The notes beneath the pieces are model-generated. The model saw nothing but the letters and a program-made list of their open reading frames with translations, searched no databases and was not told the DNA's origin. This document shows, in pieces, positions 1-64,000 of a DNA stretch of 64,000 nt. The stretch comes from a virus. The translations under genes were made by a program, and so were the position numbers. Within the stretch, counting starts at the first letter, position 1. Each line of letters starts with the position of its first letter. The stretch is from positions 62,001-126,000 of IMG/VR virus record IMGVR_UViG_3300036859_000816; one strand, written 5' to 3'.

Positions 1-2
1 GG

Positions 3-1292
3 CAGCTCGAACGCGAACGACCGTACTTTGCACCGGGTCAAACAGCGGAGCACCTATTCAGTGTGCTCTATCAAGGCGAATACGAGACGCTCGGGGACGG
101 TACCGCTATTGCCGTCCGCCGGCATGCGACGGCCTTGGCAGCAAGTGGTATTCCCGTACAGCTGCGGAGCTTTTCGAACATCGTCGTCAATCGCTACGGT
201 GTGCGCGAGCCGGCGCACCTCGGCATTCCGGCACCCGTCGAAGCTGAAGTCGGTGCGCTGCGCAAGACATCGGTTCAAGCGCTCATTCCTGTCATCAAGC
301 ATGCGGTCATCGCCAGCGCGGAACACGCGCGCAACATCCTAATTCCTCATGGCGCCATCGGTACCGATACGATGGCAACCGTCGAGCTGCGGCGCTCGAT
401 TTGCCAAAATACGATCTTGTACACGGTCTGGGAGCGCAGCCGCATCGATGAAACGTTGGCGCGTGAACTTGACCGCGCGGCGCAGCTCTGGGTGCCGTGT
501 GTACAGAACGCGCAAATGTTGGAGTCCAGCGGCATCGCTAAACACAAGATTCACGTCGTGCCGCACCCGTATCGGCCTGATGATGATCTCACCAAACTGC
601 TCGATCGCAAACCGACGGACTGGCGTCTGTTCTATTCGATCGGCCGCTGGGAACCGCGCAAGGCTTACGCGGAGCTAATTACAGCGTTTCTGCGTGCGTT
701 TACGCCGAGCGACAAGGTCATGTTGACGATCAAGTACTCGGGCAATGGCAATTGGCAAGGCTACCCGACGCCAGCACAGGCTTTATACATGGCTCTCGAT
801 TCGACCGTCAGGAAACATTGGACGGAAGAGCAAGCACGCCAACGTATCCGGTTCATCGACAAGCACCTCAGTGCTTCAGGAATCATTGAACTGCATTTCC
901 GCAATAACATTTACGTCTCGTGTTCGCATGGCGAAGCGTGGAACTTCGGCGCATTTGACGCGATACAAGCCGGCAACTCTCTCGTGTACGTGCCATGGGG
1001 CGGCGTAGTGGATTACGCTTCACCGAACGACACCAGAGTGCCGTTACGCGGCATGCAGCCAGTACATGCCAGTTATGGATGGGCCGAAAGCGAATGGGCA
1101 GGATTTGAAATCGACGACTTGGCGCTCGCTCTGCGCTCCACTCCAGTGCGCAGCGCGTACGGGCGGCCGCTGCATTTTAGTCACTTCAGCGCGCCGGTAG
1201 TTGGCCGACAAATGCGCGATCTTGTGCTCCAGCTCGCCGACGAACGAGCGCCAGCTGCAGCTGCGTACTATCGAGGAAAGGTCGATGGCTAA
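3..1292 (+). CDS. GT-B fold glycosyltransferase (5' end cut by window edge)
   Basis: The frame is open to the first base of the window, so the true start lies upstream; the GTG at 63 is only the first in-window candidate. The protein resembles family 4-type glycosyltransferases. A linker reading HVVPHPY follows the N-terminal Rossmann half, and a C-terminal nucleotide-sugar site reads SHGEAWNFGAFDAIQAG, the usual Glu-x7-Glu position although the second Glu is replaced by Asp. It probably transfers a sugar to a phage or host glycan; the substrate cannot be read. Its stop overlaps the next start in ATGGCTAA, implying translational coupling. Confidence 0.75.
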   Translation, partial: QLERERPYFAPGQTAEHLFSVLYQGEYETLGDGTAIAVRRHATALAASGIPVQLRSFSNIVVNRYGVREPAHLGIPAPVEAEVGALRKTSVQALIPVIKHAVIASAEHARNILIPHGAIGTDTMATVELRRSICQNTILYTVWERSRIDETLARELDRAAQLWVPCVQNAQMLESSGIAKHKIHVVPHPYRPDDDLTKLLDRKPTDWRLFYSIGRWEPRKAYAELITAFLRAFTPSDKVMLTIKYSGNGNWQGYPTPAQALYMALDSTVRKHWTEEQARQRIRFIDKHLSASGIIELHFRNNIYVSCSHGEAWNFGAFDAIQAGNSLVYVPWGGVVDYASPNDTRVPLRGMQPVHASYGWAESEWAGFEIDDLALALRSTPVRSAYGRPLHFSHFSAPVVGRQMRDLVLQLADERAPAAAAYYRGKVDG

Positions 1293-2133
1293 TCTACTTT
1301 ACGAAACCTGCGCACACTGTGCGGAACAGCGTGCACATTTCGATATCAAAGCGTTGCACTGTTCGTGGTGTCGCGGCACGGGATTTATTCTGAAGTCGTA
1401 TGTGTGCAATGTATGTGGCGACGCCGTACGTCTGGACATGTACGGCGAGCTGGGTCTGCCTGATTTGAAGATTACAGGCAGCTATGGTTCGATGTACTTA
1501 AACGATTACCATACCTATTTCTTCGCACTGTGCGAGCGCTGCCTGCGCAATCTGTTCGAGCACATGGAAGTTCCGCCGGAAGTTCGCGACGTACACGACG
1601 GAGACGTCTTGTACAAAGGAGATCGAGAGACGTACGTTCGGATGTTGTGGCTGCGCACTGGCGCAGAGCAGCGCAAGTTGAAGCTTACGCAAGGCTTATG
1701 CACATACACCGAATTCTGCCGCAATGAAGCCCACTGGCGCGTATTTTACTCGGCGTCAGTGAGCGACGAAGCGCTGTGCGACTCACACAAGTCGAGCGTG
1801 GACCATTGCGCGAATGCGACAGTTGTGCCCGCAGAGCCGTTGCAACATGTACCGGTCGACGTGAAAGATCAAACGGAAGAGCAACGGTGGCTCGTTGCAT
1901 CGGAGTGGCTACGAGCGCAGCCCAAGCAAGCATGGCAGTACATGCCTGAGTGTCTCAAGCCACTAACTAACGCTCCAGATGCGACATCGACGTGGTGGTT
2001 TCCGAGCGAAAAGACTTGGCGTTCGGAGTTGACGGACGCGAAGGAGCTCAACATCGCTGACGGTTTGTTAGTGTGGGACCTGAAAATAAAGGCCGCGTGG
2101 GCGGAATTATCGAAAGGGAACGTGAATGGCTAA
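1285..2133 (+). CDS. Cysteine-rich zinc-binding protein, function unknown
   Basis: This 282-residue protein starts at the ATG inside the ATGGCTAA overlap with the preceding gene. The first 95 residues hold CAHC, CSWC, CNVC and CERC pairs, which fit two zinc ribbons or knuckles; CSWCRGTG resembles the DnaJ-type cysteine repeat. The C-terminal half is Trp-rich with no motif I recognise. Its place between two glycosyltransferases suggests an accessory role in the same unit, but nothing in the sequence fixes a function. Confidence 0.7.
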   Translation: MANLLYETCAHCAEQRAHFDIKALHCSWCRGTGFILKSYVCNVCGDAVRLDMYGELGLPDLKITGSYGSMYLNDYHTYFFALCERCLRNLFEHMEVPPEVRDVHDGDVLYKGDRETYVRMLWLRTGAEQRKLKLTQGLCTYTEFCRNEAHWRVFYSASVSDEALCDSHKSSVDHCANATVVPAEPLQHVPVDVKDQTEEQRWLVASEWLRAQPKQAWQYMPECLKPLTNAPDATSTWWFPSEKTWRSELTDAKELNIADGLLVWDLKIKAAWAELSKGNVNG

Positions 2134-2419
2134 AAAGATACTAGTGACGTGCGATTTTTGCGGAGAATTGGCCAGATGTGATGCTTCCGAAGATCCAACA
2201 GTACAGCTAAATTTAGTCGTCAGCGCTAAGAGCAAACAGCTCGCTATTCATAGGCGTCCTCCGATGCCTGTTGTCGGTGACGCAACTGGCATCTTCCCGT
2301 CTGACGTTTGCGTGACGTGTCTAAATAAAGCGTTACGTGCGCTCGGGTTGGAGCTGTGTGACGGCAACGAACGCGGATTTCCGCCTAGTCTATATCTGCG
2401 ACGCAGCGATAGCCGATGA
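2126..2419 (+). CDS. Small zinc-ribbon protein
   Basis: The 97-residue product has an N-terminal CDFCGE and a central CVTC pair, consistent with one zinc-binding site. It overlaps the previous stop through ATGGCTAA and the next start through ATGA, so it belongs to the same polycistronic unit as the flanking glycosyltransferases. Function unknown. Confidence 0.65.
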   Translation: MAKKILVTCDFCGELARCDASEDPTVQLNLVVSAKSKQLAIHRRPPMPVVGDATGIFPSDVCVTCLNKALRALGLELCDGNERGFPPSLYLRRSDSR

Positions 2420-3486
2420 ATGTTCGTCTCTACGGACGCATCATGGGTCATGGCAGCCATGCGCAGGTGACGCGCGGCTTTCGTGAAACTCTCGAGGTAG
2501 CCGGCTTGCTGAGCGGAGTCGTCGCGCTCGATATACTGGGTTTGGACGAACAGTTGATGGGTCAACTTCGATCTAGCGGTGATCCCGCAGTAGAGCACGG
2601 CGTCTTGACAGGTGCGCTCGAATTCATGGATCAGTTGACGCGAGCGAAACATGCGCGTCGCTGGGTCATGGTCGCTCCGAACAGCAACTGCTTACCTCGT
2701 CCGATTGAACAGATGCTCAACGACATTGCGACCGATGTCTTGGTGCCCTCTGATTGGGCGGCGGACATGCTCAAGGAGTTAACGGATAAACCGATCCACG
2801 TCGTGCCGCACGGTGTGCATGAAGGTTTCTCACGCAGCGCCGCTCAGCGTGAACGGCTAGAGAACGATTACAACGCACAACAGTTTCGCGTTCTGCACTT
2901 TTCGACGAGCGAACGCCAGCGCAAGGGCACGTTTGAGTTACTGTGCGCGTGGCGCGCGCTGATGAAGTGCGGTCGGTTACCTAAGCTCGCTGAGCTATTT
3001 CTTGTGCTGGATTACTCCGCACAATTGCGACTTGCGGAACGACTTGTGGACGAAGACATGGACGTGCCCGGCCTGAAAGTCGTAACTCGTCTGGACGCGG
3101 CACCCCAAGCGATGGCGGACGTGTTGCGGCAAGCGCACGTAGTCTGCCAACCGTCACGGGCGGAAGCCTTTGGGATCATCCCCCTTGAAGCACTCGCATG
3201 CGGCACGCCGATCGTCGCAACGGCCTGCACCGGTCACAAGCAGTACTTGTCGCATTTAGGCGTACCGGGCTTCGTTGTCGTCCCGCATGCCGAGCTCGGA
3301 CCTATCGATGATGGGCCGGCTGCCGTTGCGCCAACGGTCGATCCTGAGGCCATTGAAGCGGCTCTGGCGGTCGCGTACGACAACTGGCGCGATCTCAGTG
3401 GGCTCGCATTCGACGCCGCACCGAGGGTCGCGGTAGACTGGTCATGGCGGCGTCAACTTGCGCCGTGGCTGGAGCAACTGAGATGA
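2416..3486 (+). CDS. GT4-family glycosyltransferase
   Basis: The 356-residue protein has a clear retaining GT-B signature. A linker reads HVVPHGVHEGF near residue 130, and the donor site reads PSRAEAFGIIPLEALACG near residue 245 with the two Glu of the Glu-x7-Glu motif intact. It probably uses a nucleotide sugar to extend a glycan. Unlike the first glycosyltransferase of the run, its motif is canonical. It overlaps both neighbours by four bases. Confidence 0.85.
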   Translation: MNVRLYGRIMGHGSHAQVTRGFRETLEVAGLLSGVVALDILGLDEQLMGQLRSSGDPAVEHGVLTGALEFMDQLTRAKHARRWVMVAPNSNCLPRPIEQMLNDIATDVLVPSDWAADMLKELTDKPIHVVPHGVHEGFSRSAAQRERLENDYNAQQFRVLHFSTSERQRKGTFELLCAWRALMKCGRLPKLAELFLVLDYSAQLRLAERLVDEDMDVPGLKVVTRLDAAPQAMADVLRQAHVVCQPSRAEAFGIIPLEALACGTPIVATACTGHKQYLSHLGVPGFVVVPHAELGPIDDGPAAVAPTVDPEAIEAALAVAYDNWRDLSGLAFDAAPRVAVDWSWRRQLAPWLEQLR

Positions 3487-3980
3487 CTAGTCTAGGTCAA
3501 CCCGCACGCAGCTTCTGGCGCTTGCCACCCGGTACACCCGAATGGATGCGCCCACCGGATTGGATGGCGTTGGGGTCGCCCGGCAAGATCGTGGGCATGA
3601 TGCAGAACCCGCGCACGGGAAAGTGGACGATGGTTGAAGCGATGGCCGGGCTCGGCAATCCCGGAAAAATCGTCGGCTTCAATCCCGACACGGGTGAGGT
3701 CTACTGGGCGACTGCCGGCTTCGGTGCGACGACCGCTCCGGCCTATGCTCAGGAAGCGGCAAAACGTGCGGCTGAAGCCGCGGCGGCCGCAGCGAAAGCT
3801 CAGGCGGCAACCCAGGCCCTGAAACAACAGCAAGCCGCACTCGCGCCGCAGTTGGCACCGACGACGACGGCGAAAGCGCCCGCCGATGCGACGATACCCA
3901 TCCTAGCGTTTGGTGCCGTCGCCATTGTCGGCGGCATCCTACTGTTTCGACGCCGACGTCCAGAAAGATCCACCACATGA
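3483..3980 (+). CDS. Tail-anchored protein with Ala-rich coiled coil
   Basis: The start is the ATG overlapping the preceding stop. The N-terminal third carries an internal duplication of GxPGKIVG followed by an Asn-Pro-x-Thr-Gly turn. An Ala/Gln-rich helix follows (residues about 80-130), then one transmembrane helix reading ILAFGAVAIVGGILLF and an Arg-rich tail. This predicts a type II or tail-anchored membrane or virion protein. It shares the C-terminal helix plus basic tail with several other proteins of the window. No enzymatic motif seen. Confidence 0.65.
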   Translation: MTSLGQPARSFWRLPPGTPEWMRPPDWMALGSPGKIVGMMQNPRTGKWTMVEAMAGLGNPGKIVGFNPDTGEVYWATAGFGATTAPAYAQEAAKRAAEAAAAAAKAQAATQALKQQQAALAPQLAPTTTAKAPADATIPILAFGAVAIVGGILLFRRRRPERSTT

Positions 3981-4333
3981 AGGTCCACGACATGAACGAA
4001 GCACTTGCACGGCTCAAGCCGTACTCCGGTAAATTGGTCACCGTTCAACTGAAGACGCCGTTCTGCATGCTCTCGTATGCCGGCAGCCACATGCTCAACG
4101 GAAAAGAAGTGCACGGCCTCATGCCCGCGCAAATCAAGGGTCCAAACGGCGAAGCCGAGCCCGTCGGATTTTCTCCGATCATTCCTTCAGCGATTCTCGA
4201 CGTCAACGAATTCGATGTCCTGTTGCGCTTGCGCGATCCGGCGACGGGCGCAGAGCTGCACATTAGCTTGCCAGCAGACGAAGTCCTTTATGTCACGATC
4301 GTCGGCAAGGCTCCGTCGAAGCTCGTCTTGTAA
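3977..4333 (+). CDS. Hypothetical protein, beta-rich
   Basis: The 118-residue protein begins four bases inside the previous gene and ends directly before the next. Alternating hydrophobic segments suggest a small beta fold. No motif, signal peptide or membrane segment is visible. It is kept as real because it tiles exactly between coupled genes. Confidence 0.6.
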   Translation: MKVHDMNEALARLKPYSGKLVTVQLKTPFCMLSYAGSHMLNGKEVHGLMPAQIKGPNGEAEPVGFSPIIPSAILDVNEFDVLLRLRDPATGAELHISLPADEVLYVTIVGKAPSKLVL

Positions 4334-5017
4334 ATGAGCCGCGCTGACGAAACACGCTTTCGGCGCTGGCTCATCGATCGAATCAAGGAAACGTGCTTTC
4401 AGAAGTATTCGGGCGAATCCATTGAAGAGCTCGCGCAGCGACTCGGCGTGCAAGCGGATGTGTTGCGTACGGCCCAGGCCGAGCGTGCCGAAGAGCTCAC
4501 GGCGATAGGACGGCCGCCGATTAAGGTTGGCAGCGCACGAGCGCGCGGTAGTGCGCCGCAGCTGACGCTGCATTGTCCCAAGAACATATTCCAGGAAATG
4601 CATGTGCGTGCGACACGCTTAGGTGTCAGTCATGGCGAGCTCGTCCGAGCAATCGCCAACACGTTGCTCAGCGGTCCAGACAATCCGATCTGGCTTTACC
4701 ACTGTTGGATGTTCGAAGGCGTGCGACAGGTGATCGGATATAAGCCAGCCCAGAAATGGTACTTGGACGTTGCGCTGAGCAAAGGCGCGCACGTCGCACT
4801 CGATCAACGCGCCACGAGACTCGGCACGAACAAAACCGCGCTACTGCGCGGAGCCATCACCGACTATCTCGAGGGTCGAATGACGGGCGTGTGTTTTGTA
4901 CCGGTGTCGATGATGTGGCAGGACCCAAAGCGCTACTGGACAGGCGAGCTGATTCGTAAAGGAGAATACCATGGACATTCAGGAACTATTGAGCCGCGAG
5001 TCGCGAACCAGCATTGA
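4334..5017 (+). CDS. Tandem ribbon-helix-helix DNA-binding protein
   Basis: The 227-residue protein holds two segments with ribbon-helix-helix spacing: QLTLHCPKNIFQEMHVRATR followed by LGVSHGELVRAIANTLL (about residues 75-113), and YLDVALSKGAHVALDQRATR followed by LGTNKTALLRGAITDYL (about 142-180). Both have a beta strand, then RATRLG, then a second helix, so they look like an internal duplication. RHH proteins normally dimerise; a fused pair would act as a single-chain dimer. Its DNA target is unknown. Its 3' end overlaps the next gene by 47 bases. Confidence 0.6.
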   Translation: MSRADETRFRRWLIDRIKETCFQKYSGESIEELAQRLGVQADVLRTAQAERAEELTAIGRPPIKVGSARARGSAPQLTLHCPKNIFQEMHVRATRLGVSHGELVRAIANTLLSGPDNPIWLYHCWMFEGVRQVIGYKPAQKWYLDVALSKGAHVALDQRATRLGTNKTALLRGAITDYLEGRMTGVCFVPVSMMWQDPKRYWTGELIRKGEYHGHSGTIEPRVANQH

Positions 5018-5801
5018 GACGTGGTGCCGGCGCAATGCGCAGGCGGTGTACGTTGGCAATGACACAGTGCTGTGTCGCGTGCTCGGTAAGTACCCGATGT
5101 ATGTGCAAGCGAGCGATGTGTCCGTGGGTGCGCGTCTGATGCTCGATGGTTACTGGGAAATGTGGATCACGATGGCCATCGCGCGCTATTTGAAACCTGG
5201 CATGACCTGTCTCGATGTCGGTGCGCACGTCGGTTATTATACAGTGCTCATGGCCGACATCGTTGGCGCACGAGGCCGCGTCATCGGGCTCGAACCGTAC
5301 GTGCCGAGCTACCGCCACTTATGTAACAACATCGTCGTAAATGGCGGTCCAACTGTCGAAGTTCAAAGTTACGCAGCCTCTGACGTAACCGGAATGCGAA
5401 ACATGTACGTCGATCGAACGTATACGGGTAACAATACTCTCGAGAACGACTATTGTTCAGATGGGGAAGCTGAGCGACTAGGATTAGTTGAGCCCATCAT
5501 ATGCTCAAAAATCGACGACAAGGTGGACGTTGCCGTCGACTTCATCAAAATCGATGCCGAACGACACGAACGTCACGTCTGGCGTGGCATGCAGCAGTTA
5601 CTTGCGCGGAATACCAACGTACAGGTCGCGATGGAATACACGTTCGCAGCCGATCCAGAGCATGAGCTACTGAAAGAAATCCGTGAAGCCGGCTACGAGA
5701 TCCACGACATTCAAGGCGACGGAACGCTGCGCAAGATGACGGCTGAGCAAGTGGTGAGCGATCCGAGCGTGCAGTGGCGAATGCTCTGGCTCAAGCGCTA
5801 G
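4971..5801 (+). CDS. FkbM-family SAM-dependent methyltransferase
   Basis: The 276-residue protein carries the class I methyltransferase SAM loop CLDVGAHVGYYTVLM (about residues 77-91), an acidic residue ending the next strand (GLEPY), and the FkbM-type FIKIDAERHERHVW, where most homologues have Glu-Gly-x-Glu. FkbM enzymes methylate sugar or small-molecule hydroxyls, which suits a gene ending a run with two glycosyltransferases. A strong ribosome site AAAGGAG precedes the ATG, inside the upstream gene. The stop overlaps the convergent lipoprotein gene by about 11 bases. Confidence 0.8.
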   Translation: MDIQELLSRESRTSIETWCRRNAQAVYVGNDTVLCRVLGKYPMYVQASDVSVGARLMLDGYWEMWITMAIARYLKPGMTCLDVGAHVGYYTVLMADIVGARGRVIGLEPYVPSYRHLCNNIVVNGGPTVEVQSYAASDVTGMRNMYVDRTYTGNNTLENDYCSDGEAERLGLVEPIICSKIDDKVDVAVDFIKIDAERHERHVWRGMQQLLARNTNVQVAMEYTFAADPEHELLKEIREAGYEIHDIQGDGTLRKMTAEQVVSDPSVQWRMLWLKR

Positions 5802-6501
5802 GTTGTACGCAGGGCAACACAATCCCTTTGAAAGCCCACTCCCAAGCGTAACCAAGGTTTTGTTCTGCCTGTTGAGCTAAATACGATGAGCACGTTCCTG
5901 GTTGCACATAACCCGCCGCTGAATGCCAGGTGTACTGCGCGACTCCATCGATAATTTGGTAACCATTGGAAACCGGGCTGACCTTGAACTTCGCTACAAT
6001 CGTAGCGTCGGGAATTGCGATTGCACACGATTGCATCGTGTCACAGTTGTTCATTCGTTGAATGCGAATAGTTTCGGTGCTGTGAATTGCTACGGAAATC
6101 GATACCACCGACGCAACTTCATCGTAGTGCAGCGAAGTAGCGTCCCAGGTCAGATCCACCGTCCAACACGGTGAATCGATGCATGTTATGCACGTACCGT
6201 CGTACGACGATGACCAGACGAATGTTGTCGGTAATGGAGCCGTGCAATCGATCGGCGCGGCGCCACCGCCACCGTTTGCAACGCTTCCGGCTACACTCGC
6301 AGATCCGCCGGAGCTTGTGTCGCCGGCATTGTTACCGCCACCGATTGCAGCACCACCTGATCCGACTGAATCACTGCCAGCCGATCCTGCGGACGCCATG
6401 CCAGCTGACCCGGCGTAGCCCAGATCGTCAGCACCGCCCGTTACAGTCGAGCTGCACGCCAGAAAGCAAAAAGCAACCAAAGTTCTCAGGGCCGTTTGCA
6501 T
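5791..6501 (-). CDS. Secreted lipoprotein with Ser/Gly/Ala-rich linker
   Basis: From the ATG at 6501 the protein starts with a signal peptide, MQTALRTLVAFCF, and a lipobox LACS, followed by a long Gly/Ser/Ala-rich linker of a kind common in myxobacterial lipoproteins. A globular domain with at least six Cys (including CITC and CDTMQSC) follows. An in-frame ATG at 6513 lies inside the TACCATGATA palindrome. I chose 6501 because it gives a compact signal peptide, but 6513 is possible. It is probably cargo acquired from, or acting on, the host surface. Confidence 0.65.
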   Translation of the reverse strand: MQTALRTLVAFCFLACSSTVTGGADDLGYAGSAGMASAGSAGSDSVGSGGAAIGGGNNAGDTSSGGSASVAGSVANGGGGAAPIDCTAPLPTTFVWSSSYDGTCITCIDSPCWTVDLTWDATSLHYDEVASVVSISVAIHSTETIRIQRMNNCDTMQSCAIAIPDATIVAKFKVSPVSNGYQIIDGVAQYTWHSAAGYVQPGTCSSYLAQQAEQNLGYAWEWAFKGIVLPCVQPSA

Positions 6502-6507
6502 GATATC

Positions 6508-6517
6508 TACCATGATA
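6508..6517. promoter_or_regulatory. Operator-like palindrome, TACCATGATA
   Basis: This differs by one base from TACCATGGTA, found at other - strand gene starts in the window. It overlaps the alternative start codon of the lipoprotein gene. It is the weakest of the set taken alone. Confidence 0.35.
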
Positions 6518-6550
6518 CCACGTGCTACGGCCGCTGCCAGCGATCCCTTC

Positions 6551-6994
6551 CTAGCGAAACGGGACGACGGCAAGCTCGGCAATCTTGGAAACCCAGAAAA
6601 ATAGGCCGGGCCCGATGGATTTGATGACAGCGAACTCAACTACCGGACCATTGTCGGACGGGTTGAAGATGATTCCACCCAGCAAAATCACTGCGCCGAT
6701 GTATTCCTCTGACTGACTGTTCAGCGGGCTACGAACAAGTTTCCCGCCGAACTGACTAATGCTCGCGGCCTGGGCAGGCACGATTTGGCGCAAACTGTTG
6801 ATAGGAACGGCGAGATCAAAGACCGTCGTATCCCAGAGCACGTTGACCGTTGTACTATTTGGTGGGTCGTTACCCGCATCGAATCCGCTCGTGACTCCGA
6901 AGTGCGGCGGCTGGGCCGCAAAGCTGGTTTGGAGCAAATCGTTCGCTTCGAGAAAAGTGCGGGGAACCACGATGACATCGTCCACAATTGCCAT
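6551..6994 (-). CDS. Hypothetical protein, possible virion component
   Basis: The protein of about 147 residues is hydrophobic and beta-rich, without a signal peptide or recognised motif. Two close starts exist (ATG at 7003 and 6994); the second is used here. It precedes the lipoprotein gene on the same strand. Confidence 0.5.
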   Translation of the reverse strand: MAIVDDVIVVPRTFLEANDLLQTSFAAQPPHFGVTSGFDAGNDPPNSTTVNVLWDTTVFDLAVPINSLRQIVPAQAASISQFGGKLVRSPLNSQSEEYIGAVILLGGIIFNPSDNGPVVEFAVIKSIGPGLFFWVSKIAELAVVPFR

Positions 6995-7073
6995 GTCGAC
7001 CATGCTACGTCGGGCCGGACAGTGCCGTCAAAAAAGCGGCCAGAGCGGAACCGGCTTGGGCTATCCTGTGGCG

Positions 7074-7595
7074 ATGTCCGCCTTCACTGGCCTGGCTGCG
7101 TCGCTGCGGGTCCTGGCTTCGGCCGCCCAACGGGCGACCCTGTACGACGTCAATACGACCGTCTACGCGGCCCAAGAACGCGCCGTTGAGCGGACGCTGG
7201 AGCGTATCCAGATCCAGGCGGAGCGGCTCACGGCGGGCCAGCCTAAGCACCGCAAGGCCGCGCGCACCGTACGGGCAGCCGTCGAACGAGCCGAGCGCTG
7301 CGCGCGCGGGGTCCTCCGGCGCAGCTCAGTCGATGACCTGGTGGGGCGGGCCGAAGCGGTGGAGCGAGCGGCGCGGGATGTGGCCGAATTGACCACGGAG
7401 CTTAACGGGCAGGCAGCGCAGGGCGTCGACGAAGTAATCGTTGGTGAGCGACCCTGGACGGAGCTGTCGAATGTGCTGGACGCACTCGGCTCCGGACATG
7501 CTAGTCAACCGGTACAGAACCAGGGCGTTGACCAGACCGCTGCGATTGCGACCTTGAGCGCAGGTGACGAGCACGCGAGCGGAACGCATCAGTAA
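7074..7595 (+). CDS. Helical coiled-coil protein, antisense overlap with the phosphatase gene
   Basis: From ATG 7074 the product is almost entirely amphipathic helix rich in Ala, Arg and Glu (for example ERTLERIQIQAERLTAGQ). The last 270 bases lie antisense to a phosphatase gene that is much better supported, so the true product may end earlier or the call may be wrong. Local GC content is higher than in neighbours. No function assigned. Confidence 0.4.
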   Translation: MSAFTGLAASLRVLASAAQRATLYDVNTTVYAAQERAVERTLERIQIQAERLTAGQPKHRKAARTVRAAVERAERCARGVLRRSSVDDLVGRAEAVERAARDVAELTTELNGQAAQGVDEVIVGERPWTELSNVLDALGSGHASQPVQNQGVDQTAAIATLSAGDEHASGTHQ

Positions 7596-7889
7596 GCTGC
7601 TCACATGATCCGCCATGCGCACGGCGCGCAACCATTCGCGCTGGGTGAGCGGGCTACCGTCGTCGTTAATCGGACAACGTAGCGTCGATAGACCCGTTTC
7701 GTCGGGACGCTGCTGAATCTCAATGGCGCAGAGGACAAGTGCATCGAAACATGGACGCACCGGCAACTCCGGATACGATCCTTGGTACAGCTTCGGCGCT
7801 AAGCAGGTGACATCAAGTTCGGAGCAGTCAGGCATGTTAGGGATTGCCGGGAAGTGGGCGCCGCTCCCGGCGGGCGACAAAGGATTCAC
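7326..7889 (-). CDS. Dual-specificity/tyrosine-type protein phosphatase
   Basis: The 187-residue protein contains the Cys-x5-Arg phosphate loop as VTCAQGRNRSGL (about residues 109-120) and the family's general layout, with an acidic segment upstream and RQLRPGSLTND downstream. It would hydrolyse phosphotyrosine or phosphoserine, or another phosphate ester such as a polyphosphate cap. The last 25 residues are not family-like and run into the antisense gene. It is probably a host-modulating accessory gene. Confidence 0.75.
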   Translation of the reverse strand: MNPLSPAGSGAHFPAIPNMPDCSELDVTCLAPKLYQGSYPELPVRPCFDALVLCAIEIQQRPDETGLSTLRCPINDDGSPLTQREWLRAVRMADHVSSLLMRSARVLVTCAQGRNRSGLVNALVLYRLTSMSGAECVQHIRQLRPGSLTNDYFVDALRCLPVKLRGQFGHIPRRSLHRFGPPHQVID

Positions 7890-7898
7890 CGCTGTTTC

Positions 7899-8015
7899 AT
7901 GAGGCCACCAAACCGACAGCCCAAATCCAGAAAAACTGTCGGCAAAAAATCCCGCCGCAAGTTCTCCTTGCGTACCATGGCGGTAGAGCCCATGCAGTCA
8001 CGCGATCGAACGTAG
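7899..8015 (+). CDS. Possible 38-residue basic protein
   Basis: A short + strand frame in the gap between two - strand genes encodes a very basic peptide beginning MRPPNRQPKSRKTVGKKSR. Its composition resembles nucleic-acid-binding phage peptides. The ribosome site is poorly placed, and a TACCATGG-like sequence lies inside it, so the region may be purely regulatory. Confidence 0.25.
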   Translation: MRPPNRQPKSRKTVGKKSRRKFSLRTMAVEPMQSRDRT

Positions 8016-8044
8016 CACATTGCCGTCCGCGATTGCTGAAATTC

Positions 8045-8320
8045 TCAGGTTCGCGCGGTAGGCGGCTTAGTTGCTGGCATCGTACTCGATGGTCGAGCGA
8101 CGCGCGCCAAGCGCTCGCGCGCTGTCTTGAGCATGACCGAAGCTTCGTTCAGTGCCGAAGGACGCAGATGGTCATCATCCATGATTTCGGGAAGCATCTT
8201 GAGCATTCCGACGACTAGATCGAGGTCTTCTTTGGTCTGCACACGCTCGAGTGCGCTGATGGTTTCACGCAAAGAGATGATGATAGCGTTGCGCATGTAG
8301 ATGACGGCAGCCTCAGACAT
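8045..8320 (-). CDS. Small helical protein, unknown
   Basis: The start MSEAAVIYMRN is preceded by GAGAGGA at good spacing, which favours it over an upstream ATG. The 91-residue product is predicted helical with a Pro/Ala/Thr-rich end. No known motif. Confidence 0.55.
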   Translation of the reverse strand: MSEAAVIYMRNAIIISLRETISALERVQTKEDLDLVVGMLKMLPEIMDDDHLRPSALNEASVMLKTARERLARVARPSSTMPATKPPTART

Positions 8321-8360
8321 CAGCGCGTTCCTCTCAGATTGTATTTCAACTTGCACTTCA

Positions 8361-9029
8361 TCATGGACTGTCCTGCTGCTGAGAAAAGAGTGATCCTTGA
8401 GTATCGACGTCGCGAATCACCTTGACGATGCGCGTGCCGTCGCCAATCTGCTCAGCGAGCTTGACGGCGCGCTCGGGCACGTTGTCAGCGTCGTCGATGA
8501 CGAGGTCGACGCCCGTCGGTCGGAACATGGTGAAGATGCCGGGAGTGAAGCCGCCTTGACCGTCCGGAATGGTCAAACGATGCGCGAGAAAGACCCATGT
8601 TTCGCCGAGCTTGAAGCCATTCGGGATCGCGCCGAGCTTGCGTGAGACGCCCATTTGCCGAGCCTCGGCCATGAAGATGTGCGGAGAGCGATAGAACTTC
8701 TCACCCGTCCACAGTAGGCCGTGCTTGCCAGTGACCGGCTGTATGCCGACGGGACAGGTTCGGCATGCATCGAGACCTGCGCAGCAGTAGCGCGGTACAC
8801 GACGCAACAGATCCGAGGTCGGAAACAGCAGGCTCGGCTCGATCCAGGTCCAGCCGCGCGTCGGCTTGATGCCGGCCGAGCAGCACGGGCAGACCGTCAG
8901 CGGCAAGGGCAGCCGGCCGCACGGCGCCGCAAGACCGGGTCCCACCAAATAGATGCCGACGCCGTTCTTGCTCGGCTTGCGGTACCCGCAACCGCGGGCG
9001 TGTTCCGTTGACGTTACAACTGTTACCAT
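8361..9029 (-). CDS. Cysteine-rich phage-type protein, unknown
   Basis: The protein begins near HARGCGYRKPSKNGVG and contains CPCC and a cluster of Cys around residues 85-100 (YCCAGLDACRTC), suggesting two zinc sites. The C-terminal half is a compact domain rich in Asp and Val (GVDLVIDDADNVPERAVKL). Both candidate ATGs (9044 and 9029) lie inside TACCATGG-type palindromes, so translation start and operator overlap. I have a general impression that similar proteins occur in other phages, but I cannot name a family. Confidence 0.6.
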   Translation of the reverse strand: MVTVVTSTEHARGCGYRKPSKNGVGIYLVGPGLAAPCGRLPLPLTVCPCCSAGIKPTRGWTWIEPSLLFPTSDLLRRVPRYCCAGLDACRTCPVGIQPVTGKHGLLWTGEKFYRSPHIFMAEARQMGVSRKLGAIPNGFKLGETWVFLAHRLTIPDGQGGFTPGIFTMFRPTGVDLVIDDADNVPERAVKLAEQIGDGTRIVKVIRDVDTQGSLFSQQQDSP

Positions 9030-9050
9030 GGCTAGTGATACCATGGTAGC
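9022..9050. promoter_or_regulatory. Double operator: TTACCATGGC and TACCATGGTA
   Basis: A perfect palindrome TACCATGGTA (9039-9048) and a second TTACCATGG copy (9023-9031) lie 16 bases apart over the start of the - strand Cys-rich gene. That spacing, about one and a half helical turns, would suit two RHH dimers. It matches sites at four other - strand starts. Confidence 0.6.
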
Positions 9051-9085
9051 AGACGTGAGCTTCCCCGCAAAAAGAAAAATAACGG

Positions 9086-9382
9086 TCAGTTCGGGTTCGC
9101 TCCCGGAACCTTCACGCCACCGACGCCAATGAGCACGGTTTCGAGCATCAAACCAAATGCGTCATGCGCATCCGATGCGGCAGTATAGACGATGCCCATG
9201 GTGTCACCGGTTCCGCTCAGCGCGCCGCCTGCCTTGCGTACAACCTGACTCAATAGGTCGATCCGCGGTTCCTGTGGAGAGCGATAGACCAAGATCCAAC
9301 GCTCATTGTTTCCGTCTTGGATTTTCACGAGCTCGATGCGGCAGTCTCCGAGCATCGCGTACTGAACCAACTCAGCGTCCAT
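9086..9382 (-). CDS. Hypothetical protein
   Basis: The 98-residue protein ends in a Gly-rich hydrophobic segment (LETVLIGVGGVKVPGANPN). It is the last gene of the unit headed by genes near 24 kb and lies directly downstream of the DNA methyltransferase gene. No motif recognised. Confidence 0.5.
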   Translation of the reverse strand: MDAELVQYAMLGDCRIELVKIQDGNNERWILVYRSPQEPRIDLLSQVVRKAGGALSGTGDTMGIVYTAASDAHDAFGLMLETVLIGVGGVKVPGANPN

Positions 9383-9384
9383 CT

Positions 9385-11109
9385 TCAGTCCTTTCGGTGA
9401 GCCAGGGCAAAGAGTGAGAGCTGTTTGAGACCGGTACGAGGATCTTCGGATAGCACGCGCGCTGCGTGCGGGTCAAAGCCAACAGCGTGAGCTATGCGAG
9501 CTCGCGCGAGGCGGACGTGCGGTTCGGCATCAGTGTCGAGTAACTCAATTCCCAGAAAACGCACCATTTCCAGAATGCACGCGACTCCAGTTGAACCGCT
9601 GCCCGCGAACGGATCGAGGCAGATTCCGGCTGGCGGCGTCACGAGCCGAACAAGCCAACGCATCAGCGCCACGGATTTGACGGTCGGGTGTACATTGCGG
9701 ATTCCGCCAGTTCTCCCGGCGCCTGCGTGCGGATTGCGTGTACCGGCGCTGCCATCAACGCGGCCCGTAGCGGCGCCGCCCGTCACGGCCGCAAAGTCAC
9801 CGAGGCCGGTGTCTCGCTCCGACCGCGCCGGCTTAGCTTCGTAGAGAAACGGAACGACGTCGTCGAGCTCGTCGGGTTCGAACTGAGGGAAGAAGCGCGC
9901 GGCGGAGCCAGCGTCTCCGTATTCAATCATAGGTGTCCCTGCTGAACGACTTTCTTTCCCTAACGAGTTTCCTCGTGAGCCAGTGGCAGCATTCATCCGT
10001 GCTCCACTACCACTCCTGATTTCACCACTCTGCTTACTAAGCTCAGCGACTGGGCATCCATCGACGCACTGCCACTGCTCGACGTCTTCGGTGTCATTGC
10101 GCCGCTCGCCTGGCAAAGCAGCAAAGCCGGTCACGCCCTTATCGGCATAGCGACGGTCCGCGGACGGTTCACCCGCGCGTGTCGTATGCCGCACCATGGA
10201 GACTTCGTTACCGGTAAACTTGCTGGGCTCGGTCGCACGGTTGGGCGTGTCCCATGTTGGATTAGCCGGAACGCTAGCGGTGCCAATGCGCCGACAATCC
10301 GGATGATGCGAAAAGAGTAGGTTCGGCGGCCAACGACCCGCAGTATTGACCTCGTTCGCTCCGCTAAGGTCGCTCGAGTTTTTCCAGCTGTTGCCGAGCG
10401 AGCCGCCCTTGGCTTTGAGCGCGGCGACTTGCTGCTCGTGTGCTTTGAGGTCAGCCGGCGAGGCGTGCGCGACACGGCAGGCGTCGATGTTGAGGCCTCC
10501 GGTGCCGTACTCGACTACATTTGCGGCTACGGTGCCAGCGAGCGTTTTGCGCACTAGCCACCAAACTTCGTGAGCCGGCTTTGCAGCAGTGCCCCAACCG
10601 TTCCACTCTTTCGCAGCATCAGTAGCTGGCGCGATTATCGCTCGAGATTCACCAGTGTGAATTTCAATACGCTGCGCACCCGCAGCGTCATCAATTGCTT
10701 TACTGACATTGAGCGATTTCGGGAATCCCGTGGAAAAAATGTGATCGAACGAATCTCTGACCTCAAATCCTGCATTCTCGAGGGCCATGCCGGTCCAGTG
10801 CGACGTGCGCGGCAAGGCCCAGACGAACGCATGCGCTCCCGGTTTGAGCACACGCAGCACCTCGCGCATGATCTCGGTCAGCCACGCAATCCAATTGTCG
10901 CGGCCTCCGCGGTCCGAATCAAAACTCCGACCCATGAAGTTTATGCCAGCTGGAGGATCACAAACGCATGAGTCGATGCAGTTATCCGGCAGCGCTCGCA
11001 GCGGAACGAGCGCATCATGATGTTCGACGTGCCAGCGCGCTTCGCCGCGGAGCACGCGGGTAATCTCGCGATGAAACCAGAGCCACGACTTGGCGCACAG
11101 AGTGCTCAT
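9385..11109 (-). CDS. Beta-class DNA methyltransferase (N6-adenine or N4-cytosine type)
   Basis: From the ATG overlapping the previous stop (ATGA) the protein has about 574 residues. The catalytic motif near the N terminus reads CVCDPPAGINFMGRSFD, with DPPAG replacing the more usual DPPY or DPPW. The SAM-binding motif LDPFAGSGSTG is near the C terminus. This order, catalytic before SAM site, defines the beta group. The DPPAGI-FMG variant recurs in phage methyltransferases as I recall them. No restriction partner is seen, so it is probably an orphan enzyme protecting phage DNA. The middle 300 residues likely include target recognition. Confidence 0.85.
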   Translation of the reverse strand: MSTLCAKSWLWFHREITRVLRGEARWHVEHHDALVPLRALPDNCIDSCVCDPPAGINFMGRSFDSDRGGRDNWIAWLTEIMREVLRVLKPGAHAFVWALPRTSHWTGMALENAGFEVRDSFDHIFSTGFPKSLNVSKAIDDAAGAQRIEIHTGESRAIIAPATDAAKEWNGWGTAAKPAHEVWWLVRKTLAGTVAANVVEYGTGGLNIDACRVAHASPADLKAHEQQVAALKAKGGSLGNSWKNSSDLSGANEVNTAGRWPPNLLFSHHPDCRRIGTASVPANPTWDTPNRATEPSKFTGNEVSMVRHTTRAGEPSADRRYADKGVTGFAALPGERRNDTEDVEQWQCVDGCPVAELSKQSGEIRSGSGARMNAATGSRGNSLGKESRSAGTPMIEYGDAGSAARFFPQFEPDELDDVVPFLYEAKPARSERDTGLGDFAAVTGGAATGRVDGSAGTRNPHAGAGRTGGIRNVHPTVKSVALMRWLVRLVTPPAGICLDPFAGSGSTGVACILEMVRFLGIELLDTDAEPHVRLARARIAHAVGFDPHAARVLSEDPRTGLKQLSLFALAHRKD

Positions 11110-11360
11110 CAGTTGCTGTCCCGATTGTCCCGCGCCAGTTCCACAACGAAGCACTCAACCTTCTCATCGAGTTCGGATTGAATCCGCTCCCACTCGGAAC
11201 TGAAGCCGGGAAGGTGAGCAGCGGCCACCAAGACTGATTTTTTCGCGATTTCCAGAGCTATCAGCGCTTCGAGCGGACCAGGTGTCCGCGCCGGCACATT
11301 CTCCAGGATCCATACTGCGGCAGGTGAGGCGGCGTCGAACATTGCGGCGAGAGTTTTCAT
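11109..11360 (-). CDS. Hypothetical protein
   Basis: An 83-residue, mainly helical, acidic protein coupled to the methyltransferase gene by ATGA. No motif recognised. Confidence 0.5.
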   Translation of the reverse strand: MKTLAAMFDAASPAAVWILENVPARTPGPLEALIALEIAKKSVLVAAAHLPGFSSEWERIQSELDEKVECFVVELARDNRDSN

Positions 11361-11695
11361 TGAGCGTCCTCATCAACAAAGTGCAGTATGAATTCTGGCG
11401 GCTTGTCCCAATTGCGTAGATCGTCTTCGACGTCTATCCAGTAGTTCTGTCGCGGTGGCACAACAATGAGCGGATTTAGTCCACGATTCCAGATTTCCGC
11501 CGTGGCCGTCACCTGATTCTTCATGCCGAAGCCGACCGTAACGTAATACGTCATGTGGTCCCTATAGTCGCCTTTGAAATTGACTCTAAGACCAGTGATT
11601 ACTCGTCGATGCTCTGTCAGAACTACATCGCTGTATTTTACATGCCCTGCAACGCTGAAGGCGTCGGTGCGTTGCGACATAACAATTGTCGTCAT
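11357..11695 (-). CDS. Hypothetical beta-rich protein
   Basis: The 112-residue protein has alternating polar and hydrophobic strands (MTYYVTVGFGMKNQVTATAE) and an acidic, Trp-containing end. It overlaps its neighbours by four bases on each side. Confidence 0.5.
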   Translation of the reverse strand: MTTIVMSQRTDAFSVAGHVKYSDVVLTEHRRVITGLRVNFKGDYRDHMTYYVTVGFGMKNQVTATAEIWNRGLNPLIVVPPRQNYWIDVEDDLRNWDKPPEFILHFVDEDAQ

Positions 11696-11883
11696 TGTAA
11701 AATCTCCGCAGCGTTGCGGACCAAGCTGCGTACGAGGCTATTGATGGATACGCCGTTTTGTTTCGACCAGCGTTTCAACAGCGCAAGCTCGGATGTAGAC
11801 ACTTCAACGCGCACTGCATGGACGTGGATTATGTTGCTGCTTCGCTTGCGTATTGTCTTTGTTTTGGTCTTCTTCTTTTTCAT
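11692..11883 (-). CDS. Ribbon-helix-helix protein
   Basis: The 63-residue product has a Lys-rich N-terminal arm, then VRVEVSTSELALLKRWSKQN and GVSINSLVRSLVRNAAE, which fit the strand, helix 1, turn and helix 2 of CopG/Arc-type repressors. It probably binds DNA as a dimer. It is one of at least four RHH-type genes here and a candidate reader of the TACCATGGTA sites, although its own gene lies mid-operon without such a site. Confidence 0.65.
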   Translation of the reverse strand: MKKKKTKTKTIRKRSSNIIHVHAVRVEVSTSELALLKRWSKQNGVSINSLVRSLVRNAAEILQ

Positions 11884-12188
11884 GACTCACCTCGCCCGCC
11901 TTTGCCAAAAATGGCGTCAAAGTTTGCGCCACCGAAGTCGCGGCGCATCTCTTCGATCTGTTCAACCGAAGGACGCTCATCATCGTACTCACCCGCGATG
12001 GTTCGGTCGGCCAAGTCTTCGAAGCCTGCCTGACGCAAATCGGCGACCAGTTGAAGTTTCGGTGTAGCCAACTCAGTGTCGAAGTCATGGTAGACGCCCT
12101 TCAGCGCACGCTTGAGCACGTATTCGCGTTTGAGGCTCCAGGGTTTCTTGCGCAGATCGTCAACCAGTTCTTTCTTCGTGCTGCCCAT
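11880..12188 (-). CDS. Hypothetical protein
   Basis: About 102 residues, charged, starting MGSTKKELVDDLRKKPW; a GTG three bases earlier is an alternative start. Overlaps both neighbours. No motif. Confidence 0.5.
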   Translation of the reverse strand: MGSTKKELVDDLRKKPWSLKREYVLKRALKGVYHDFDTELATPKLQLVADLRQAGFEDLADRTIAGEYDDERPSVEQIEEMRRDFGGANFDAIFGKGGRGES

Positions 12189-12529
12189 CACGCACCCTTT
12201 CGTTTTTTCTCGTCAATCTCGATAACGTTGTCGTAGCCCTGCTCCAGTCGGCGCAGTAATGTCTCGCGGTATTCAAATTCTTGGAACGCTCGCGTTAGTT
12301 TTATGGCTAGGGCGGCGCTGACAGAAACGCCTGTTTTTGAACTTACCCAGTCGTAACTTTTGTCCAGTAGCTCATTGAGCAAATCCGCGATAAACGAATA
12401 CGTATAACGATTAAGTTTTGCTGTCGCAATGTATTCAGCGCGACGCAACCACGGCCAGTACCAGTGGCGACGCTCAATGACGATACTGATGACTCCATTT
12501 AGTTCCTGCGATTCAACAACACGAATCAT
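12188..12529 (-). CDS. Hypothetical protein
   Basis: I chose the ATG that overlaps the J-domain gene's stop (ATGA), giving 113 residues; an upstream ATG at 12553 would overlap by 28 bases. The product is Trp/Arg-rich (RRHWYWPWLRRAEY) with a helical second half. No motif. Confidence 0.5.
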   Translation of the reverse strand: MIRVVESQELNGVISIVIERRHWYWPWLRRAEYIATAKLNRYTYSFIADLLNELLDKSYDWVSSKTGVSVSAALAIKLTRAFQEFEYRETLLRRLEQGYDNVIEIDEKKRKGA

Positions 12530-13155
12530 GGAGATCCATTCGGTCGTGCCCATGTGCGCAACGCTTCGCGGGCTTCATCACGCGCGCGGTTGAGTTGAAC
12601 CATCGCTTCGTGTTCTCCACCGCGATCCGGATGATGTTCTTGCACTCGCTTGCGGTATGCCGCTTCAACATCGTCCAGTGTCAGTCCGCCGATGGTTGTG
12701 AAGCCAAGGATCGTGGCCCAGCTCGGCAGCGAGCTCGATGCGGGCAACGCTGCGAAGCCCGTGAAGGCTCGCTTGAGGATTTCGCTCGCTTGCGTTCGCT
12801 CGATTAGGCGCAAGCCTTGGATAGCCAAACCGACCGCGCGCAGATTTTCGCGAACGGTCCTCCATGCGTCGCAAGCGATGACACGCGAGCCGAGCTTACG
12901 GTTACTCCAGTATACAGCTACTCCGGGATCGTTCGGTTCGCGCTGGTTCGAGTACGGTAGACCATCTATGCGCAGGGCCACGTTCGTGCTGATGACGGCG
13001 TCGTGCGATTGCACGCCGAACAGGCGCAGTTCTTCGACCAGGTCGTCGCGCGCTTTGCCGAAGCTGACCTGGTATTTCGACGAGCGCCGTTCGTTGATTG
13101 GCGTACGCTGCCAACCATCGGGCCAGCTCAGCGGAAACGCATCAATGCCTTTCAT
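12526..13155 (-). CDS. Phage-type J-domain protein
   Basis: From MKGIDAFPLSWPDGW the protein is 209 residues. The N-terminal 130 residues match a family I know from phages and plasmids, with the signatures FPLSWPDGWQRTP, STNVALRIDGLPYSNQREPN and DPGVAVYW. The C terminus is a degenerate J domain with helix II and an intact His-Pro-Asp (VQEHHPDRGGEHEAM). It would stimulate an Hsp70, likely host DnaK, perhaps for replication or assembly. The start is preferred over a long upstream extension that has poor composition. Confidence 0.8.
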   Translation of the reverse strand: MKGIDAFPLSWPDGWQRTPINERRSSKYQVSFGKARDDLVEELRLFGVQSHDAVISTNVALRIDGLPYSNQREPNDPGVAVYWSNRKLGSRVIACDAWRTVRENLRAVGLAIQGLRLIERTQASEILKRAFTGFAALPASSSLPSWATILGFTTIGGLTLDDVEAAYRKRVQEHHPDRGGEHEAMVQLNRARDEAREALRTWARPNGSP

Positions 13156-13342
13156 TTTGCTTTTCACTTTCCTTTGTCTGCCAAGACCCGCAGAGACCGC
13201 CGCCGTCGAACACACAATCCGCCAGTGCTCGACCTCGATCACGATGCAGAATGCAGATGCGCGCCGGCTTGTCGCGTCGCCAGGGATTCTCGACCTCTGG
13301 TTCCGTCCAGTAGCGGCAGTTGGCGCAGCGTTTACTCGCCAT
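13142..13342 (-). CDS. Small zinc-binding protein (CANCRYW type)
   Basis: From MASKRCANCRYW the 66-residue protein has four Cys (CANC, then two later) and conserved Trp. The same CxxC-(K/R)-x-W opening occurs in another small protein at 23.4 kb. Its end overlaps the J-domain start. Confidence 0.6.
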   Translation of the reverse strand: MASKRCANCRYWTEPEVENPWRRDKPARICILHRDRGRALADCVFDGGGLCGSWQTKESEKQNERH

Positions 13343-13523
13343 CGCTCGCATCCTGCGGAAGCTCTGCAAAAAACAGCACGCTCTCGAGAAGCCCAGCTGT
13401 CCGGTAGTCTTCCAAGCAATCAGCGCAGATCAGAAAATCATTGAGCCACGCTACCGCCGGTTTGCCGCACTCATGTTCTGGCTCGGACGGCGGCCAAGAC
13501 AGAATCACTTGACACGTCTTCAT
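13332..13523 (-). CDS. Small Cys-containing protein
   Basis: From MKTCQVILSWPPSEPEHECG the 63-residue protein has paired Cys (ICADC) with an earlier Cys and His, consistent with one zinc site. It starts four bases inside the nuclease-like gene upstream. Confidence 0.5.
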   Translation of the reverse strand: MKTCQVILSWPPSEPEHECGKPAVAWLNDFLICADCLEDYRTAGLLESVLFFAELPQDASDGE

Positions 13524-14356
13524 GTGCCAGTCTCCCGAGCGGTCAGCTCTGCGATCCGTTTCAGTGCGTTTGCCACCTCTTGAAAGCGTTCCGCCAGAGC
13601 CGCGGGCGGCATCTGAGACAACAGACACGCTGCTTTGAACTGCTCACCCAGCTGCTTCGGTCCGTAATTGCCGCCGCGGTACATAGCGAGGCCGGTAGCT
13701 TCAATGCCCGCTGCGCGCTCAAATGCCGCGATGGTTTGTTTCAGCGATGCCGCGTCTTGCTCGGCATAGCGTGCTTTATTTTCGAGCCTGTACCTCTCAC
13801 TTTCGCACTCAGCCAGCTGGCGCTTTAGTTCGTCGAACTTGGTTTCGTTGTACCGAGCGTTCGCGGCTTCGTATGCCTCATCGCGACCGGATTGACGCAG
13901 CCGAGCTTGTCGTTCGCCGTCGTTGCGTAGCACGCTGGCCAGAAATTCTCGTGTGTACGCTTCAGGCTCCAGCTTCGGCGCCTGCTTTGCAACGCGAACT
14001 TTCTTGCCGGTTAGCTCGTAGTGGCCCCAGGTTTGCGGAACTTCGGCAGCCTCCACGACGCCTTTGGTCGCGGCGACCCACCAGAAATCGCAGAAGCGCT
14101 GGATGTCACTCGATTTCTTTGGATCGTCGACCTCGCGTAACCAATCGTTACGGGAAACCTTGACTTCGATGCCGGCTAGCCAGATGCCGCGCGACGGCCA
14201 GACGGAGACGACGATGGCATCGGCATAGCGCGTTTGGCGTCCGTAACCTGTGCCGTTGCGGACCTCAAATAGCCAAGCGTGCGCCGGCTCGCGCAACGGT
14301 CCGGCGCGCAATGCGTTCAGGACCGTGGCCGACGTGATTTGAAGCTGCGCCTTCAC
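13520..14356 (-). CDS. MmcB-like PD-(D/E)xK nuclease domain protein with coiled coil
   Basis: The first 130 residues resemble the MmcB-type PD-(D/E)xK fold. RYADAIVVSVWPSR supplies the Asp, and WLAGIEVKVSRNDWLREVDD gives the Glu-x-Lys pair followed by the family's SRxDWLRE signature. The second half is a long charged coiled coil with an Ala-rich end. It would act on DNA in repair or degradation; catalysis is unproven. It is longer than a bare MmcB domain by about 130 residues. Confidence 0.7.
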   Translation of the reverse strand: MKAQLQITSATVLNALRAGPLREPAHAWLFEVRNGTGYGRQTRYADAIVVSVWPSRGIWLAGIEVKVSRNDWLREVDDPKKSSDIQRFCDFWWVAATKGVVEAAEVPQTWGHYELTGKKVRVAKQAPKLEPEAYTREFLASVLRNDGERQARLRQSGRDEAYEAANARYNETKFDELKRQLAECESERYRLENKARYAEQDAASLKQTIAAFERAAGIEATGLAMYRGGNYGPKQLGEQFKAACLLSQMPPAALAERFQEVANALKRIAELTARETGT

Positions 14357-14610
14357 TTCACGATCTCGTCTATCAAGGTCAGTGAATGGTACTCATCCTC
14401 AGCGTTCGCAGCGCGTAACACGTGCGTCGTGGCCTGTCCGAGCGTTGGCCGCGTACTGCTGTATTGGTAGAGCTCACCGCAGCGTACGAGCACGATGACG
14501 CGATCAGCGTGGCGCGTCACAATGAACTGCCGCATGCGTTGTTTGCCGAGCTTCCGGGCGCTCCAGTCAGCAAGCATCTGCAGTGCAGTAGCGTCATCGA
14601 CCGCTGTCAT
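14353..14610 (-). CDS. Hypothetical protein
   Basis: The start MTAVDDATALQML overlaps the preceding stop (ATGA). The 85-residue product has an alternating strand pattern (QFIVTRHADRVIVLVRCGE) without a known motif. Confidence 0.5.
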   Translation of the reverse strand: MTAVDDATALQMLADWSARKLGKQRMRQFIVTRHADRVIVLVRCGELYQYSSTRPTLGQATTHVLRAANAEDEYHSLTLIDEIVK

Positions 14611-14897
14611 GGATTCTCCCAATGCGGCGTCATCCAGACGTCGCCTTCGTCCTCGCCAAAATGTGCACGTACAGCCGGCTCAGCGTCTTCGTGGTAAACG
14701 AGAATACTGCCGAGCGTCGGATGGTTGACGCGCAACGGTTCGCCACTCACATCGCCGCGGGTGACCATCCGTTCGGGTTCAGTGGGAAAGTGTGGATAGA
14801 GCTCGTGGAACCAAGCGTGCGTGGCAACGTAGACAAGATCGACGATCTTGCGGGTTTCGCGCGGCCACTCGCGCCACTGCAGAGCAAACTTCATCAT
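14607..14897 (-). CDS. Hypothetical protein, Trp-rich
   Basis: From MMKFALQWREWPRETR this 96-residue protein is coupled to the lysozyme-like gene (ATGATG over its stop). It is acidic at the C terminus. Function unknown. Confidence 0.5.
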   Translation of the reverse strand: MMKFALQWREWPRETRKIVDLVYVATHAWFHELYPHFPTEPERMVTRGDVSGEPLRVNHPTLGSILVYHEDAEPAVRAHFGEDEGDVWMTPHWENP

Positions 14898-15643
14898 GGC
14901 AGATCCTGTTCGAGAATGAGCGCGTCGCGGTCGGCACGTAAGGCGTCCCAATCGATAGTGAGCGGCAACTGCAGTTCGAGCACAGTGTCCAGATCCGCGT
15001 CGCTGAACGGCGAGTGACCGGTCGTGGGTTGCAGGACGATGGGATCATGTTCGTGTACGGGTGCATCGAACACGGTCGGCAGCGTCGCATTGAGATGCGT
15101 GGCTAACTGCGTCAAGCCCTTGATGTACAGCGATCGTGAAGCGGTGTAATAGCCAGCTAGACCGAGCTCGTCGCCAAATGCGATCCAGTCGCCGCGCCGC
15201 GCCGCGTCCCATGCTTTGGCGTAACGGTTGGGTTTACCGCCACCTCTCGTTGCTAAGCCCAGAAAGCGCAGATGCGCATCGATACCCTTTGGCAATTTGT
15301 CCCACGCACGAAAGCAGCATTGTAGATTGAATGGGTCGTACCAGACGATCCGTCCGTTTTCGACTTCGTTACAGCGAAAGAACTGCACGAATCCCTGAAA
15401 CGAGGGCGACGCTTTCTTATTACCGATTTCGAAGTTGTGGCAGTACTGTCCGTGGCCGGTTTCAAGAATCACCTGCGCAGCTAGCGCACAGAGCTGACGG
15501 CGCGCAATGTCTTCACCGAACACGAAGCGGTACGCTTCGACCATGCCGCCCGCGAGCTCGAGGTCCGTGAACGGCGTCAGCCGGTCCGGTATGACGGTTT
15601 GGCCTAGTCGATTGGGAGCGGTGGGATACTTTGGATCAATCAT
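14894..15643 (-). CDS. Glucosaminidase/lysozyme-like peptidoglycan hydrolase
   Basis: From MIDPKYPTAPN the protein is 249 residues. The segment LAAQVILETGHGQYCHNFEI (about residues 52-71) matches the GH73-type lysozyme fold, with the catalytic Glu in LETG and the His-Asn-Phe following; AGYYTASRSLYIKGL is also typical. It would cleave glycan strands, for exit or entry. There is no signal peptide. It lies among small early genes rather than lysis genes, so an ejection or virion role is possible. Confidence 0.7.
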   Translation of the reverse strand: MIDPKYPTAPNRLGQTVIPDRLTPFTDLELAGGMVEAYRFVFGEDIARRQLCALAAQVILETGHGQYCHNFEIGNKKASPSFQGFVQFFRCNEVENGRIVWYDPFNLQCCFRAWDKLPKGIDAHLRFLGLATRGGGKPNRYAKAWDAARRGDWIAFGDELGLAGYYTASRSLYIKGLTQLATHLNATLPTVFDAPVHEHDPIVLQPTTGHSPFSDADLDTVLELQLPLTIDWDALRADRDALILEQDLP

Positions 15644-16182
15644 GCAATGCCTCGCAGCGGTACGGGTTGCAGCGGAGTCTGGTAGCTTAGATAGAGTGGA
15701 TGCTTCGGCTCGCCCAGGCCGTTCTTGGTTATTCCAAAGCACTGCAGCGGTATGCCGGCCGCCTGCAACATCGCGATCACGTCACGGCTACGCTGAACGA
15801 GGCAACCATGGTTTCCCCAGCCCGCGATAAATAGTTCCGACTTGCGCGCGGTTTCGAGCAGCCATCGGTCATTTTCGGCACCGACGCGTTCATCCGTTCG
15901 GTAGAGCTCGTTTGGATCGGTTGCCCGCCACGCAAAAAGATTAACGATGTCGCATCCGCCAAATCCCCAGCGTTTTGCGAAACCCACGCACTTGCGCACT
16001 GTCGGATCATCAGCCGTTTCGGCGGCTGTCGATGGGTTGAGCAGGCAGAAGACGCAGTAGCGCACGGGCCCAAACAACGCGGACGACCAACGGCGCGTCA
16101 GTACGTACCGGTACTTGCGATCCGAAGAAAGGATCGCGTAGGCCATGTAGCCGTGCAAGGACTCAATATTCAATTCAAGCAC
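15640..16182 (-). CDS. DUF1643-family protein
   Basis: The segments RYVLTRRWSS, FCLLNPSTAAETADDPTVRK, WGFGGCDIVNLFAWRATDP and AGWGNHG are hallmark blocks of DUF1643 in their usual order. The family is common on phages and plasmids; its function is not established. The start is a GTG overlapping the upstream gene. Confidence 0.85.
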   Translation of the reverse strand: MLELNIESLHGYMAYAILSSDRKYRYVLTRRWSSALFGPVRYCVFCLLNPSTAAETADDPTVRKCVGFAKRWGFGGCDIVNLFAWRATDPNELYRTDERVGAENDRWLLETARKSELFIAGWGNHGCLVQRSRDVIAMLQAAGIPLQCFGITKNGLGEPKHPLYLSYQTPLQPVPLRGIA

Positions 16183-16558
16183 GGCGGCGTATCTTCTTCC
16201 GTTCCGGTTTTTCGCGCACCGGTGACTTACGTGCGCCGTGCCGGAGCTCCGTCATGAGCGCGATCACTTGTTCGCTCAACATAAGCTCCAGGGCAGCTGC
16301 AGCACGCTCAGCGCTATCGTAGTCCTGCTCAGACATGAGATGACCGCTTAGTCCGGATGCGCTCTGCAGCGAGAACGTCCAACGCTGCGTGTAGCCACCG
16401 AGTCCGTCTACTTTATCCGGCCCGAGCCACAACGTCGAACGCTTGGAGTATCCAATTGGGAAAACGCGCAACTGGAGCTTTGCGACAAGCAAGACGAAGT
16501 CGCCGGTTGCGCGATGTCGCATGGGCTTACCGAACAGCATCGGTTTGCTCTTAGCCAT
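16175..16558 (-). CDS. Hypothetical basic protein
   Basis: A 127-residue protein with a beta-rich first half and a strongly basic tail (KSPVREKPERKKIRRRA), suggesting contact with nucleic acid. It overlaps both neighbours. Confidence 0.5.
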   Translation of the reverse strand: MAKSKPMLFGKPMRHRATGDFVLLVAKLQLRVFPIGYSKRSTLWLGPDKVDGLGGYTQRWTFSLQSASGLSGHLMSEQDYDSAERAAAALELMLSEQVIALMTELRHGARKSPVREKPERKKIRRRA

Positions 16559-16806
16559 CAGTCATCCTCATCATGAAGCGATGGGCCGTTAAATGGTCGC
16601 GTGCTGCGATTCTTCAAGACGTACTCGCGAACCGGCTTCGGTATTTGCTCAGGAAAATGATCGACATCCCAGTCGAGCAGTATTGCGTCGGCATCTCGCT
16701 GCGACAGGTGACCGTCGAGCACTTCCGCGTCGAGCAACATGCACACGATCTTGCGCTGACCGCGATCGTAATTGTGCATTCTACTAATGAGTTCGTTCAG
16801 TGTCAT
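16558..16806 (-). CDS. Hypothetical protein
   Basis: From MTLNELISRMHNYDRGQRK the product is 82 residues and helical in its first half. The short start is preferred because the upstream gene ends just before it. No motif. Confidence 0.5.
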   Translation of the reverse strand: MTLNELISRMHNYDRGQRKIVCMLLDAEVLDGHLSQRDADAILLDWDVDHFPEQIPKPVREYVLKNRSTRPFNGPSLHDEDD

Positions 16807-16820
16807 GAGTGCCTGAGCTC

Positions 16821-17006
16821 TCATCCAAGCCAGGTGGGCCGCGGCGGCACAACGAACGTGATCGTTCGACCGCAGCCTGGGCACGTATGTTCGTAAGTGC
16901 CAGGTTCGAGCACGATCATGGTCGGCGGATTGTGCTCGGGATGCAGGCAAGGTTGCTGTTTGATCCATTGGTCGTGCTCTGGATCGTCAATCTTTCGAAG
17001 CGGCAT
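16821..17006 (-). CDS. Small zinc-ribbon protein
   Basis: This 61-residue protein is preceded by GGAAGGAG at good spacing. It has PCLHPEHNP and HTCPGCGRT, consistent with a single zinc ribbon. Confidence 0.6.
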   Translation of the reverse strand: MPLRKIDDPEHDQWIKQQPCLHPEHNPPTMIVLEPGTYEHTCPGCGRTITFVVPPRPTWLG

Positions 17007-17364
17007 GGTGGTCTCCTTCCGGCAGCGGATCATCGGCGAATTCGAAACACTCGATGTGCGCGCCGTCGCGATCGTCGATGACTTCGAGCTTGTGGATCTG
17101 GAACAAGCCGCCCAGCGTCCAATCGCAGCCAACGCCATCGGTATGACGGCCTTCGCAGCTGAAGAAGATCCAGCTCGACGTGTCCCTGATTTCCGGGTTG
17201 CGCGCGGTGACGGATTCGTGCGACTGCACGTTGCCGCACTGAACACACCGAAACTTCCACTTACGCGGATCGTCGCCGTACAGTTCGCGACCGCGTTCCA
17301 ACCATTGTGGGCGAGTCATAGTGCGTGGCATGTCCTTCGTACACTGATAGATGTGAGCGATCAT
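16987..17364 (-). CDS. VVA0879-like zinc-binding protein
   Basis: The 125-residue protein contains RPQWLERGRELYGDDPRKWK, then FRCVQCGNVQS, and later FSCEGRHTDGVGCDW. This layout resembles a phage family annotated VVA0879. Four Cys could hold one zinc. Function is unknown. A later Met (MPRTMTRPQW) is an alternative start. Confidence 0.65.
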   Translation of the reverse strand: MIAHIYQCTKDMPRTMTRPQWLERGRELYGDDPRKWKFRCVQCGNVQSHESVTARNPEIRDTSSWIFFSCEGRHTDGVGCDWTLGGLFQIHKLEVIDDRDGAHIECFEFADDPLPEGDHHAASKD

Positions 17365-17377
17365 GCTTACTTCTTTC

Positions 17378-18358
17378 TCATGCAGCTAGAAACATCGACG
17401 AGGATTCGTTGGATTCAACGTGCACGTAGTCACTCGTCGTCGTCAGACTCGCGTGGCCGAGTGTGTGCTGAACTAGATGCGCTGGTGCTCCTCGCCGCAA
17501 TGCGTGGCTCGCGTGCGCATGACGCAGCCAGTGCGGTGATGGCCGGTGTTGCAGATGCGCCGCTGTTGCCGCCGCGCACACGATATTCCAGCCGTCAGAT
17601 TGATGCAGCTGCCGGCCGCGCACGCTCTCGAAGACGATCGACGACAGCCGGGTCTTCTGCAACAGCTCGAAGTCCTTGATCAAACTGATCGGCAACGGAA
17701 CGTGCCGCGTCTTGCCGCCCTTGCCGTGCAAGGTCACGCGCAATCGATCCGTTTCCATGTGCAGCTCCGACCACTTCATCGCGAGCGCTTCAGAGATGCG
17801 AGCGCCCGAGAGATACAGGAACCGCAGCAACGTGCGGTCGCGTCCGGGAGCGGCGGCTTGAATCAGCGCGTAAACCTCGTCCTGGCTCAGGATCCGCTCA
17901 GCGAGCTGATTCGGTCGCCGAGGCGGCTTGACAGCGGCGCCGACATTGAACACGAGGTACCCAGTCTCGTGGGCAAATGACAACAGGCTCTTGACCGCAG
18001 AGATGCGCCGCGCATGCGAGGATACGGCGCCGTGGTCCCGCAGGTGCCGCTGGAAGGCCGTCAGGTGCGCCACTTTGACGTCCCGTAGCGTCGTCGGCCG
18101 CGCAGGCAGCTCATCGCTCGGCCGGTCCGGCAAGGCCGCCAGAAAGGCGCGGAACAGCTCCAGGTCGCCGCGGTACGCCCGCTGCGTTTGCACGCTGTCA
18201 TACCGGTCGAGCCACAGGATGATGAGCTCGGCGTCGGAGCCGGCTCCGGAGTAGTCCGGACGCTCGAAGACCTCGGTTGACGGCGGTGGCGCGCGGCGCA
18301 AGCCGAACGCGTCGAGCATACCAAGGACTTCGTTAATGGGTTGTCGCGACTCCGGCAT
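17378..18358 (-). CDS. Tyrosine recombinase / integrase (XerC/D-like)
   Basis: From MPESRQPINEVLG the protein is 326 residues, normal for the family. An N-terminal SAM-like core-binding domain (about residues 40-145) is followed by the catalytic domain with Arg in LYLSGARISEAL, Lys in GKGGKTR, His-x-x-Arg in SPHWLRHAHASHAL, His in HTLGHAS and the Tyr nucleophile in SDYVHV. All six active-site residues are present. It may integrate the element or resolve multimers. No attachment site could be identified. Confidence 0.9.
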   Translation of the reverse strand: MPESRQPINEVLGMLDAFGLRRAPPPSTEVFERPDYSGAGSDAELIILWLDRYDSVQTQRAYRGDLELFRAFLAALPDRPSDELPARPTTLRDVKVAHLTAFQRHLRDHGAVSSHARRISAVKSLLSFAHETGYLVFNVGAAVKPPRRPNQLAERILSQDEVYALIQAAAPGRDRTLLRFLYLSGARISEALAMKWSELHMETDRLRVTLHGKGGKTRHVPLPISLIKDFELLQKTRLSSIVFESVRGRQLHQSDGWNIVCAAATAAHLQHRPSPHWLRHAHASHALRRGAPAHLVQHTLGHASLTTTSDYVHVESNESSSMFLAA

Positions 18359-18359
18359 G

Positions 18360-18689
18360 TTACTGCAACCGTCCGCGCTGCTGTTCACGGTACCGGACCA
18401 TGGCTTCATCGAAAGCTTCCGGATTCTGCAGATACGCGATGCCGCGCCAGTCTTGCGCAAGGTCTTGCCATTTCTTGCACTGCTCTTCCCAGAACTGGGC
18501 ACTTTTTCGCCACGTGCGTTCGGTGTCCCAGCGATGAAGCGCTGCTGCAGCGCAGAAGCCTGCTGCCAAACCGGAGGCGCTCGCCGTTAGAACGGAATGA
18601 TACCAGACGGCATTCCATATGAGGCACGCCAGGTTCGTCACGGCCAAAGCAATGTCTAACCACATCAACTTCCGGAAGGGATCCTTCAC
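18360..18689 (-). CDS. Two-helix membrane protein
   Basis: The start is taken as the GTG overlapping the preceding stop (GTGA). Two transmembrane helices read WLDIALAVTNLACLIWNAVWY and VLTASASGLAAGFCAAAAL, followed by a charged, Trp/Gln-rich cytoplasmic helix. A holin or a membrane-linked accessory protein is possible; nothing decides between them. Confidence 0.5.
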   Translation of the reverse strand: MKDPFRKLMWLDIALAVTNLACLIWNAVWYHSVLTASASGLAAGFCAAAALHRWDTERTWRKSAQFWEEQCKKWQDLAQDWRGIAYLQNPEAFDEAMVRYREQQRGRLQ

Positions 18690-18943
18690 TGCATGCCTCC
18701 TTGGAGCAGCGCAATAGCGACAAGCTCGTACTGCTCCCAACCATGTTCGGTCGGTGAAGCTCCTTGGTAGAGCAAGCCGCGCCCTGGCTCGAACGTCCAG
18801 AGCGGCGGCATTCCATCACGCCATTCCGTGTGCGTGTACAATGGCGTCGAGCTCTCGAAAGAACCGTGCGCCACTACCGGCATAGTGACCCGCGCGCCAG
18901 CGCGATGTAAGCGCAGCAAGTGCGTTGGAGCGAACGGTATCAC
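18686..18943 (-). CDS. Hypothetical protein
   Basis: An 85-residue protein with several Trp and a central beta pattern. It overlaps both neighbouring genes by four bases. No motif. Confidence 0.5.
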   Translation of the reverse strand: MIPFAPTHLLRLHRAGARVTMPVVAHGSFESSTPLYTHTEWRDGMPPLWTFEPGRGLLYQGASPTEHGWEQYELVAIALLQGGMQ

Positions 18944-19512
18944 TTGTGGTTAGTCTTCTTCTTATCCGGTCCGGGCAAGCGCAGCTTGTCCAACACCTCC
19001 GAACTCGTGAGAATCTTCGTTACGTTGCCCAGTCGAATCACACGGTCACGGAGTGCCGGCGTGCGGATTTCGCTCAAGCGAATCGCTTCGCGTGTCTCAT
19101 CCATCCGTTCGATCGCTCGGGCCATGCCGCGCGCATCTCGCTCGAACTCGACCTTCGCCAAGTCCTCATCGTCGATCGTTGCACGAATGCCGACGCCGCG
19201 CTTTGTTTCGATGGTCGCGTGGTGTGAGCGTTTCAGTATCCGTTTCGCATTCGGCTGGACGCGCTTGACGATCATTACGTAGTGGCTGTCGATCTTCGGC
19301 GTGTCCTTGAGCTGCAGCAGGATGCGAGCGATCACATTGAGCGCAGTGAAACGTTCGGGCATGTGTTTCGCCGCCCACAATAAGAAACTGACCAAGCGCT
19401 GAGGCATGGTCTCGTTCATGTTCACTTTGTAGTTGAACTCATCTAGCCCCTTGCGGCTGCCTTTGCCGCGCCGGAACAGATGGTTAGTGCGGTCATGGGA
19501 ATTTGTGTTCAT
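18940..19512 (-). CDS. Hypothetical basic, helical protein
   Basis: A 190-residue basic protein with a Lys-rich end (LPGPDKKKTNHK). A central segment, PQRLVSFLLWAAKHMPERFT followed by ALNVIARILL, could be a winged-helix or similar helical DNA-binding unit, but this is a guess from composition. Confidence 0.45.
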   Translation of the reverse strand: MNTNSHDRTNHLFRRGKGSRKGLDEFNYKVNMNETMPQRLVSFLLWAAKHMPERFTALNVIARILLQLKDTPKIDSHYVMIVKRVQPNAKRILKRSHHATIETKRGVGIRATIDDEDLAKVEFERDARGMARAIERMDETREAIRLSEIRTPALRDRVIRLGNVTKILTSSEVLDKLRLPGPDKKKTNHK

Positions 19513-19530
19513 GATGACTCTCCATTTCGG

Positions 19531-20913
19531 TTAGCGTTTGAACTGACGAATGTACTCTTCGAGGATCAGGCGAGCCTCTTGGATTGCTTGAAATTCAGCA
19601 CGCATCTCTTCCGTGTACTTGTCGCCGTGCTTGTCTGGATGAAGAGACGCGGACCGCGCATGAGCGCGGCGTTTGACCAGCATCGGATCCAGTTTTTTGC
19701 CAAACTCCGCTGCAATGCTCAGGATCTGACAGGCTTGTCCGAAGCGCCGCCGACCGATCGCCCCCAGGTTTTCGCGGCGCGCGTTTTCGGCGTGCTTGCG
19801 GACGGCCGCAAATAGATCGGTTACGCCGGTGTCGATCCAATCCGCGAAGTCCTGAATCGCCTTGTTGCGGATGTAATCATCAGCTTCGCTGAGCCGGTCC
19901 TTGATGAACTGCTCGGTGAGCAGACGAACCTGGTAACGAAAAGAGTCAGCATCTTTGCCGGCGTGACCGGATCGCGGAGCTGGCGCCGCTGATTTCGCAT
20001 ACGCTGGCGAAACGGATGCGGCCTTAGCGGACCACGAGCGGACCTTGGGACCTTTGGGACCTTTGGCCACGTTCTCGCGAACAACTTTGCCGTCATCGAG
20101 CGACCTCCGAACTTTGGAATTGTCATACTCAATCAGCGCTCGGTGTACAGCTTCCCGTAGAGCCATCTTCTGTTTTTTTGCGATAACGCGCGCGCGGATG
20201 GCGATGTTCTGGGTAGCTCCAAGGGTGAGATCGCGCTCCAGCCGGTACCAAATCTCATTGGCCGCTTCGCCCAACGAGTTGATGGAACGATGCCGCGCAT
20301 AGCAACCAGTTGATCCGCCGAGTAACTTCTGCAGCTGGTACTCGCGTCGCTCGCCCTTACCGTCCTTGTAAGAAATGAGACGCTTCTGAAGTAACCAGAG
20401 TTGCTCTTCACGGTCGGCGCGCTCCTGATGCGTCGACGTCTTGTCGAGAGCACGATACTCTGCGCACAGCTGTTCCACTTGTTGCGCAACCGTTGGCTTC
20501 TCCGTCGGCTTTTCAGTGACCGGTGTGGCCGGCTGAGTCTCCGGAACCATTTCCGGTTCAGCCGGGATCACGTCTTGCGCCACCGTGGATTTGCCATTCG
20601 AAGCCGCAATGATGGGCGTTACAATCGACCGATGGTGGGCCATGGCTAAATCAATCGCGACGTCCAGGTTCATATTACGACCCTCTTTTTGTAAGCGCTC
20701 AGCATGTGACGCGAGAACTGCTCGGATCTCATATTCTAACGCTGACCCTCCAAATTGGGCGACGAACCATGCCGTGCGCGTCGTGTTTCTACGTGGACAC
20801 TCAACGCAGTAATTCTTCCAGAGCTCGTGTTCTCGCTGGACGCGCTCCTTTTCGGTCAAGTCTAATTGCGTGCGCTTGTACTCCGCGCACAGCGCATCGA
20901 AGGATGCTGTCAT
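19531..20913 (-). CDS. Large protein with internal duplication and C-terminal J-like domain
   Basis: The 460-residue protein repeats a helical unit: LCAEYKRTQLDLTEKERVQR near residue 8 and LCAEYRALDKTSTHQERADR near residue 148, each followed by a Glu-x-Leu-Trp motif. The middle is Pro/Lys/Ala-rich and probably disordered. The C terminus (about residues 395-455) reads as a J domain, with the intact His-Pro-Asp in RSASLHPDKHGDKY and a following helix. It may recruit host DnaK. It is unlike the other J protein of the window, so the two were probably acquired independently. Confidence 0.6.
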   Translation of the reverse strand: MTASFDALCAEYKRTQLDLTEKERVQREHELWKNYCVECPRRNTTRTAWFVAQFGGSALEYEIRAVLASHAERLQKEGRNMNLDVAIDLAMAHHRSIVTPIIAASNGKSTVAQDVIPAEPEMVPETQPATPVTEKPTEKPTVAQQVEQLCAEYRALDKTSTHQERADREEQLWLLQKRLISYKDGKGERREYQLQKLLGGSTGCYARHRSINSLGEAANEIWYRLERDLTLGATQNIAIRARVIAKKQKMALREAVHRALIEYDNSKVRRSLDDGKVVRENVAKGPKGPKVRSWSAKAASVSPAYAKSAAPAPRSGHAGKDADSFRYQVRLLTEQFIKDRLSEADDYIRNKAIQDFADWIDTGVTDLFAAVRKHAENARRENLGAIGRRRFGQACQILSIAAEFGKKLDPMLVKRRAHARSASLHPDKHGDKYTEEMRAEFQAIQEARLILEEYIRQFKR

Positions 20914-21938
20914 GTTTGTTTCCCGTTCTGCATATCGATCTGCGCCTGAATCGCGGCTCGCTCAGCTTGCTCGTAGCCGTCGTTCGCCATGTTTTCCAAA
21001 AACAAGTTACGCAGCGCACCGTTCTCTGCGATATTGGCGTCCAACCGACGCAACACATGACCCCATTTGTCCTTTTGCATCGCAGCATTCTGCTGCATGG
21101 ACCCCAGCACGTTGGCGTTAAGGCCCGTGATCAGACCATGCAAATTCGACAACACAGTGACTAGCTCAGCCGAATATCGTTCGGTCTTGGTCAGTTCCTC
21201 GATACTCGACATCGTTGTTTTGAGCGTACGTTGCACGGCTTCAATGACCGTCTGTAGCGCCGCCATACGCTGCTCCATCTGGTCGATTCGCTTGGTGATC
21301 GAGCGATCCTTTTGCTCGACCTTCTCCTGTACCAAATCGATGGCCCCGAGAACTTCGTCTTGTCTGTCACTCAAGCCATTGAACTGGCTATCGAACTGGC
21401 GGTGGTTACTCGCTACGGCCTCGATAAGCGTATGAAAGCTGTCGATCAACGACCCGATACGGTTGTCTGCTTGTACAGGCTCAAGCAACTGATTGGTGGA
21501 GTTTTCCTCGGTCCTCGCGTTCTCAGCTGTCGCCGCCGCACCATCCTCGTCCACCAAGTGACGCCGCAAGACTTCCTCGAGTTGCTTGCCGGCAGGTTTC
21601 TTTGGAAAGACGAGAGCGGAGAGCATTGAGCCGTCGTAATCCGCGTAGTTGTTCAAGATTTCATTGAGTCGCTTTTTATCCGCGGGCGCGTAGCACTGCT
21701 GCCCATCATCAAGCGTTTTTTTGACCAAACCTTCATCGACCAACTGATCGAGGATTCGGCGCTGCCACTTGCGCGCTTGAGAACCAGTGGCCTCTTGGAA
21801 CTCAGTTGCAGTGCTGTTTTGCGGCAGTATAAAGATGTCCTTGAGTAAGAGAGGATTCGGCGCGTCGTACAAGGTCCCGATCCCCAAGAACGCTAACTTG
21901 ATCCGTGCTTTATCCCGTTGTGCGTGGTTGTTGGCCAT
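20910..21938 (-). CDS. Winged-helix plus long coiled-coil protein
   Basis: From MANNHAQRDKARIKLAFLG the protein has an N-terminal segment ATGSQARKWQRRILDQLVDE then GLVKKTLDDGQQCY, with a winged-helix pattern. About 200 residues of heptad-like coiled coil follow (DRQDEVLGAIDLVQEKVEQK). It could be a DNA-bound scaffold or partition-like protein. There is no ATPase motif. Confidence 0.5.
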   Translation of the reverse strand: MANNHAQRDKARIKLAFLGIGTLYDAPNPLLLKDIFILPQNSTATEFQEATGSQARKWQRRILDQLVDEGLVKKTLDDGQQCYAPADKKRLNEILNNYADYDGSMLSALVFPKKPAGKQLEEVLRRHLVDEDGAAATAENARTEENSTNQLLEPVQADNRIGSLIDSFHTLIEAVASNHRQFDSQFNGLSDRQDEVLGAIDLVQEKVEQKDRSITKRIDQMEQRMAALQTVIEAVQRTLKTTMSSIEELTKTERYSAELVTVLSNLHGLITGLNANVLGSMQQNAAMQKDKWGHVLRRLDANIAENGALRNLFLENMANDGYEQAERAAIQAQIDMQNGKQT

Positions 21939-21949
21939 TTTGGTTAGAC

Positions 21950-22279
21950 TTATTCCTGTTTGAACCACCGTTTCAGCTGTTCCAGTACTCCGGCGACGTC
22001 CGGCTTTGTGAAGCGCGGAATATCCGGCGGCACGTACGCGCCAGCGTTACCGGTGTGTACGATGAAATGTTTGGGCTGATTCAAGGCGCCGTAAACGTCC
22101 ATCGCTGTGCCGTCGGGCAAATCGAAGTCGCAGACGACGGCATCTGGCGGCGGATACTTATGGTGCGTGACATCCCGAACCGATGCGGCCACACTGACTA
22201 GATAGCCCGCTCTGGTAAGCTGACGAAACAGCGCGCGCCGCACGAGGGCATCATCGTCGACAACGAGTATGCAAATCAT
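21950..22279 (-). CDS. Stand-alone response-regulator receiver domain
   Basis: From MICILVVDDDALVRRALFRQ the 109-residue protein is a CheY-like receiver. It has the acidic pocket (VVDDD), the phospho-acceptor Asp in VVCDFDLPDG, a Thr in VHTGN and a Lys in FTKPD. No output domain or histidine kinase is seen nearby, so it may intercept host phosphorelays. The start overlaps the upstream stop. Confidence 0.8.
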   Translation of the reverse strand: MICILVVDDDALVRRALFRQLTRAGYLVSVAASVRDVTHHKYPPPDAVVCDFDLPDGTAMDVYGALNQPKHFIVHTGNAGAYVPPDIPRFTKPDVAGVLEQLKRWFKQE

Positions 22280-22644
22280 TCGTAACCCTTTCTCTTGGTT
22301 GAACGGTCCCGTAAGCGCATGCCGGCTCGTCCGATCAAGACGACGTCGCCCGTGTCCAGCGAACATGCGAGCTGTTTGTCGTTCCAGTACAAATACAAGC
22401 ACCGCGCTTCACGCGTTCGCTCAACGGGACCAGGCAGCACAAACCATTCTCGCGACTTCAGCACGCTATGCGCCGCCTCAAGCGTTTGACGTCGTTCGAG
22501 CTCGAGATCCAGTCGGTGCCGCAGATGATCGAGCTCCTGCTGAGCCCAGTTCGGCAAGCGCCGCTCGCGGTCACTGAGCTTGCATGTGCACCGTATCTTG
22601 GCGCCATTCACAATCGGCAACTTGCAGAGCGGGCAGTGGTTCAT
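22276..22644 (-). CDS. Zinc-binding protein with coiled coil
   Basis: From MNHCPLCKLPIVNGAKIRCT the protein has CPLC and CTC near the N terminus (one zinc site), then an Arg/Glu/Leu-rich helix and a beta-rich end. Function unknown. Confidence 0.5.
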   Translation of the reverse strand: MNHCPLCKLPIVNGAKIRCTCKLSDRERRLPNWAQQELDHLRHRLDLELERRQTLEAAHSVLKSREWFVLPGPVERTREARCLYLYWNDKQLACSLDTGDVVLIGRAGMRLRDRSTKRKGYE

Positions 22645-22862
22645 TTGCGGTTCTTGTGGCGCCACGCAACCATTGCAAGGGCGCATTGTTCTGCTTCGAC
22701 GATCTGTGTCTCATCGGTCTTACCGAGCAGATGCCTTATTTCGCACCAAAGGCGAACCAGCAAAGGCGCCACTGGGTCGCGTGCGAGCAAGACGAACATG
22801 GGCTCGTCGGGTTCAGCATTCTTGTAGCAATCGTAAGCGCCGGGATTGTTCTTAGTGGCCAC
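22641..22862 (-). CDS. Hypothetical small protein
   Basis: A 73-residue protein with a hydrophobic central helix and a His-Lys-rich end. It is coupled to the next gene by ATGA. No motif. Confidence 0.5.
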   Translation of the reverse strand: MATKNNPGAYDCYKNAEPDEPMFVLLARDPVAPLLVRLWCEIRHLLGKTDETQIVEAEQCALAMVAWRHKNRK

Positions 22863-22864
22863 GT

Positions 22865-23158
22865 TTACGCTCCTAATTTCTTGTCTTGCGCGGCCCTGAT
22901 AGCAGCGTCTTCGTGAGCCAGGTCCGCCTCGATGAGCTCGTAATTGTCGATTGCGAAGGAGAGCGCGTCGAAGATCGCGGATTTGCTGACGTGAGGGTAG
23001 CGCTTAATCAACTGTTCGACCGTCGCTCCGCCTCTGCTATAGAACGCCCAAACCCGGCGCACGGGAACGCGTGAGCCGACGATGTACGGACTTCCTCCAA
23101 GCACGTCAGTTTCCACGCGCACATGCGGATGCGACACCAGAACACGAATTGTCGTCAT
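22865..23158 (-). CDS. DUF433-family protein
   Basis: From MTTIRVLVSHPHVRVETDVL the 97-residue protein matches DUF433. The blocks LGGSPYIVGSRVPVRRVW and LIKRYPHVSKSAIFDALSFA correspond to the family's conserved GGxPxIxGTRIPV and YPHLT-x4-AL. DUF433 proteins often act as antitoxins or small DNA-binding proteins. No toxin partner is evident; the adjacent small genes could be candidates. Confidence 0.75.
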   Translation of the reverse strand: MTTIRVLVSHPHVRVETDVLGGSPYIVGSRVPVRRVWAFYSRGGATVEQLIKRYPHVSKSAIFDALSFAIDNYELIEADLAHEDAAIRAAQDKKLGA

Positions 23159-23358
23159 GATGACAGTTCCCAAAACTCGGCGCAGCGAGCCGTTCGTGTG
23201 CGCGTGTCAAAGAAGGCTTCGCGCCGTCCACCCACTTCGCTCAGTGCTCTACGTACAGCGGCCGGCACACGTCGTACCGGCTCGAAGCTACGCGCACCAA
23301 CACCAGTCCATCGAATGCGGTAGAACGAATCGCCGACAGCTGCGTAACGCACGATCAT
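23155..23358 (-). CDS. Hypothetical basic protein
   Basis: A 67-residue Arg-rich protein overlapping the DUF433 start by four bases, so a partner of it is conceivable. No recognised toxin fold. Confidence 0.45.
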   Translation of the reverse strand: MIVRYAAVGDSFYRIRWTGVGARSFEPVRRVPAAVRRALSEVGGRREAFFDTRTRTARCAEFWELSS

Positions 23359-23361
23359 CGG

Positions 23362-23616
23362 TCACCCAGTCTCTTCCTTAGAAACATGAAGCGCGCAGCT
23401 GAACTTCGGCGCTGTGTACAGAGTCCCAGCGTCGTGGAACGAGCGCGTGAACGCTAACCGCTGCTTAGCCTGGGCAGGCCGATACTCTCCAGACGGCAGG
23501 ACGACGATGCCGTTGCATCGACGGTGCTTCGCCTTCGGATCGTTATCCTCCGGGCAATCGTAGTAGTACGGATCCTTTCCCCAATGCTTACAGGTGGAAC
23601 AGGTCTTCATCTTCAC
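23362..23616 (-). CDS. Small zinc-binding protein (CSTCKHW type)
   Basis: An 84-residue protein opening MKMKTCSTCKHWGKDPYYY, with further Cys at positions around 21, 34 and 74. It resembles the other CxxC-(K/R)-x-W protein of the window in its opening. Function unknown. Confidence 0.6.
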   Translation of the reverse strand: MKMKTCSTCKHWGKDPYYYDCPEDNDPKAKHRRCNGIVVLPSGEYRPAQAKQRLAFTRSFHDAGTLYTAPKFSCALHVSKEETG

Positions 23617-23855
23617 ACGTACCTTTGCTGGCTGATTCGCTCGAGAACATCAGCTATGGCGTTAGCGTGAGCGCGATCTTGCTCGTCATTGGAGCGCGCC
23701 GGATCTCGCAACCAACGAACCACGCGCTCGACAACACGCTCGGGATACATGTCGGTCTTCGCCATTAGCGTGATGGCTAGATCGAACAGCACCACAGCAT
23801 CGACGGTGTCCCGGTCTGGTAGCTGGCTATGGTCAGACATCGGCGATGGCTTCAC
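23613..23855 (-). CDS. Hypothetical helical protein
   Basis: An 80-residue helical protein; a second Met five codons in is an alternative start. It is coupled to the next gene. No motif. The following 97 bases to the RHH gene hold no gene I can support. Confidence 0.5.
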   Translation of the reverse strand: MKPSPMSDHSQLPDRDTVDAVVLFDLAITLMAKTDMYPERVVERVVRWLRDPARSNDEQDRAHANAIADVLERISQQRYV

Positions 23856-23952
23856 GTTTGGTCATTGTTCTTCCCGTTGTGGCTCAGTGACCTCAGGTGC
23901 CAGGGGCTGATAACGTCACTTATCAAGTGTTGGTACGCGCCAGCAAGATCAT

Positions 23953-24135
23953 TTATTTCTGCGGTTTCTTGGCCCCAGCGGATGGCAGCTCCAAATCCAA
24001 GAAAATCCGCGCTCGGACATACGTGGACCGCGTCATGCCTGCCGCGGCCGCAGCTCGGTCCAGCTGTAGCCGTTCCTGGCGTGACAACAGCATGGTAAAG
24101 CGCTGCGGACGGTCTGTGCTTTGCTTTTTCTTCAT
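23953..24135 (-). CDS. Ribbon-helix-helix repressor, probably autoregulated
   Basis: The 60-residue product has a basic arm, then RFTMLLSRQERLQLDRAAAA and AGMTRSTYVRARIFLD, the strand, helix and GxTRSxYVR pattern typical of CopG/Arc-type RHH proteins. A perfect inverted repeat (TTACCAT, 3 bases, ATGGTAA) lies seven bases before its ATG, so it very likely binds there. It is the best candidate regulator of the TACCATGGTA sites. It heads the - strand run and faces the + strand run that starts at 24272. Confidence 0.75.
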   Translation of the reverse strand: MKKKQSTDRPQRFTMLLSRQERLQLDRAAAAAGMTRSTYVRARIFLDLELPSAGAKKPQK

Positions 24136-24141
24136 GTTTGG

Positions 24142-24158
24142 TTACCATATCATGGTAA
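24142..24158. promoter_or_regulatory. Operator: TTACCAT-ATC-ATGGTAA inverted repeat
   Basis: A perfect 7-base inverted repeat with a 3-base centre lies between divergent genes, seven bases from the RHH start codon. It shares the TACCAT half-site with the other operators, although its spacing differs. It could control both directions. Confidence 0.65.
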
Positions 24159-24271
24159 GACGCACCGTCAAGCAAAAGGAAGCAACGCTTCAACGGCCGC
24201 GTAGGATTCTGCAATCGGGCACGATGCCCGCCCGGGCGACACGACGTTGCCCACAACGAAAGAAGGTAACG

Positions 24272-24580
24272 ATGGCAAGAATTAACCTAGGTGGCGGACG
24301 CTGGTTTGACACCGACAAAGCCGAGTGTTTCGAAGAAGACACCAGATTTAATGGCAACAACCACATCTCCGTCGCGACCGGCACGCAGTGGGATCACGAG
24401 GAGTTGTATCGCACGGCCAAAGGCATGTGGATCAAACACAGCTGGTCGCAGTGGCAGGGATCCACGCCGCACTACGGCGAGATGGATGAGGACGAAGCGC
24501 GGCAATGGTTGATCGATCAAGACCATGGCGACGATGTCGAGCGCTTCTGGCCCGGCGAGCTCGCTGCCGCAGAGGTCTGA
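24272..24580 (+). CDS. Hypothetical protein opening MARINLGGGRWFDTD
   Basis: The start follows AAAGAAGG at good spacing, and the 102-residue product is Trp/His/Asp-rich with an acidic C-terminal half. It is the first gene of a short + strand run. No known domain. A GGGCA-CGA-TGCCC hairpin lies upstream in the leader. Confidence 0.6.
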   Translation: MARINLGGGRWFDTDKAECFEEDTRFNGNNHISVATGTQWDHEELYRTAKGMWIKHSWSQWQGSTPHYGEMDEDEARQWLIDQDHGDDVERFWPGELAAAEV

Positions 24581-24592
24581 CGCTTCCGCAAC

Positions 24593-24620
24593 CTGCCGCG
24601 CGGCGCGAGTCACGCGGCAG
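24593..24620 (+). terminator. Hairpin, possible terminator or mRNA-stabilising stem
   Basis: CTGCCGCG and CGCGGCAG form a perfect 8-bp stem around a 12-base loop just after a stop codon. No U-tract follows, so Rho-independent termination is uncertain. Confidence 0.4.
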
Positions 24621-24649
24621 ACGCGGGCGCCAGCCCGAGAAAGTCGCAA

Positions 24650-24826
24650 ATGATGCCCATCGAAGAGCTGGTCGAGTTTTTGGCGTCACAAGACGATGCA
24701 GTCATCTGGCGCAACGGAACCGAACTTCGCACGGGCAACGGTTTGATCTACATTCGGTCGTGCCAAGGTCGCGAGCTACGCGGCGATAGCTGGCAACCGC
24801 GGTACACGTGGCATCGACTCTATTAG
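24650..24826 (+). CDS. 58-residue hypothetical protein
   Basis: Starting MMPIEELVEFLASQDDAVIW, the frame ends ten bases before the next start, and that next gene's TAGGAGC ribosome site includes this stop. Composition and position support a real short gene. No function known. Confidence 0.5.
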   Translation: MMPIEELVEFLASQDDAVIWRNGTELRTGNGLIYIRSCQGRELRGDSWQPRYTWHRLY

Positions 24827-24835
24827 GAGCAATCA

Positions 24836-25420
24836 ATGGCACAGCTGAAACCCGCACAATATCTAGCTCGCGATCTTGCCGAAGCGCTCGGCGATGACTG
24901 GCACTGGAAAAAACCAGACGAGGACCATGTGACGGGTTTCATCGACGGTCCGGACGGACGCCAGCTCGCCGTACACGTCCAGACGTACGGCGCTCAAGAG
25001 GGTAAGAAGGGTGAGATCAGTGGCCTGCTACCGCAGCGCGACGCAAAGGGCGACTACTTCAGCACCAGTATCGAACGGCCATCGATCGGCTTCACCGTCG
25101 CTCGTGGCGTGGACGCTATCGCTCGCGACGTACAGCGACGCTTGCTGCCGGCGTACGAGACGGCTTTTCAGCGAACGCAGGAAGCTCTGGCGCGGCGTAA
25201 CGAGTACCTCGCGGAGACGACGGACAGCATTGCCGGCATACTCGAGGCCGTTCCCGGGCTCGAGTGGCGGCGCCATCGCGAGGAATCGAGCGCATCCTTC
25301 GACCTAGAGGGCGCGGGCTGGGGCGATATCAAGGCACACGGCGACAGCGTTTCGCTGGAAGTTCGCAGCTTGAGCCGTGAGCAGGTTATCCGGATGTTGC
25401 AAGCCCTCAGCGAAGGCTGA
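24836..25420 (+). CDS. Hypothetical protein, 194 residues
   Basis: Preceded by a good ribosome site, GGAGC. It has an N-terminal alpha/beta segment, a central Arg/Glu helix (RRNEYLAETTDSIAGILEAV) and a beta-rich end. I recognise no domain. Confidence 0.55.
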   Translation: MAQLKPAQYLARDLAEALGDDWHWKKPDEDHVTGFIDGPDGRQLAVHVQTYGAQEGKKGEISGLLPQRDAKGDYFSTSIERPSIGFTVARGVDAIARDVQRRLLPAYETAFQRTQEALARRNEYLAETTDSIAGILEAVPGLEWRRHREESSASFDLEGAGWGDIKAHGDSVSLEVRSLSREQVIRMLQALSEG

Positions 25421-25442
25421 AACACAATGAGAGGAAGACAAA

Positions 25443-25610
25443 GTGGCGAAATCTAAATGCGACCAATGCGGAGAAATCGTTGACGATATCGATGCGGGCT
25501 TTTCTCCCGGACTCCACGAGATGGCTCACGACTGTGGCGGTACGTGGCAGGTAGAAGAATCAGGCCAAGACGAACTGGTGCGCGCTGAAGAAAATGTCCG
25601 CGCATGCTGA
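25443..25610 (+). CDS. 55-residue zinc-binding protein, GTG start
   Basis: The frame starts at a GTG preceded by GAGAGGAA and reads VAKSKCDQCGEIVDDIDAGF, with a later His-x3-His and Cys that can complete a zinc site (HEMAHDCGG). Its stop overlaps the next ATG by seven bases. Confidence 0.55.
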   Translation: MAKSKCDQCGEIVDDIDAGFSPGLHEMAHDCGGTWQVEESGQDELVRAEENVRAC

Positions 25611-25807
25611 CCAAAGAAGATCAGGAACTGTTGCACAAGGGGGCCAACGATCTGATCGCGCTCGTCAATGAGTTGCGTGACATGAACCCGCGGCTGCCGG
25701 AACGAACGCAGGAGCTCATCGAAAGCGTGCTCTTGAGCAGCGGCTTCGCGCATGGTCTGGTGTATCGTTTGGACCGACAACTTCGCGAGCAGCAAGGAGA
25801 GAGTTAG
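25604..25807 (+). CDS. Small helical protein
   Basis: A 67-residue, fully helical, charged protein (MLTKEDQELLHKGANDLIAL). It is coupled to the preceding gene, and its stop forms part of the outer stem of the structured RNA downstream. No motif. Confidence 0.5.
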   Translation: MLTKEDQELLHKGANDLIALVNELRDMNPRLPERTQELIESVLLSSGFAHGLVYRLDRQLREQQGES

Positions 25808-25945
25808 CTCGACATGATCCAAGTGGTGTCGAAACGGGCACGGGATGTACAAGGCGAGATGTAGGCTCCGTGTACGTTGGTAAATAAGACGGCGATGCCG
25901 CAAGTCCAACGGTCGGCCTACGCGACACTCGAGCTAACTTTTTCC
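25803..25945 (+). ncRNA. Candidate structured RNA closed by a 10-bp stem and followed by a U-run
   Basis: GTTAGCTCGA (25803-25812) pairs perfectly with TCGAGCTAAC (25929-25938), which is followed by TTTTT. Directly stacked inside is GTGTCG (25826-25831) with CGACAC (25923-25928). Further local stems are GTACA/TGTAC (25847-25851/25871-25875), GTTGG/CCAAC (25876-25880/25906-25910) and CGGC/GCCG (25890-25893/25897-25900). The nested, mutually compatible helices fit a folded RNA of about 136 nt ending in an intrinsic terminator. No known class was recognised. It could be a small RNA or a leader element of the SLOG-like gene that follows. Confidence 0.5.
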
Positions 25946-25968
25946 TTCCTGCTGACGAGACGTGCGTA

Positions 25969-26466
25969 ATGATCTCAGTTGTCTCTGGAATCCGCGAACT
26001 GCACCAGAGCAGCTATGCCGACGTCGAGCGTGCGATGGCCGTTGAAATGGAGCGTGCTAGCGACGCTGCCAGAAATAATTCACCCAGCACGCTCCGCTTC
26101 GGAGGCGCCATCGGCGTCGATTCGGTTGCACTGCAAGCTGCACGTCAGCTACGTCGACCGCGTCATCGGGTCATCTTCGTTGTCATCGTACCCGGCAAAC
26201 TGACCGAACAACCGAAGTTCGCTTATCAGGTCGCGTTGCGCTGTGCCGATAACATCATCGAGCTCGAGTTTCCCCGCGGCGCCAAGTGGGCATATCTTCG
26301 GCGCAATGACCGACTGCTCGATGGCGCACAACGCCTCGTCGCTTTCACTGATGGACGCGCAACGGGCGGTACCGCGTACACGATCAAGCGCGCTCAGAAA
26401 TCAGGTATTGACGTAGAGCTTGTAACGGTGCGTTCATTCTTGCACCGAGTAGACCTGACAAAATGA
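25969..26466 (+). CDS. SLOG/DprA-like Rossmann-fold protein
   Basis: The 165-residue protein has LRFGGAIGVDSVALQAA (residues 43-59), the GGxxGxD-x3-A pattern of SLOG, DprA and DUF2493 proteins, then RRNDRLLDGAQRLVAFTDGR and ATGGTAYTIKRAQKSGIDVE, which match the second conserved block (TGGT followed by a helix). Such domains bind nucleotides, nucleotide-derived signals or DNA ends. In a phage it may process or sense a nucleotide ligand. It lies directly downstream of the structured RNA. Confidence 0.7.
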   Translation: MISVVSGIRELHQSSYADVERAMAVEMERASDAARNNSPSTLRFGGAIGVDSVALQAARQLRRPRHRVIFVVIVPGKLTEQPKFAYQVALRCADNIIELEFPRGAKWAYLRRNDRLLDGAQRLVAFTDGRATGGTAYTIKRAQKSGIDVELVTVRSFLHRVDLTK

Positions 26467-26525
26467 CCATGGCTGGTCACGTCGATCTCGGATACTCCAA
26501 GGGCATCACGAAACGGAGTCGGTCC

Positions 26526-27017
26526 ATGAGGCAATCGCTGGTTGCGTTTATTGCTTCCACACTTTTCGCGCTCGTCGCGTGCAGTGCTGAAGGTGGCGTC
26601 GAATCCGAAACAATCCAATCTCAGGGTGAAACGATGCTCACAAAAGGTCAGATGATCGTCTACGTTCCCGGAATTCTCGTTCCGCAAGAGGAGCTCATTA
26701 GCCTCGGTCCGCCCGAGGGACTGGGCGGCGTCATTTTGGAAGGCTCCGCAGAGCTGTCCGGACGGATCGACTATCAGGCGGGCGCGCTGACAGCGGGAAT
26801 CTTTCAGGCCAAGTCGGACAAGTTGAAGGTCAAAATTACGATGCCGTTCACCGAGCACGGCACCATCATCAATGGCGTATTCCGAATGACCGACGAAACT
26901 GGTCAAACGCACGTTTTCAAGCCGGGCGACAGCTACCTGCTCAAGCAGGGCACAGTCGTGGTTTGGGACCAATTCAGTCCGATCCTGCAGAAGTCGTTTT
27001 TCAACGTCGTCGAGTAG
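26526..27017 (+). CDS. Lipoprotein with cupin domain
   Basis: From MRQSLVAFIASTLFALVACS the protein has a lipoprotein signal with lipobox LVAC. After a short linker it has one cupin domain like the EutQ/DUF861 group, with ITMPFTEHGTIINGVFRMTD and FKPGDSYLLKQGTVVVW as the two barrel motifs. An outer-membrane or periplasmic role is likely. The in-frame ATG at 26463 would hide the signal peptide, so 26526 is chosen. Confidence 0.7.
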   Translation: MRQSLVAFIASTLFALVACSAEGGVESETIQSQGETMLTKGQMIVYVPGILVPQEELISLGPPEGLGGVILEGSAELSGRIDYQAGALTAGIFQAKSDKLKVKITMPFTEHGTIINGVFRMTDETGQTHVFKPGDSYLLKQGTVVVWDQFSPILQKSFFNVVE

Positions 27018-27038
27018 TTCTGGTATGCTTCGCGGGCA

Positions 27039-27332
27039 ATGCCCCAGCCCGCAAGCGTTCCGATTGATCTGCAAGCTTCGGTGATCGAGCTCGGATCAGG
27101 CTCGTACATTCTGCTGAGTTTCTTTCGCGACGCCTCAGCAGAGTCGGCGGTGCTGACGGATGCGGAGCGCCAGGTGGCGCTTGCGATATTGGCGGGACGC
27201 TCGAATGCCGAGATTGCCCGCATCCGTGGCACGTCGCCGCGCACGATAGCCAATCAAGTAGCGCACATTTTTCGCAAGCTCGGCGTGAAGTCGCGCTCCG
27301 AGTTTGTTGCGCTGAGGCAGTGTCCTCTCTAG
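27039..27332 (+). CDS. LuxR-type HTH regulator, short
   Basis: The 97-residue protein ends in a LuxR-type HTH: LTDAERQVALAILAGRSNAE then IARIRGTSPRTIANQVAHIF. The N terminus is too short for a sensor domain. Its stop overlaps the start of a second LuxR-family gene, so the two form an operon and might interact. Confidence 0.8.
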   Translation: MPQPASVPIDLQASVIELGSGSYILLSFFRDASAESAVLTDAERQVALAILAGRSNAEIARIRGTSPRTIANQVAHIFRKLGVKSRSEFVALRQCPL

Positions 27333-28228
27333 ATCGCCTTCTGCACGCGCTACGGGCGGCGCGCACGATCAACGAAGCGAGCCTTCGGGTCATGGATCTC
27401 GCGTTAGCGCCTCTGCGCGCTGACTCAATCGGGATCTACATCTACGAACCGAAGCTCCAAAGGCCCGCGGAGATTTACTTTCGCGGTGTGCCCGAACGCT
27501 TCATCTTTGAGTACGAACAGCTGGCAAGGGATCACGATCCATTGCTGGAGCGTGTGTTGCAGACACGCGCGGCCGTGCGTGATGAAGACGTGTATCCCGG
27601 TGAAGCCTGGAATCGATCGTTCTTGTACCGCGAATTTGTCCCGCGTTATCGCACGAAACATGTGGTTGCGGCTCCAATCGTTGTCGGCAACGAAGTAGTT
27701 GGTACGCTACACATCGGTCGATTCTTCGATGAAGGTCGCTTTACGACGCGGGACAAAGAGACAGCCACCGAAATATGCCGCGCTCTAGCGAAGCAATGCG
27801 GCACGGAAAGTTCTGCATACGAGTCGGATCCCGCTCCGCGTTTACATGCCGACCGAGCTCGACTGCGGACGCAGTTGGAAGCCATTGAACGAACTGGTAA
27901 GGCGTTGCCCGAAGACCAAACTGCAATGATTTTTGACATGCTTAAGCACAATCAGATCGCACCGATTGATTGCCTGGACAACGGTGAGCGGCGCTACGTT
28001 CTCTTGCCGCGTTTTACAAACAAGAATCAGTTGCCCGTTTCGCTGACTGCGCGCGAACGCGCGGTTCTTCGATATGTTGTCCGAGGTGAAAGCAACAAAG
28101 CGATTGCGTCGGAGCTACACTGCTCCGTGAGCGCCGTGGGCAACAAAGTCAGTTCTATGATGCACAAGTTCGGCGTTTCTTCGCGCATCCAATTGATTGT
28201 GCTCGCAGCTGCCCACGCTAGCGATTGA
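27320..28228 (+). CDS. LuxR-type regulator with GAF-like sensor domain
   Basis: Residues about 20-160 resemble a GAF domain (VVAAPIVVGNEVVGTLHIGR is the typical core). The C terminus is a LuxR HTH: LTARERAVLRYVVRGESNKA then IASELHCSVSAVGNKVSSMM. It would bind DNA when a small ligand or signal is sensed. The pair of LuxR genes has bacterial rather than phage style and is probably cargo. The 3' end overlaps the convergent gene by 11 bases. Confidence 0.8.
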   Translation: MSSLDRLLHALRAARTINEASLRVMDLALAPLRADSIGIYIYEPKLQRPAEIYFRGVPERFIFEYEQLARDHDPLLERVLQTRAAVRDEDVYPGEAWNRSFLYREFVPRYRTKHVVAAPIVVGNEVVGTLHIGRFFDEGRFTTRDKETATEICRALAKQCGTESSAYESDPAPRLHADRARLRTQLEAIERTGKALPEDQTAMIFDMLKHNQIAPIDCLDNGERRYVLLPRFTNKNQLPVSLTARERAVLRYVVRGESNKAIASELHCSVSAVGNKVSSMMHKFGVSSRIQLIVLAAAHASD

Positions 28229-29996
28229 CGCGACCATTGGGCATGATGGGCCAGTGTCGTTGCGACGCCATGCGCAGGACGCTGCATTGCAGATCATTCA
28301 CTTCACGATCGATCGTGAGATCGATGCAGCGCCAGTCGCCGTCCCACGCCTGAGATATCAGAGAGCGGTTGCCCGCCAACATGCCCCATGTGTTGAGCGG
28401 ACAGGGAAACAGTTCGGTGCAGTTCGTCAGCGGAATGGGCTCGGATAGCACGTTGAAAGGCTGAAGCAAACTGCGACCGACGAACCGGGTCATACCGAAC
28501 GCATCGAGCATGCCGTAAGCGTCCAACAGTGTCGGCAGTACATCGAGATGCGTCACATCATCGTTCGCGTGGGCTCGTAATGCTGCCGCTTGCTGCGCGC
28601 TCAGTGCACCGTTGCCGAAGGCAATCCAGCCGGGTACATGGATCTGTTCGTCGTAGAGGTTCTGCCCATGGTGAATCGCCTTGCGCTCACCGAAGGCTTC
28701 GCCGTGGTCGCTCGTGAACACGACGAGATACGGCTCGGACGCAACCTTCGCCATGAAGGCTCGGACAATTCGTGCAACAGAGCGGTCCTGCTCGACGATG
28801 GCATTCAGGTAAGCATTGTGCAGCTCGTTGAGCCTGGTCCACCGGGCCACATGAGTATACGGACGATAGGGTGCGTGCGCGTCATCGACGAAGTACGGAG
28901 CGTGCGTGCCGCTCAAATGAGCGACGAGAAGCACCGGGAGCTCGATGGCTGGCAGCTCACGCTCGATCTTCGCCGCCAGCATGCGGTCCATGCCGAGCTC
29001 GATCGTCTCGCCCATGTTCGCAATCGGTCGGCCGGCTACGTCGCTGTCGATCTCGAACGAATCGACGACATTCCGCAGGTTCGTCCGAGCAAAAAATGAT
29101 GGACTCTGCGTCGACCAGTACAGCACGCGCGGGCGATGCGGACCCAGAGCGTGCAAGTAATCGAAGACAAGCGGCGTAGACGCGATGTGCTGCACAGAAC
29201 CGACCGGTACGTGACCGCTCAGTAAAGCATTGACGGAGATAGCCGTGTAGCTGCTCACGCTGCGCAGTTGACGCAGTTCGACGCGATCGGGAATCGCTTG
29301 TGCCGTTTCCGACGCCGTCGCACGCGCGCCGCGCATCACGTAGTCGCTCGCACGCACACTTTCGTCCACGATGAGCAGTACGTTCGGAAACTGCGTGATC
29401 CGACTTTGCAACGGCGGTATCGACGCAGAAATGTGCGAGTGGACGTCGTGGGTGCGAAGCAGCACTCGAAGCGACCATAGAGCACGCACATCCGGCGGCG
29501 CCAAGGTAACCGACGGCAGAAGCACGAGAGAGCCGACCAGCGTACCTGCAACCGTCAGCACTATCGCCGTAGATGACCTGGGCACACTGCGCAGTAGCCA
29601 GTATTCGCTCACTGCGCCGAAGATGGCTGCGAGTACAACCCAAGGCAGGAGCGCGATCACGATCGGCTCAATGTCCGACCACATCAATCGTGCGCACACG
29701 GCCGCCTGATCGTCCACGAACGTCCGGTAAAACCGAAAGTATTCAAGCTGAACTACCGCAAGCGAGCTCGCGGTCAACGCCAATGCGCCGCGCGCTACTG
29801 GTCGCCGCACAAGCAGTGCGAGCAACATCCAGAGTGTAACGCTCGCGCAGGCTCCGACCGTCGTTCCGAGTCGATCTGGGTGGCAACCGCGCAATACCAG
29901 CTGCATTGCAGCGAACTGTGTGACGAAGAGAATCCAGCGAAACTTAGACGGAGTGCAGTTTTGAACCCTCTTCGTTGCCGTAGAGATCCATTGCAT
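28218..29996 (-). CDS. Membrane-bound AlkP-superfamily enzyme (sulfatase / phosphoethanolamine transferase-like)
   Basis: About four N-terminal hydrophobic helices precede a periplasmic catalytic domain, as in EptA-type enzymes. LLIVDESVRASDY is the first metal-ligand motif, SSYTAISVNALLSG supplies the likely nucleophile Thr, and VVFTSDHGEAFGE then HHGQNLYDEQIHVPGW give the late metal ligands. It may modify host lipid A or another glycan, changing surface receptors or blocking superinfection. The start is uncertain; ATG 29996 keeps the first helix intact but overlaps the neighbouring gene by 53 bases. Confidence 0.75.
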   Translation of the reverse strand: MQWISTATKRVQNCTPSKFRWILFVTQFAAMQLVLRGCHPDRLGTTVGACASVTLWMLLALLVRRPVARGALALTASSLAVVQLEYFRFYRTFVDDQAAVCARLMWSDIEPIVIALLPWVVLAAIFGAVSEYWLLRSVPRSSTAIVLTVAGTLVGSLVLLPSVTLAPPDVRALWSLRVLLRTHDVHSHISASIPPLQSRITQFPNVLLIVDESVRASDYVMRGARATASETAQAIPDRVELRQLRSVSSYTAISVNALLSGHVPVGSVQHIASTPLVFDYLHALGPHRPRVLYWSTQSPSFFARTNLRNVVDSFEIDSDVAGRPIANMGETIELGMDRMLAAKIERELPAIELPVLLVAHLSGTHAPYFVDDAHAPYRPYTHVARWTRLNELHNAYLNAIVEQDRSVARIVRAFMAKVASEPYLVVFTSDHGEAFGERKAIHHGQNLYDEQIHVPGWIAFGNGALSAQQAAALRAHANDDVTHLDVLPTLLDAYGMLDAFGMTRFVGRSLLQPFNVLSEPIPLTNCTELFPCPLNTWGMLAGNRSLISQAWDGDWRCIDLTIDREVNDLQCSVLRMASQRHWPIMPNGRVNR

Positions 29997-30168
29997 ACAC
30001 CGCTGCCGTCTCAAGAAACTTCGACAGCTTGACCATCTGTTCGCGCAGCGCGTCTCCGTCCTTGTGTTCATGAGACCATCGCGCCTTATCGATGAGCTGC
30101 TGCGCGGAGCGTAGCACGTCGGTCAGCGCGTGGTCCGTTTTAGCTTCAAACGTTTGGTTGTTTTTCAT
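29944..30168 (-). CDS. Hypothetical helical protein
   Basis: A 74-residue helical protein starting MKNNQTFEAKTDHALTDVLR. It follows the zinc-finger gene on the same strand. No motif. Confidence 0.5.
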   Translation of the reverse strand: MKNNQTFEAKTDHALTDVLRSAQQLIDKARWSHEHKDGDALREQMVKLSKFLETAAVYAMDLYGNEEGSKLHSV

Positions 30169-30379
30169 GTGTGGTGTTCCCTCTGCGTTGTCCGCATTTC
30201 TTGCAGCGGTATCGGTTAGGTGGATTGACTCGTTCCGGGCACGCGCATCGCCAGAAACCCACCGCCTTGAGCTGTTTTGGCTCCGCAGTCTTCACGGTTG
30301 CGTCCACCTGTTCATCTGCCCAATTCAGAATTGCAGAACGTCGCGCGCGCTTGTGCTGTTGTCGTCGGTGTCGGGACAT
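30146..30379 (-). CDS. Small basic zinc-finger protein
   Basis: The start MSRHRRQQHKRARRSAIL overlaps the preceding stop. The 77-residue protein ends in FWRCACPERVNPPNRYRCKK followed by CGQRR, a CxC-x12-CxxC arrangement like a RanBP2-type zinc finger. Probably binds nucleic acid or protein. Confidence 0.55.
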   Translation of the reverse strand: MSRHRRQQHKRARRSAILNWADEQVDATVKTAEPKQLKAVGFWRCACPERVNPPNRYRCKKCGQRRGNTTHEKQPNV

Positions 30380-30597
30380 CAGGTCACCGCCGCGGATATC
30401 ATCGTTTGCATCTCCGCTTCGCTGACTTCGCGCCCGTACGCGCCGCGACGATCCTTCTCGACTCGGTAACGATCGTCGCCAATGTGCCTGAAGATCAGGT
30501 CCGCTTCGTGCCACAGAAACGACCGCGCACGCGATTGCGTTTGCCGATCATCGTATTCTTCCACTTGTCCTCGGCGCACTATCTTAATGAGAGCCAT
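30379..30597 (-). CDS. Hypothetical protein
   Basis: A 72-residue charged protein; its stop overlaps the next start. No motif. Confidence 0.5.
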   Translation of the reverse strand: MALIKIVRRGQVEEYDDRQTQSRARSFLWHEADLIFRHIGDDRYRVEKDRRGAYGREVSEAEMQTMISAAVT

Positions 30598-30623
30598 GAT
30601 TTACCTTTACTTATCGCGTGGGC

Positions 30624-31215
30624 TCATGGTGGAATTCCCTCGTCCCATCCGTACGTGTTGGGCCCATCGTCACCAGATTTTTGCGCCACGACCCATGAAG
30701 GCATAGTTCGTGCCGAGCAATGCTTTTGCGACTTGATCGATTACCCAGGTCTTGTGATGGTCGCCGTCGATGCCGCCATACCGGCTAATAATGTCTAAAG
30801 CTTCGGTCTGCCGCACGCTTGTGACCGTATCGAAGTCTTCACGCAACACCGACGGGATCGGCGCTTCCGGAAGTATGCCGACCGATCGCAGAAAGACGCT
30901 ACCTATGGCGGGTTCGACGAGCGCGGAGCCGAAGATGCAGCCGAGCTTTTCTCCGATGTAGTCCGCGTGGTGCGGTTTCATCGGCAGCGGCCGACCACTG
31001 TGCACGTTGAGCAGCGTGAAATCGATGCCCTGTTCGTGTGCTTCGTGGCAGAGCTTGATGTACTCGTTCATCAACCCGCAGAATTCGATAAACGCATGGT
31101 TACCGATGCGCACCGCCGCATAGTAGAACGCATCGGAAGCCTGCTGCATTTTCTCGAGCATGGCTTGGCGCTGTTCCGCGGTGTGCGTGTATGGCTCGTC
31201 AAGTTGTTCATTCAT
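30624..31215 (-). pseudogene. Phage-type hypothetical protein with a 1-base frameshift near the C terminus
   Basis: The main frame encodes 181 residues and stops at 30670 just after GRGAKIW. In the +1 frame the next bases read SGDDGPNTYGWDEGIPP and then stop at 30624, exactly the sort of C-terminal tail (DGPxTYxWDxGIxP) I associate with this phage family. The shift falls in a run of five A. A single extra A, real or from sequencing, explains it. The body has ALDIISRYGGIDGDHHKTWV as another family block. Function unknown. Confidence 0.6.
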
Positions 31216-31433
31216 CGGCGCAGTTCCTCGGTCGCAAACCGTTCGAGCTCTGCAACGACTTCACGCAACCGCTGAGCCGTCTCGGAAACATTCTTCTCAT
31301 TTACCTTGAGAGTCCATGTTTCTTCGCTGCGCTGTTGGAGCTGTGATTCGTTGGCGTATTTGTTTACTGACTGTGCGTTCACTCCAGGCAGAGAGAAGGT
31401 CAGGATGACCTGTTTTTCAATAGTCGCTTTCAT
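31212..31433 (-). CDS. Hypothetical protein
   Basis: About 73 residues with a beta start (IEKQVILTFSLPGVNAQSVN) and a helical end. ATG at 31439 is an alternative start. No motif. Confidence 0.5.
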   Translation of the reverse strand: MKATIEKQVILTFSLPGVNAQSVNKYANESQLQQRSEETWTLKVNEKNVSETAQRLREVVAELERFATEELRR

Positions 31434-31638
31434 TTTCATGCTCCTGGTCGGCGTAGCGCGTTTCGAATTCGATGTGGTCCGCCGGCTCTGGAAGAATCGG
31501 CGGCTCGGGATCGCAAACGTGTTCGACGCGCCGCGGTCGCGGTCCGACGTCGACGTGAGCTTCGCAGCCGCACGCGAGCAGGCAGAGCCAACCGCCGCGT
31601 GCGTGAGGTCGACAGGTTTTAACCGGTTGAATCGTCAT
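31417..31638 (-). CDS. Cys-rich hypothetical protein
   Basis: From MTIQPVKTCRPHARGGWLCL the protein has five Cys/His positions in its first 45 residues and an acidic C terminus. It could bind a metal. Confidence 0.45.
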   Translation of the reverse strand: MTIQPVKTCRPHARGGWLCLLACGCEAHVDVGPRPRRVEHVCDPEPPILPEPADHIEFETRYADQEHENESDY

Positions 31639-31879
31639 GGACTTCTCCGGGCTCACACGAGATTTCGGTTTCAATTACGTGGGGATAGAGTGTGAGAGCT
31701 TGCACAGCAATCGCATCGGCCTTGGCAACATCATGGCCGGCGCTAATCGCGGCAGCGAACACGCGCTCGTAAAATCCGAGCATTCTTGAGTGAACCGCGA
31801 GCTGAAGTTGATGGCGCAGGTTGCTGTTCTCGGTTTGCGCAGCCGCAAGTTGCTTGGCCAGATCGTCGGATTGACTCAT
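31619..31879 (-). CDS. Hypothetical helical protein
   Basis: An 86-residue protein with an N-terminal coiled coil (LAKQLAAAQTENSNLRHQLQ). Overlaps its downstream neighbour by 20 bases. No motif. Confidence 0.5.
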   Translation of the reverse strand: MSQSDDLAKQLAAAQTENSNLRHQLQLAVHSRMLGFYERVFAAAISAGHDVAKADAIAVQALTLYPHVIETEISCEPGEVHDDSTG

Positions 31880-31886
31880 GGTTTCC

Positions 31887-32225
31887 TTACTGATTTAAGT
31901 AGCAGAAGCGCCAATTGTGAGTGAACCCGTCGCGGCCAACGTACAGCTTTTTCGCGCGCTGCGCTTCGGTTTCGATGTGTTCCTTCCACAAGCTCAGCGC
32001 GAAGTCTTCGAAGTTCTCTGGCGCCACCACGATGCTAGGCCAAAACTTTGTGCCATTCGGCGCGTCCAAGCGCGGCGAGCGCCAACCGCAGTCGCATCCT
32101 ACTTGAACGACCTTCACCGCTTGCTCCGGGTCATTCGTACCAAGCTCGATGTAGCGCCAGTCGTCTTTGCGCAGACCGACCAAGTAGCCCTCGTGGTGCG
32201 GCGCATCGTCATTTATCCAACCCAT
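31887..32225 (-). CDS. Hypothetical protein with CDCGW motif
   Basis: A 112-residue protein with VGCDCGWRSPRLDAPNGTKF and several Trp. It lies directly downstream of the helicase gene, with a 4-base gap. Function unknown. Confidence 0.5.
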   Translation of the reverse strand: MGWINDDAPHHEGYLVGLRKDDWRYIELGTNDPEQAVKVVQVGCDCGWRSPRLDAPNGTKFWPSIVVAPENFEDFALSLWKEHIETEAQRAKKLYVGRDGFTHNWRFCYLNQ

Positions 32226-32229
32226 GGTT

Positions 32230-34422
32230 TCACGTCCCTCTTTCGTGGGAGAACAGCTTCGGGAAGTTGTCGCTCAACTGACGGTGATACCGGCTCAGAA
32301 TGCGCTCAGCAACCCGCCACGTCGTTTCGTCGCTGTCCTCGAGACCCGTCGCACCGACGAGGTGCATGATCGCCGCGTCGGGCTTATTGAAGCCAGTGAA
32401 GTCTTTCTCCACGGCGCCATCGCAACGCGCGAGCATGTGATCGAGCGCAGCGCGAATCGTTACCTTGAGCGCTGCCGTCAGCTCCGGCTCGGGCCGGGCA
32501 ACCTTCGCACGCTCGCGACCCGCAATTGCCGCCACGCGTTCCCGAGCATGCTCACGCTCCGCCGCTGCTGCCGCTTCTTCGCGCGCCTTCATGCGCGCCG
32601 CCAGCTCCTCATCCGTTTCGGGCACAAGGCCGCCATCGGCCGTGCGCGGCGGCAAGGCCGGCAGCGTGCGCTCGATCGCCGCCTCAATGAGCTGCATCTT
32701 GCGGACGAGCAAATCATTGATATGTCGCTCGAGAGCGTGATCGCTAACGAGGCACGTGTACAAAACACTGTCGGCATCCTGACCGATGCGATGCAGCCGG
32801 TCTTCGGCCTGTAGATTCAGAGCCGGCGTCCAATCCCGATCAACGAAAATGGCGTGCGCGGCGTGCGTCAATGTCAAGCCGACGCCACCGGCCGGAATAG
32901 TGACCGCGATGCCCTTGTATTCGCCGGACTGAAACGCGCGCGCCACGGCTTGCTTGTCCTGCGTGTCGCCCGTGATAGCGAGCCAGCCCTCGCGCGCGGC
33001 CAGCGTATCGATGGGCGCACGGTGCGCCGAGAAAACCACGAGCGAGACGCCCTGCTCCTCGTAATCCTCGACCATCGAGAGCAGTGCGGGAATGCGTTGC
33101 GAAGCCAAGGCAGCGCGAATCGCCGAGAACGCCTCGAACGGCGGCAGATGACCAGCCTGGATTTCGTCTTGATGCTCGAGCCACAGCTCATCGAGCTCGT
33201 CTCGCAGCGTACCGTCCAGACCGTTGACCACTAGAGTCGCGCGGCGCTTCGGCGGTAGATCCTTGAGCACCTCGGCTTTGGTTCTTCGCAACATGACGCG
33301 ACGGAGCTTGTCCGGCACGTACGGAGCCGGACCAGTGAACTTCCACACGACAACGCCGCGCGCGACCGATTCTTGATAGCCACCGAAGTCGCGAACGAAG
33401 CCCTTCCAGCCACCAAACACGTCGCGATCCATGCCGCCCGCTTGTAACAGGCCAAAGAGGTCCTGTGGGCGCGTCAGGAGCGGTGTACCAGTAAGAAACA
33501 GCGTTCGCGAGCAGAGCTTGCTGAGCGTGCGCACCTTCTTCGAGCGCGCCGCTTTGGGATTCTTGGTTCGGTGCGCCTCGTCGACAATGAGCGTCACGCC
33601 CGCGAACTTTGCCGCGATGGCGGCGGCCGCGATCGGAGCGGGCTTGCTCTTGTCGACCGGTAACAAATCGGCCGGCAGGACGTCGTAATTGGTGACGACG
33701 ACTTCGCCCTCGGCGGGCACCAAGGCGCTCGAGTCAGCTCGCCGACCTTCGACGATGCGAACCGTCAAATCTGAGCGCCAGCGTGCCGCTTCGTCGCGCC
33801 ACGTGTACTTGACTGCTGCGGGCACGATGACGACGGCTCGCGCGCGTTCGGGAAGAGCTACGAGCGCCTGTAGGGTCTTACCAACTCCCATGTCGTCGCC
33901 CAGCAACGCGCGCTGCCGAGCCGCGATCCATTCGACGCCCTCCACCTGGTATGGGTAAGCGCCCACAGCGCGGGCTCGGTCAGCGGCGGCAGTGACAGCC
34001 GGATCGGCCTGAACGACCGTCAGCTCCGGCGCTATCGTCAATCCGAGCTTGCCGGCAAGCTCCAAAACACGCGTTCGGTCAGCGGCATCGAGCGAGACCG
34101 TCCAGCAGCCCTGTTCGGCGCGCCAGCGGGCGCCTGGCATAGCGCGCAGCAGGTTCAGGGCGTCTGGGTCGTACGGCATGATGACGCGCCCATCGTCCGT
34201 CAGCTGCCGCGGCGGCGCACCCGTCTCGTCCGCCAAGCCAAGCTTGCGGGCGCAGGCCGCCGACGAGCAGCGGGTCTTCCAGCGTCCGTTGGCCAGGAAA
34301 ATAAAGCCATGGCCAGCGGCAACGGATTGCTGACAGCTGGCGCAGTAGCCCGGATAGCTGTTGCGGCGCGCATTGCGCACGGTCTGTTGACTTTCCATGT
34401 TGGCTTGTACGGTCGATGCCAT
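32230..34422 (-). CDS. SNF2-family helicase/ATPase with N-terminal zinc site
   Basis: From MASTVQANMESQQ (AGGA at good spacing) the protein has about 730 residues. An N-terminal Cys cluster (YCASCQQ then RCSSAACARK) is followed by a two-lobe SNF2 motor: Walker A LLGDDMGVGKTLQAL, box II LIVDEAHRTKN, box III FLTGTPLLTR, box V AGGVGLTLTHA and box VI QAEDRLHRIGQ. A charged coiled-coil tail follows. It would translocate on duplex DNA, for replication, remodelling or anti-restriction. A TACCATGGTA operator lies just upstream. Confidence 0.9.
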   Translation of the reverse strand: MASTVQANMESQQTVRNARRNSYPGYCASCQQSVAAGHGFIFLANGRWKTRCSSAACARKLGLADETGAPPRQLTDDGRVIMPYDPDALNLLRAMPGARWRAEQGCWTVSLDAADRTRVLELAGKLGLTIAPELTVVQADPAVTAAADRARAVGAYPYQVEGVEWIAARQRALLGDDMGVGKTLQALVALPERARAVVIVPAAVKYTWRDEAARWRSDLTVRIVEGRRADSSALVPAEGEVVVTNYDVLPADLLPVDKSKPAPIAAAAIAAKFAGVTLIVDEAHRTKNPKAARSKKVRTLSKLCSRTLFLTGTPLLTRPQDLFGLLQAGGMDRDVFGGWKGFVRDFGGYQESVARGVVVWKFTGPAPYVPDKLRRVMLRRTKAEVLKDLPPKRRATLVVNGLDGTLRDELDELWLEHQDEIQAGHLPPFEAFSAIRAALASQRIPALLSMVEDYEEQGVSLVVFSAHRAPIDTLAAREGWLAITGDTQDKQAVARAFQSGEYKGIAVTIPAGGVGLTLTHAAHAIFVDRDWTPALNLQAEDRLHRIGQDADSVLYTCLVSDHALERHINDLLVRKMQLIEAAIERTLPALPPRTADGGLVPETDEELAARMKAREEAAAAAEREHARERVAAIAGRERAKVARPEPELTAALKVTIRAALDHMLARCDGAVEKDFTGFNKPDAAIMHLVGATGLEDSDETTWRVAERILSRYHRQLSDNFPKLFSHERGT

Positions 34423-34441
34423 GGCTATGTTCCTAACGAAC

Positions 34442-34455
34442 GATACCATGGTATC
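34442..34455. promoter_or_regulatory. Operator: GATACCATGGTATC, perfect 14-bp palindrome
   Basis: It lies 20 bases before the helicase start and between divergent genes. It is the most symmetric copy of the operator-like motif and differs from the 35041 copy by two symmetric base changes. Confidence 0.7.
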
Positions 34456-34505
34456 ACTACTGCCACCGCTTGCAAGTGGGCAACTATTACGCGATTCTGG
34501 GCGAT

Positions 34506-34796
34506 ATGCCGTACCTGTATCCTGCCGTGCAGTGGGTGATTTACGAGCCCACTAGAACCGGCCTGCTGGTCGCCTGTCAGGTGTGCGGCGGCAAAGCGGG
34601 TCCGCTCAATTGGCCGGGACTGCATCAGTTCGCGCTGCAACACCGCGAACACGTCAGCACAGCACCAACACACTTCGGTGCGGGCGATGTTGTCGCAGCG
34701 GCAACGAAAGCTCTCGGTATGCAGAGCTGCTCGCCCTGCGAACAGCGGCGCATGACCCTCAATCGCATGATGCCGCGCGTATGGCGACGGCGCTGA
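34506..34796 (+). CDS. Small zinc-knuckle protein, divergent from the helicase
   Basis: From ATG 34506 (GTG 34476 and TTG 34470 are alternatives) the product reads MPYLYPAVQWVIYEPTRTGL then CQVCGGK and later CSPC, so one zinc site is likely. It ends two bases before the convergent RHH gene. Function unknown. Confidence 0.5.
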   Translation: MPYLYPAVQWVIYEPTRTGLLVACQVCGGKAGPLNWPGLHQFALQHREHVSTAPTHFGAGDVVAAATKALGMQSCSPCEQRRMTLNRMMPRVWRRR

Positions 34797-34798
34797 AG

Positions 34799-35017
34799 TT
34801 ACCGCTTAGTGCTCCAGAGCGCCTTGAGTTGCTTGCGCCGGCCACCGAGCTTTGCGTGTTCAGCTTCGACGAGCGAGCTCAATAGCGCGCTGTAGCTCAC
34901 ACGAATTCCGGTCTTACGTCGCGCCTCGAATGCGAGCTGTTCGAGCATTTCCCAAGCTTCGGGAGAGAAACGAACGCTCATCGTGTGACGCGCGGAACCA
35001 TTGTTTTCGCTGTTCAT
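34799..35017 (-). CDS. Ribbon-helix-helix protein, probably autoregulated
   Basis: From MNSENNGSARHTMSVRFSPE the 72-residue protein has the strand MSVRFS, helix 1 EAWEMLEQLAFEARRKTG and helix 2 YSALLSSLVEAEHAK of an RHH fold with a slightly long turn. The palindrome GACACCATGGTGTC sits 24 bases upstream of its ATG, suggesting autoregulation and making it a second candidate reader of the motif. Confidence 0.65.
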   Translation of the reverse strand: MNSENNGSARHTMSVRFSPEAWEMLEQLAFEARRKTGIRVSYSALLSSLVEAEHAKLGGRRKQLKALWSTKR

Positions 35018-35040
35018 GCCGGTTACAAGCGTACTGATCC

Positions 35041-35054
35041 GACACCATGGTGTC
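35041..35054. promoter_or_regulatory. Operator: GACACCATGGTGTC, perfect 14-bp palindrome
   Basis: Upstream of an RHH gene. It shares the ACCATGGT core and overall length with the 34442 site, with compensating changes in both arms, as expected for a dimer-binding site. Confidence 0.65.
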
Positions 35055-35060
35055 AAGGTG

Positions 35061-35651
35061 CTATGATAACCAGTGCCAGATGGCGCCGGCCCAACCAGCG
35101 TAACCACGCGCCGTCGGATGGATGCCGTCCGGGCCGCGAGGTATCACAAGCTGCTCGGAGGGGAAGTAATCGCGGCTCGGGATCTCGGCCTTGAGCATTG
35201 GCACGATCCCATTGGTTGCTTTGGGCAATGTCGGTGGACCGATCCAGATGATGAACTGCGGCGATGCCTGCATCAACAATACGACGATCCGGCGCAGGGC
35301 TGCGCGCTGGCGTTCGACGGCATCGGCGCCTTGAAGGTACTCGTCGTTCGTGCCGAGCGAGACCAAAATCATATTCGGCCGAAAACTGGCCAGCAGATTC
35401 TGGAGGTCACTGCTTGCTGCCCATTGATCGATGCGCGTGCCGACTTTGGCCAGCGACGCAAAAGCAATGCGCTCGCGGCCGGACAGGTCTCGGAGATACG
35501 GAGCTAGACCGACAGCAAGACTATCGCCGATGAGTAACAATCGTGTCTCGCCTGGACGCAGCCGCGGTGCCCAAATGAGCCGCACGAGCCCATAGCCCGC
35601 AGCGAGTCCGAGGCCCAAATAGATCCAACGACGGTTGGCTGACACGGCCAT
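35061..35651 (-). CDS. Membrane-anchored SGNH/GDSL hydrolase
   Basis: A short N-terminal hydrophobic segment (WIYLGLGLAAGYGLVRLIW) is followed by an SGNH domain: block I LLIGDSLAVGL with the Ser nucleophile, block III SLGTNDEY, and block V DGIHPTARGY with the Asp and His of the triad. It would hydrolyse an ester, perhaps O-acetyl groups on cell-wall or capsule glycans. The 3' side of the gene borders an RHH operator; the 5' side borders the first CRISPR array. Confidence 0.8.
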   Translation of the reverse strand: MAVSANRRWIYLGLGLAAGYGLVRLIWAPRLRPGETRLLLIGDSLAVGLAPYLRDLSGRERIAFASLAKVGTRIDQWAASSDLQNLLASFRPNMILVSLGTNDEYLQGADAVERQRAALRRIVVLLMQASPQFIIWIGPPTLPKATNGIVPMLKAEIPSRDYFPSEQLVIPRGPDGIHPTARGYAGWAGAIWHWLS

Positions 35652-35711
35652 CAGGGTAATGCCCGGGAGTGATAGAGCGCAAAAATTATGCGCACTTGCG
35701 GCGATAGTCCG

Positions 35712-36298
35712 GTCTCAGGCCGTTGAGGCAGCCATCCAACAACTGGCGTCACCGGTCTCAACTACAAGGCCGTTGAGCAGGCGTTGCGATCTGAGCGCTG
35801 CCGGTCTTAGCGCGGCGTGCTTCGGCGGTCTCAACTACAAGGCCGTTGAGCGGGCGTTGCGATAGCGGGGCCGACCAGCGCAAAGTCGCCTTGTTCAACC
35901 GTCTCAACTACAAGGCCGTTGAGCAGGCATTGCGATTGGAGCCTTGCGAATACACTCTTTCGCGATGCGAAGCTGGTCTCAACTACAAGGCCGTTGAGCA
36001 GGCTTTGCGATTTTCTTGCATGGAAGTACCTCGCGCCATTCACCCAGGTCTCAACTACAAGGCCGTTGAGCAGGCTTTGCGATCTTGGACTTGAAGCGGT
36101 GGCAGACCAAGCTGCGGTTGGTCTCAACTACAAGGCCGTTGAGCAGGCTTTGCGATCACTCCTCCTCGTCCTCGAGGTCCTCGTCATCGTCGTCTCAACT
36201 ACAAGGCCGTTGAGCAGGCTTTGCGATCGCGCGCGGAAGTCGCGACGTTGCTGCGCTGCAGCGTCTCAACTACAAGGCCGTTGAGCAGGCTTTGCGAT
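35712..36298 (-). CRISPR. CRISPR array A: 8 repeats of 36 bp plus one degenerate repeat
   Basis: Repeats begin (on +) at 35755, 35828, 35901, 35976, 36048, 36121, 36192 and 36263. They start GTCTCAACTACAAGGCC and end GCNTTGCGAT. Spacers are 37, 37, 39, 36, 37, 35 and 35 bases. A decayed copy (GTCTCAGGCCGTTGAGG) lies at 35712. In the - strand RNA the repeat forms stem CUCAAC/GUUGAG with a 9-nt loop followed by AC and then the spacer, the layout of type V guides. Base 29 of the repeat runs G, G, A, then T in the last five copies, which with the decayed left end puts the growing end on the right. Confidence 0.95.
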
Positions 36299-36478
36299 AG
36301 ATTGTCAGAGATCGTTGTGGATTCGCGGACTTGTTGTCCGATTTGCGAGCGGTGCCGCACATGACGCGGTTGGTCGTTCCGCGCCACCATCAACCTAACT
36401 CACTACTCACCGACAATCGAGCCTTATTTGGCTCATGCGAGCACCTACGGAGCATCCGTCGCCACCGGACCGCTCGAA
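36299..36478. other. Inter-array region, possible leader of array A
   Basis: These 180 bases separate the growing end of array A from the lysozyme-like gene. They hold no convincing gene. A GAGCC-TTATTT-GGCTC hairpin lies near 36420, and two GATTGTC-type heptamers lie near the two ends. If array A has its own promoter on the - strand, it should be here, but no clear -10/-35 pair is visible. Confidence 0.4.
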
Positions 36479-37162
36479 ATGTTTGGCAGACCCGGGTTAT
36501 GCTCCGTGCGTATGGCCGATTGGGTCACCAACAGCTGTGGCGGCACGCGCTGGCGCACATTGCCCAACGGGCTCATTGAAGTTGAGGGCGAGGGCACGCC
36601 GGCCTATGCACCGACGTCTGCCGAATTCGCGAATCTCCAGCGTACCTGGACTAATTGGCAGGGCTTGTTCCGTTCGGCGTCGCGACAGTACGGCGTACCG
36701 GTCTCGTGGGTCGTCGCTATTGCCACGAACGAAACCGGTCCATGGTCAAAAGATCCTGCCGGTCAAGCGAGCATTATCTCGTTCGACCAGGGCGTCGGCA
36801 TCATGCAGATCACGAAGTATCCCGGCACGACCGTCGAACAGATGCTCGTGCCGGCGCAGAACATTGCGACGGGAGCGAGCATCCTGCGCAAGCACAGTGA
36901 TCGATACGGCGGCGAGTTGCCGTATGTCGCCGCTGCGTACAATGCCGGCGGCGTCTACTGTAGTCCCGGCAACAATGAGTGGAACTTTCGCACGACGGGT
37001 AACTATCCGCGCCGCGCAGTGCAGTACAACAATGCCGCGCTCATGTACCTGCCGTTGGGCGCTACGTTCGCATCAATGCTCGGTTGGTCATTCGCTGGAG
37101 CAATTGTTGCGGGCGTGGGCTGGTTTGGTCTGCGATGGTGGCGACAACTACAAGGCCGTTGA
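36479..37162 (+). CDS. Lytic-transglycosylase-like lysozyme with C-terminal membrane anchor
   Basis: The 227-residue protein has an SLT/lysozyme-like core. The catalytic Glu is in SWVVAIATNETGPW, followed by GVGIMQITKYPGTT and PAQNIATGASILRKHSDRYG then LPYVAAAYNAGG, the usual order for this fold. One helix (FAGAIVAGVGWFGL) and a short basic tail end it. The last codons and the stop lie inside a CRISPR repeat (TGA of CCGTTGAGC). It is on the strand opposite to the effector and is a virion or lysis gene set between the two arrays. Confidence 0.75.
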   Translation: MFGRPGLCSVRMADWVTNSCGGTRWRTLPNGLIEVEGEGTPAYAPTSAEFANLQRTWTNWQGLFRSASRQYGVPVSWVVAIATNETGPWSKDPAGQASIISFDQGVGIMQITKYPGTTVEQMLVPAQNIATGASILRKHSDRYGGELPYVAAAYNAGGVYCSPGNNEWNFRTTGNYPRRAVQYNNAALMYLPLGATFASMLGWSFAGAIVAGVGWFGLRWWRQLQGR

Positions 37163-38827
37163 GCGGGCGTTGCGATCCTGTCGTCCAAACTGAAATTACA
37201 GGTTATTGCACGTGGTCTCAACTACGAAGCCGTCGAGCGGGCGTTGCTATCTCTTGAACTCTGCGGCTTTGAGCAGCCAGTTGTCGTCTCAACTACAAAG
37301 CCGTCGAGCGGGCGTTGCGAGCTGATGCCATTGACGTTTGTCGTATCCTTATACGTGTCTCAACTACGAAGCCGTTGAGCAGGCGTTGCAATCGCACGCG
37401 CGCGGGACGCTTGGCGAACGAGCTGGTTGTCTCAACTACAAGGCCGTTGAGCAGGCGTTGCGATTCGCATGGTGACTCGTGCCCGACAGTTAAAGGGTTC
37501 GTCTCAACTACAAGGCCGTTGAGCAGGCGTTGCGATTCGAGGGTTTAGTCGATGCAACACCTGGCGTGGCGGTCTCAACTACAAGGCCGTTGAGCAGGCG
37601 TTGCGGTCTGGGTGGCGCGAGTTCAAGTGGTCTCAACTACAAGGCCATTGAGCGGGCGTTTGCGATAAGGACTTTATTTTCGACAATATCGAAGAAGCGA
37701 TTGTCTCAACTACGAAGCCGTTGAGCAGGCGTTGCGATACAGTGTGCAACCTGAAGCAGCGGTCTCAACTATAAGGCCGTTGAGCGGGCGTTGCGATAAC
37801 TGCAACGACGCAGTGGATACTCTCATGCAGTAGTCTCAACTACAAAGCCGTCGAGCAGGCGTTGCGATATGAGCGTCCACTTGCCGGTGCTGACTAACAG
37901 CCGCGCGTCTCAACTACAAGGCCGTTGAGCAGGCATTGCGATTCGTTGCAGCAACCGTGCAGCAATGCTGCACCAGGTGGTCTCAACTACGAAGCCGTCG
38001 AGCAGGCGTTGCGATTGGTGATTCAAATACCGCACATCCATGGTTTGGGTGTCTCAACTACAAGGCCGTCGAGCGGGCGTTGCGATCGAGTGGGCTGACT
38101 GCTCGCGATCGGACACTTCGATGTCTCAACTACGAAGCCGTTGAGCAGGCGTTGCGATTGGCGGACCAACTTTAGGGCGAGGACGTCCGATTCTGCGTCT
38201 CAACTACGAAGCCGTTGAGCAGGCGTTGCGTCAGGTAATCCTGGTCTCAACTACGAAGCCGTCGAGCGGGCGTTGCGATCTAGTTCGGAGCATCCACCGT
38301 CTCAACTACAAGGCCGTTGAGCAGGCATTGCGATGTTGGCAGGAGCGTGCTTCCACCCATGGCGTCTCAACTACGAAGCCGTCGAGCAGGCGTTGTCGAT
38401 GGCGCAAGCTTCGAGGGCCTGGTGCACGCAGTCGCCGTCTCAACTACAAGGCCGTTGAGCGGGCGTTGCGAATCCGGGTGCGTAAACACCCGAGACCCTT
38501 TGCCGAAACCTGTGTCTCAACTACAAGGCCGTCGAGCGGGCGTTGCGATGGCCGGAAATGAAGAGTCCACCTAGACCTAGAGTCGCGGTCTCAACTACAA
38601 AGCCGTCGAGCGGGCGTTGCGATAGATCATCGACGTGTCGGATGAACGGCGAGTGACAGTCTCAACTACGAAGCCGTCGAGCTGGCGTTGCGATCTTTTG
38701 CTTAGCCGACCGTCGAACCAGTTCAAACGTCTCAACTACGAAGCCGTCGAGCGGGCGTTGCGATATCGGCTCGCCGAAATCAGCAAAGGAAATACGTCTC
38801 AACTACGAAGCCGTTGAGCAGGCGTTG
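37141..38827 (-). CRISPR. CRISPR array B: about 25 repeats, mosaic, with irregular spacers
   Basis: Repeats begin (on +) at 37141 (partial), 37215, 37286, 37357, 37429, 37501, 37572, 37630, 37703, 37762, 37833, 37907, 37980, 38051, 38123, 38197, 38244, 38299, 38364, 38437, 38514, 38588, 38659, 38729 and 38796 (truncated). Most spacers are 34-41 bases, but several are only 22, 23, about 12, 19, 29 and 31. Repeats vary at positions 12, 14, 20 and 25 in mosaic combinations; two have a 1-base insertion. The T-to-C change at position 20 turns one A-U pair of the guide stem into G-U, so the hairpin is kept. The array lies 49 bases beyond the effector's stop, same direction. Confidence 0.95.
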
Positions 38828-38875
38828 ATGCGTCTTAAATTGTCAAAGATCGAGCGCGAGAAACGTCGGTTTCAT

Positions 38876-40933
38876 TCATTCTACATCGTTCGCATCATTT
38901 TCCAAGTCCTCACGGCGGGCACTTCCCGGCGAGCCGTTGGTGCCGAAGCGCGCAAAGTACCGATTCAGCATAACACGACAGGCATTCAAATCGCGGTCCC
39001 AGTTGTTGCCGCAGCCGGCGCAAACCTGCACGCGTTCTTCAGGCTTCTCCCAGTCCTTATTTACATAACTACAGATGTGACATTCTTGCGTCGAACTTTC
39101 GCCCTCGGCTTTGCACGCTCGCGATCCGAACGCTTCAACAATGATGGAACGCAGTTCGCTTGGAGCGGCGATGGCTCGGACGCGATTCGTGAATTCGCTC
39201 TCCGGCTCCTCTTCGGGTTTGCATTTGGTCGCGAACTTTCGCAGATCAATATCATCGACGACGGCGACCGCATACTTGTCTGCTAACCGTCGAGCCCATT
39301 TGCGATACAAATCGTGACGATGCGCCAACGTACTGTCTCGCTGATGACTTTCCCATTGATAGAGGTGCTTGTTCTTGTGACGCCACCACTCTAGGTAAAC
39401 CAGTAACTGTTCGGTCTCGTCGGTAATGCCTTGGGATGCGGCCCAGTTCGTTATGTTTGCGTACGCATCGAATAGATCACGACGAGCCTTGAGCCGTCCG
39501 CTCTTCCAACTAGCCCACAGCCGGTTGACGACGTCGCGATCGGGAAACGCTTCCGATACCCAGCGGCCAACAAGGCGTGCGAGCTTGCCATGCTGGCGCC
39601 ACTTCATCATGTACTCCGTGTCTTTCTTCACCCAAGCCGGCACCGAATGCTTCTTCATGAAGTCGGCGAGATTCTTCCGTGCCCGCTCGAAGTGTTCATC
39701 AGCAAAGCCTTGAAGCCTGGAGCATTGTAGGAAACGTTCGCGTAACTCATAGGGCAACGCCAACTCCTGTTCATTGCCCTGATCATCGACGCAGTAGACC
39801 ACGCGAATACCGTGTGGCAAGAGCCGCCAACCAAAGTCGAAGGCTAAGGTTTTCGAGCCCGCCACCGCTGTTTCGTGGAATTGTCCGGATTCGAGAGTGA
39901 GCTGCAACTGGTAGCGCGTTTGCGTACCCACGCGGCTGATCTTGATCCAGGCCCACATCACCGCAGCATCGTCCGGTAAGGGTCGATGCATGAGCACGCG
40001 AAACTCTGCCCAAACCGGCTTACCTGCGTTCGATCCAATTCGGATCCGAACGGTGGTTTCCATGTGCCGCCGCCCTGGTCGATTCTTCTTCCAACCGAGC
40101 ACGATGGTCTTCTTTTTTTGCGTCTTACGGTATCGGACTACGGCTTCAACATCATGCGGAAATGGATCAATCTGGAGCATTTTGCTGCGGCCAGAGATGA
40201 TATCGGCTACAGGTTCGCGATGTAGTTGCACTCCGATGCGGCACGGATCGGTGTAATGACGATGGCGCGGATCCTTCTTGCTCTTTTTCGCCGCTTCGAA
40301 CGCCTGATCGACGAGCAAGTACGTTCCATTGTACAGCCCACTATCGGCGCGCGTACGTTTGATTTGTTCGGTCGTCTCCATTTCGATCTTGGTCTTTGCT
40401 TTCCAGAAGTCCGGCCAGTTCTCCTCCTGGAGCATCTGTGTCAAAACCTCGCGGCGCACCCGTTCCTTGACTCGCGGTCCGGTGCTGCCAGCTGCGTGAC
40501 AAGCGGCTTCAAAGCGTTGCTTAACTTCGTCATCTGCGGGACGAAGTATCTTGCTGATCGTTTGACGCGCGTCTTTGACGTCTTGCCAGGCCTGCTTGTG
40601 CTGCTCTTTTAGTTTGCGCACTGCTGCATTCAAATCAGCGTCGACCACCCGCTTGCGTTTAGCCTTGCGCTGGGATTGAATTTTCTCGCGTGTCTCTTCA
40701 AGCTCTCTGTCGACCGCTTCGTAGGCGAGCTCTAGCGTCTCGAAATTCGGGAACATGGCCGTGCGCAATTCCCGAAAGCGGCGGCGGCGCTCACGCTCGA
40801 TGTCGATGAGATTGTTGTAGTAGTTGTGTGCAGCCTGAATCTGCTCGTTAAATTCAGCAGCACCGGATAGGATCTGTGTGCGACAACGAAAGGGCCAGAT
40901 GCGAGAGGGAACGTTCGATGTTTTGCGTTTCAT
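38876..40933 (-). CDS. cas12m: Cas12m-like (type V-M, formerly V-U1/c2c4) CRISPR effector
   Basis: From MKRKTSNVPSRIWPFRCRTQ the protein is 685 residues. A helical, charged first half is followed by RHYTDPCRIGVQLHR and MHRPLPDDAAVMWAWIKISR, which I can align by memory with the Mycolicibacterium Cas12m2 sequence (RHHRFDGSGTIAVQLQR and VHRWLPADADITGAELVVTR). The C terminus holds split RuvC: LAFDFGWRLLPHG (Asp 366), AVAVVDDIDLRKF (Asp 560 where Cas12 nucleases have Glu), and NNWDRDLNACRVML (Asp 646). A target-nucleic-acid-binding zinc finger lies between (CHIC at 618, CAGC at 638). The FGWR signature, the VDD motif and the paired zinc ribbon favour Cas12m over Cas12j or TnpB. Known Cas12m binds DNA without strong cleavage. 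Size is slightly above the roughly 600 residues usual. Confidence 0.85.
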   Translation of the reverse strand: MKRKTSNVPSRIWPFRCRTQILSGAAEFNEQIQAAHNYYNNLIDIERERRRRFRELRTAMFPNFETLELAYEAVDRELEETREKIQSQRKAKRKRVVDADLNAAVRKLKEQHKQAWQDVKDARQTISKILRPADDEVKQRFEAACHAAGSTGPRVKERVRREVLTQMLQEENWPDFWKAKTKIEMETTEQIKRTRADSGLYNGTYLLVDQAFEAAKKSKKDPRHRHYTDPCRIGVQLHREPVADIISGRSKMLQIDPFPHDVEAVVRYRKTQKKKTIVLGWKKNRPGRRHMETTVRIRIGSNAGKPVWAEFRVLMHRPLPDDAAVMWAWIKISRVGTQTRYQLQLTLESGQFHETAVAGSKTLAFDFGWRLLPHGIRVVYCVDDQGNEQELALPYELRERFLQCSRLQGFADEHFERARKNLADFMKKHSVPAWVKKDTEYMMKWRQHGKLARLVGRWVSEAFPDRDVVNRLWASWKSGRLKARRDLFDAYANITNWAASQGITDETEQLLVYLEWWRHKNKHLYQWESHQRDSTLAHRHDLYRKWARRLADKYAVAVVDDIDLRKFATKCKPEEEPESEFTNRVRAIAAPSELRSIIVEAFGSRACKAEGESSTQECHICSYVNKDWEKPEERVQVCAGCGNNWDRDLNACRVMLNRYFARFGTNGSPGSARREDLENDANDVE

Positions 40934-40972
40934 GGCGTCGGTGTGGCTACAATGAGCCCACAACAACCCAGC

Positions 40973-40990
40973 CGTCAAATATTTTTGACG
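40973..40990 (-). promoter_or_regulatory. Palindrome overlapping a possible -35 box of the effector gene
   Basis: CGTCAAA-TATT-TTTGACG is a perfect 7-base inverted repeat 40 bases before the effector ATG. On the - strand its right arm supplies TTGACG, and 18 bases on lies CATTGT, a weak -10. A repressor bound here would cover the -35. It is unlike the TACCATGGTA sites. Confidence 0.45.
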
Positions 40991-41054
40991 ATCACGCAAC
41001 TTACTCGACTAATTGCCGATATTTGGCCGTACAACCGTGTCGGCACTGAGGCTC

Positions 41055-41837
41055 TCAGAGTGAGATTTTACGACGCGACCAAGCCCAATACGCACCCATG
41101 CCGATGGCTGCGAAAACCGCGCCGCCGAGAATCGGTCCGAGCCAGCGCGCGCGAGCGAACCACGGAGCGAGGTAGGCCTGCCAGATCAGCGGCGCGAGAT
41201 CATGGTGCCCAGCGTGACTGTAGTCATTGCCGGCACCGTCGGCGCTGCCCGGGACCACGTAATCGGCCCAATAGAGGGCACCCATGCGCCACCATCCGCC
41301 GCTCGCTGCCGGCGCTGGTGCCTTGGGCATAACCGACCGCGGACGGCGGCCCGTGGCCGCCTGGACGGCATTCCAGACCGATAGCCAGCTCTTGCGCCCG
41401 GTCAAGTAGTCAGCGCCACCGCTGTTGGATGCCGTGGAGACGAACAGTTTGTCTCCGCGCGCGGCGTCGATGCCCATGGCAACGTACCCGCGTTTGGGCG
41501 GGTCGCTGAAGCCGGAGAACGTAGCATCCGACAGAACCATGGCGCTCAGGCGCGCTCGATCGGCATCGACGGCTGCGAGCTTGTTCAAGAGGCCATGGCC
41601 GGCGCTGTAGGCCGCGAGCGCGATCTGATCGACCTGGTCGAGCTCGACTTTCGCATATGTCCGAACCAACGCCGGCAGAATGCGACCAGTCCCGTCGCGC
41701 AGCTGTTCGGCTAAATTTGAAAAGTAACTCGAGGCCTCGTGCACGATCGGAACAATGCGCACGTCACGGCCGAACCAATTAATCTGCTTGAACGTATCAC
41801 GCAGAATGATCGGTCCGGCGAAGAAAACGAGATCCAC
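41055..41837 (-). CDS. Alpha/beta-hydrolase-like protein with C-terminal membrane anchor
   Basis: The 260-residue protein has IALAAYSAGHGLLNKL, a nucleophile-elbow-like AxSxGxG, preceded by a beta strand. Later His-rich segments (DYSHAGHHDLAP) could give the catalytic His. It ends in one helix, LGPILGGAVFAAIGMGAYWA, with a basic tail. It may be a virion- or membrane-bound esterase. It is the first gene upstream of the effector on the same strand, about 120 bases away. Confidence 0.55.
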   Translation of the reverse strand: MDLVFFAGPIILRDTFKQINWFGRDVRIVPIVHEASSYFSNLAEQLRDGTGRILPALVRTYAKVELDQVDQIALAAYSAGHGLLNKLAAVDADRARLSAMVLSDATFSGFSDPPKRGYVAMGIDAARGDKLFVSTASNSGGADYLTGRKSWLSVWNAVQAATGRRPRSVMPKAPAPAASGGWWRMGALYWADYVVPGSADGAGNDYSHAGHHDLAPLIWQAYLAPWFARARWLGPILGGAVFAAIGMGAYWAWSRRKISL

Positions 41838-41854
41838 GTTTCAACGCAACGGGC

Positions 41855-42592
41855 TCAGAGCTTTCTGATGATGATGTTGACTTCGGGCGTTTCGATGTCT
41901 GCTGTGTCCAAAATATTGCGCGCAACGATGTCGATAAAATCGTTGAACACGAGATCGAACTTCTGGACAACGGTTAGAGCATGAAATGCATCGACGGTAT
42001 CGAATGTCTCGATCTGGCTCGTATTCACATCGGTCGTGTTTCCAGCTAGAGCCCCATTTAGATCGACAGTCATTTCAACGTCTGTCGGAACCACAGGAGC
42101 TGGTTCTTGTCCGGAACTGATGAGTAAGCTCAACGCCGCTGTAACTTCGAACGGTGCGGGTGGTCCCTTGTACGTCATGCGACCGGTATTCACGTCGACG
42201 ATAAACCCCGATGCGGGACTCAGATTGAAGACCGACCATTGACCGGGACTTGCTGATGTTAGGCGCTCCCAACGGTTGGCTGAGAGTATGTCGAACTTTG
42301 GACTGGTCAGAACGTTGGTACCTTGCCAGAATCCCGAGAGCGCACCTGCGCTGGACATCAGAATCCAGCGTCCCGGACCGCCAAGCGGCTGCACAACGAG
42401 CGTACCTAACGGCGCTGCAGTGCTGAGCTTATCGAGCACGTAAAACGATCGGTTTTCGATCACGAAACAGAGCGACCCGTTGGGTAGCTCATTAACGATG
42501 ATGTTCTGCAGACTGTCGCTATCGTTGAAGCCTAGAACGCTTGCGCGTGGTGCGAGCAATCGCAGGGCCGTGTCAGCAAGTCGGTCAGTCAT
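41855..42592 (-). CDS. MTDRLA-family fibre-like protein 1
   Basis: The N-terminal 75 residues carry the family block: MTDRLADTALRLLAPRA, then DSDSLQNIIVNELPNGSLCF, then VVQPLGGPGRWIL. The C-terminal half is a beta-rich domain (EMTVDLNGALAGNTTD, VNIIIRK). Four more intact copies and one broken copy lie in this window. The plan, a conserved N terminus with divergent C-terminal beta domains, suits fibres or tailspikes attached by a common base. Confidence 0.65.
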   Translation of the reverse strand: MTDRLADTALRLLAPRASVLGFNDSDSLQNIIVNELPNGSLCFVIENRSFYVLDKLSTAAPLGTLVVQPLGGPGRWILMSSAGALSGFWQGTNVLTSPKFDILSANRWERLTSASPGQWSVFNLSPASGFIVDVNTGRMTYKGPPAPFEVTAALSLLISSGQEPAPVVPTDVEMTVDLNGALAGNTTDVNTSQIETFDTVDAFHALTVVQKFDLVFNDFIDIVARNILDTADIETPEVNIIIRKL

Positions 42593-42637
42593 GAATTTAG
42601 CTCCAATCGATCAGTCACAGCATGCTTTCAGAGTCGT

Positions 42638-43402
42638 TTACTCGAACGGTGTGGCGACGAGATGCAAACGGGTTACAACCATGGATTCGGATACTGGCTC
42701 GAGTCCGAGATCGGAATTAGTGATGACCGGACGAACCACGTCACCAGCAGTCAAAATTACCGACCGAGCGGCTGCCAGCGATTGAAACGGAGCAATGTTC
42801 GTTTCCACTGCTTCGGTACCATCATTGTTTGTCGTAAAGAGACGGTCGTGTACTCCACCGGTAAATAGGTCAGATGTGAGTCCGAGTTGGAAAAGGCTCG
42901 AAGTGTTGAGCTCCATACTGACGTACGATTGCAGCAGATAGCGGCGCGTGGGACCGAGATATGTGAGCGTTCCTTGGAATTGATCCAAGCTAAAAACGGG
43001 TGCAAAGACACCGGCGTAAATAACCGTCGGCGGCTGCGATGTTGGTCCTGCTACCCAAGTCTCAGCTGGGGACGGAGCAGCAACCGCCAGCGACGGTCCC
43101 GCGAAGTTCGTCGCAATGAGAAACACCTCGGCTGACAGTTGCGCCTGCGATGAGCCAGACGCGAGCAAGATCCAACGACCTGGCCCGCCAAGCGGAATGA
43201 TTACTACGCCAAGAACTGCGGCGGAGCTGTTGTCGAGCTTGTCGAGCCGATAGAGGCCCTCGGTTGAATTGACCCAACAGAGCGCACCATTCGGCAGCTC
43301 GTCGGTGATGACGTTTTGCAGGCTGTCGTGATCGCCAAAGCCTTCGGCGTTCGCGCGTGGCGCGAGAAGTCGAAGGTCACCGTCAGCAAGTCGGTCGGTC
43401 AT
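42638..43402 (-). CDS. MTDRLA-family fibre-like protein 2
   Basis: The same N-terminal block (MTDRLADGDLRLLAPRA, DHDSLQNVITDELPNGALCW, IIPLGGPGRWIL) is followed by a different beta-rich half that includes a Thr/Tyr-rich stretch and the same terminal LVATPFE as copy 3. It is an independent module on the shared base. Confidence 0.65.
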   Translation of the reverse strand: MTDRLADGDLRLLAPRANAEGFGDHDSLQNVITDELPNGALCWVNSTEGLYRLDKLDNSSAAVLGVVIIPLGGPGRWILLASGSSQAQLSAEVFLIATNFAGPSLAVAAPSPAETWVAGPTSQPPTVIYAGVFAPVFSLDQFQGTLTYLGPTRRYLLQSYVSMELNTSSLFQLGLTSDLFTGGVHDRLFTTNNDGTEAVETNIAPFQSLAAARSVILTAGDVVRPVITNSDLGLEPVSESMVVTRLHLVATPFE

Positions 43403-43418
43403 GACAAATTCCTCACTT

Positions 43419-43620
43419 TTACATTACGGCGGTAACGATGTAATCAGTCGAAGCCTTGATCAGGATGTAATACGATTCAAATTCGGTGACGTAAACATAA
43501 GCATCCGTCATTCAGCGGATCGGTGATGATGTTCTGCAGACTGTCTCCGTCGCCGAATCCAGTAAGTACGGCTCGCGCGGCGAGGTGACGGTACGCAACA
43601 GCTCCAAGTCTCTCAGTCAT
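43419..43620 (-). pseudogene. Broken MTDRLA-family copy (N-terminal remnant, frameshifted)
   Basis: The start reads MTERLGAVAYRHLAARAVLT and then GFGDGDSLQNIITDPLNDGC, nearly identical to the next gene upstream. A one-base excess in a TTT run shifts the frame, and the first frame stops at 43477. Allowing the shift, it reads CYVTEFESYYILIKASTDYI to a stop at 43419, still without the GPGRW block or C-terminal domain. This is a decayed duplicate or a recombination by-product. Confidence 0.65.
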
Positions 43621-43646
43621 GGTTCAAATCCTCACGGTCGAGCGGT

Positions 43647-44387
43647 TTATTCGAATGGTGTCACAACCAAATGCTGACCGTTCACTTCGATGCCGCCATC
43701 TGGGTCAGCTTCGTTCTGGTTTTGGTATGCAACTTGAATCGTATCTAGGTCGCTCAGCAGAATTATTCGCTCCGCGGCCAGAACAAAAAGATTCGCGGTG
43801 CCCGTTGCGCTGATCAAGGCTTGTTCGGCAAATGGCTGATCACTGCCGATTCGATCACCGCTGACGTCTGCCGTTATTCCAATGTCGTCACCATTGGGCG
43901 CTGCGAGATTCGCGGAAACCTCGATTTCGAACAACCGCGGCGGTCCGTGATACGTCAGCACGCCGCTCGACAAGTCAGCGGTGAATATTCCGTTGGCTGG
44001 TAACGTGGCCGAGTATGCAACGGGAGGCGGCGGGAAAATGTTACCGGCTGTCCAGGTTCCAACCGGTGCGGACGGTACAACCGGATTTCCCCAGGCAACA
44101 ACGTTCAACAATGTCTCAGCGGAGAACTGCGTTGCAAACGATCCAGCGAAGACCAGAATCCAGCGTCCCGGGCCCGCGAGCGGTTGAACGATGAAACCGG
44201 CGACGGGTGCGGCCGTGGAACGCCGATCGAGCAAGTAATATGCTTTCTCAACGACGACGTAACAGAGACACCCGTCGTTGAGCGGGTTGGTGATGATGTT
44301 TTGCAGGCTATCGCCGTCGCCGGTTCCGTTGAGGACGGCTCGTGCACCCAAATGACGGTACGCAACAGCTCCAAGTCTCTCGGTCAC
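43647..44387 (-). CDS. MTDRLA-family fibre-like protein 3 (GTG start)
   Basis: The start is the GTG of VTERLGAVAYRHLGARAVLN, aligned with the broken copy downstream. GDSLQNIITNPLNDGCLCYV and IVQPLAGPGRWILVF follow. The second half is a beta-rich domain ending GQHLVVTPFE. An ATG far upstream gives a non-homologous extension and is rejected. Confidence 0.65.
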   Translation of the reverse strand: MTERLGAVAYRHLGARAVLNGTGDGDSLQNIITNPLNDGCLCYVVVEKAYYLLDRRSTAAPVAGFIVQPLAGPGRWILVFAGSFATQFSAETLLNVVAWGNPVVPSAPVGTWTAGNIFPPPPVAYSATLPANGIFTADLSSGVLTYHGPPRLFEIEVSANLAAPNGDDIGITADVSGDRIGSDQPFAEQALISATGTANLFVLAAERIILLSDLDTIQVAYQNQNEADPDGGIEVNGQHLVVTPFE

Positions 44388-44494
44388 GGCGTATGGTGGG
44401 CCTTTCTCGGGACTTTTTTGTTGTCCGTTGGCGCCATCATTGATGGTCGCCCGCGTGCTGTCAAAAAAATCGCTTCTTTTCGTCTCGAGGCGGC

Positions 44495-44713
44495 CTACCG
44501 CACCCGTTCCCAGCGCATACTCGCCTGGCAATCCACGCGTTCCCAGCGCTGTTGGGTCACACAGTCGGCCATAAATTTGTCGGTCTTCATGTGGCTGACG
44601 AAGTAGCCCTGGGCCTCGCGTTGCGTCCGACCGTAGAAGGTGTGTTGCACGACCGGATAGTCCGTGCCCGCGCCGGCAGGTTCGTAAATGTCAACGATCA
44701 ATTTCCAGAGCAT
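44495..44713 (-). CDS. Hypothetical small protein coupled to the M15 peptidase gene
   Basis: From MLWKLIVDIYEPAGAGTDYP the 72-residue protein reads YGRTQREAQGYFVSHMKTDK, a pattern I have seen in small phage proteins of unknown role. Its ATG overlaps the peptidase stop. The 107 bases beyond it, up to fibre protein 3, show no gene. Confidence 0.55.
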   Translation of the reverse strand: MLWKLIVDIYEPAGAGTDYPVVQHTFYGRTQREAQGYFVSHMKTDKFMADCVTQQRWERVDCQASMRWERVR

Positions 44714-45279
44714 CAGCTTTGCCTCCGACGTTGCCAGGCCTGCCACCCAGCGTAACCAATTGCCGCGACCGATCCCGTCACCGCGGCACCGATCAGAGCC
44801 GCGCGACCAAACGGCATGGATGTTTGAATGCTGGCCTCGATCTCCGAGCAGTAAACCGAACTGGGGCAGACTTGTTCGATCGTCAGTCCTGGATGCCACT
44901 CGAAGTGGCCGATATCGGGAAATCCTGGAAAGTAGCCGCCCCATTTCCCGCCCATGGCTTGCCACATGTCGCCGGCAGTGCGGTACGCATTCTGTGGTTG
45001 CATCTTGCCGGCGCTGTCGATTGGATCAACGTCAACGGCGCGACCGAGCACATGCCAGGACAAGCAGCCGCTTGCATAGGTGACGATGTCGCCGCCCGCG
45101 GTCCGGCCTTGGGCATAGATGGTGTTCTGCTCAGTGCACGTCCGCCGACCGCCTTGACGCCGGATCTGTAAGTGCAAGCCCGTCGCCGCACCGAAACGTG
45201 CCGCCAAATCTTGCATGCGCCCGCGGGTTTCCCATTGGAGTCCGGGCAGCAAATTGTGCGGGTCGTAGAGCGTCACCAC
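44713..45279 (-). CDS. M15/VanY-like peptidase with C-terminal membrane anchor (endolysin-like)
   Basis: From GTG 45279 the 188-residue protein has SWHVLGRAVDVDP (zinc His and Asp of the S-x-H-x3-G-x-A-x-D motif) and WGGYFPGFPDIGHFEW (D-x2-HFE with the second His), the M15 D,D- or L,D-peptidase core of many endolysins. A helix reading LIGAAVTGSVAAIGYAGWQA and a QRRRQS tail follow, unlike a free endolysin. It is probably a virion- or membrane-tethered peptidoglycan peptidase. The frame extends far upstream antisense to another gene; that part is a shadow. Confidence 0.75.
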   Translation of the reverse strand: MVTLYDPHNLLPGLQWETRGRMQDLAARFGAATGLHLQIRRQGGRRTCTEQNTIYAQGRTAGGDIVTYASGCLSWHVLGRAVDVDPIDSAGKMQPQNAYRTAGDMWQAMGGKWGGYFPGFPDIGHFEWHPGLTIEQVCPSSVYCSEIEASIQTSMPFGRAALIGAAVTGSVAAIGYAGWQAWQRRRQS

Positions 45280-45324
45280 CCGAAAAATAGCATTGACCGG
45301 CCGATCAGCGGTACTTTTGCCGTC

Positions 45325-46365
45325 ATGCCCGGTCTGGACGACGACACCCTCATCCAACTCTTGCAGATGACAGCCGAATCGATGGAAGTCGATCCGGAGG
45401 GCGTTGAGATCACGGACGAGCTCGAGGACGAGGTCGAAGCCTACGAAGCCGCACTGCAAGACGCTCTTGAGCTGGTGGCCAAAGGGTTTCCGCCAAGTAG
45501 TGACGTCACAGCCGAGGATCTCTGGGATGCCGAGGCGTCCTATTTGGTGCTCATGACCTTGCGCGGCGAAGGCGTGGGCATCTGGGACGGCAGCTGGGAC
45601 GAGTTTTTCGATGAACGCGAGATCGAAGACGTTGAGCGTTTGCTCAAAAGCAAGCTGCGGTCCTTTGCCGACGAGTCTGGTGGCGGCAGCTTGAACGAAG
45701 CACTCATGAATGCCGTGGACGATACGGCTGGCGATGCGGGAGATGAAGACGAGGACGAGGAACCTGAGGAGGACGAAGGCGAAGAAGACGACGAGGAATA
45801 CGAGTCGAACAAGAAGCTGCCGCTCAGGCGTAATGCTATTGACCATAAAACTACGCCGCCAGAGGGTTTTGAGGTGTTTCGGGATCCGAGCGATGGTTGG
45901 AGATTTCGATCCATAGACGATCGCGACTTTCAAAGCCTCGGTTACACAACGCGCAAAGCTGCGTCTTTAGCGGCTTGGCGTCACGTTCAACGTCATAGAG
46001 AGCCTCGGGAGTACGAGTCGAACAAGAAACTGCCGCTGCGGCGCAACGCGCCGACTGAGCTCGCTCTCAACGCACGTAGAGCTAAGTACATCTACCGAGT
46101 GCGCGGCACAGCGGGCGCGTACGCCGACCGGGATCGAGATTTTCGACATGGTCGTCACACCGTTTACATGGATGTCTCCTCTGAGGATGAGGCACGCGAA
46201 GCGGCAGAAAACTTCATGCAAAGTGAGCGTCCGCAAGGTCGCGAGGCGCGCGTGTGGATCGAGGAAACAACGCCGCGTACGGGCGAATTTTCTCAAGTCG
46301 CCAAATGGATCGACGGCGGACGTGGCGAGTGGAAACTCGACTATGACCGCAAACCTACTGCATAA
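45325..46365 (+). CDS. Modular acidic protein with duplicated YESNKKLPLRRNA linker
   Basis: The 346-residue protein has an N-terminal helical acidic domain, a Glu/Asp run (about residues 140-165), then YESNKKLPLRRNA. Next is module B (PPEGFEVFRDPSDGWRFRSI then GYTTRKAASLAAWRHVQ), a second YESNKKLPLRRNA, and a C-terminal alpha/beta domain. Module B recurs near the C terminus of the protein at 52428. The two identical peptides bracket module B and look like processing sites or hinges. Probably a virion or internal protein. Confidence 0.6.
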   Translation: MPGLDDDTLIQLLQMTAESMEVDPEGVEITDELEDEVEAYEAALQDALELVAKGFPPSSDVTAEDLWDAEASYLVLMTLRGEGVGIWDGSWDEFFDEREIEDVERLLKSKLRSFADESGGGSLNEALMNAVDDTAGDAGDEDEDEEPEEDEGEEDDEEYESNKKLPLRRNAIDHKTTPPEGFEVFRDPSDGWRFRSIDDRDFQSLGYTTRKAASLAAWRHVQRHREPREYESNKKLPLRRNAPTELALNARRAKYIYRVRGTAGAYADRDRDFRHGRHTVYMDVSSEDEAREAAENFMQSERPQGREARVWIEETTPRTGEFSQVAKWIDGGRGEWKLDYDRKPTA

Positions 46366-46378
46366 CTAAGGCTTAGAT

Positions 46379-46810
46379 ATGTCACGCCGCGAGCTCAGCA
46401 CCGCCATCCACGACCAAATCGATGACCTGTTCGTCGACGATGAGCACGGTCAGCTCGATGAAGCGCCCCACATTCGACTCGTGCTCATCCGCGACGGCGA
46501 GCAGATCGTAGACAACCTAGACGATACCGATCTGGATGACACCGACATTCGTTACCTCGAGAGCTGCCGCGGCGGTGTCATTGTGACGATACTGCGCGAT
46601 GGAACGTACAGCATTCGGTACTTCACTGATGAGGACGCGCTCGAAGATCAGTGGTCCGATATGTGCGAAGACGTCGATGGTGGCGCCGCGCCCATGACCG
46701 TCCGGTCGCTCGACGCTGAAGAAGAAGGCGACGAAGGCGCTGGCGAGCGGGAAGACGAAGACGAAGAAGACGAAGAAGACGATGATGATTTGGACGACGA
46801 AGAGGAGTAA
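46379..46810 (+). CDS. Protein with strongly acidic C-terminal tail
   Basis: The 143-residue protein has an alpha/beta body (IRLVLIRDGEQIVDNLDD) and ends in an almost uninterrupted Asp/Glu tail ending DDDDLDDEEE. Acidic tails are common in DNA mimics and in capsid scaffolding or assembly factors. One CRISPR spacer encodes a very similar acidic end. Confidence 0.6.
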   Translation: MSRRELSTAIHDQIDDLFVDDEHGQLDEAPHIRLVLIRDGEQIVDNLDDTDLDDTDIRYLESCRGGVIVTILRDGTYSIRYFTDEDALEDQWSDMCEDVDGGAAPMTVRSLDAEEEGDEGAGEREDEDEEDEEDDDDLDDEEE

Positions 46811-46812
46811 GC

Positions 46813-47235
46813 ATGCCACGCCGTAAACACCGTAAGAATGCTGAGCAACCCACTGAGCGCGATGTCCAAGACGCAGTCGCTGTCATTACGCGCGACTACT
46901 ACGGGGACGTCGCAAGCGTTGGAGACGAACTGATTCAAGGCATCAAAGACGGCGAGATCGCCAGTCCCGACGACTTTCATGATGCTCTACACGATGCCAT
47001 CGATGGCACACAGCGCGTGATTTACACCTGGCAAGCGCGACTCGGTGTGCTCGTGAGCGAAAACCATGACGCTTACTTCGAAGAAGGTCTTGGTCCGCTA
47101 GATTGCAGTGAGAGCGTTCCTTGGGAACAGCTCATGTTCGCAGCTATGGAGCGCGATGTCGTCGAGTACATGGATCGCGAGGGTGTCGATCCGAGCGACG
47201 ATGCATCGTACGAAAGCGACGAAGACGAGGACTGA
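46813..47235 (+). CDS. Acidic hypothetical protein
   Basis: The 140-residue protein has a basic first ten residues, a helical body (DDFHDALHDAIDGTQRVIYT) and an acidic end (SYESDEDED). It starts three bases after its neighbour. No motif. Confidence 0.55.
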   Translation: MPRRKHRKNAEQPTERDVQDAVAVITRDYYGDVASVGDELIQGIKDGEIASPDDFHDALHDAIDGTQRVIYTWQARLGVLVSENHDAYFEEGLGPLDCSESVPWEQLMFAAMERDVVEYMDREGVDPSDDASYESDEDED

Positions 47236-47238
47236 ACG

Positions 47239-48210
47239 ATGGTTGTACGAGGCCAAGACATCGAATACACACCCGGCAAAGGACGCGGTAGCCGGCGCAA
47301 AGGTCGCATGGGCGCGAGGGCAATCATTCATACGGACGATGATGGTGAAACTTTTTACGTGAGCGTACACGACACCATTGCAGGACAGCTCACATCTGAA
47401 TTTCCCGAGGTCTCAACTGCTTTCTCCGATCTCGACGCTGCGGATAAATGGGCAGCTGAAACTCTATTGGCTCGCAAGCGAACATGGTTAGGAGCATCCA
47501 TGCAACGTAACGCGCATCAACCACTTGCTATATCGGGCACGGCTTATCAATTCGAAGGCTTGAATTGGCGGCGCTCTTCCGACGAAGATTGGGAAACCGT
47601 CATGTATAGCCCGTATGGCGAGCGCGTACGGTTCGTGGGCGAGCGCGTCATCGATGGCTCACCCGTGCATGTCTGGCGCGCGGGTCCGATGAGGTTCATT
47701 GCGCAGTTGGCTCACATGTCGCCGAACGCTGCGCCTCCACCGCCGCCTCGGCGCCGTCGCACTGCCGATCCTTCATTGCGCCGCGTTCGCGCCATCGTCG
47801 AGCGCGAAGAGCGGCCCTTCGAACCCGAGCGGCGCTATCCGCGCGAAACCAAGCCGCATCACTTCGTCGTCAATGCTGAGCCGTTCCGTGAACCCGATGA
47901 AGAAGTCGCCGGCTATGGGATTTGGTACGGTCCGGATGGACCGGACGGCGATGTTGCGACCGAAGTCGAAATCGAACACCTGGGCTATGAGCGCGACCGC
48001 TATATCGTGCGCGAGTACCACCATGCCGAAGGCTATATTGATGACTACGATCCCGATGAGCCGTTTTTAGTCGTCGAAACCCTGGTTGACAAAGCGGATC
48101 TGCCGGATGTCGACGATCGTTTGGCTTTACGTTACGCCGCGGCTATTGGTGTCCAGCAGATGTCCGAACGCGGCGGCGAGGAGTCGTGGGCTTCGGAACT
48201 ACCGCGCTAG
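47239..48210 (+). CDS. Modular hypothetical protein
   Basis: The 323-residue protein has a basic start, an alpha/beta domain, the peptide GASMQRNAHQPL resembling the LRRNA linker of the 45325 protein, another domain, a Pro run (APPPPPPRRRR) and an acidic C-terminal domain. It follows the acidic proteins on the same strand. Function unknown. Confidence 0.5.
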   Translation: MVVRGQDIEYTPGKGRGSRRKGRMGARAIIHTDDDGETFYVSVHDTIAGQLTSEFPEVSTAFSDLDAADKWAAETLLARKRTWLGASMQRNAHQPLAISGTAYQFEGLNWRRSSDEDWETVMYSPYGERVRFVGERVIDGSPVHVWRAGPMRFIAQLAHMSPNAAPPPPPRRRRTADPSLRRVRAIVEREERPFEPERRYPRETKPHHFVVNAEPFREPDEEVAGYGIWYGPDGPDGDVATEVEIEHLGYERDRYIVREYHHAEGYIDDYDPDEPFLVVETLVDKADLPDVDDRLALRYAAAIGVQQMSERGGEESWASELPR

Positions 48211-48222
48211 AGGTATCTCGAT

Positions 48223-48627
48223 TCAAACAACGACGCCGGCCGAGCGCTTGATTGCTGAAATTTCCTCTTTACGCCAGTACGGTATGTCATCGTAAACATC
48301 AACGCTGTATCGACCAGTATTAATATCAATGGGACTGATCATTACGTCACCGCGCATGGTTTTGTTCAACCCGTACACGATCTGCGATGCCGTATTCACG
48401 CTCGGCGCCCAACCCCAGCTATAGTGGCGGCCTCGCCAGTTGCCGACTATTTCATACTTTGTCGGCACTTCGTACGGACCATAGACGTCGTACCACTTCT
48501 GCGGCTCGGCAACCTGCATTGCTCGCTTGACCTGAGCAGCCATCGTCCAAACGTTGGAGCCCAAATACAGCGTCCAGCCGGTGTATTGGTTCCATTCCCA
48601 AACGGTGTAGCGCGTCCGCATCGCCAA
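48223..48627 (-). CDS. Trp/Tyr-rich hypothetical protein
   Basis: A 134-residue beta-rich protein (RTRYTVWEWNQYTGWTLYLG, WYDVYGPYEVPTKYEIVGNW). It resembles the small alpha/beta modules of the proteins at 51.7-53.3 kb in style, with VW near the start and a GP(Y/W) turn. Function unknown. Confidence 0.5.
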   Translation of the reverse strand: MAMRTRYTVWEWNQYTGWTLYLGSNVWTMAAQVKRAMQVAEPQKWYDVYGPYEVPTKYEIVGNWRGRHYSWGWAPSVNTASQIVYGLNKTMRGDVMISPIDINTGRYSVDVYDDIPYWRKEEISAIKRSAGVVV

Positions 48628-48670
48628 TGAGTGTCGTCCCGCTCACCCAGAGTCGTCAATTTTTCGCGCA

Positions 48671-49060
48671 CTACCAGGCGCAGTAGCCGCCCAAGCCCGC
48701 CGGAGCGACCGGAACTTCTGGTGCTGGAGCGACGACCGGCTGCACTGCGATGGGAACTTCGTGGTGAATCACCGTGCGCATGCCTTGGCCGACGTACGCG
48801 CCGACCATCATGCTCAAGAGGTCCACGATCTGGTTGATTCGGCTCTCGCCGACGCCGCGATGAAAGACGGCTTCAGGATCGCGCGCTTTGATTGCTTCCA
48901 CGGCGCCCTCTGCCACTAGAGCAATCACCAGAGCAACCTTTGGATCGATGCCAGCTAGACCTGCTGCCGTGCCGACACCGAAGTGCATCGCCGTGGAAAG
49001 ATCGACGGCCGCGATGCCGGTTTCGTGCTCAGCAGTAGCTAACCAAGTTCGCGTGGTCAC
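48671..49060 (-). CDS. Two-helix membrane protein, paralogue of the 51350 gene
   Basis: From GTG 49060 the product contains TAMHFGVGTAAGLAGIDPKV, a hydrophobic segment (ALVIALVAEGAVEAI), GVGESRINQIVDLLSMMVGA and a Pro/Val-rich end. The paralogue shares HFGxGTAAG and GESxLNQIxD. Possible holin or virion-membrane protein. Confidence 0.55.
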   Translation of the reverse strand: MTTRTWLATAEHETGIAAVDLSTAMHFGVGTAAGLAGIDPKVALVIALVAEGAVEAIKARDPEAVFHRGVGESRINQIVDLLSMMVGAYVGQGMRTVIHHEVPIAVQPVVAPAPEVPVAPAGLGGYCAW

Positions 49061-49103
49061 GTTGGAAGCTTCGCACGCATGGCCTCGGTCGTGCAAGTTT
49101 TGG

Positions 49104-49373
49104 CTACCAGTAGACTTCCCAGAGCTGCCAACCGACGACTCCCGTCTTGAGTCCGCCATAGCGTCTAGTCCCGAGCTGAACTCGTCCCGCTCGTTTCACT
49201 TTGCCCTTGCGCGCGAGCGATGCGAGCACGCGGTAAGCGACCTCAGGCGGAATGTTCAGTGCGGCTGCTACATTGTCCGTTGTCGCACGTGCAAAGCGTC
49301 CGTATTCATCGCGATCATCGGATTCGTAGCGGATCCAATCGTACGCGAGCGGTTCGAGCTCGGCTAACGTCAT
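49104..49373 (-). CDS. Small winged-helix-like protein
   Basis: From MTLAELEPLAYDWIRYESDD the 89-residue protein has TTDNVAAALNIPPEVAYRVL then ASLARKGKVKRAGRV, a winged-helix pattern with a basic wing. Probably a small regulator. The start lies just after the glycosyltransferase stop. Confidence 0.55.
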   Translation of the reverse strand: MTLAELEPLAYDWIRYESDDRDEYGRFARATTDNVAAALNIPPEVAYRVLASLARKGKVKRAGRVQLGTRRYGGLKTGVVGWQLWEVYW

Positions 49374-49377
49374 GATG

Positions 49378-50694
49378 CTAACGCTGGGCGACGACGCGAC
49401 CATATTGATCAACGACAGGATCGCCGCGGCGCCAATCCTTGAAAAAAGCTCCGCTGCTCTGACCGAGCCGCGCATTGTGTCCGTGGTTCAACATGCTGGG
49501 CAGATCGATACGATGTTCCAGCAATGATGGCGCATGGATGCAGATCCATTTACCGCGCTGGCAGATGACTTCACTGAGCGCCAAATCTTGGTCGTTTAGT
49601 CCCGGATGGATGTCAAACCACAGCTTTGAGCGTTCTCGAATCCACGGCACGTCACGACGATGTATGAGCGTCCCCTGTGAATAGGCTATGCGACAATTCG
49701 TCCAACGACACTTTGTTGGGATCTTACGCCACTTGCGGTCGAATGAAGAGTACGTCGAGCCGCCCGCATCGAACACCCAACCGACGCCGAAGCGCGGGTC
49801 GTCGAGCTCGGGCCACGTGCTGAGGTTGTACAGAATGTGGCGATTCACGTCGACATCGTCTTCAAGGCGCAGCACGAGATCAGTATCGGCGGCGGCAAGC
49901 CGGTCCAGTACGGCCAAAAAGTGCTCGCGACTGTTGTGCTCCGGTCGCTGAAACATGACATCGTAATTCGTACCGATATCGGACGCTTCGATAGCCTGGC
50001 GCACCTGCTCCCAACCTGGCCGCGGCTGCGGCGGAGCCTGAACTACGACGGTAATCGAACGCGTGCTCTTCGGCGTATTACCAAACGGCTGGCTGTAGCG
50101 TTCTTGCCCGGGCAGACCGCCCCATTTGCTCAGGTAATACGCGCGGCTGTGCGACGGATCGAGCTCAGCAACCGAACCTGCTTTCGCCAATGTGGCCGAA
50201 CGGACGTGTTGAGCATCGGAGCGCAATGATGTTCGTTCGATGCCAGCGTGGCGCATTCGGAACGCGTAGTCGTTGTCTTCATAGTACGCGGGATAGAATT
50301 TTTCATCGTAAGGACCGACCCTGCGAGTGCACTCGGCAGATTGACCAAACAGCGCCCAGCCGAGGCCGCATTCTACGAAGATTGCGCCGCTATCGAGCGC
50401 TTGAACTAGAAGCCGAAATGTGTCGTGGCCAAGTGTCACGTCGTCGTTCGCAATGATGACGCTTTCACCGTTCGCGCGCTCCAGTATGCGGTTCCACGAA
50501 GCGGCGACGCCTAGGTTTCGTTCTGGTCGAATGACTTCGACGTTCGGCAACGTCGGCGTTGGTAAGGTTCCGCCGTTATCGACGATAACGTAGCCGCTTG
50601 GACGCATCGAGCCGCGCTCGGCTGAATCCAGCAAGTGCGCCAAGAGTTCGTAACGGTTCAGCGTCGGTACGCCTAAGAGCACGGTCGCCTCCAC
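49378..50694 (-). CDS. Two-domain GT-A (family 2-type) glycosyltransferase
   Basis: From GTG 50694 the 438-residue protein has a GT2-like N-terminal domain (LLGVPTLNRYELL, VIRPERNLGVAASWN, ESVIIANDDVTLG with a DxD-like acidic site, PAYYEDNDYAFRMR) paralogous to the 57077 gene. A second domain starts SITVVVQAPPQPRPGW and has LVLRLEDDVDVNRH, paralogous to the 50673 gene. The fusion therefore joins two catalytic modules found separately nearby. A sugar-transfer role is likely; acceptors unknown. Confidence 0.75.
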   Translation of the reverse strand: MEATVLLGVPTLNRYELLAHLLDSAERGSMRPSGYVIVDNGGTLPTPTLPNVEVIRPERNLGVAASWNRILERANGESVIIANDDVTLGHDTFRLLVQALDSGAIFVECGLGWALFGQSAECTRRVGPYDEKFYPAYYEDNDYAFRMRHAGIERTSLRSDAQHVRSATLAKAGSVAELDPSHSRAYYLSKWGGLPGQERYSQPFGNTPKSTRSITVVVQAPPQPRPGWEQVRQAIEASDIGTNYDVMFQRPEHNSREHFLAVLDRLAAADTDLVLRLEDDVDVNRHILYNLSTWPELDDPRFGVGWVFDAGGSTYSSFDRKWRKIPTKCRWTNCRIAYSQGTLIHRRDVPWIRERSKLWFDIHPGLNDQDLALSEVICQRGKWICIHAPSLLEHRIDLPSMLNHGHNARLGQSSGAFFKDWRRGDPVVDQYGRVVAQR

Positions 50695-51335
50695 TGCTTT
50701 GCAAAAGCGCCGCGCGTTGTAGCGGTACCGCGAACACTGTGTCGATGTTTCAATGTGCTGGGCAAATCGATGCGGTGCTCTACAAGCGCCGGAGCATGAA
50801 TTGCAATCTGACGACCGCGTTCGATGATTGCGCAACTCAGCGCTTGATCTAAGTACTGGTGTTGATGTGGCGGCTTGCGCGTGAACCACTGAGCGCATAG
50901 ATCCCGGATATCTGGCAAGGCTTGGCGAGGAAATACAATTGCCTGCGAGTACGGCAACGTATTCTTGTGCCACCTGGTTTCCGTCGAAGGACGGCCCGCT
51001 TTACGATCGACGTCTTTCCAACCACGACCACCCGGATCGAAGAGCCAACCTGCGCCGAAACGCGGGTCGTGCACGGCGTCCCAAGTCATGATGTTGTGCA
51101 CGATGTGTTCATTGACATCGACGTCATCTTCGAGCCGCAGACACAATTCTGCGCCCGACTCGAACAATTGATCCAAGGACGCCAGTACATGATCCGCGAG
51201 TGAGCGCGTTGGCGGATGAAAAATCACTTCGTAGTTCGTGCCAATGTCCGAAGCTTCAATGGCCGCGCGGACTGTTTCCCAGCCCGGTCTGCCCGGCGCA
51301 TGACAGGCTTGAACGACGACGGCCAGACTGCGCAT
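50673..51335 (-). CDS. GT-A-like glycosyltransferase, paralogue of the 49378 C-terminal domain
   Basis: The 220-residue protein shares SDIGTNYEV, LCLRLEDDVDVNEHIVHNIM and DPRFGAGWLFDPGG with the second domain of the downstream gene. EDDVD is probably the metal and nucleotide-sugar site. Its end overlaps the next start by 22 bases. Likely arose by domain duplication. Confidence 0.7.
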   Translation of the reverse strand: MRSLAVVVQACHAPGRPGWETVRAAIEASDIGTNYEVIFHPPTRSLADHVLASLDQLFESGAELCLRLEDDVDVNEHIVHNIMTWDAVHDPRFGAGWLFDPGGRGWKDVDRKAGRPSTETRWHKNTLPYSQAIVFPRQALPDIRDLCAQWFTRKPPHQHQYLDQALSCAIIERGRQIAIHAPALVEHRIDLPSTLKHRHSVRGTATTRGAFAKQWRRPCS

Positions 51336-51349
51336 AAGCTATTTCTAGC

Positions 51350-51724
51350 TCAATGCTGCCCGCATTTGCCACCACATTTGCAGCCGCCTGCGCAGCCGAG
51401 TGCTCCGATACCAGTCGGAGCAGCCGGTGCTGTGGTAGCGCTACGCACCACCGCACCAGTGTAGACGCCGGCAACGGTGAGCAGTACATCGGTGATTTGG
51501 TTCAGGCAGCTCTCGCCGGGTTGGCGCCGTGTCAGGCCGGCTTCACCGCGGCGTGCGACTTCGATCGCGGCCTTGTAGCCGAGAGCCGCAAGAATCACGA
51601 GCACGGGACTGACGCCCAGCACACCGGCAGCCGTGCCGATACCGAAGTGCGCAGCGCTCCGCGAGTCGAGCGCGGCTATGCCCTGCTCTTGCGCGTTATT
51701 GGCAACGACGGGAAACTGGCGCAT
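51350..51724 (-). CDS. Two-helix membrane protein with Cys-rich tail
   Basis: A 124-residue paralogue of the 48671 protein (SAAHFGIGTAAGVLGVSPVL, PGESCLNQITDVLLTVAGVY). It ends in GCAGGCKCGGKCGQH, an extra Cys/His cluster absent from its paralogue that could bind metal or form disulfides. Confidence 0.55.
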   Translation of the reverse strand: MRQFPVVANNAQEQGIAALDSRSAAHFGIGTAAGVLGVSPVLVILAALGYKAAIEVARRGEAGLTRRQPGESCLNQITDVLLTVAGVYTGAVVRSATTAPAAPTGIGALGCAGGCKCGGKCGQH

Positions 51725-52426
51725 TCACAACCGCGTCCAGTCGCCGTTCAGCATTCCCTCGATACTCCAGACATCCGGCTCATAGCCGAGTTGAAACGCG
51801 GCACGCTCGAGTGCTTCGAGTGAGTTGGGCGCGCGCACATGTGTCACGGCTGTGCCGCCGGCCGGCGCACTGTAGGTAATCTTGTACCAATTGAGCTCGC
51901 CGTGGGGACGCGCTTCGTTCGCTTCCATTTCGGTACTGGGCGTCAACACAATCGCATGCCAGATGCTTTTCGCGGGAAACGCGATTACTTTTTCGCCTTC
52001 AACACGAAAGTTTCTGAGCCTCTCACCTGAATGTAGCACTCCAGCATCTCTGAGCGCTTTGGCCAGAGTGTTCCGATCTGAAAATGCATTATCCGGCATG
52101 GCGACCGGACCCATGCGATCTTTATCGCTCGGACTGATCTTGTGCACGAACTTCACGTCGTAATATTCGACGCCGGCCGGATTCGCTGCCACGCCTCCAC
52201 CGGCATAAATGTGCTCACCGCTGCCCGCACGATAGATGCGCATGATCTCGAAGCTACCTGCTCGCGGATCCTTGCCGTGGCTCACTGCTCGATCGTGGCT
52301 TCCCTCCGTAGCGCTGATGCGCGCGTACGTCCGCGCGGTCTGTGCATCGTATGGTCCCCAGGGACCTTCCGTATCCAGCGGCATGTTGTCGCGATCAAGC
52401 GCCCAGACCCAGTATTGCTCGGCCAT
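51725..52426 (-). CDS. Modular protein with module A
   Basis: From MAEQYWVWALDRDNMPLDTE the first 75 residues (module A, ending EIMRIYRAGSGEHIY) are clearly homologous to the middle of the 52428 protein. The rest is a different alpha/beta domain. Probably from module shuffling; function unknown. It follows its homologue with a one-base gap. Confidence 0.6.
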   Translation of the reverse strand: MAEQYWVWALDRDNMPLDTEGPWGPYDAQTARTYARISATEGSHDRAVSHGKDPRAGSFEIMRIYRAGSGEHIYAGGGVAANPAGVEYYDVKFVHKISPSDKDRMGPVAMPDNAFSDRNTLAKALRDAGVLHSGERLRNFRVEGEKVIAFPAKSIWHAIVLTPSTEMEANEARPHGELNWYKITYSAPAGGTAVTHVRAPNSLEALERAAFQLGYEPDVWSIEGMLNGDWTRL

Positions 52427-52427
52427 G

Positions 52428-53279
52428 TTAATTCTCGCGTCCGGTTTCAATGAAGCGCCAAGCTGCAAGCCGTGCTGCCTTGCGCGTCCTGTGGCCGTAA
52501 CTCCGGAAGTTTGGGTCACTTATAGGGCGCCACTTCCAGCCATACAAATAGTCGTTTGAGTCACGGTAAACCTCGTAGCCTTCCGGCGCGCGTGCTTCTT
52601 TTTCGCGTTGGCTCTCGTTTGCCTCGAAGCCTTCGGAGCCAGCAGGAAATATCCGGTGACCGCTGCCCGCGCGATAGATGCGCATGATCTCGAAGCGCTG
52701 CGGATCGGCGCCACGGCTGACGGCGCTATCATGCGTACCCTCTTGCGAACGAGCTCGCGCGTACGTCTTCGCGGTCATCATGTCGAACGGACCATACGGA
52801 CCGTAGCCGGCGAGTGGCACGTTGTCGCGCCCGAGCGGCCAGACGTAGTACTCGGCATTGCTTCGAAACGTGCTGCGGTCCAATCCTTCACGCTCATCCT
52901 CGTACGATTCGCTGCGCGTGTGTCCTTCGAACAGATCCATCGCTTCGTCCCGAATCATGCGTGGCGCGATCTCGCGTGGTGCAAAGCCGGGACCCTCAAT
53001 CAGGAAGAAGTGCGCGTCCGCCTGCTGCGTGAGCATGTGATCGATGACTTTCATCGCTTCATTGCGCTGGCGTACCGTCATATTGCCCACACGCATGAGG
53101 TGCGTGCCGGATTCGTACGGCATCCACAGCAACGGCTCACCGGTCCAATGTTTAAGAACGAACGTCTTGTCGTGCATCAAATCCGAACGCCGAAAGCCCG
53201 TGAACTTTCCGGTTTCTTTGACGATGGCCTGCATGTGCTCGAACAGGTCGCGGCGCTCATCGGGTCTTGGTTCGGCCAT
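52428..53279 (-). CDS. Modular protein with modules A and B
   Basis: The 283-residue protein has a unique N-terminal domain, module A (YYVWPLGRDNVPLAGYGPYG to EIMRIYRAGSGHRIF) and module B (APEGYEVYRDSNDYLYGWKW to TRKAARLAAWRFIE). Module A is shared with the 51725 gene and module B with the 45325 gene. Likely a structural or internal virion protein of a shuffling family. Confidence 0.6.
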   Translation of the reverse strand: MAEPRPDERRDLFEHMQAIVKETGKFTGFRRSDLMHDKTFVLKHWTGEPLLWMPYESGTHLMRVGNMTVRQRNEAMKVIDHMLTQQADAHFFLIEGPGFAPREIAPRMIRDEAMDLFEGHTRSESYEDEREGLDRSTFRSNAEYYVWPLGRDNVPLAGYGPYGPFDMMTAKTYARARSQEGTHDSAVSRGADPQRFEIMRIYRAGSGHRIFPAGSEGFEANESQREKEARAPEGYEVYRDSNDYLYGWKWRPISDPNFRSYGHRTRKAARLAAWRFIETGREN

Positions 53280-53286
53280 GTAATCC

Positions 53287-54015
53287 TCAGAGGATACGAG
53301 CAGATAAGCGCATAAATGGTATCAGCAAATCGTCCGCGTTGGTCATGTTGCGAAATGCGCCCGTAATCGTTTGATTTGGTTCGATTTTCACCCAGCGTTC
53401 CACCGAGTACATGACCGACAAGGTGTCATCGGCCAAGGTCGTCGTTTCCTGAGCTTCGGCCGTTGTCGTATCTGTGCCGATGAGATCGCCATCGATGTCA
53501 ATGGCGAGCTGAATGAGCAGCTGCACAGGATCAGATTCGGGCGGTCGTATCGATGCCTGCGCGCGCACGACAATGTTCGTCGGCTCGGCGCCGACATAGG
53601 TCATTACGCCTGTCTTGAACTCGATAAGAAATGGAGACGTTGGATTGAACGGATTCCAGAACACAAACTGACCGGGTTGCGCTGCCCAGAATGTCGAACC
53701 ATCGACGAAGCTTACCGTGGGTGGTCCGCCTGTTACGACTTCGCTTTGCCATGCAAGATTCGGATCGACAGGAGAAACGAGCAACACCCAACGACCAGGA
53801 CCAGCGAGCGGCTGAACTACTTTCGTACCCGAAGGCGTATCCGTGCTGTCCTTGTGCAGTACGTACAGCGATTGGTTCTCAATGACGTAGCAGAGCGAAC
53901 CGTTCGGCAGTTCGGTCGTGATGATGTTCTGCAAGGCATCGCTGTCGCTAAAGCCGAGAACACGAGCTCGAGGTCCGAGTATACGAGTATCTACGCTCGC
54001 GATGCGGTCAGTCAT
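53287..54015 (-). CDS. MTDRLA-family fibre-like protein 4
   Basis: From MTDRIASVDTRILGPRARVL the 242-residue protein has the family N terminus (DSDALQNIITTELPNGSLCY, KVVQPLAGPGRWVL) and a C-terminal beta domain with IDIDGDLIGTDTTT, comparable with the Leu-Asn-Gly/Leu-Asn-Ser motif of other copies. It begins just after copy 5 on the same strand. Confidence 0.65.
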   Translation of the reverse strand: MTDRIASVDTRILGPRARVLGFSDSDALQNIITTELPNGSLCYVIENQSLYVLHKDSTDTPSGTKVVQPLAGPGRWVLLVSPVDPNLAWQSEVVTGGPPTVSFVDGSTFWAAQPGQFVFWNPFNPTSPFLIEFKTGVMTYVGAEPTNIVVRAQASIRPPESDPVQLLIQLAIDIDGDLIGTDTTTAEAQETTTLADDTLSVMYSVERWVKIEPNQTITGAFRNMTNADDLLIPFMRLSARIL

Positions 54016-54025
54016 CGACGCTTGC

Positions 54026-54997
<972 letters not shown>

Positions 54998-55077
54998 GCC
55001 GCGGATTTTGCCGTCGCTTGCAAGCGGATGTCCAATTTTCGACGCAATTGGTCATGTACTTCGGTATGGTGGCTTCA

Positions 55078-57060
55078 ATGACCCTCTGTTTGACCATGAT
55101 CGTGCGCAATGAAGCCTCAACTATCGCTCGTTGCCTGGCCTCGGCGAAGTCCCTGATTGACTGTTGGTGCATCGTCGATACCGGATCGACGGACGAAACG
55201 AAGGCTATCATCATGCGCGAACTGTCGCACTTGCCCGGCGATTTATATTCGCGTCCATGGCTGAACTTTGGCCACAACCGCACCGAATCTTTGAACCTTA
55301 CTCGCGAGTGGCTCTCGAAATACTATGACCTGAACACTACATGGTGCTTGATGCTCGATGCGGACCACGAGCTCAAGAATCTCGGATTCATACCGAGCGA
55401 GCTGACCGAAGACTGCTATCTCATTGAGCAATTTGACGAGCACATCACGTACAGCAACGCGCGACTTTTACGTGCGAGCATATCGTGGCGCAGCGAAGGC
55501 GTGACGCATGAGTATTGGACCGGTCCGGGTAACCGTGCGCAGTTAGCATCACTGCGTATTCACGATCACAATGACGGCGGTAGCCGCGTCAATAAATTTG
55601 TCCGCGACGAGCGCCTTCTTCTTCATGGACTCATCGACGAGCCGAACAACGAACGGTACGTGTTCTATCTTGCTCAAACGTACGAATGTTTGGGCAAAAC
55701 GGAGAAAGCGATCGAACTGTATCGCAGGCGGACGCAGCTCGGTGGCTTTGAAGAAGAGCGCTGGATGGCGCGACTGCGCTTAGGCCGCATTTTGCTCAAC
55801 CAAAATGAAGCGCTCGGTGTGCATGAACTGCTCATTGCCACGGAAGAACGTCCGTCGCGCGCCGAGCCTCTCTTTACGTTGGCTCACTACTATCGCGAGC
55901 GCGGCAAGAATCAGCTCGCTTACTTGTTCGCCAAACGTGCACAAGAAATTCCGAAGCCCGGCGACACCCTGTTTGTCGAGCATCCAATTTATGATCGCGG
56001 CATTGCTCAGGAGCTGTCGATCGTGTCGTACTACACCGGCGATCGTAAGACGGGCATCTTGGCATGCGAACGCTTGCTTTCGACCGAGCCATACGATGCA
56101 AACGTCGAATCCAATCTCGCGTTCTATGCGCAGCCGCTAAACGGTAAGCGCGGTCAGTATCAGATCCCCGAAGAGCAGCGCACCTTCGACGGCACGCTCT
56201 ACAATTGCTCGAACCCGAGCGTGTGTGGCGACGTAGTCCTGGTTCGACTCGTTAACTACACGCAGGAGCACGGTCGCTGGTACGTTAGCCGCGACCATGA
56301 TGGCAAGATTCGTACGCGCAATGCCATCGCTCGCCAGGGTGAAGCGTTTACGATTCTTGACGAATCCATTCTGCAACGGTGGGAGCAGGACACGCGCATC
56401 CTCGGACTCGAGGACATTCGATTAGTTTCCTTTCAAAATCGCCTGTACTTTACGGCAACATGTTGTCAGGTGCCGGGCGCAGGCGGCAATCCGCAAGTTG
56501 TGCTCGGCCGCTTGTCAACGGATCTGCGCTCGGTCGAACACTTGGTTCCGATTCAATACGAGCGCCGCCGCAGCGTGGAAAAGAACTGGCTGCTTTGGCC
56601 GTATGGCGATGAGTTGCGGTGCGTGTACTCGTTCTCACCGTTCACGTGGTGGACACAAAATGTTGACGGCAGCATTGGCGGATCCGCTCACATGGGTCCG
56701 ACCTGGAGTTACGAGGGACGTCTTCGTGGTTCGGCGCCAGCCGTCGCGCTCGATACCGAGCGTACGTTGTTTCTTACGCATGACGTTGCACGGCGTGACA
56801 CCTACAACGTGTACACGCATCGTTTTGTCATCGTCAGTGGCGTGGTCAATGGTTCGAGTCGCATGCGCGTGACCGCACCCTTTTTTCTTGAACATTCGGG
56901 CATCGAGTATGCGTGCGGAGCCACGATTGTCGGCGATGATCTGCTCATCACCTACGGCTACGAGGACCGCGACGCGCGTTGGGTTCGTATCCCGCTGACG
57001 CGGGTCGCTCAGCAAGCCGCCAAAGAAGCCTCGGATGCAGTCGCCGTTAGCAGTGCCTAA
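55078..57060 (+). CDS. GT2 glycosyltransferase fused to TPR and a GH130-like beta-propeller
   Basis: From MTLCLTMIVRNEASTIARCL the 660-residue protein has three parts. The N-terminal GT2 domain has IVDTGSTDET and WCLMLDADHEL (DxD). A TPR-like helical region (about residues 205-330) follows. The C-terminal half resembles the five-blade GH130/DUF fold: GLEDIRLVSFQNRLYFT, EKNWLLWPYGDELRCVYSF, GSAPAVALDTERTLFLTH and IEYACGATIVGDDLLITYGY. The first two parts are a known pairing; adding the propeller is unusual. Three alternative ATGs lie within 60 bases upstream. Confidence 0.75.
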   Translation: MTLCLTMIVRNEASTIARCLASAKSLIDCWCIVDTGSTDETKAIIMRELSHLPGDLYSRPWLNFGHNRTESLNLTREWLSKYYDLNTTWCLMLDADHELKNLGFIPSELTEDCYLIEQFDEHITYSNARLLRASISWRSEGVTHEYWTGPGNRAQLASLRIHDHNDGGSRVNKFVRDERLLLHGLIDEPNNERYVFYLAQTYECLGKTEKAIELYRRRTQLGGFEEERWMARLRLGRILLNQNEALGVHELLIATEERPSRAEPLFTLAHYYRERGKNQLAYLFAKRAQEIPKPGDTLFVEHPIYDRGIAQELSIVSYYTGDRKTGILACERLLSTEPYDANVESNLAFYAQPLNGKRGQYQIPEEQRTFDGTLYNCSNPSVCGDVVLVRLVNYTQEHGRWYVSRDHDGKIRTRNAIARQGEAFTILDESILQRWEQDTRILGLEDIRLVSFQNRLYFTATCCQVPGAGGNPQVVLGRLSTDLRSVEHLVPIQYERRRSVEKNWLLWPYGDELRCVYSFSPFTWWTQNVDGSIGGSAHMGPTWSYEGRLRGSAPAVALDTERTLFLTHDVARRDTYNVYTHRFVIVSGVVNGSSRMRVTAPFFLEHSGIEYACGATIVGDDLLITYGYEDRDARWVRIPLTRVAQQAAKEASDAVAVSSA

Positions 57061-57076
57061 AACAAGGGAAACTTTC

Positions 57077-58372
57077 ATGGATTCGATTTTGCTCGGCATA
57101 CCCACGCTCAATCGTTACGACTTGCTCGAATGCCTAATTGCTTCGGCCGAAGCCGGTACCATCAAACCGAAGGGCTACGTCATCATCGACAATGGAGGCC
57201 GTTGGCAGCCGACTCAGTTGCCAGACAACTGTCAAATCGTGCGACCAGAACGCAATCTCGGCGTTGCAGCGTCGTGGAACTATCTACTGCGCTGTTCGGA
57301 CAGTGAGCCCATCGTCATCTCGAACGATGACATTTCGTTGGCGCCTACGAGCTTCGCGGAGATTTTGAGTGCGTTGCAGAGTGGCGCGCTACTCGTCAAT
57401 GCTTACGGTTTCGCGCTCTTCGCTCAGACGCCCGAGTGCACTCGGCGCGTTGGCTATTATGATGAAGAGTTCTATCCAGCCTATTACGAGGACACCGACT
57501 ACGAGCGGCGCTGTCGCATTGCGGGCGTCGAGCGCATGGAGCTCAAACCGTCTGCTCAGCATGTCGGTTGGGCTACCAGTCGAGCGATGAATGATGAGCT
57601 AAGCCAGCATTTTGCATGGCAACGCAACAATTACGAATACTACATGCGTAAATGGGGCGGACCGCTGGGTAGCGAAAGGTTTCTGCTGCCCTTCGACGGT
57701 AAAGCGCTCCAAGAAAGAGCGACGAAAACCTCCGTTCCGATCTGGAACGTATTGAATCATATTGCGCGGCGCATCGGTGCGAAGCGTTACCTCGAGATCG
57801 GTACGATGTCGGGCGACTCGCTCGAACGCATCGATGTTACCGAGAAGTGGGGCGTTGGTCCGCAGTTGACACACGGCGCTGTGCAGATGATGCGCGTGCG
57901 ACGGCCGCCGGTCGCGACAGCACTGCTGCGCATGACATCTCTAACTTTCTTCGATACCGTCATCGTGCCTGACTTGGATCTCGTATTCATTGATGGCGAC
58001 CACCGTGCCGATTTGGTCTACGAGGAAGTGATGCGGTCGCTTCCGTTACTGAGTTCGACAGGCATCATCGTTCTGCATGACTGCAATCCGCAAAGTGAAC
58101 CAGTACAACGGATTCCGACAACGCCAGGTGATCTGCCCGTCGGCGACTGGACCGGTGACGTATGGAAAGCGGTGGCGCGTTTGCGCCGGGAAGGCGTGCA
58201 CGATGTCTGTACGGTTGACATCGATTGGGGTTGTGCCGTGATTCGTCCCTATCGCGGTCAGGGCGCCATTGATCTACCTGCGCCTGCAGAGCTCACGTAC
58301 GCAATGCTCGAACAGGACCGTGACAAGCTGCTCGGACTGGTATCAGTTGACGATTTTCTACGCCGATTTTAG
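57077..58372 (+). CDS. GT2 glycosyltransferase fused to a SAM methyltransferase
   Basis: From MDSILLGIPTLNRYDLLECL (AAGGGA site) the 431-residue protein has a GT2 domain (RNLGVAASWNYLL, VISNDDISL, PAYYEDTDYERRCR), then a class I methyltransferase domain (KRYLEIGTMSGDSLERI, LDLVFIDGDHRADLVYEE, IIVLHDC). The second matches the Methyltransf_24 pattern. One polypeptide may add and then methylate a sugar. The GT2 half is paralogous to the 49378 gene. Confidence 0.8.
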   Translation: MDSILLGIPTLNRYDLLECLIASAEAGTIKPKGYVIIDNGGRWQPTQLPDNCQIVRPERNLGVAASWNYLLRCSDSEPIVISNDDISLAPTSFAEILSALQSGALLVNAYGFALFAQTPECTRRVGYYDEEFYPAYYEDTDYERRCRIAGVERMELKPSAQHVGWATSRAMNDELSQHFAWQRNNYEYYMRKWGGPLGSERFLLPFDGKALQERATKTSVPIWNVLNHIARRIGAKRYLEIGTMSGDSLERIDVTEKWGVGPQLTHGAVQMMRVRRPPVATALLRMTSLTFFDTVIVPDLDLVFIDGDHRADLVYEEVMRSLPLLSSTGIIVLHDCNPQSEPVQRIPTTPGDLPVGDWTGDVWKAVARLRREGVHDVCTVDIDWGCAVIRPYRGQGAIDLPAPAELTYAMLEQDRDKLLGLVSVDDFLRRF

Positions 58373-58411
58373 CACTAGACAGGGTCGCTAGCGTTGTCTT
58401 AGTGTGACGCG

Positions 58412-61854
<3,443 letters not shown>

Positions 61855-61855
61855 G

Positions 61856-62566
61856 ATGTCGATCGATTTCGAAAGAGGCAGCTCGCAGTGGGTGTCGTTG
61901 CCAGCGAACATGACATCGTTGCAAAATGTGCCCGGCGCTACACTTTGCGGCTGGATCAATATCGAATCGTTTACTCAAGATGGTCACATATTGTTCTTGA
62001 GCACTGGTACATCGTCGAGTTCCTCACGAGCCGATGTGTTCACGCGCAATGTCGGCAATCTCATTCGCACACTGGGTCGACGTCTTGATGCTGACGGTCA
62101 GAGCTTTATCAACAGCTCGTCACCTGCAACGGCTACGACACTGCACGTCGCAGGAGTCTTCGACTATACCAATCAAGCGCTGCTATTTTACTTCAACGGC
62201 GTGTTGGACAGTTCTACTGCTGTTGCTGCTTGGACCGGCAACACCAGCAATACCGTATCACTAGGAGCAGCTATCGCTGCCTTAGCGAGTGGCGTGAATC
62301 CCTTCGATGGGATCCTTCATGATATGCGCGTTTACAATCGAGCGCTGTCGGCAGCTGAGCTACAAACTATTACGGTATCACGGGGCAAAGACAGCTTGTT
62401 TTCCGGATTGGTGAATCGTTGGAAACTGACCGAACTCGCACCAGGCGTAACCGCCGCAGCAGGCGCCTCGGTACGCGACTCGATGAACCTCCAGAATGAT
62501 GGCACGCCGCAGAATAGTCCCGTATACGCGACTTGGCTGGTTTCCAATCGGCGGCGACGCAGGTAA
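61856..62566 (+). CDS. LamG/concanavalin-A-like virion protein
   Basis: From MSIDFERGSSQWVSLPANMT the 236-residue protein has the LamG-like jelly-roll pattern: ATLCGWINIESFTQDGHILF, then LHVAGVFDYTNQALLFYFNG, then FDGILHDMRVYNRALSAAEL. Such domains bind carbohydrate and are common in phage adhesins. It follows the collagen-like fibre gene by one base and probably decorates the same structure. Confidence 0.75.
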   Translation: MSIDFERGSSQWVSLPANMTSLQNVPGATLCGWINIESFTQDGHILFLSTGTSSSSSRADVFTRNVGNLIRTLGRRLDADGQSFINSSSPATATTLHVAGVFDYTNQALLFYFNGVLDSSTAVAAWTGNTSNTVSLGAAIAALASGVNPFDGILHDMRVYNRALSAAELQTITVSRGKDSLFSGLVNRWKLTELAPGVTAAAGASVRDSMNLQNDGTPQNSPVYATWLVSNRRRRR

Positions 62567-62577
62567 GGATTTGAATC

Positions 62578-63135
62578 ATGAGTACCGTCGTTAACAAAAC
62601 CACGTTCCAGGTTCTGAGTAGCGTCAACACGCCGGATTTCCCTACCGCGAGCTGGCTCATCAACCCAGCGGGCCTCGCAGCGCTGATCGCTGGCAGTGTG
62701 CCGACGCGCTACTGGAAACTCATCTCCGGTGGCACAGACGTCGGTGAAATGACGGTGCTCGAAAAAACGGCCGTTGATTCGGACCCTACATTATTGGCGG
62801 CCGCAAAAACGGACATGATTGCTCGGCTCGTTTCGGCAGCCATTACGTACACCGAGAGCCGGTACAGTCCGGATACGCGCGCGCGCTTTGCTCTCTTGTT
62901 CAACCAAGATCGAACGCTGGTATCGCTTCCATCGCCACGCAAGCTAGCCTTACTCGCGCAGTTCGATTGGGAACAGAGCGTCTACGCCGCACTGAGCACT
63001 CGAACGACCACGGTCAATGCAGCGCTCACCATTCCGGCTGTGTTAGCTGTTTCGACGGACTTCTCGTCATTCAACGCGACCGATCCGAATACGACGCTGA
63101 CCGGTGTGCTGCTGCTCGCGACTGCCGTTATCTGA
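62578..63135 (+). CDS. Probable virion protein, unknown
   Basis: The 185-residue protein starts after AAGGATTTGAATC and is of mixed helical/beta composition with a hydrophobic C terminus (TLTGVLLLATAVI). It is the last gene of the fibre unit. No motif. Confidence 0.55.
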   Translation: MSTVVNKTTFQVLSSVNTPDFPTASWLINPAGLAALIAGSVPTRYWKLISGGTDVGEMTVLEKTAVDSDPTLLAAAKTDMIARLVSAAITYTESRYSPDTRARFALLFNQDRTLVSLPSPRKLALLAQFDWEQSVYAALSTRTTTVNAALTIPAVLAVSTDFSSFNATDPNTTLTGVLLLATAVI

Positions 63136-63140
63136 TGGCG

Positions 63141-63533
63141 CTAGCGCGAAATCAGATAGATGACGGCACCGGCGCCGACGATTCCGAGCGCCCAACCCCA
63201 GAGCGGAACACCGAGCGGCTCAGGCAGTTGTCCCATGCCGGAGATCGCGGGCGGCCACGGCTCGTTGCCGATGCGCGGCATGACCTTGCCCTCCATACAG
63301 AGATCGCGACAGTGCTGCTGCCAGAGCACGGGCCGCGGCGCACACTGAGTGCGGCAACCCGCGAGCTTGTTCTGATAGGTGACCTGCGCTTGAGCGGCTG
63401 CGCGCGCGCGTTGTGCACCGTACATGCTCCCATATTTCGCGGCCATCAACATGCTCACTGGCGGCGCCATGGGCTTCATTGCCGCTTGACCTAAGACTCC
63501 ACTCGCATATGCAGCGGGTTGACGCATTAACAT
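63141..63533 (-). CDS. Small protein with Cys cluster and C-terminal membrane anchor
   Basis: The 130-residue protein has an Ala/Met-rich start, four Cys in the middle (CRTQC and CRDLC) and a C-terminal helix, WGWALGIVGAGAVIYLISR. It has the same C-terminal anchor plan as the enzymes at 36.5, 41.1 and 44.7 kb. Confidence 0.55.
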   Translation of the reverse strand: MLMRQPAAYASGVLGQAAMKPMAPPVSMLMAAKYGSMYGAQRARAAAQAQVTYQNKLAGCRTQCAPRPVLWQQHCRDLCMEGKVMPRIGNEPWPPAISGMGQLPEPLGVPLWGWALGIVGAGAVIYLISR

Positions 63534-63566
63534 GGAGCCGATGCTGCCAGCCTCGCCGCGCGGTCG

Positions 63567-63890
63567 TCAAATTTTGGCCTGCAATTGAGCGACACGGCCG
63601 TCAATTTGCTCGAGCCGGTCGTCGAGATCCTGGCACGCTGCCTGTAGTTCCGCCATGCCATGGAGGCTCGAGGATGCCCGGTCGGTCACTTCGCGGCGTA
63701 GCGTCTTGAACGCATCGAGCAATTGCTGGGTCGCGCGCCGCGCCTTGCGCACTTCATCGCGCAGCTCACTGATCTCGGTGAGATGTCCAGGAACAGCGGG
63801 CGGCGCAGGTACGACGAGGGGCTCTGGCGGCGCTGGATGAGGGTGCGGAGGCGGTTCGGTCGTAACCTCGTTCTTCGGACGGTCGCTCAC
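63567..63890 (-). CDS. Coiled-coil protein with Pro-rich N terminus
   Basis: The GTG start follows GGGAAGGA. A Pro/His-rich N-terminal 40 residues is followed by a coiled coil (EISELRDEVRKARRATQQLL, LDDRLEQIDGRVAQLQAKI). Reminiscent of lysis-associated spanin or holin-linked proteins, but no membrane helix is present. Structural role possible. Confidence 0.5.
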   Translation of the reverse strand: MSDRPKNEVTTEPPPHPHPAPPEPLVVPAPPAVPGHLTEISELRDEVRKARRATQQLLDAFKTLRREVTDRASSSLHGMAELQAACQDLDDRLEQIDGRVAQLQAKI

Positions 63891-63906
63891 CTGATTTTCC
63901 TTCCCG

Positions 63907-64000
63907 TTATCGACCAGCTTGCTTCAACGCCCAGTTGCTAGCCTGAAGAAACAGCCACGTCGTTGCCGTCAACGCTACAGACAAATTGAGCGTTTCCGTG
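63907..64000 (-). CDS. C-terminal end of a membrane protein (cut by window edge)
   Basis: The last 30 residues read LNLSVALTATTWLFLQASNW then ALKQAGR and stop, a probable transmembrane helix and short basic end. The rest is outside the window. It lies directly upstream of the coiled-coil gene. Confidence 0.45.
   Translation of the reverse strand, partial: TETLNLSVALTATTWLFLQASNWALKQAGR

Follow-up and report, generated by a model that had tools for sequence, protein, structure and literature searches.

A long stem in the gap between a 67-aa open reading frame (ORF) and a SLOG-like gene of a phage genome is tentatively interpreted here as an intercistronic element of the plus-strand message, i.e. 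as a candidate RNase III processing site or barrier to decay. The gap is located in the window of 64 kb that was analysed, which is part of a virus record of 131,132 bases. The closing stem spans 25 positions of the plus strand (25788-25812/25929-25953) with 24 pairs and one C/C mismatch; from the inside to the outside it consists of 19 contiguous pairs including two G-U pairs, the mismatch and five further pairs. Its 5' arm (25788-25812; AGCAG C AAGGAGAGAGTTAGCTCGA) overlaps the final codons and the stop of the 67-aa ORF, its 3' arm (25929-25953; TCGAGCTAACTTTTTCCTT C CTGCT) includes a paired U-run, and the enclosed interior of 116 nt (25813-25928) is predicted to be multibranched. The two arms are exact inverted repeats at 22 of the 25 positions.

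The preliminary description of this locus was based on a perfect 10-bp helix, and this pairing is indeed exact (25803-25812/25929-25938); it represents the inner part of the 25-position stem. Outwards, the helix continues with nine pairs, two of them G-U (A25802-T25939, G25801.T25940, A25800-T25941, G25799.T25942, A25798-T25943 and AAGG/CCTT at 25794-25797/25944-25947), followed by the C/C mismatch (25793/25948) and the five outermost pairs AGCAG/CTGCT (25788-25792/25949-25953), and extends to 25788/25953. The stem had been placed with its beginning at the stop codon of the upstream ORF. Its 5' arm does overlap this codon (TAG, 25805-25807), but the stem starts 17 nt earlier, inside the end of the ORF. 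The U-run that was thought to follow the stem is likewise present (25939-25943), but it is base-paired with AGAGA inside the 3' arm and provides no free terminator tail. The additional 6-bp stem GTGTCG/CGACAC exists as a pairing in the sequence (25826-25831/25923-25928), whereas these positions are paired differently in both the minimum-energy and the centroid fold. The pair probabilities of the 19-bp part range from 0.85 to 1.0 in contexts of 301, 517 and 758 nt.

The 186-nt segment around the complete stem (25780-25965) folds with -78.7 kcal/mol compared with -58.8 on average after shuffling (z -4.41), and none of 200 shuffles reached this stability. The 143-nt element as first described is a weak candidate in the same comparison (z -2.26): four of 200 shuffles fold equally well, and 3.5% of the 143-nt stretches in the window attain its z value. 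The excess stability originates from the outer stem, since the 116-nt interior alone has a z of -0.09 and 43% of its shuffles fold equally well. The inner helices are thus what a sequence of such composition offers anyway; the three that had been proposed are not supported by any excess over shuffles, and the interior is probably merely the loop of the stem. The clear excess of the extended outer stem over the shuffled controls makes a structured RNA segment plausible, but the proposed new RNA family is not supported. The minus strand folds less well (z -3.36) due to the two G-U pairs, which turn into A/C mismatches there, and the advantage of the plus strand fits an RNA transcribed in the same orientation as the neighbouring genes. 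In a 186-nt scan with Markov controls the overlapping segment at 25793 ranks fourth of 515, and the exact element obtains a z between -2.7 and -3.3, the mean over the window being -0.16 (sd 0.62).

Phage-type genes of the record encode a tyrosine integrase (17378-18502), an SNF2-type helicase, RecT, a DnaB-like helicase and DNA methyltransferases; no tRNA or tmRNA was found in the 64-kb window. The stem is embedded in a series of closely packed small ORFs on the plus strand (24836-25420, 25443-25610, 25604-25807, 25969-26466 and 26463-27017), whose spacing suggests a single polycistron. The start of the 67-aa ORF (25604-25807), for which no family match was found, overlaps the preceding 55-aa ORF (25443-25610). 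A gap of 161 nt separates it from the SLOG/YpsA-DprA-like gene of 165 aa (25969-26466), and translation of the stem interior reveals a putative mini-ORF of 16 codons on the plus strand (25814-25864; MIQVVSKRARDVQGEM) without homologue evidence. The SLOG-like gene starts 15 nt past the 3' arm and hence outside the stem, with a weak Shine-Dalgarno sequence. Its label is weakly but consistently supported by matches to phrog_289 (1.7e-8) and to phage SLOG relatives (best E 4e-9) and by sub-threshold DprA and YpsA matches in Pfam. A cupin-domain ORF (26463-27017) overlaps its end. A crude, greedy ORF map leaves about 7% of the genome uncovered as gaps and places a doubtful minus-strand ORF over the stem-bearing gap. 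Another strong fold is present at 24765-24876, where a long stem pairs the upstream gap with the first codons of ORF 24836-25420; the corresponding segment at 24801 (z -4.09) is the lowest of the 143-nt scan. Further downstream, collagen-like Gly-Pro-Thr repeat proteins, which are probably fibre proteins, are encoded at 54026-54997 and 60019-61854, with several glycosyltransferase-like ORFs in their vicinity.

A near-perfect helix of about two turns is the preferred substrate of RNase III, and in T7 early mRNA the enzyme cuts at hairpins between cistrons. The length of the present stem suits this enzyme: the helix is near-perfect over about 20 bp or more and lies in a gap of the presumed polycistron. 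According to the proposed mechanism, one long helix would close the 116-nt spacer between the two cistrons, the 67-aa ORF and the SLOG-like gene, and act in cis on the message, either by being cleaved by RNase III or by blocking exonucleases, so that the two halves of the message would have separate fates. Since the stop codon of the 67-aa ORF is located in the 5' arm, this arm would have to be opened by any ribosome that finishes the ORF, and folding and processing would consequently depend on the translation of this ORF. In Escherichia coli, RNase III sites are frequent between genes (PMC5371410).

The main and serious rival to a processing site or decay barrier is chance, namely a lucky 24-pair stem without function that was picked from an ordinary intergenic gap by a 64-kb scan, and this is a real possibility. 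The window contains 19 perfect inverted repeats of at least 10 bp within 200 nt, where 17.4 +/- 3.6 are expected; such stems thus occur at chance number, and a 10-bp helix alone is unremarkable. The 25-position stem has an ungapped score of 51.5, which no other long-range stem of the 131-kb record reaches. An equally good stem is present anywhere in 14 of 359 randomised genomes (order-1 Markov, 131 kb, matched size), which corresponds to a genome-wide chance of about 4%, and a still smaller one for a stem placed between genes, on a simple ungapped score that was chosen after the stem had been seen. The second-best stem (51.0) is located within a coding ORF of the same phage. This near-equal stem is presumably a coincidence and leaves room for the same explanation of the intercistronic one. 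The ordinary stability of the interior and the lack of a detected homologue point in the same direction. Two observations argue against chance: the z value of the extended element, and the fact that the top-scoring stem of the record occupies a gap flanked by co-oriented ORFs instead of a coding region. Given the post hoc scoring and the runner-up in a coding ORF, the closing stem is probably, but not certainly, non-random.

It is unlikely that the stem terminates or attenuates transcription between the two cistrons, with the U-run serving as terminator tail. Such a function would explain the U-rich stretch UUUUUCCUU after the GC-containing inner part of the stem, and the stop codon in the 5' arm would permit an attenuator to be coupled to translation. 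In Rho-independent terminators, too, a stem adjoins U-rich sequence where an ORF ends, but the stem there is a compact GC-rich hairpin with an unpaired U-tract, whereas here the U-run is part of the stem, the 116-nt loop is far too long for an intrinsic terminator, and a simple terminator scan detected no plus-strand site in the gap.

Equally improbable is an element that functions at the DNA level, be it the inverted repeats at the ends of a small non-autonomous transposon or a palindrome for protein binding or recombination. The nearly exact inverted repeats around 116 bp would be in line with this explanation, but the arms are single copy and neither they nor the element recur in the 131-kb genome, the exact paired pattern of the inner arms was not found in IMG/VR or GTDB genomes, and a search of phage and plasmid records at blastn sensitivity retrieved no significant match. 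Without further copies and without a convincing target-site duplication in the flanks, the element does not qualify as a MITE or another terminal-inverted-repeat element. An integron attC site can be dismissed, because its orientation is the reverse of the GTT...AAC arrangement found here, and an operator pair of two inverted binding sites is not indicated, since the arm has about as many near-copies elsewhere as expected by chance.

The preliminary description had favoured a small RNA or a ligand-sensing leader. That a new RNA of this kind controls the SLOG-like gene is distinctly improbable. The location upstream of a SLOG-type gene, whose family often binds nucleotide-like ligands, and the predicted multibranched interior are features shared with riboswitches and other structured leaders. 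However, excess stability is missing from exactly the part in which a ligand pocket would be expected, and an aptamer-like interior should be more stable than its shuffles. In addition, the stem does not include the SLOG start codon, and a simple sigma-70 scan of 24600-27400 detected no promoter-like site. In agreement with the initial impression that no known RNA family is recognisable, an Rfam search at gathering threshold identified no family in the 64 kb, and no conserved core is known; at lax thresholds only a 13-bit chance match to a hammerhead appeared (25946-25990). Relatives of the element were not retrieved either. An 18-mer of the interior has no match in IMG/VR. No homologue was confirmed in IMG/VR for the SLOG protein, the product of ORF 24836-25420 or the 67-aa protein, nor in GTDB genomes for the SLOG protein. 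A search for kin phages via DnaB and RecT yielded one contig (37% identity in DnaB) that lacks the element, and a crude energy scan revealed no comparable leader upstream of three distant phage SLOG relatives with about 30% identity. Least probable of all is a regulatory phage RNA of an undescribed kind, whose folding, and thereby the expression of the SLOG-type nucleotide-sensing gene, is controlled by translation of the 67-aa ORF as a leader that ends in the stem arm.

The notable object of the window is a phage-borne type V-M (Cas12m) CRISPR locus at 35755-40999, 10 kb from the stem, rather than the stem itself. Its array comprises 33 variable 36-bp repeats of the GTCTCAACTACAAGGCCGTTGAGCAGGCGTTGCGAT type, and an interruption of 842 bp without recognisable repeats (36299-37140) separates two repeat blocks. 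Beside the repeats, a Cas12m-like protein of 707 aa is encoded on the minus strand (38876-40999); it matches Cas12m in the PDB (23vw, 1.9e-54) and Cas12u1 in PADLOC (2e-83), and no relative was confirmed in IMG/VR. Type V-M systems have been described as enriched in plasmids and also occur in some prophages (PMC11656645). The last spacer (38765-38795), which adjoins the cas12m stop codon, matches the MT-A70 methyltransferase-like gene of the phage itself (L003:4324-5517) at 29 of 31 positions, the first 25 of them perfectly. Its target (L003:4961-4991, corresponding to record positions 24961-24991) is flanked 5' by TTG, in accordance with the TTN PAM of Cas12m2 (PMC10442227). This spacer could be a guide for self-regulation or be aimed at related phages; none of the other spacers of 28-59 nt matches the record at up to eight mismatches. 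The stem itself is not a tracrRNA candidate for this Cas12m, as it has no run of at least 9 nt complementary to the repeat on either strand, and Cas12m2 uses a single crRNA (PMC10442227).

If the intercistronic stem is real, it would be one more mRNA stem in a phage operon, a candidate processing site of an expected type. The main value of the analysis is the corrected description of the element (25788-25953), which carries little weight as evidence for a new class of riboswitches or small RNAs. Among known systems, retron ncRNAs also possess long inverted repeats (a1/a2) that close an RNA of 100-200 nt, here likewise next to a SLOG-like gene, but no reverse transcriptase (RVT_1, E<=1) was found in the 131-kb record, which may be a fragment, and a retron or DGR RNA is accordingly not indicated. 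In comparison with intercistronic RNase III stems, which close a short hairpin loop, the present helix, a candidate for cleavage, closes a loop of 116 nt. With the R sites of T7 early mRNA and the intergenic sites of E. coli it shares a near-perfect helix of about two turns between co-oriented genes.
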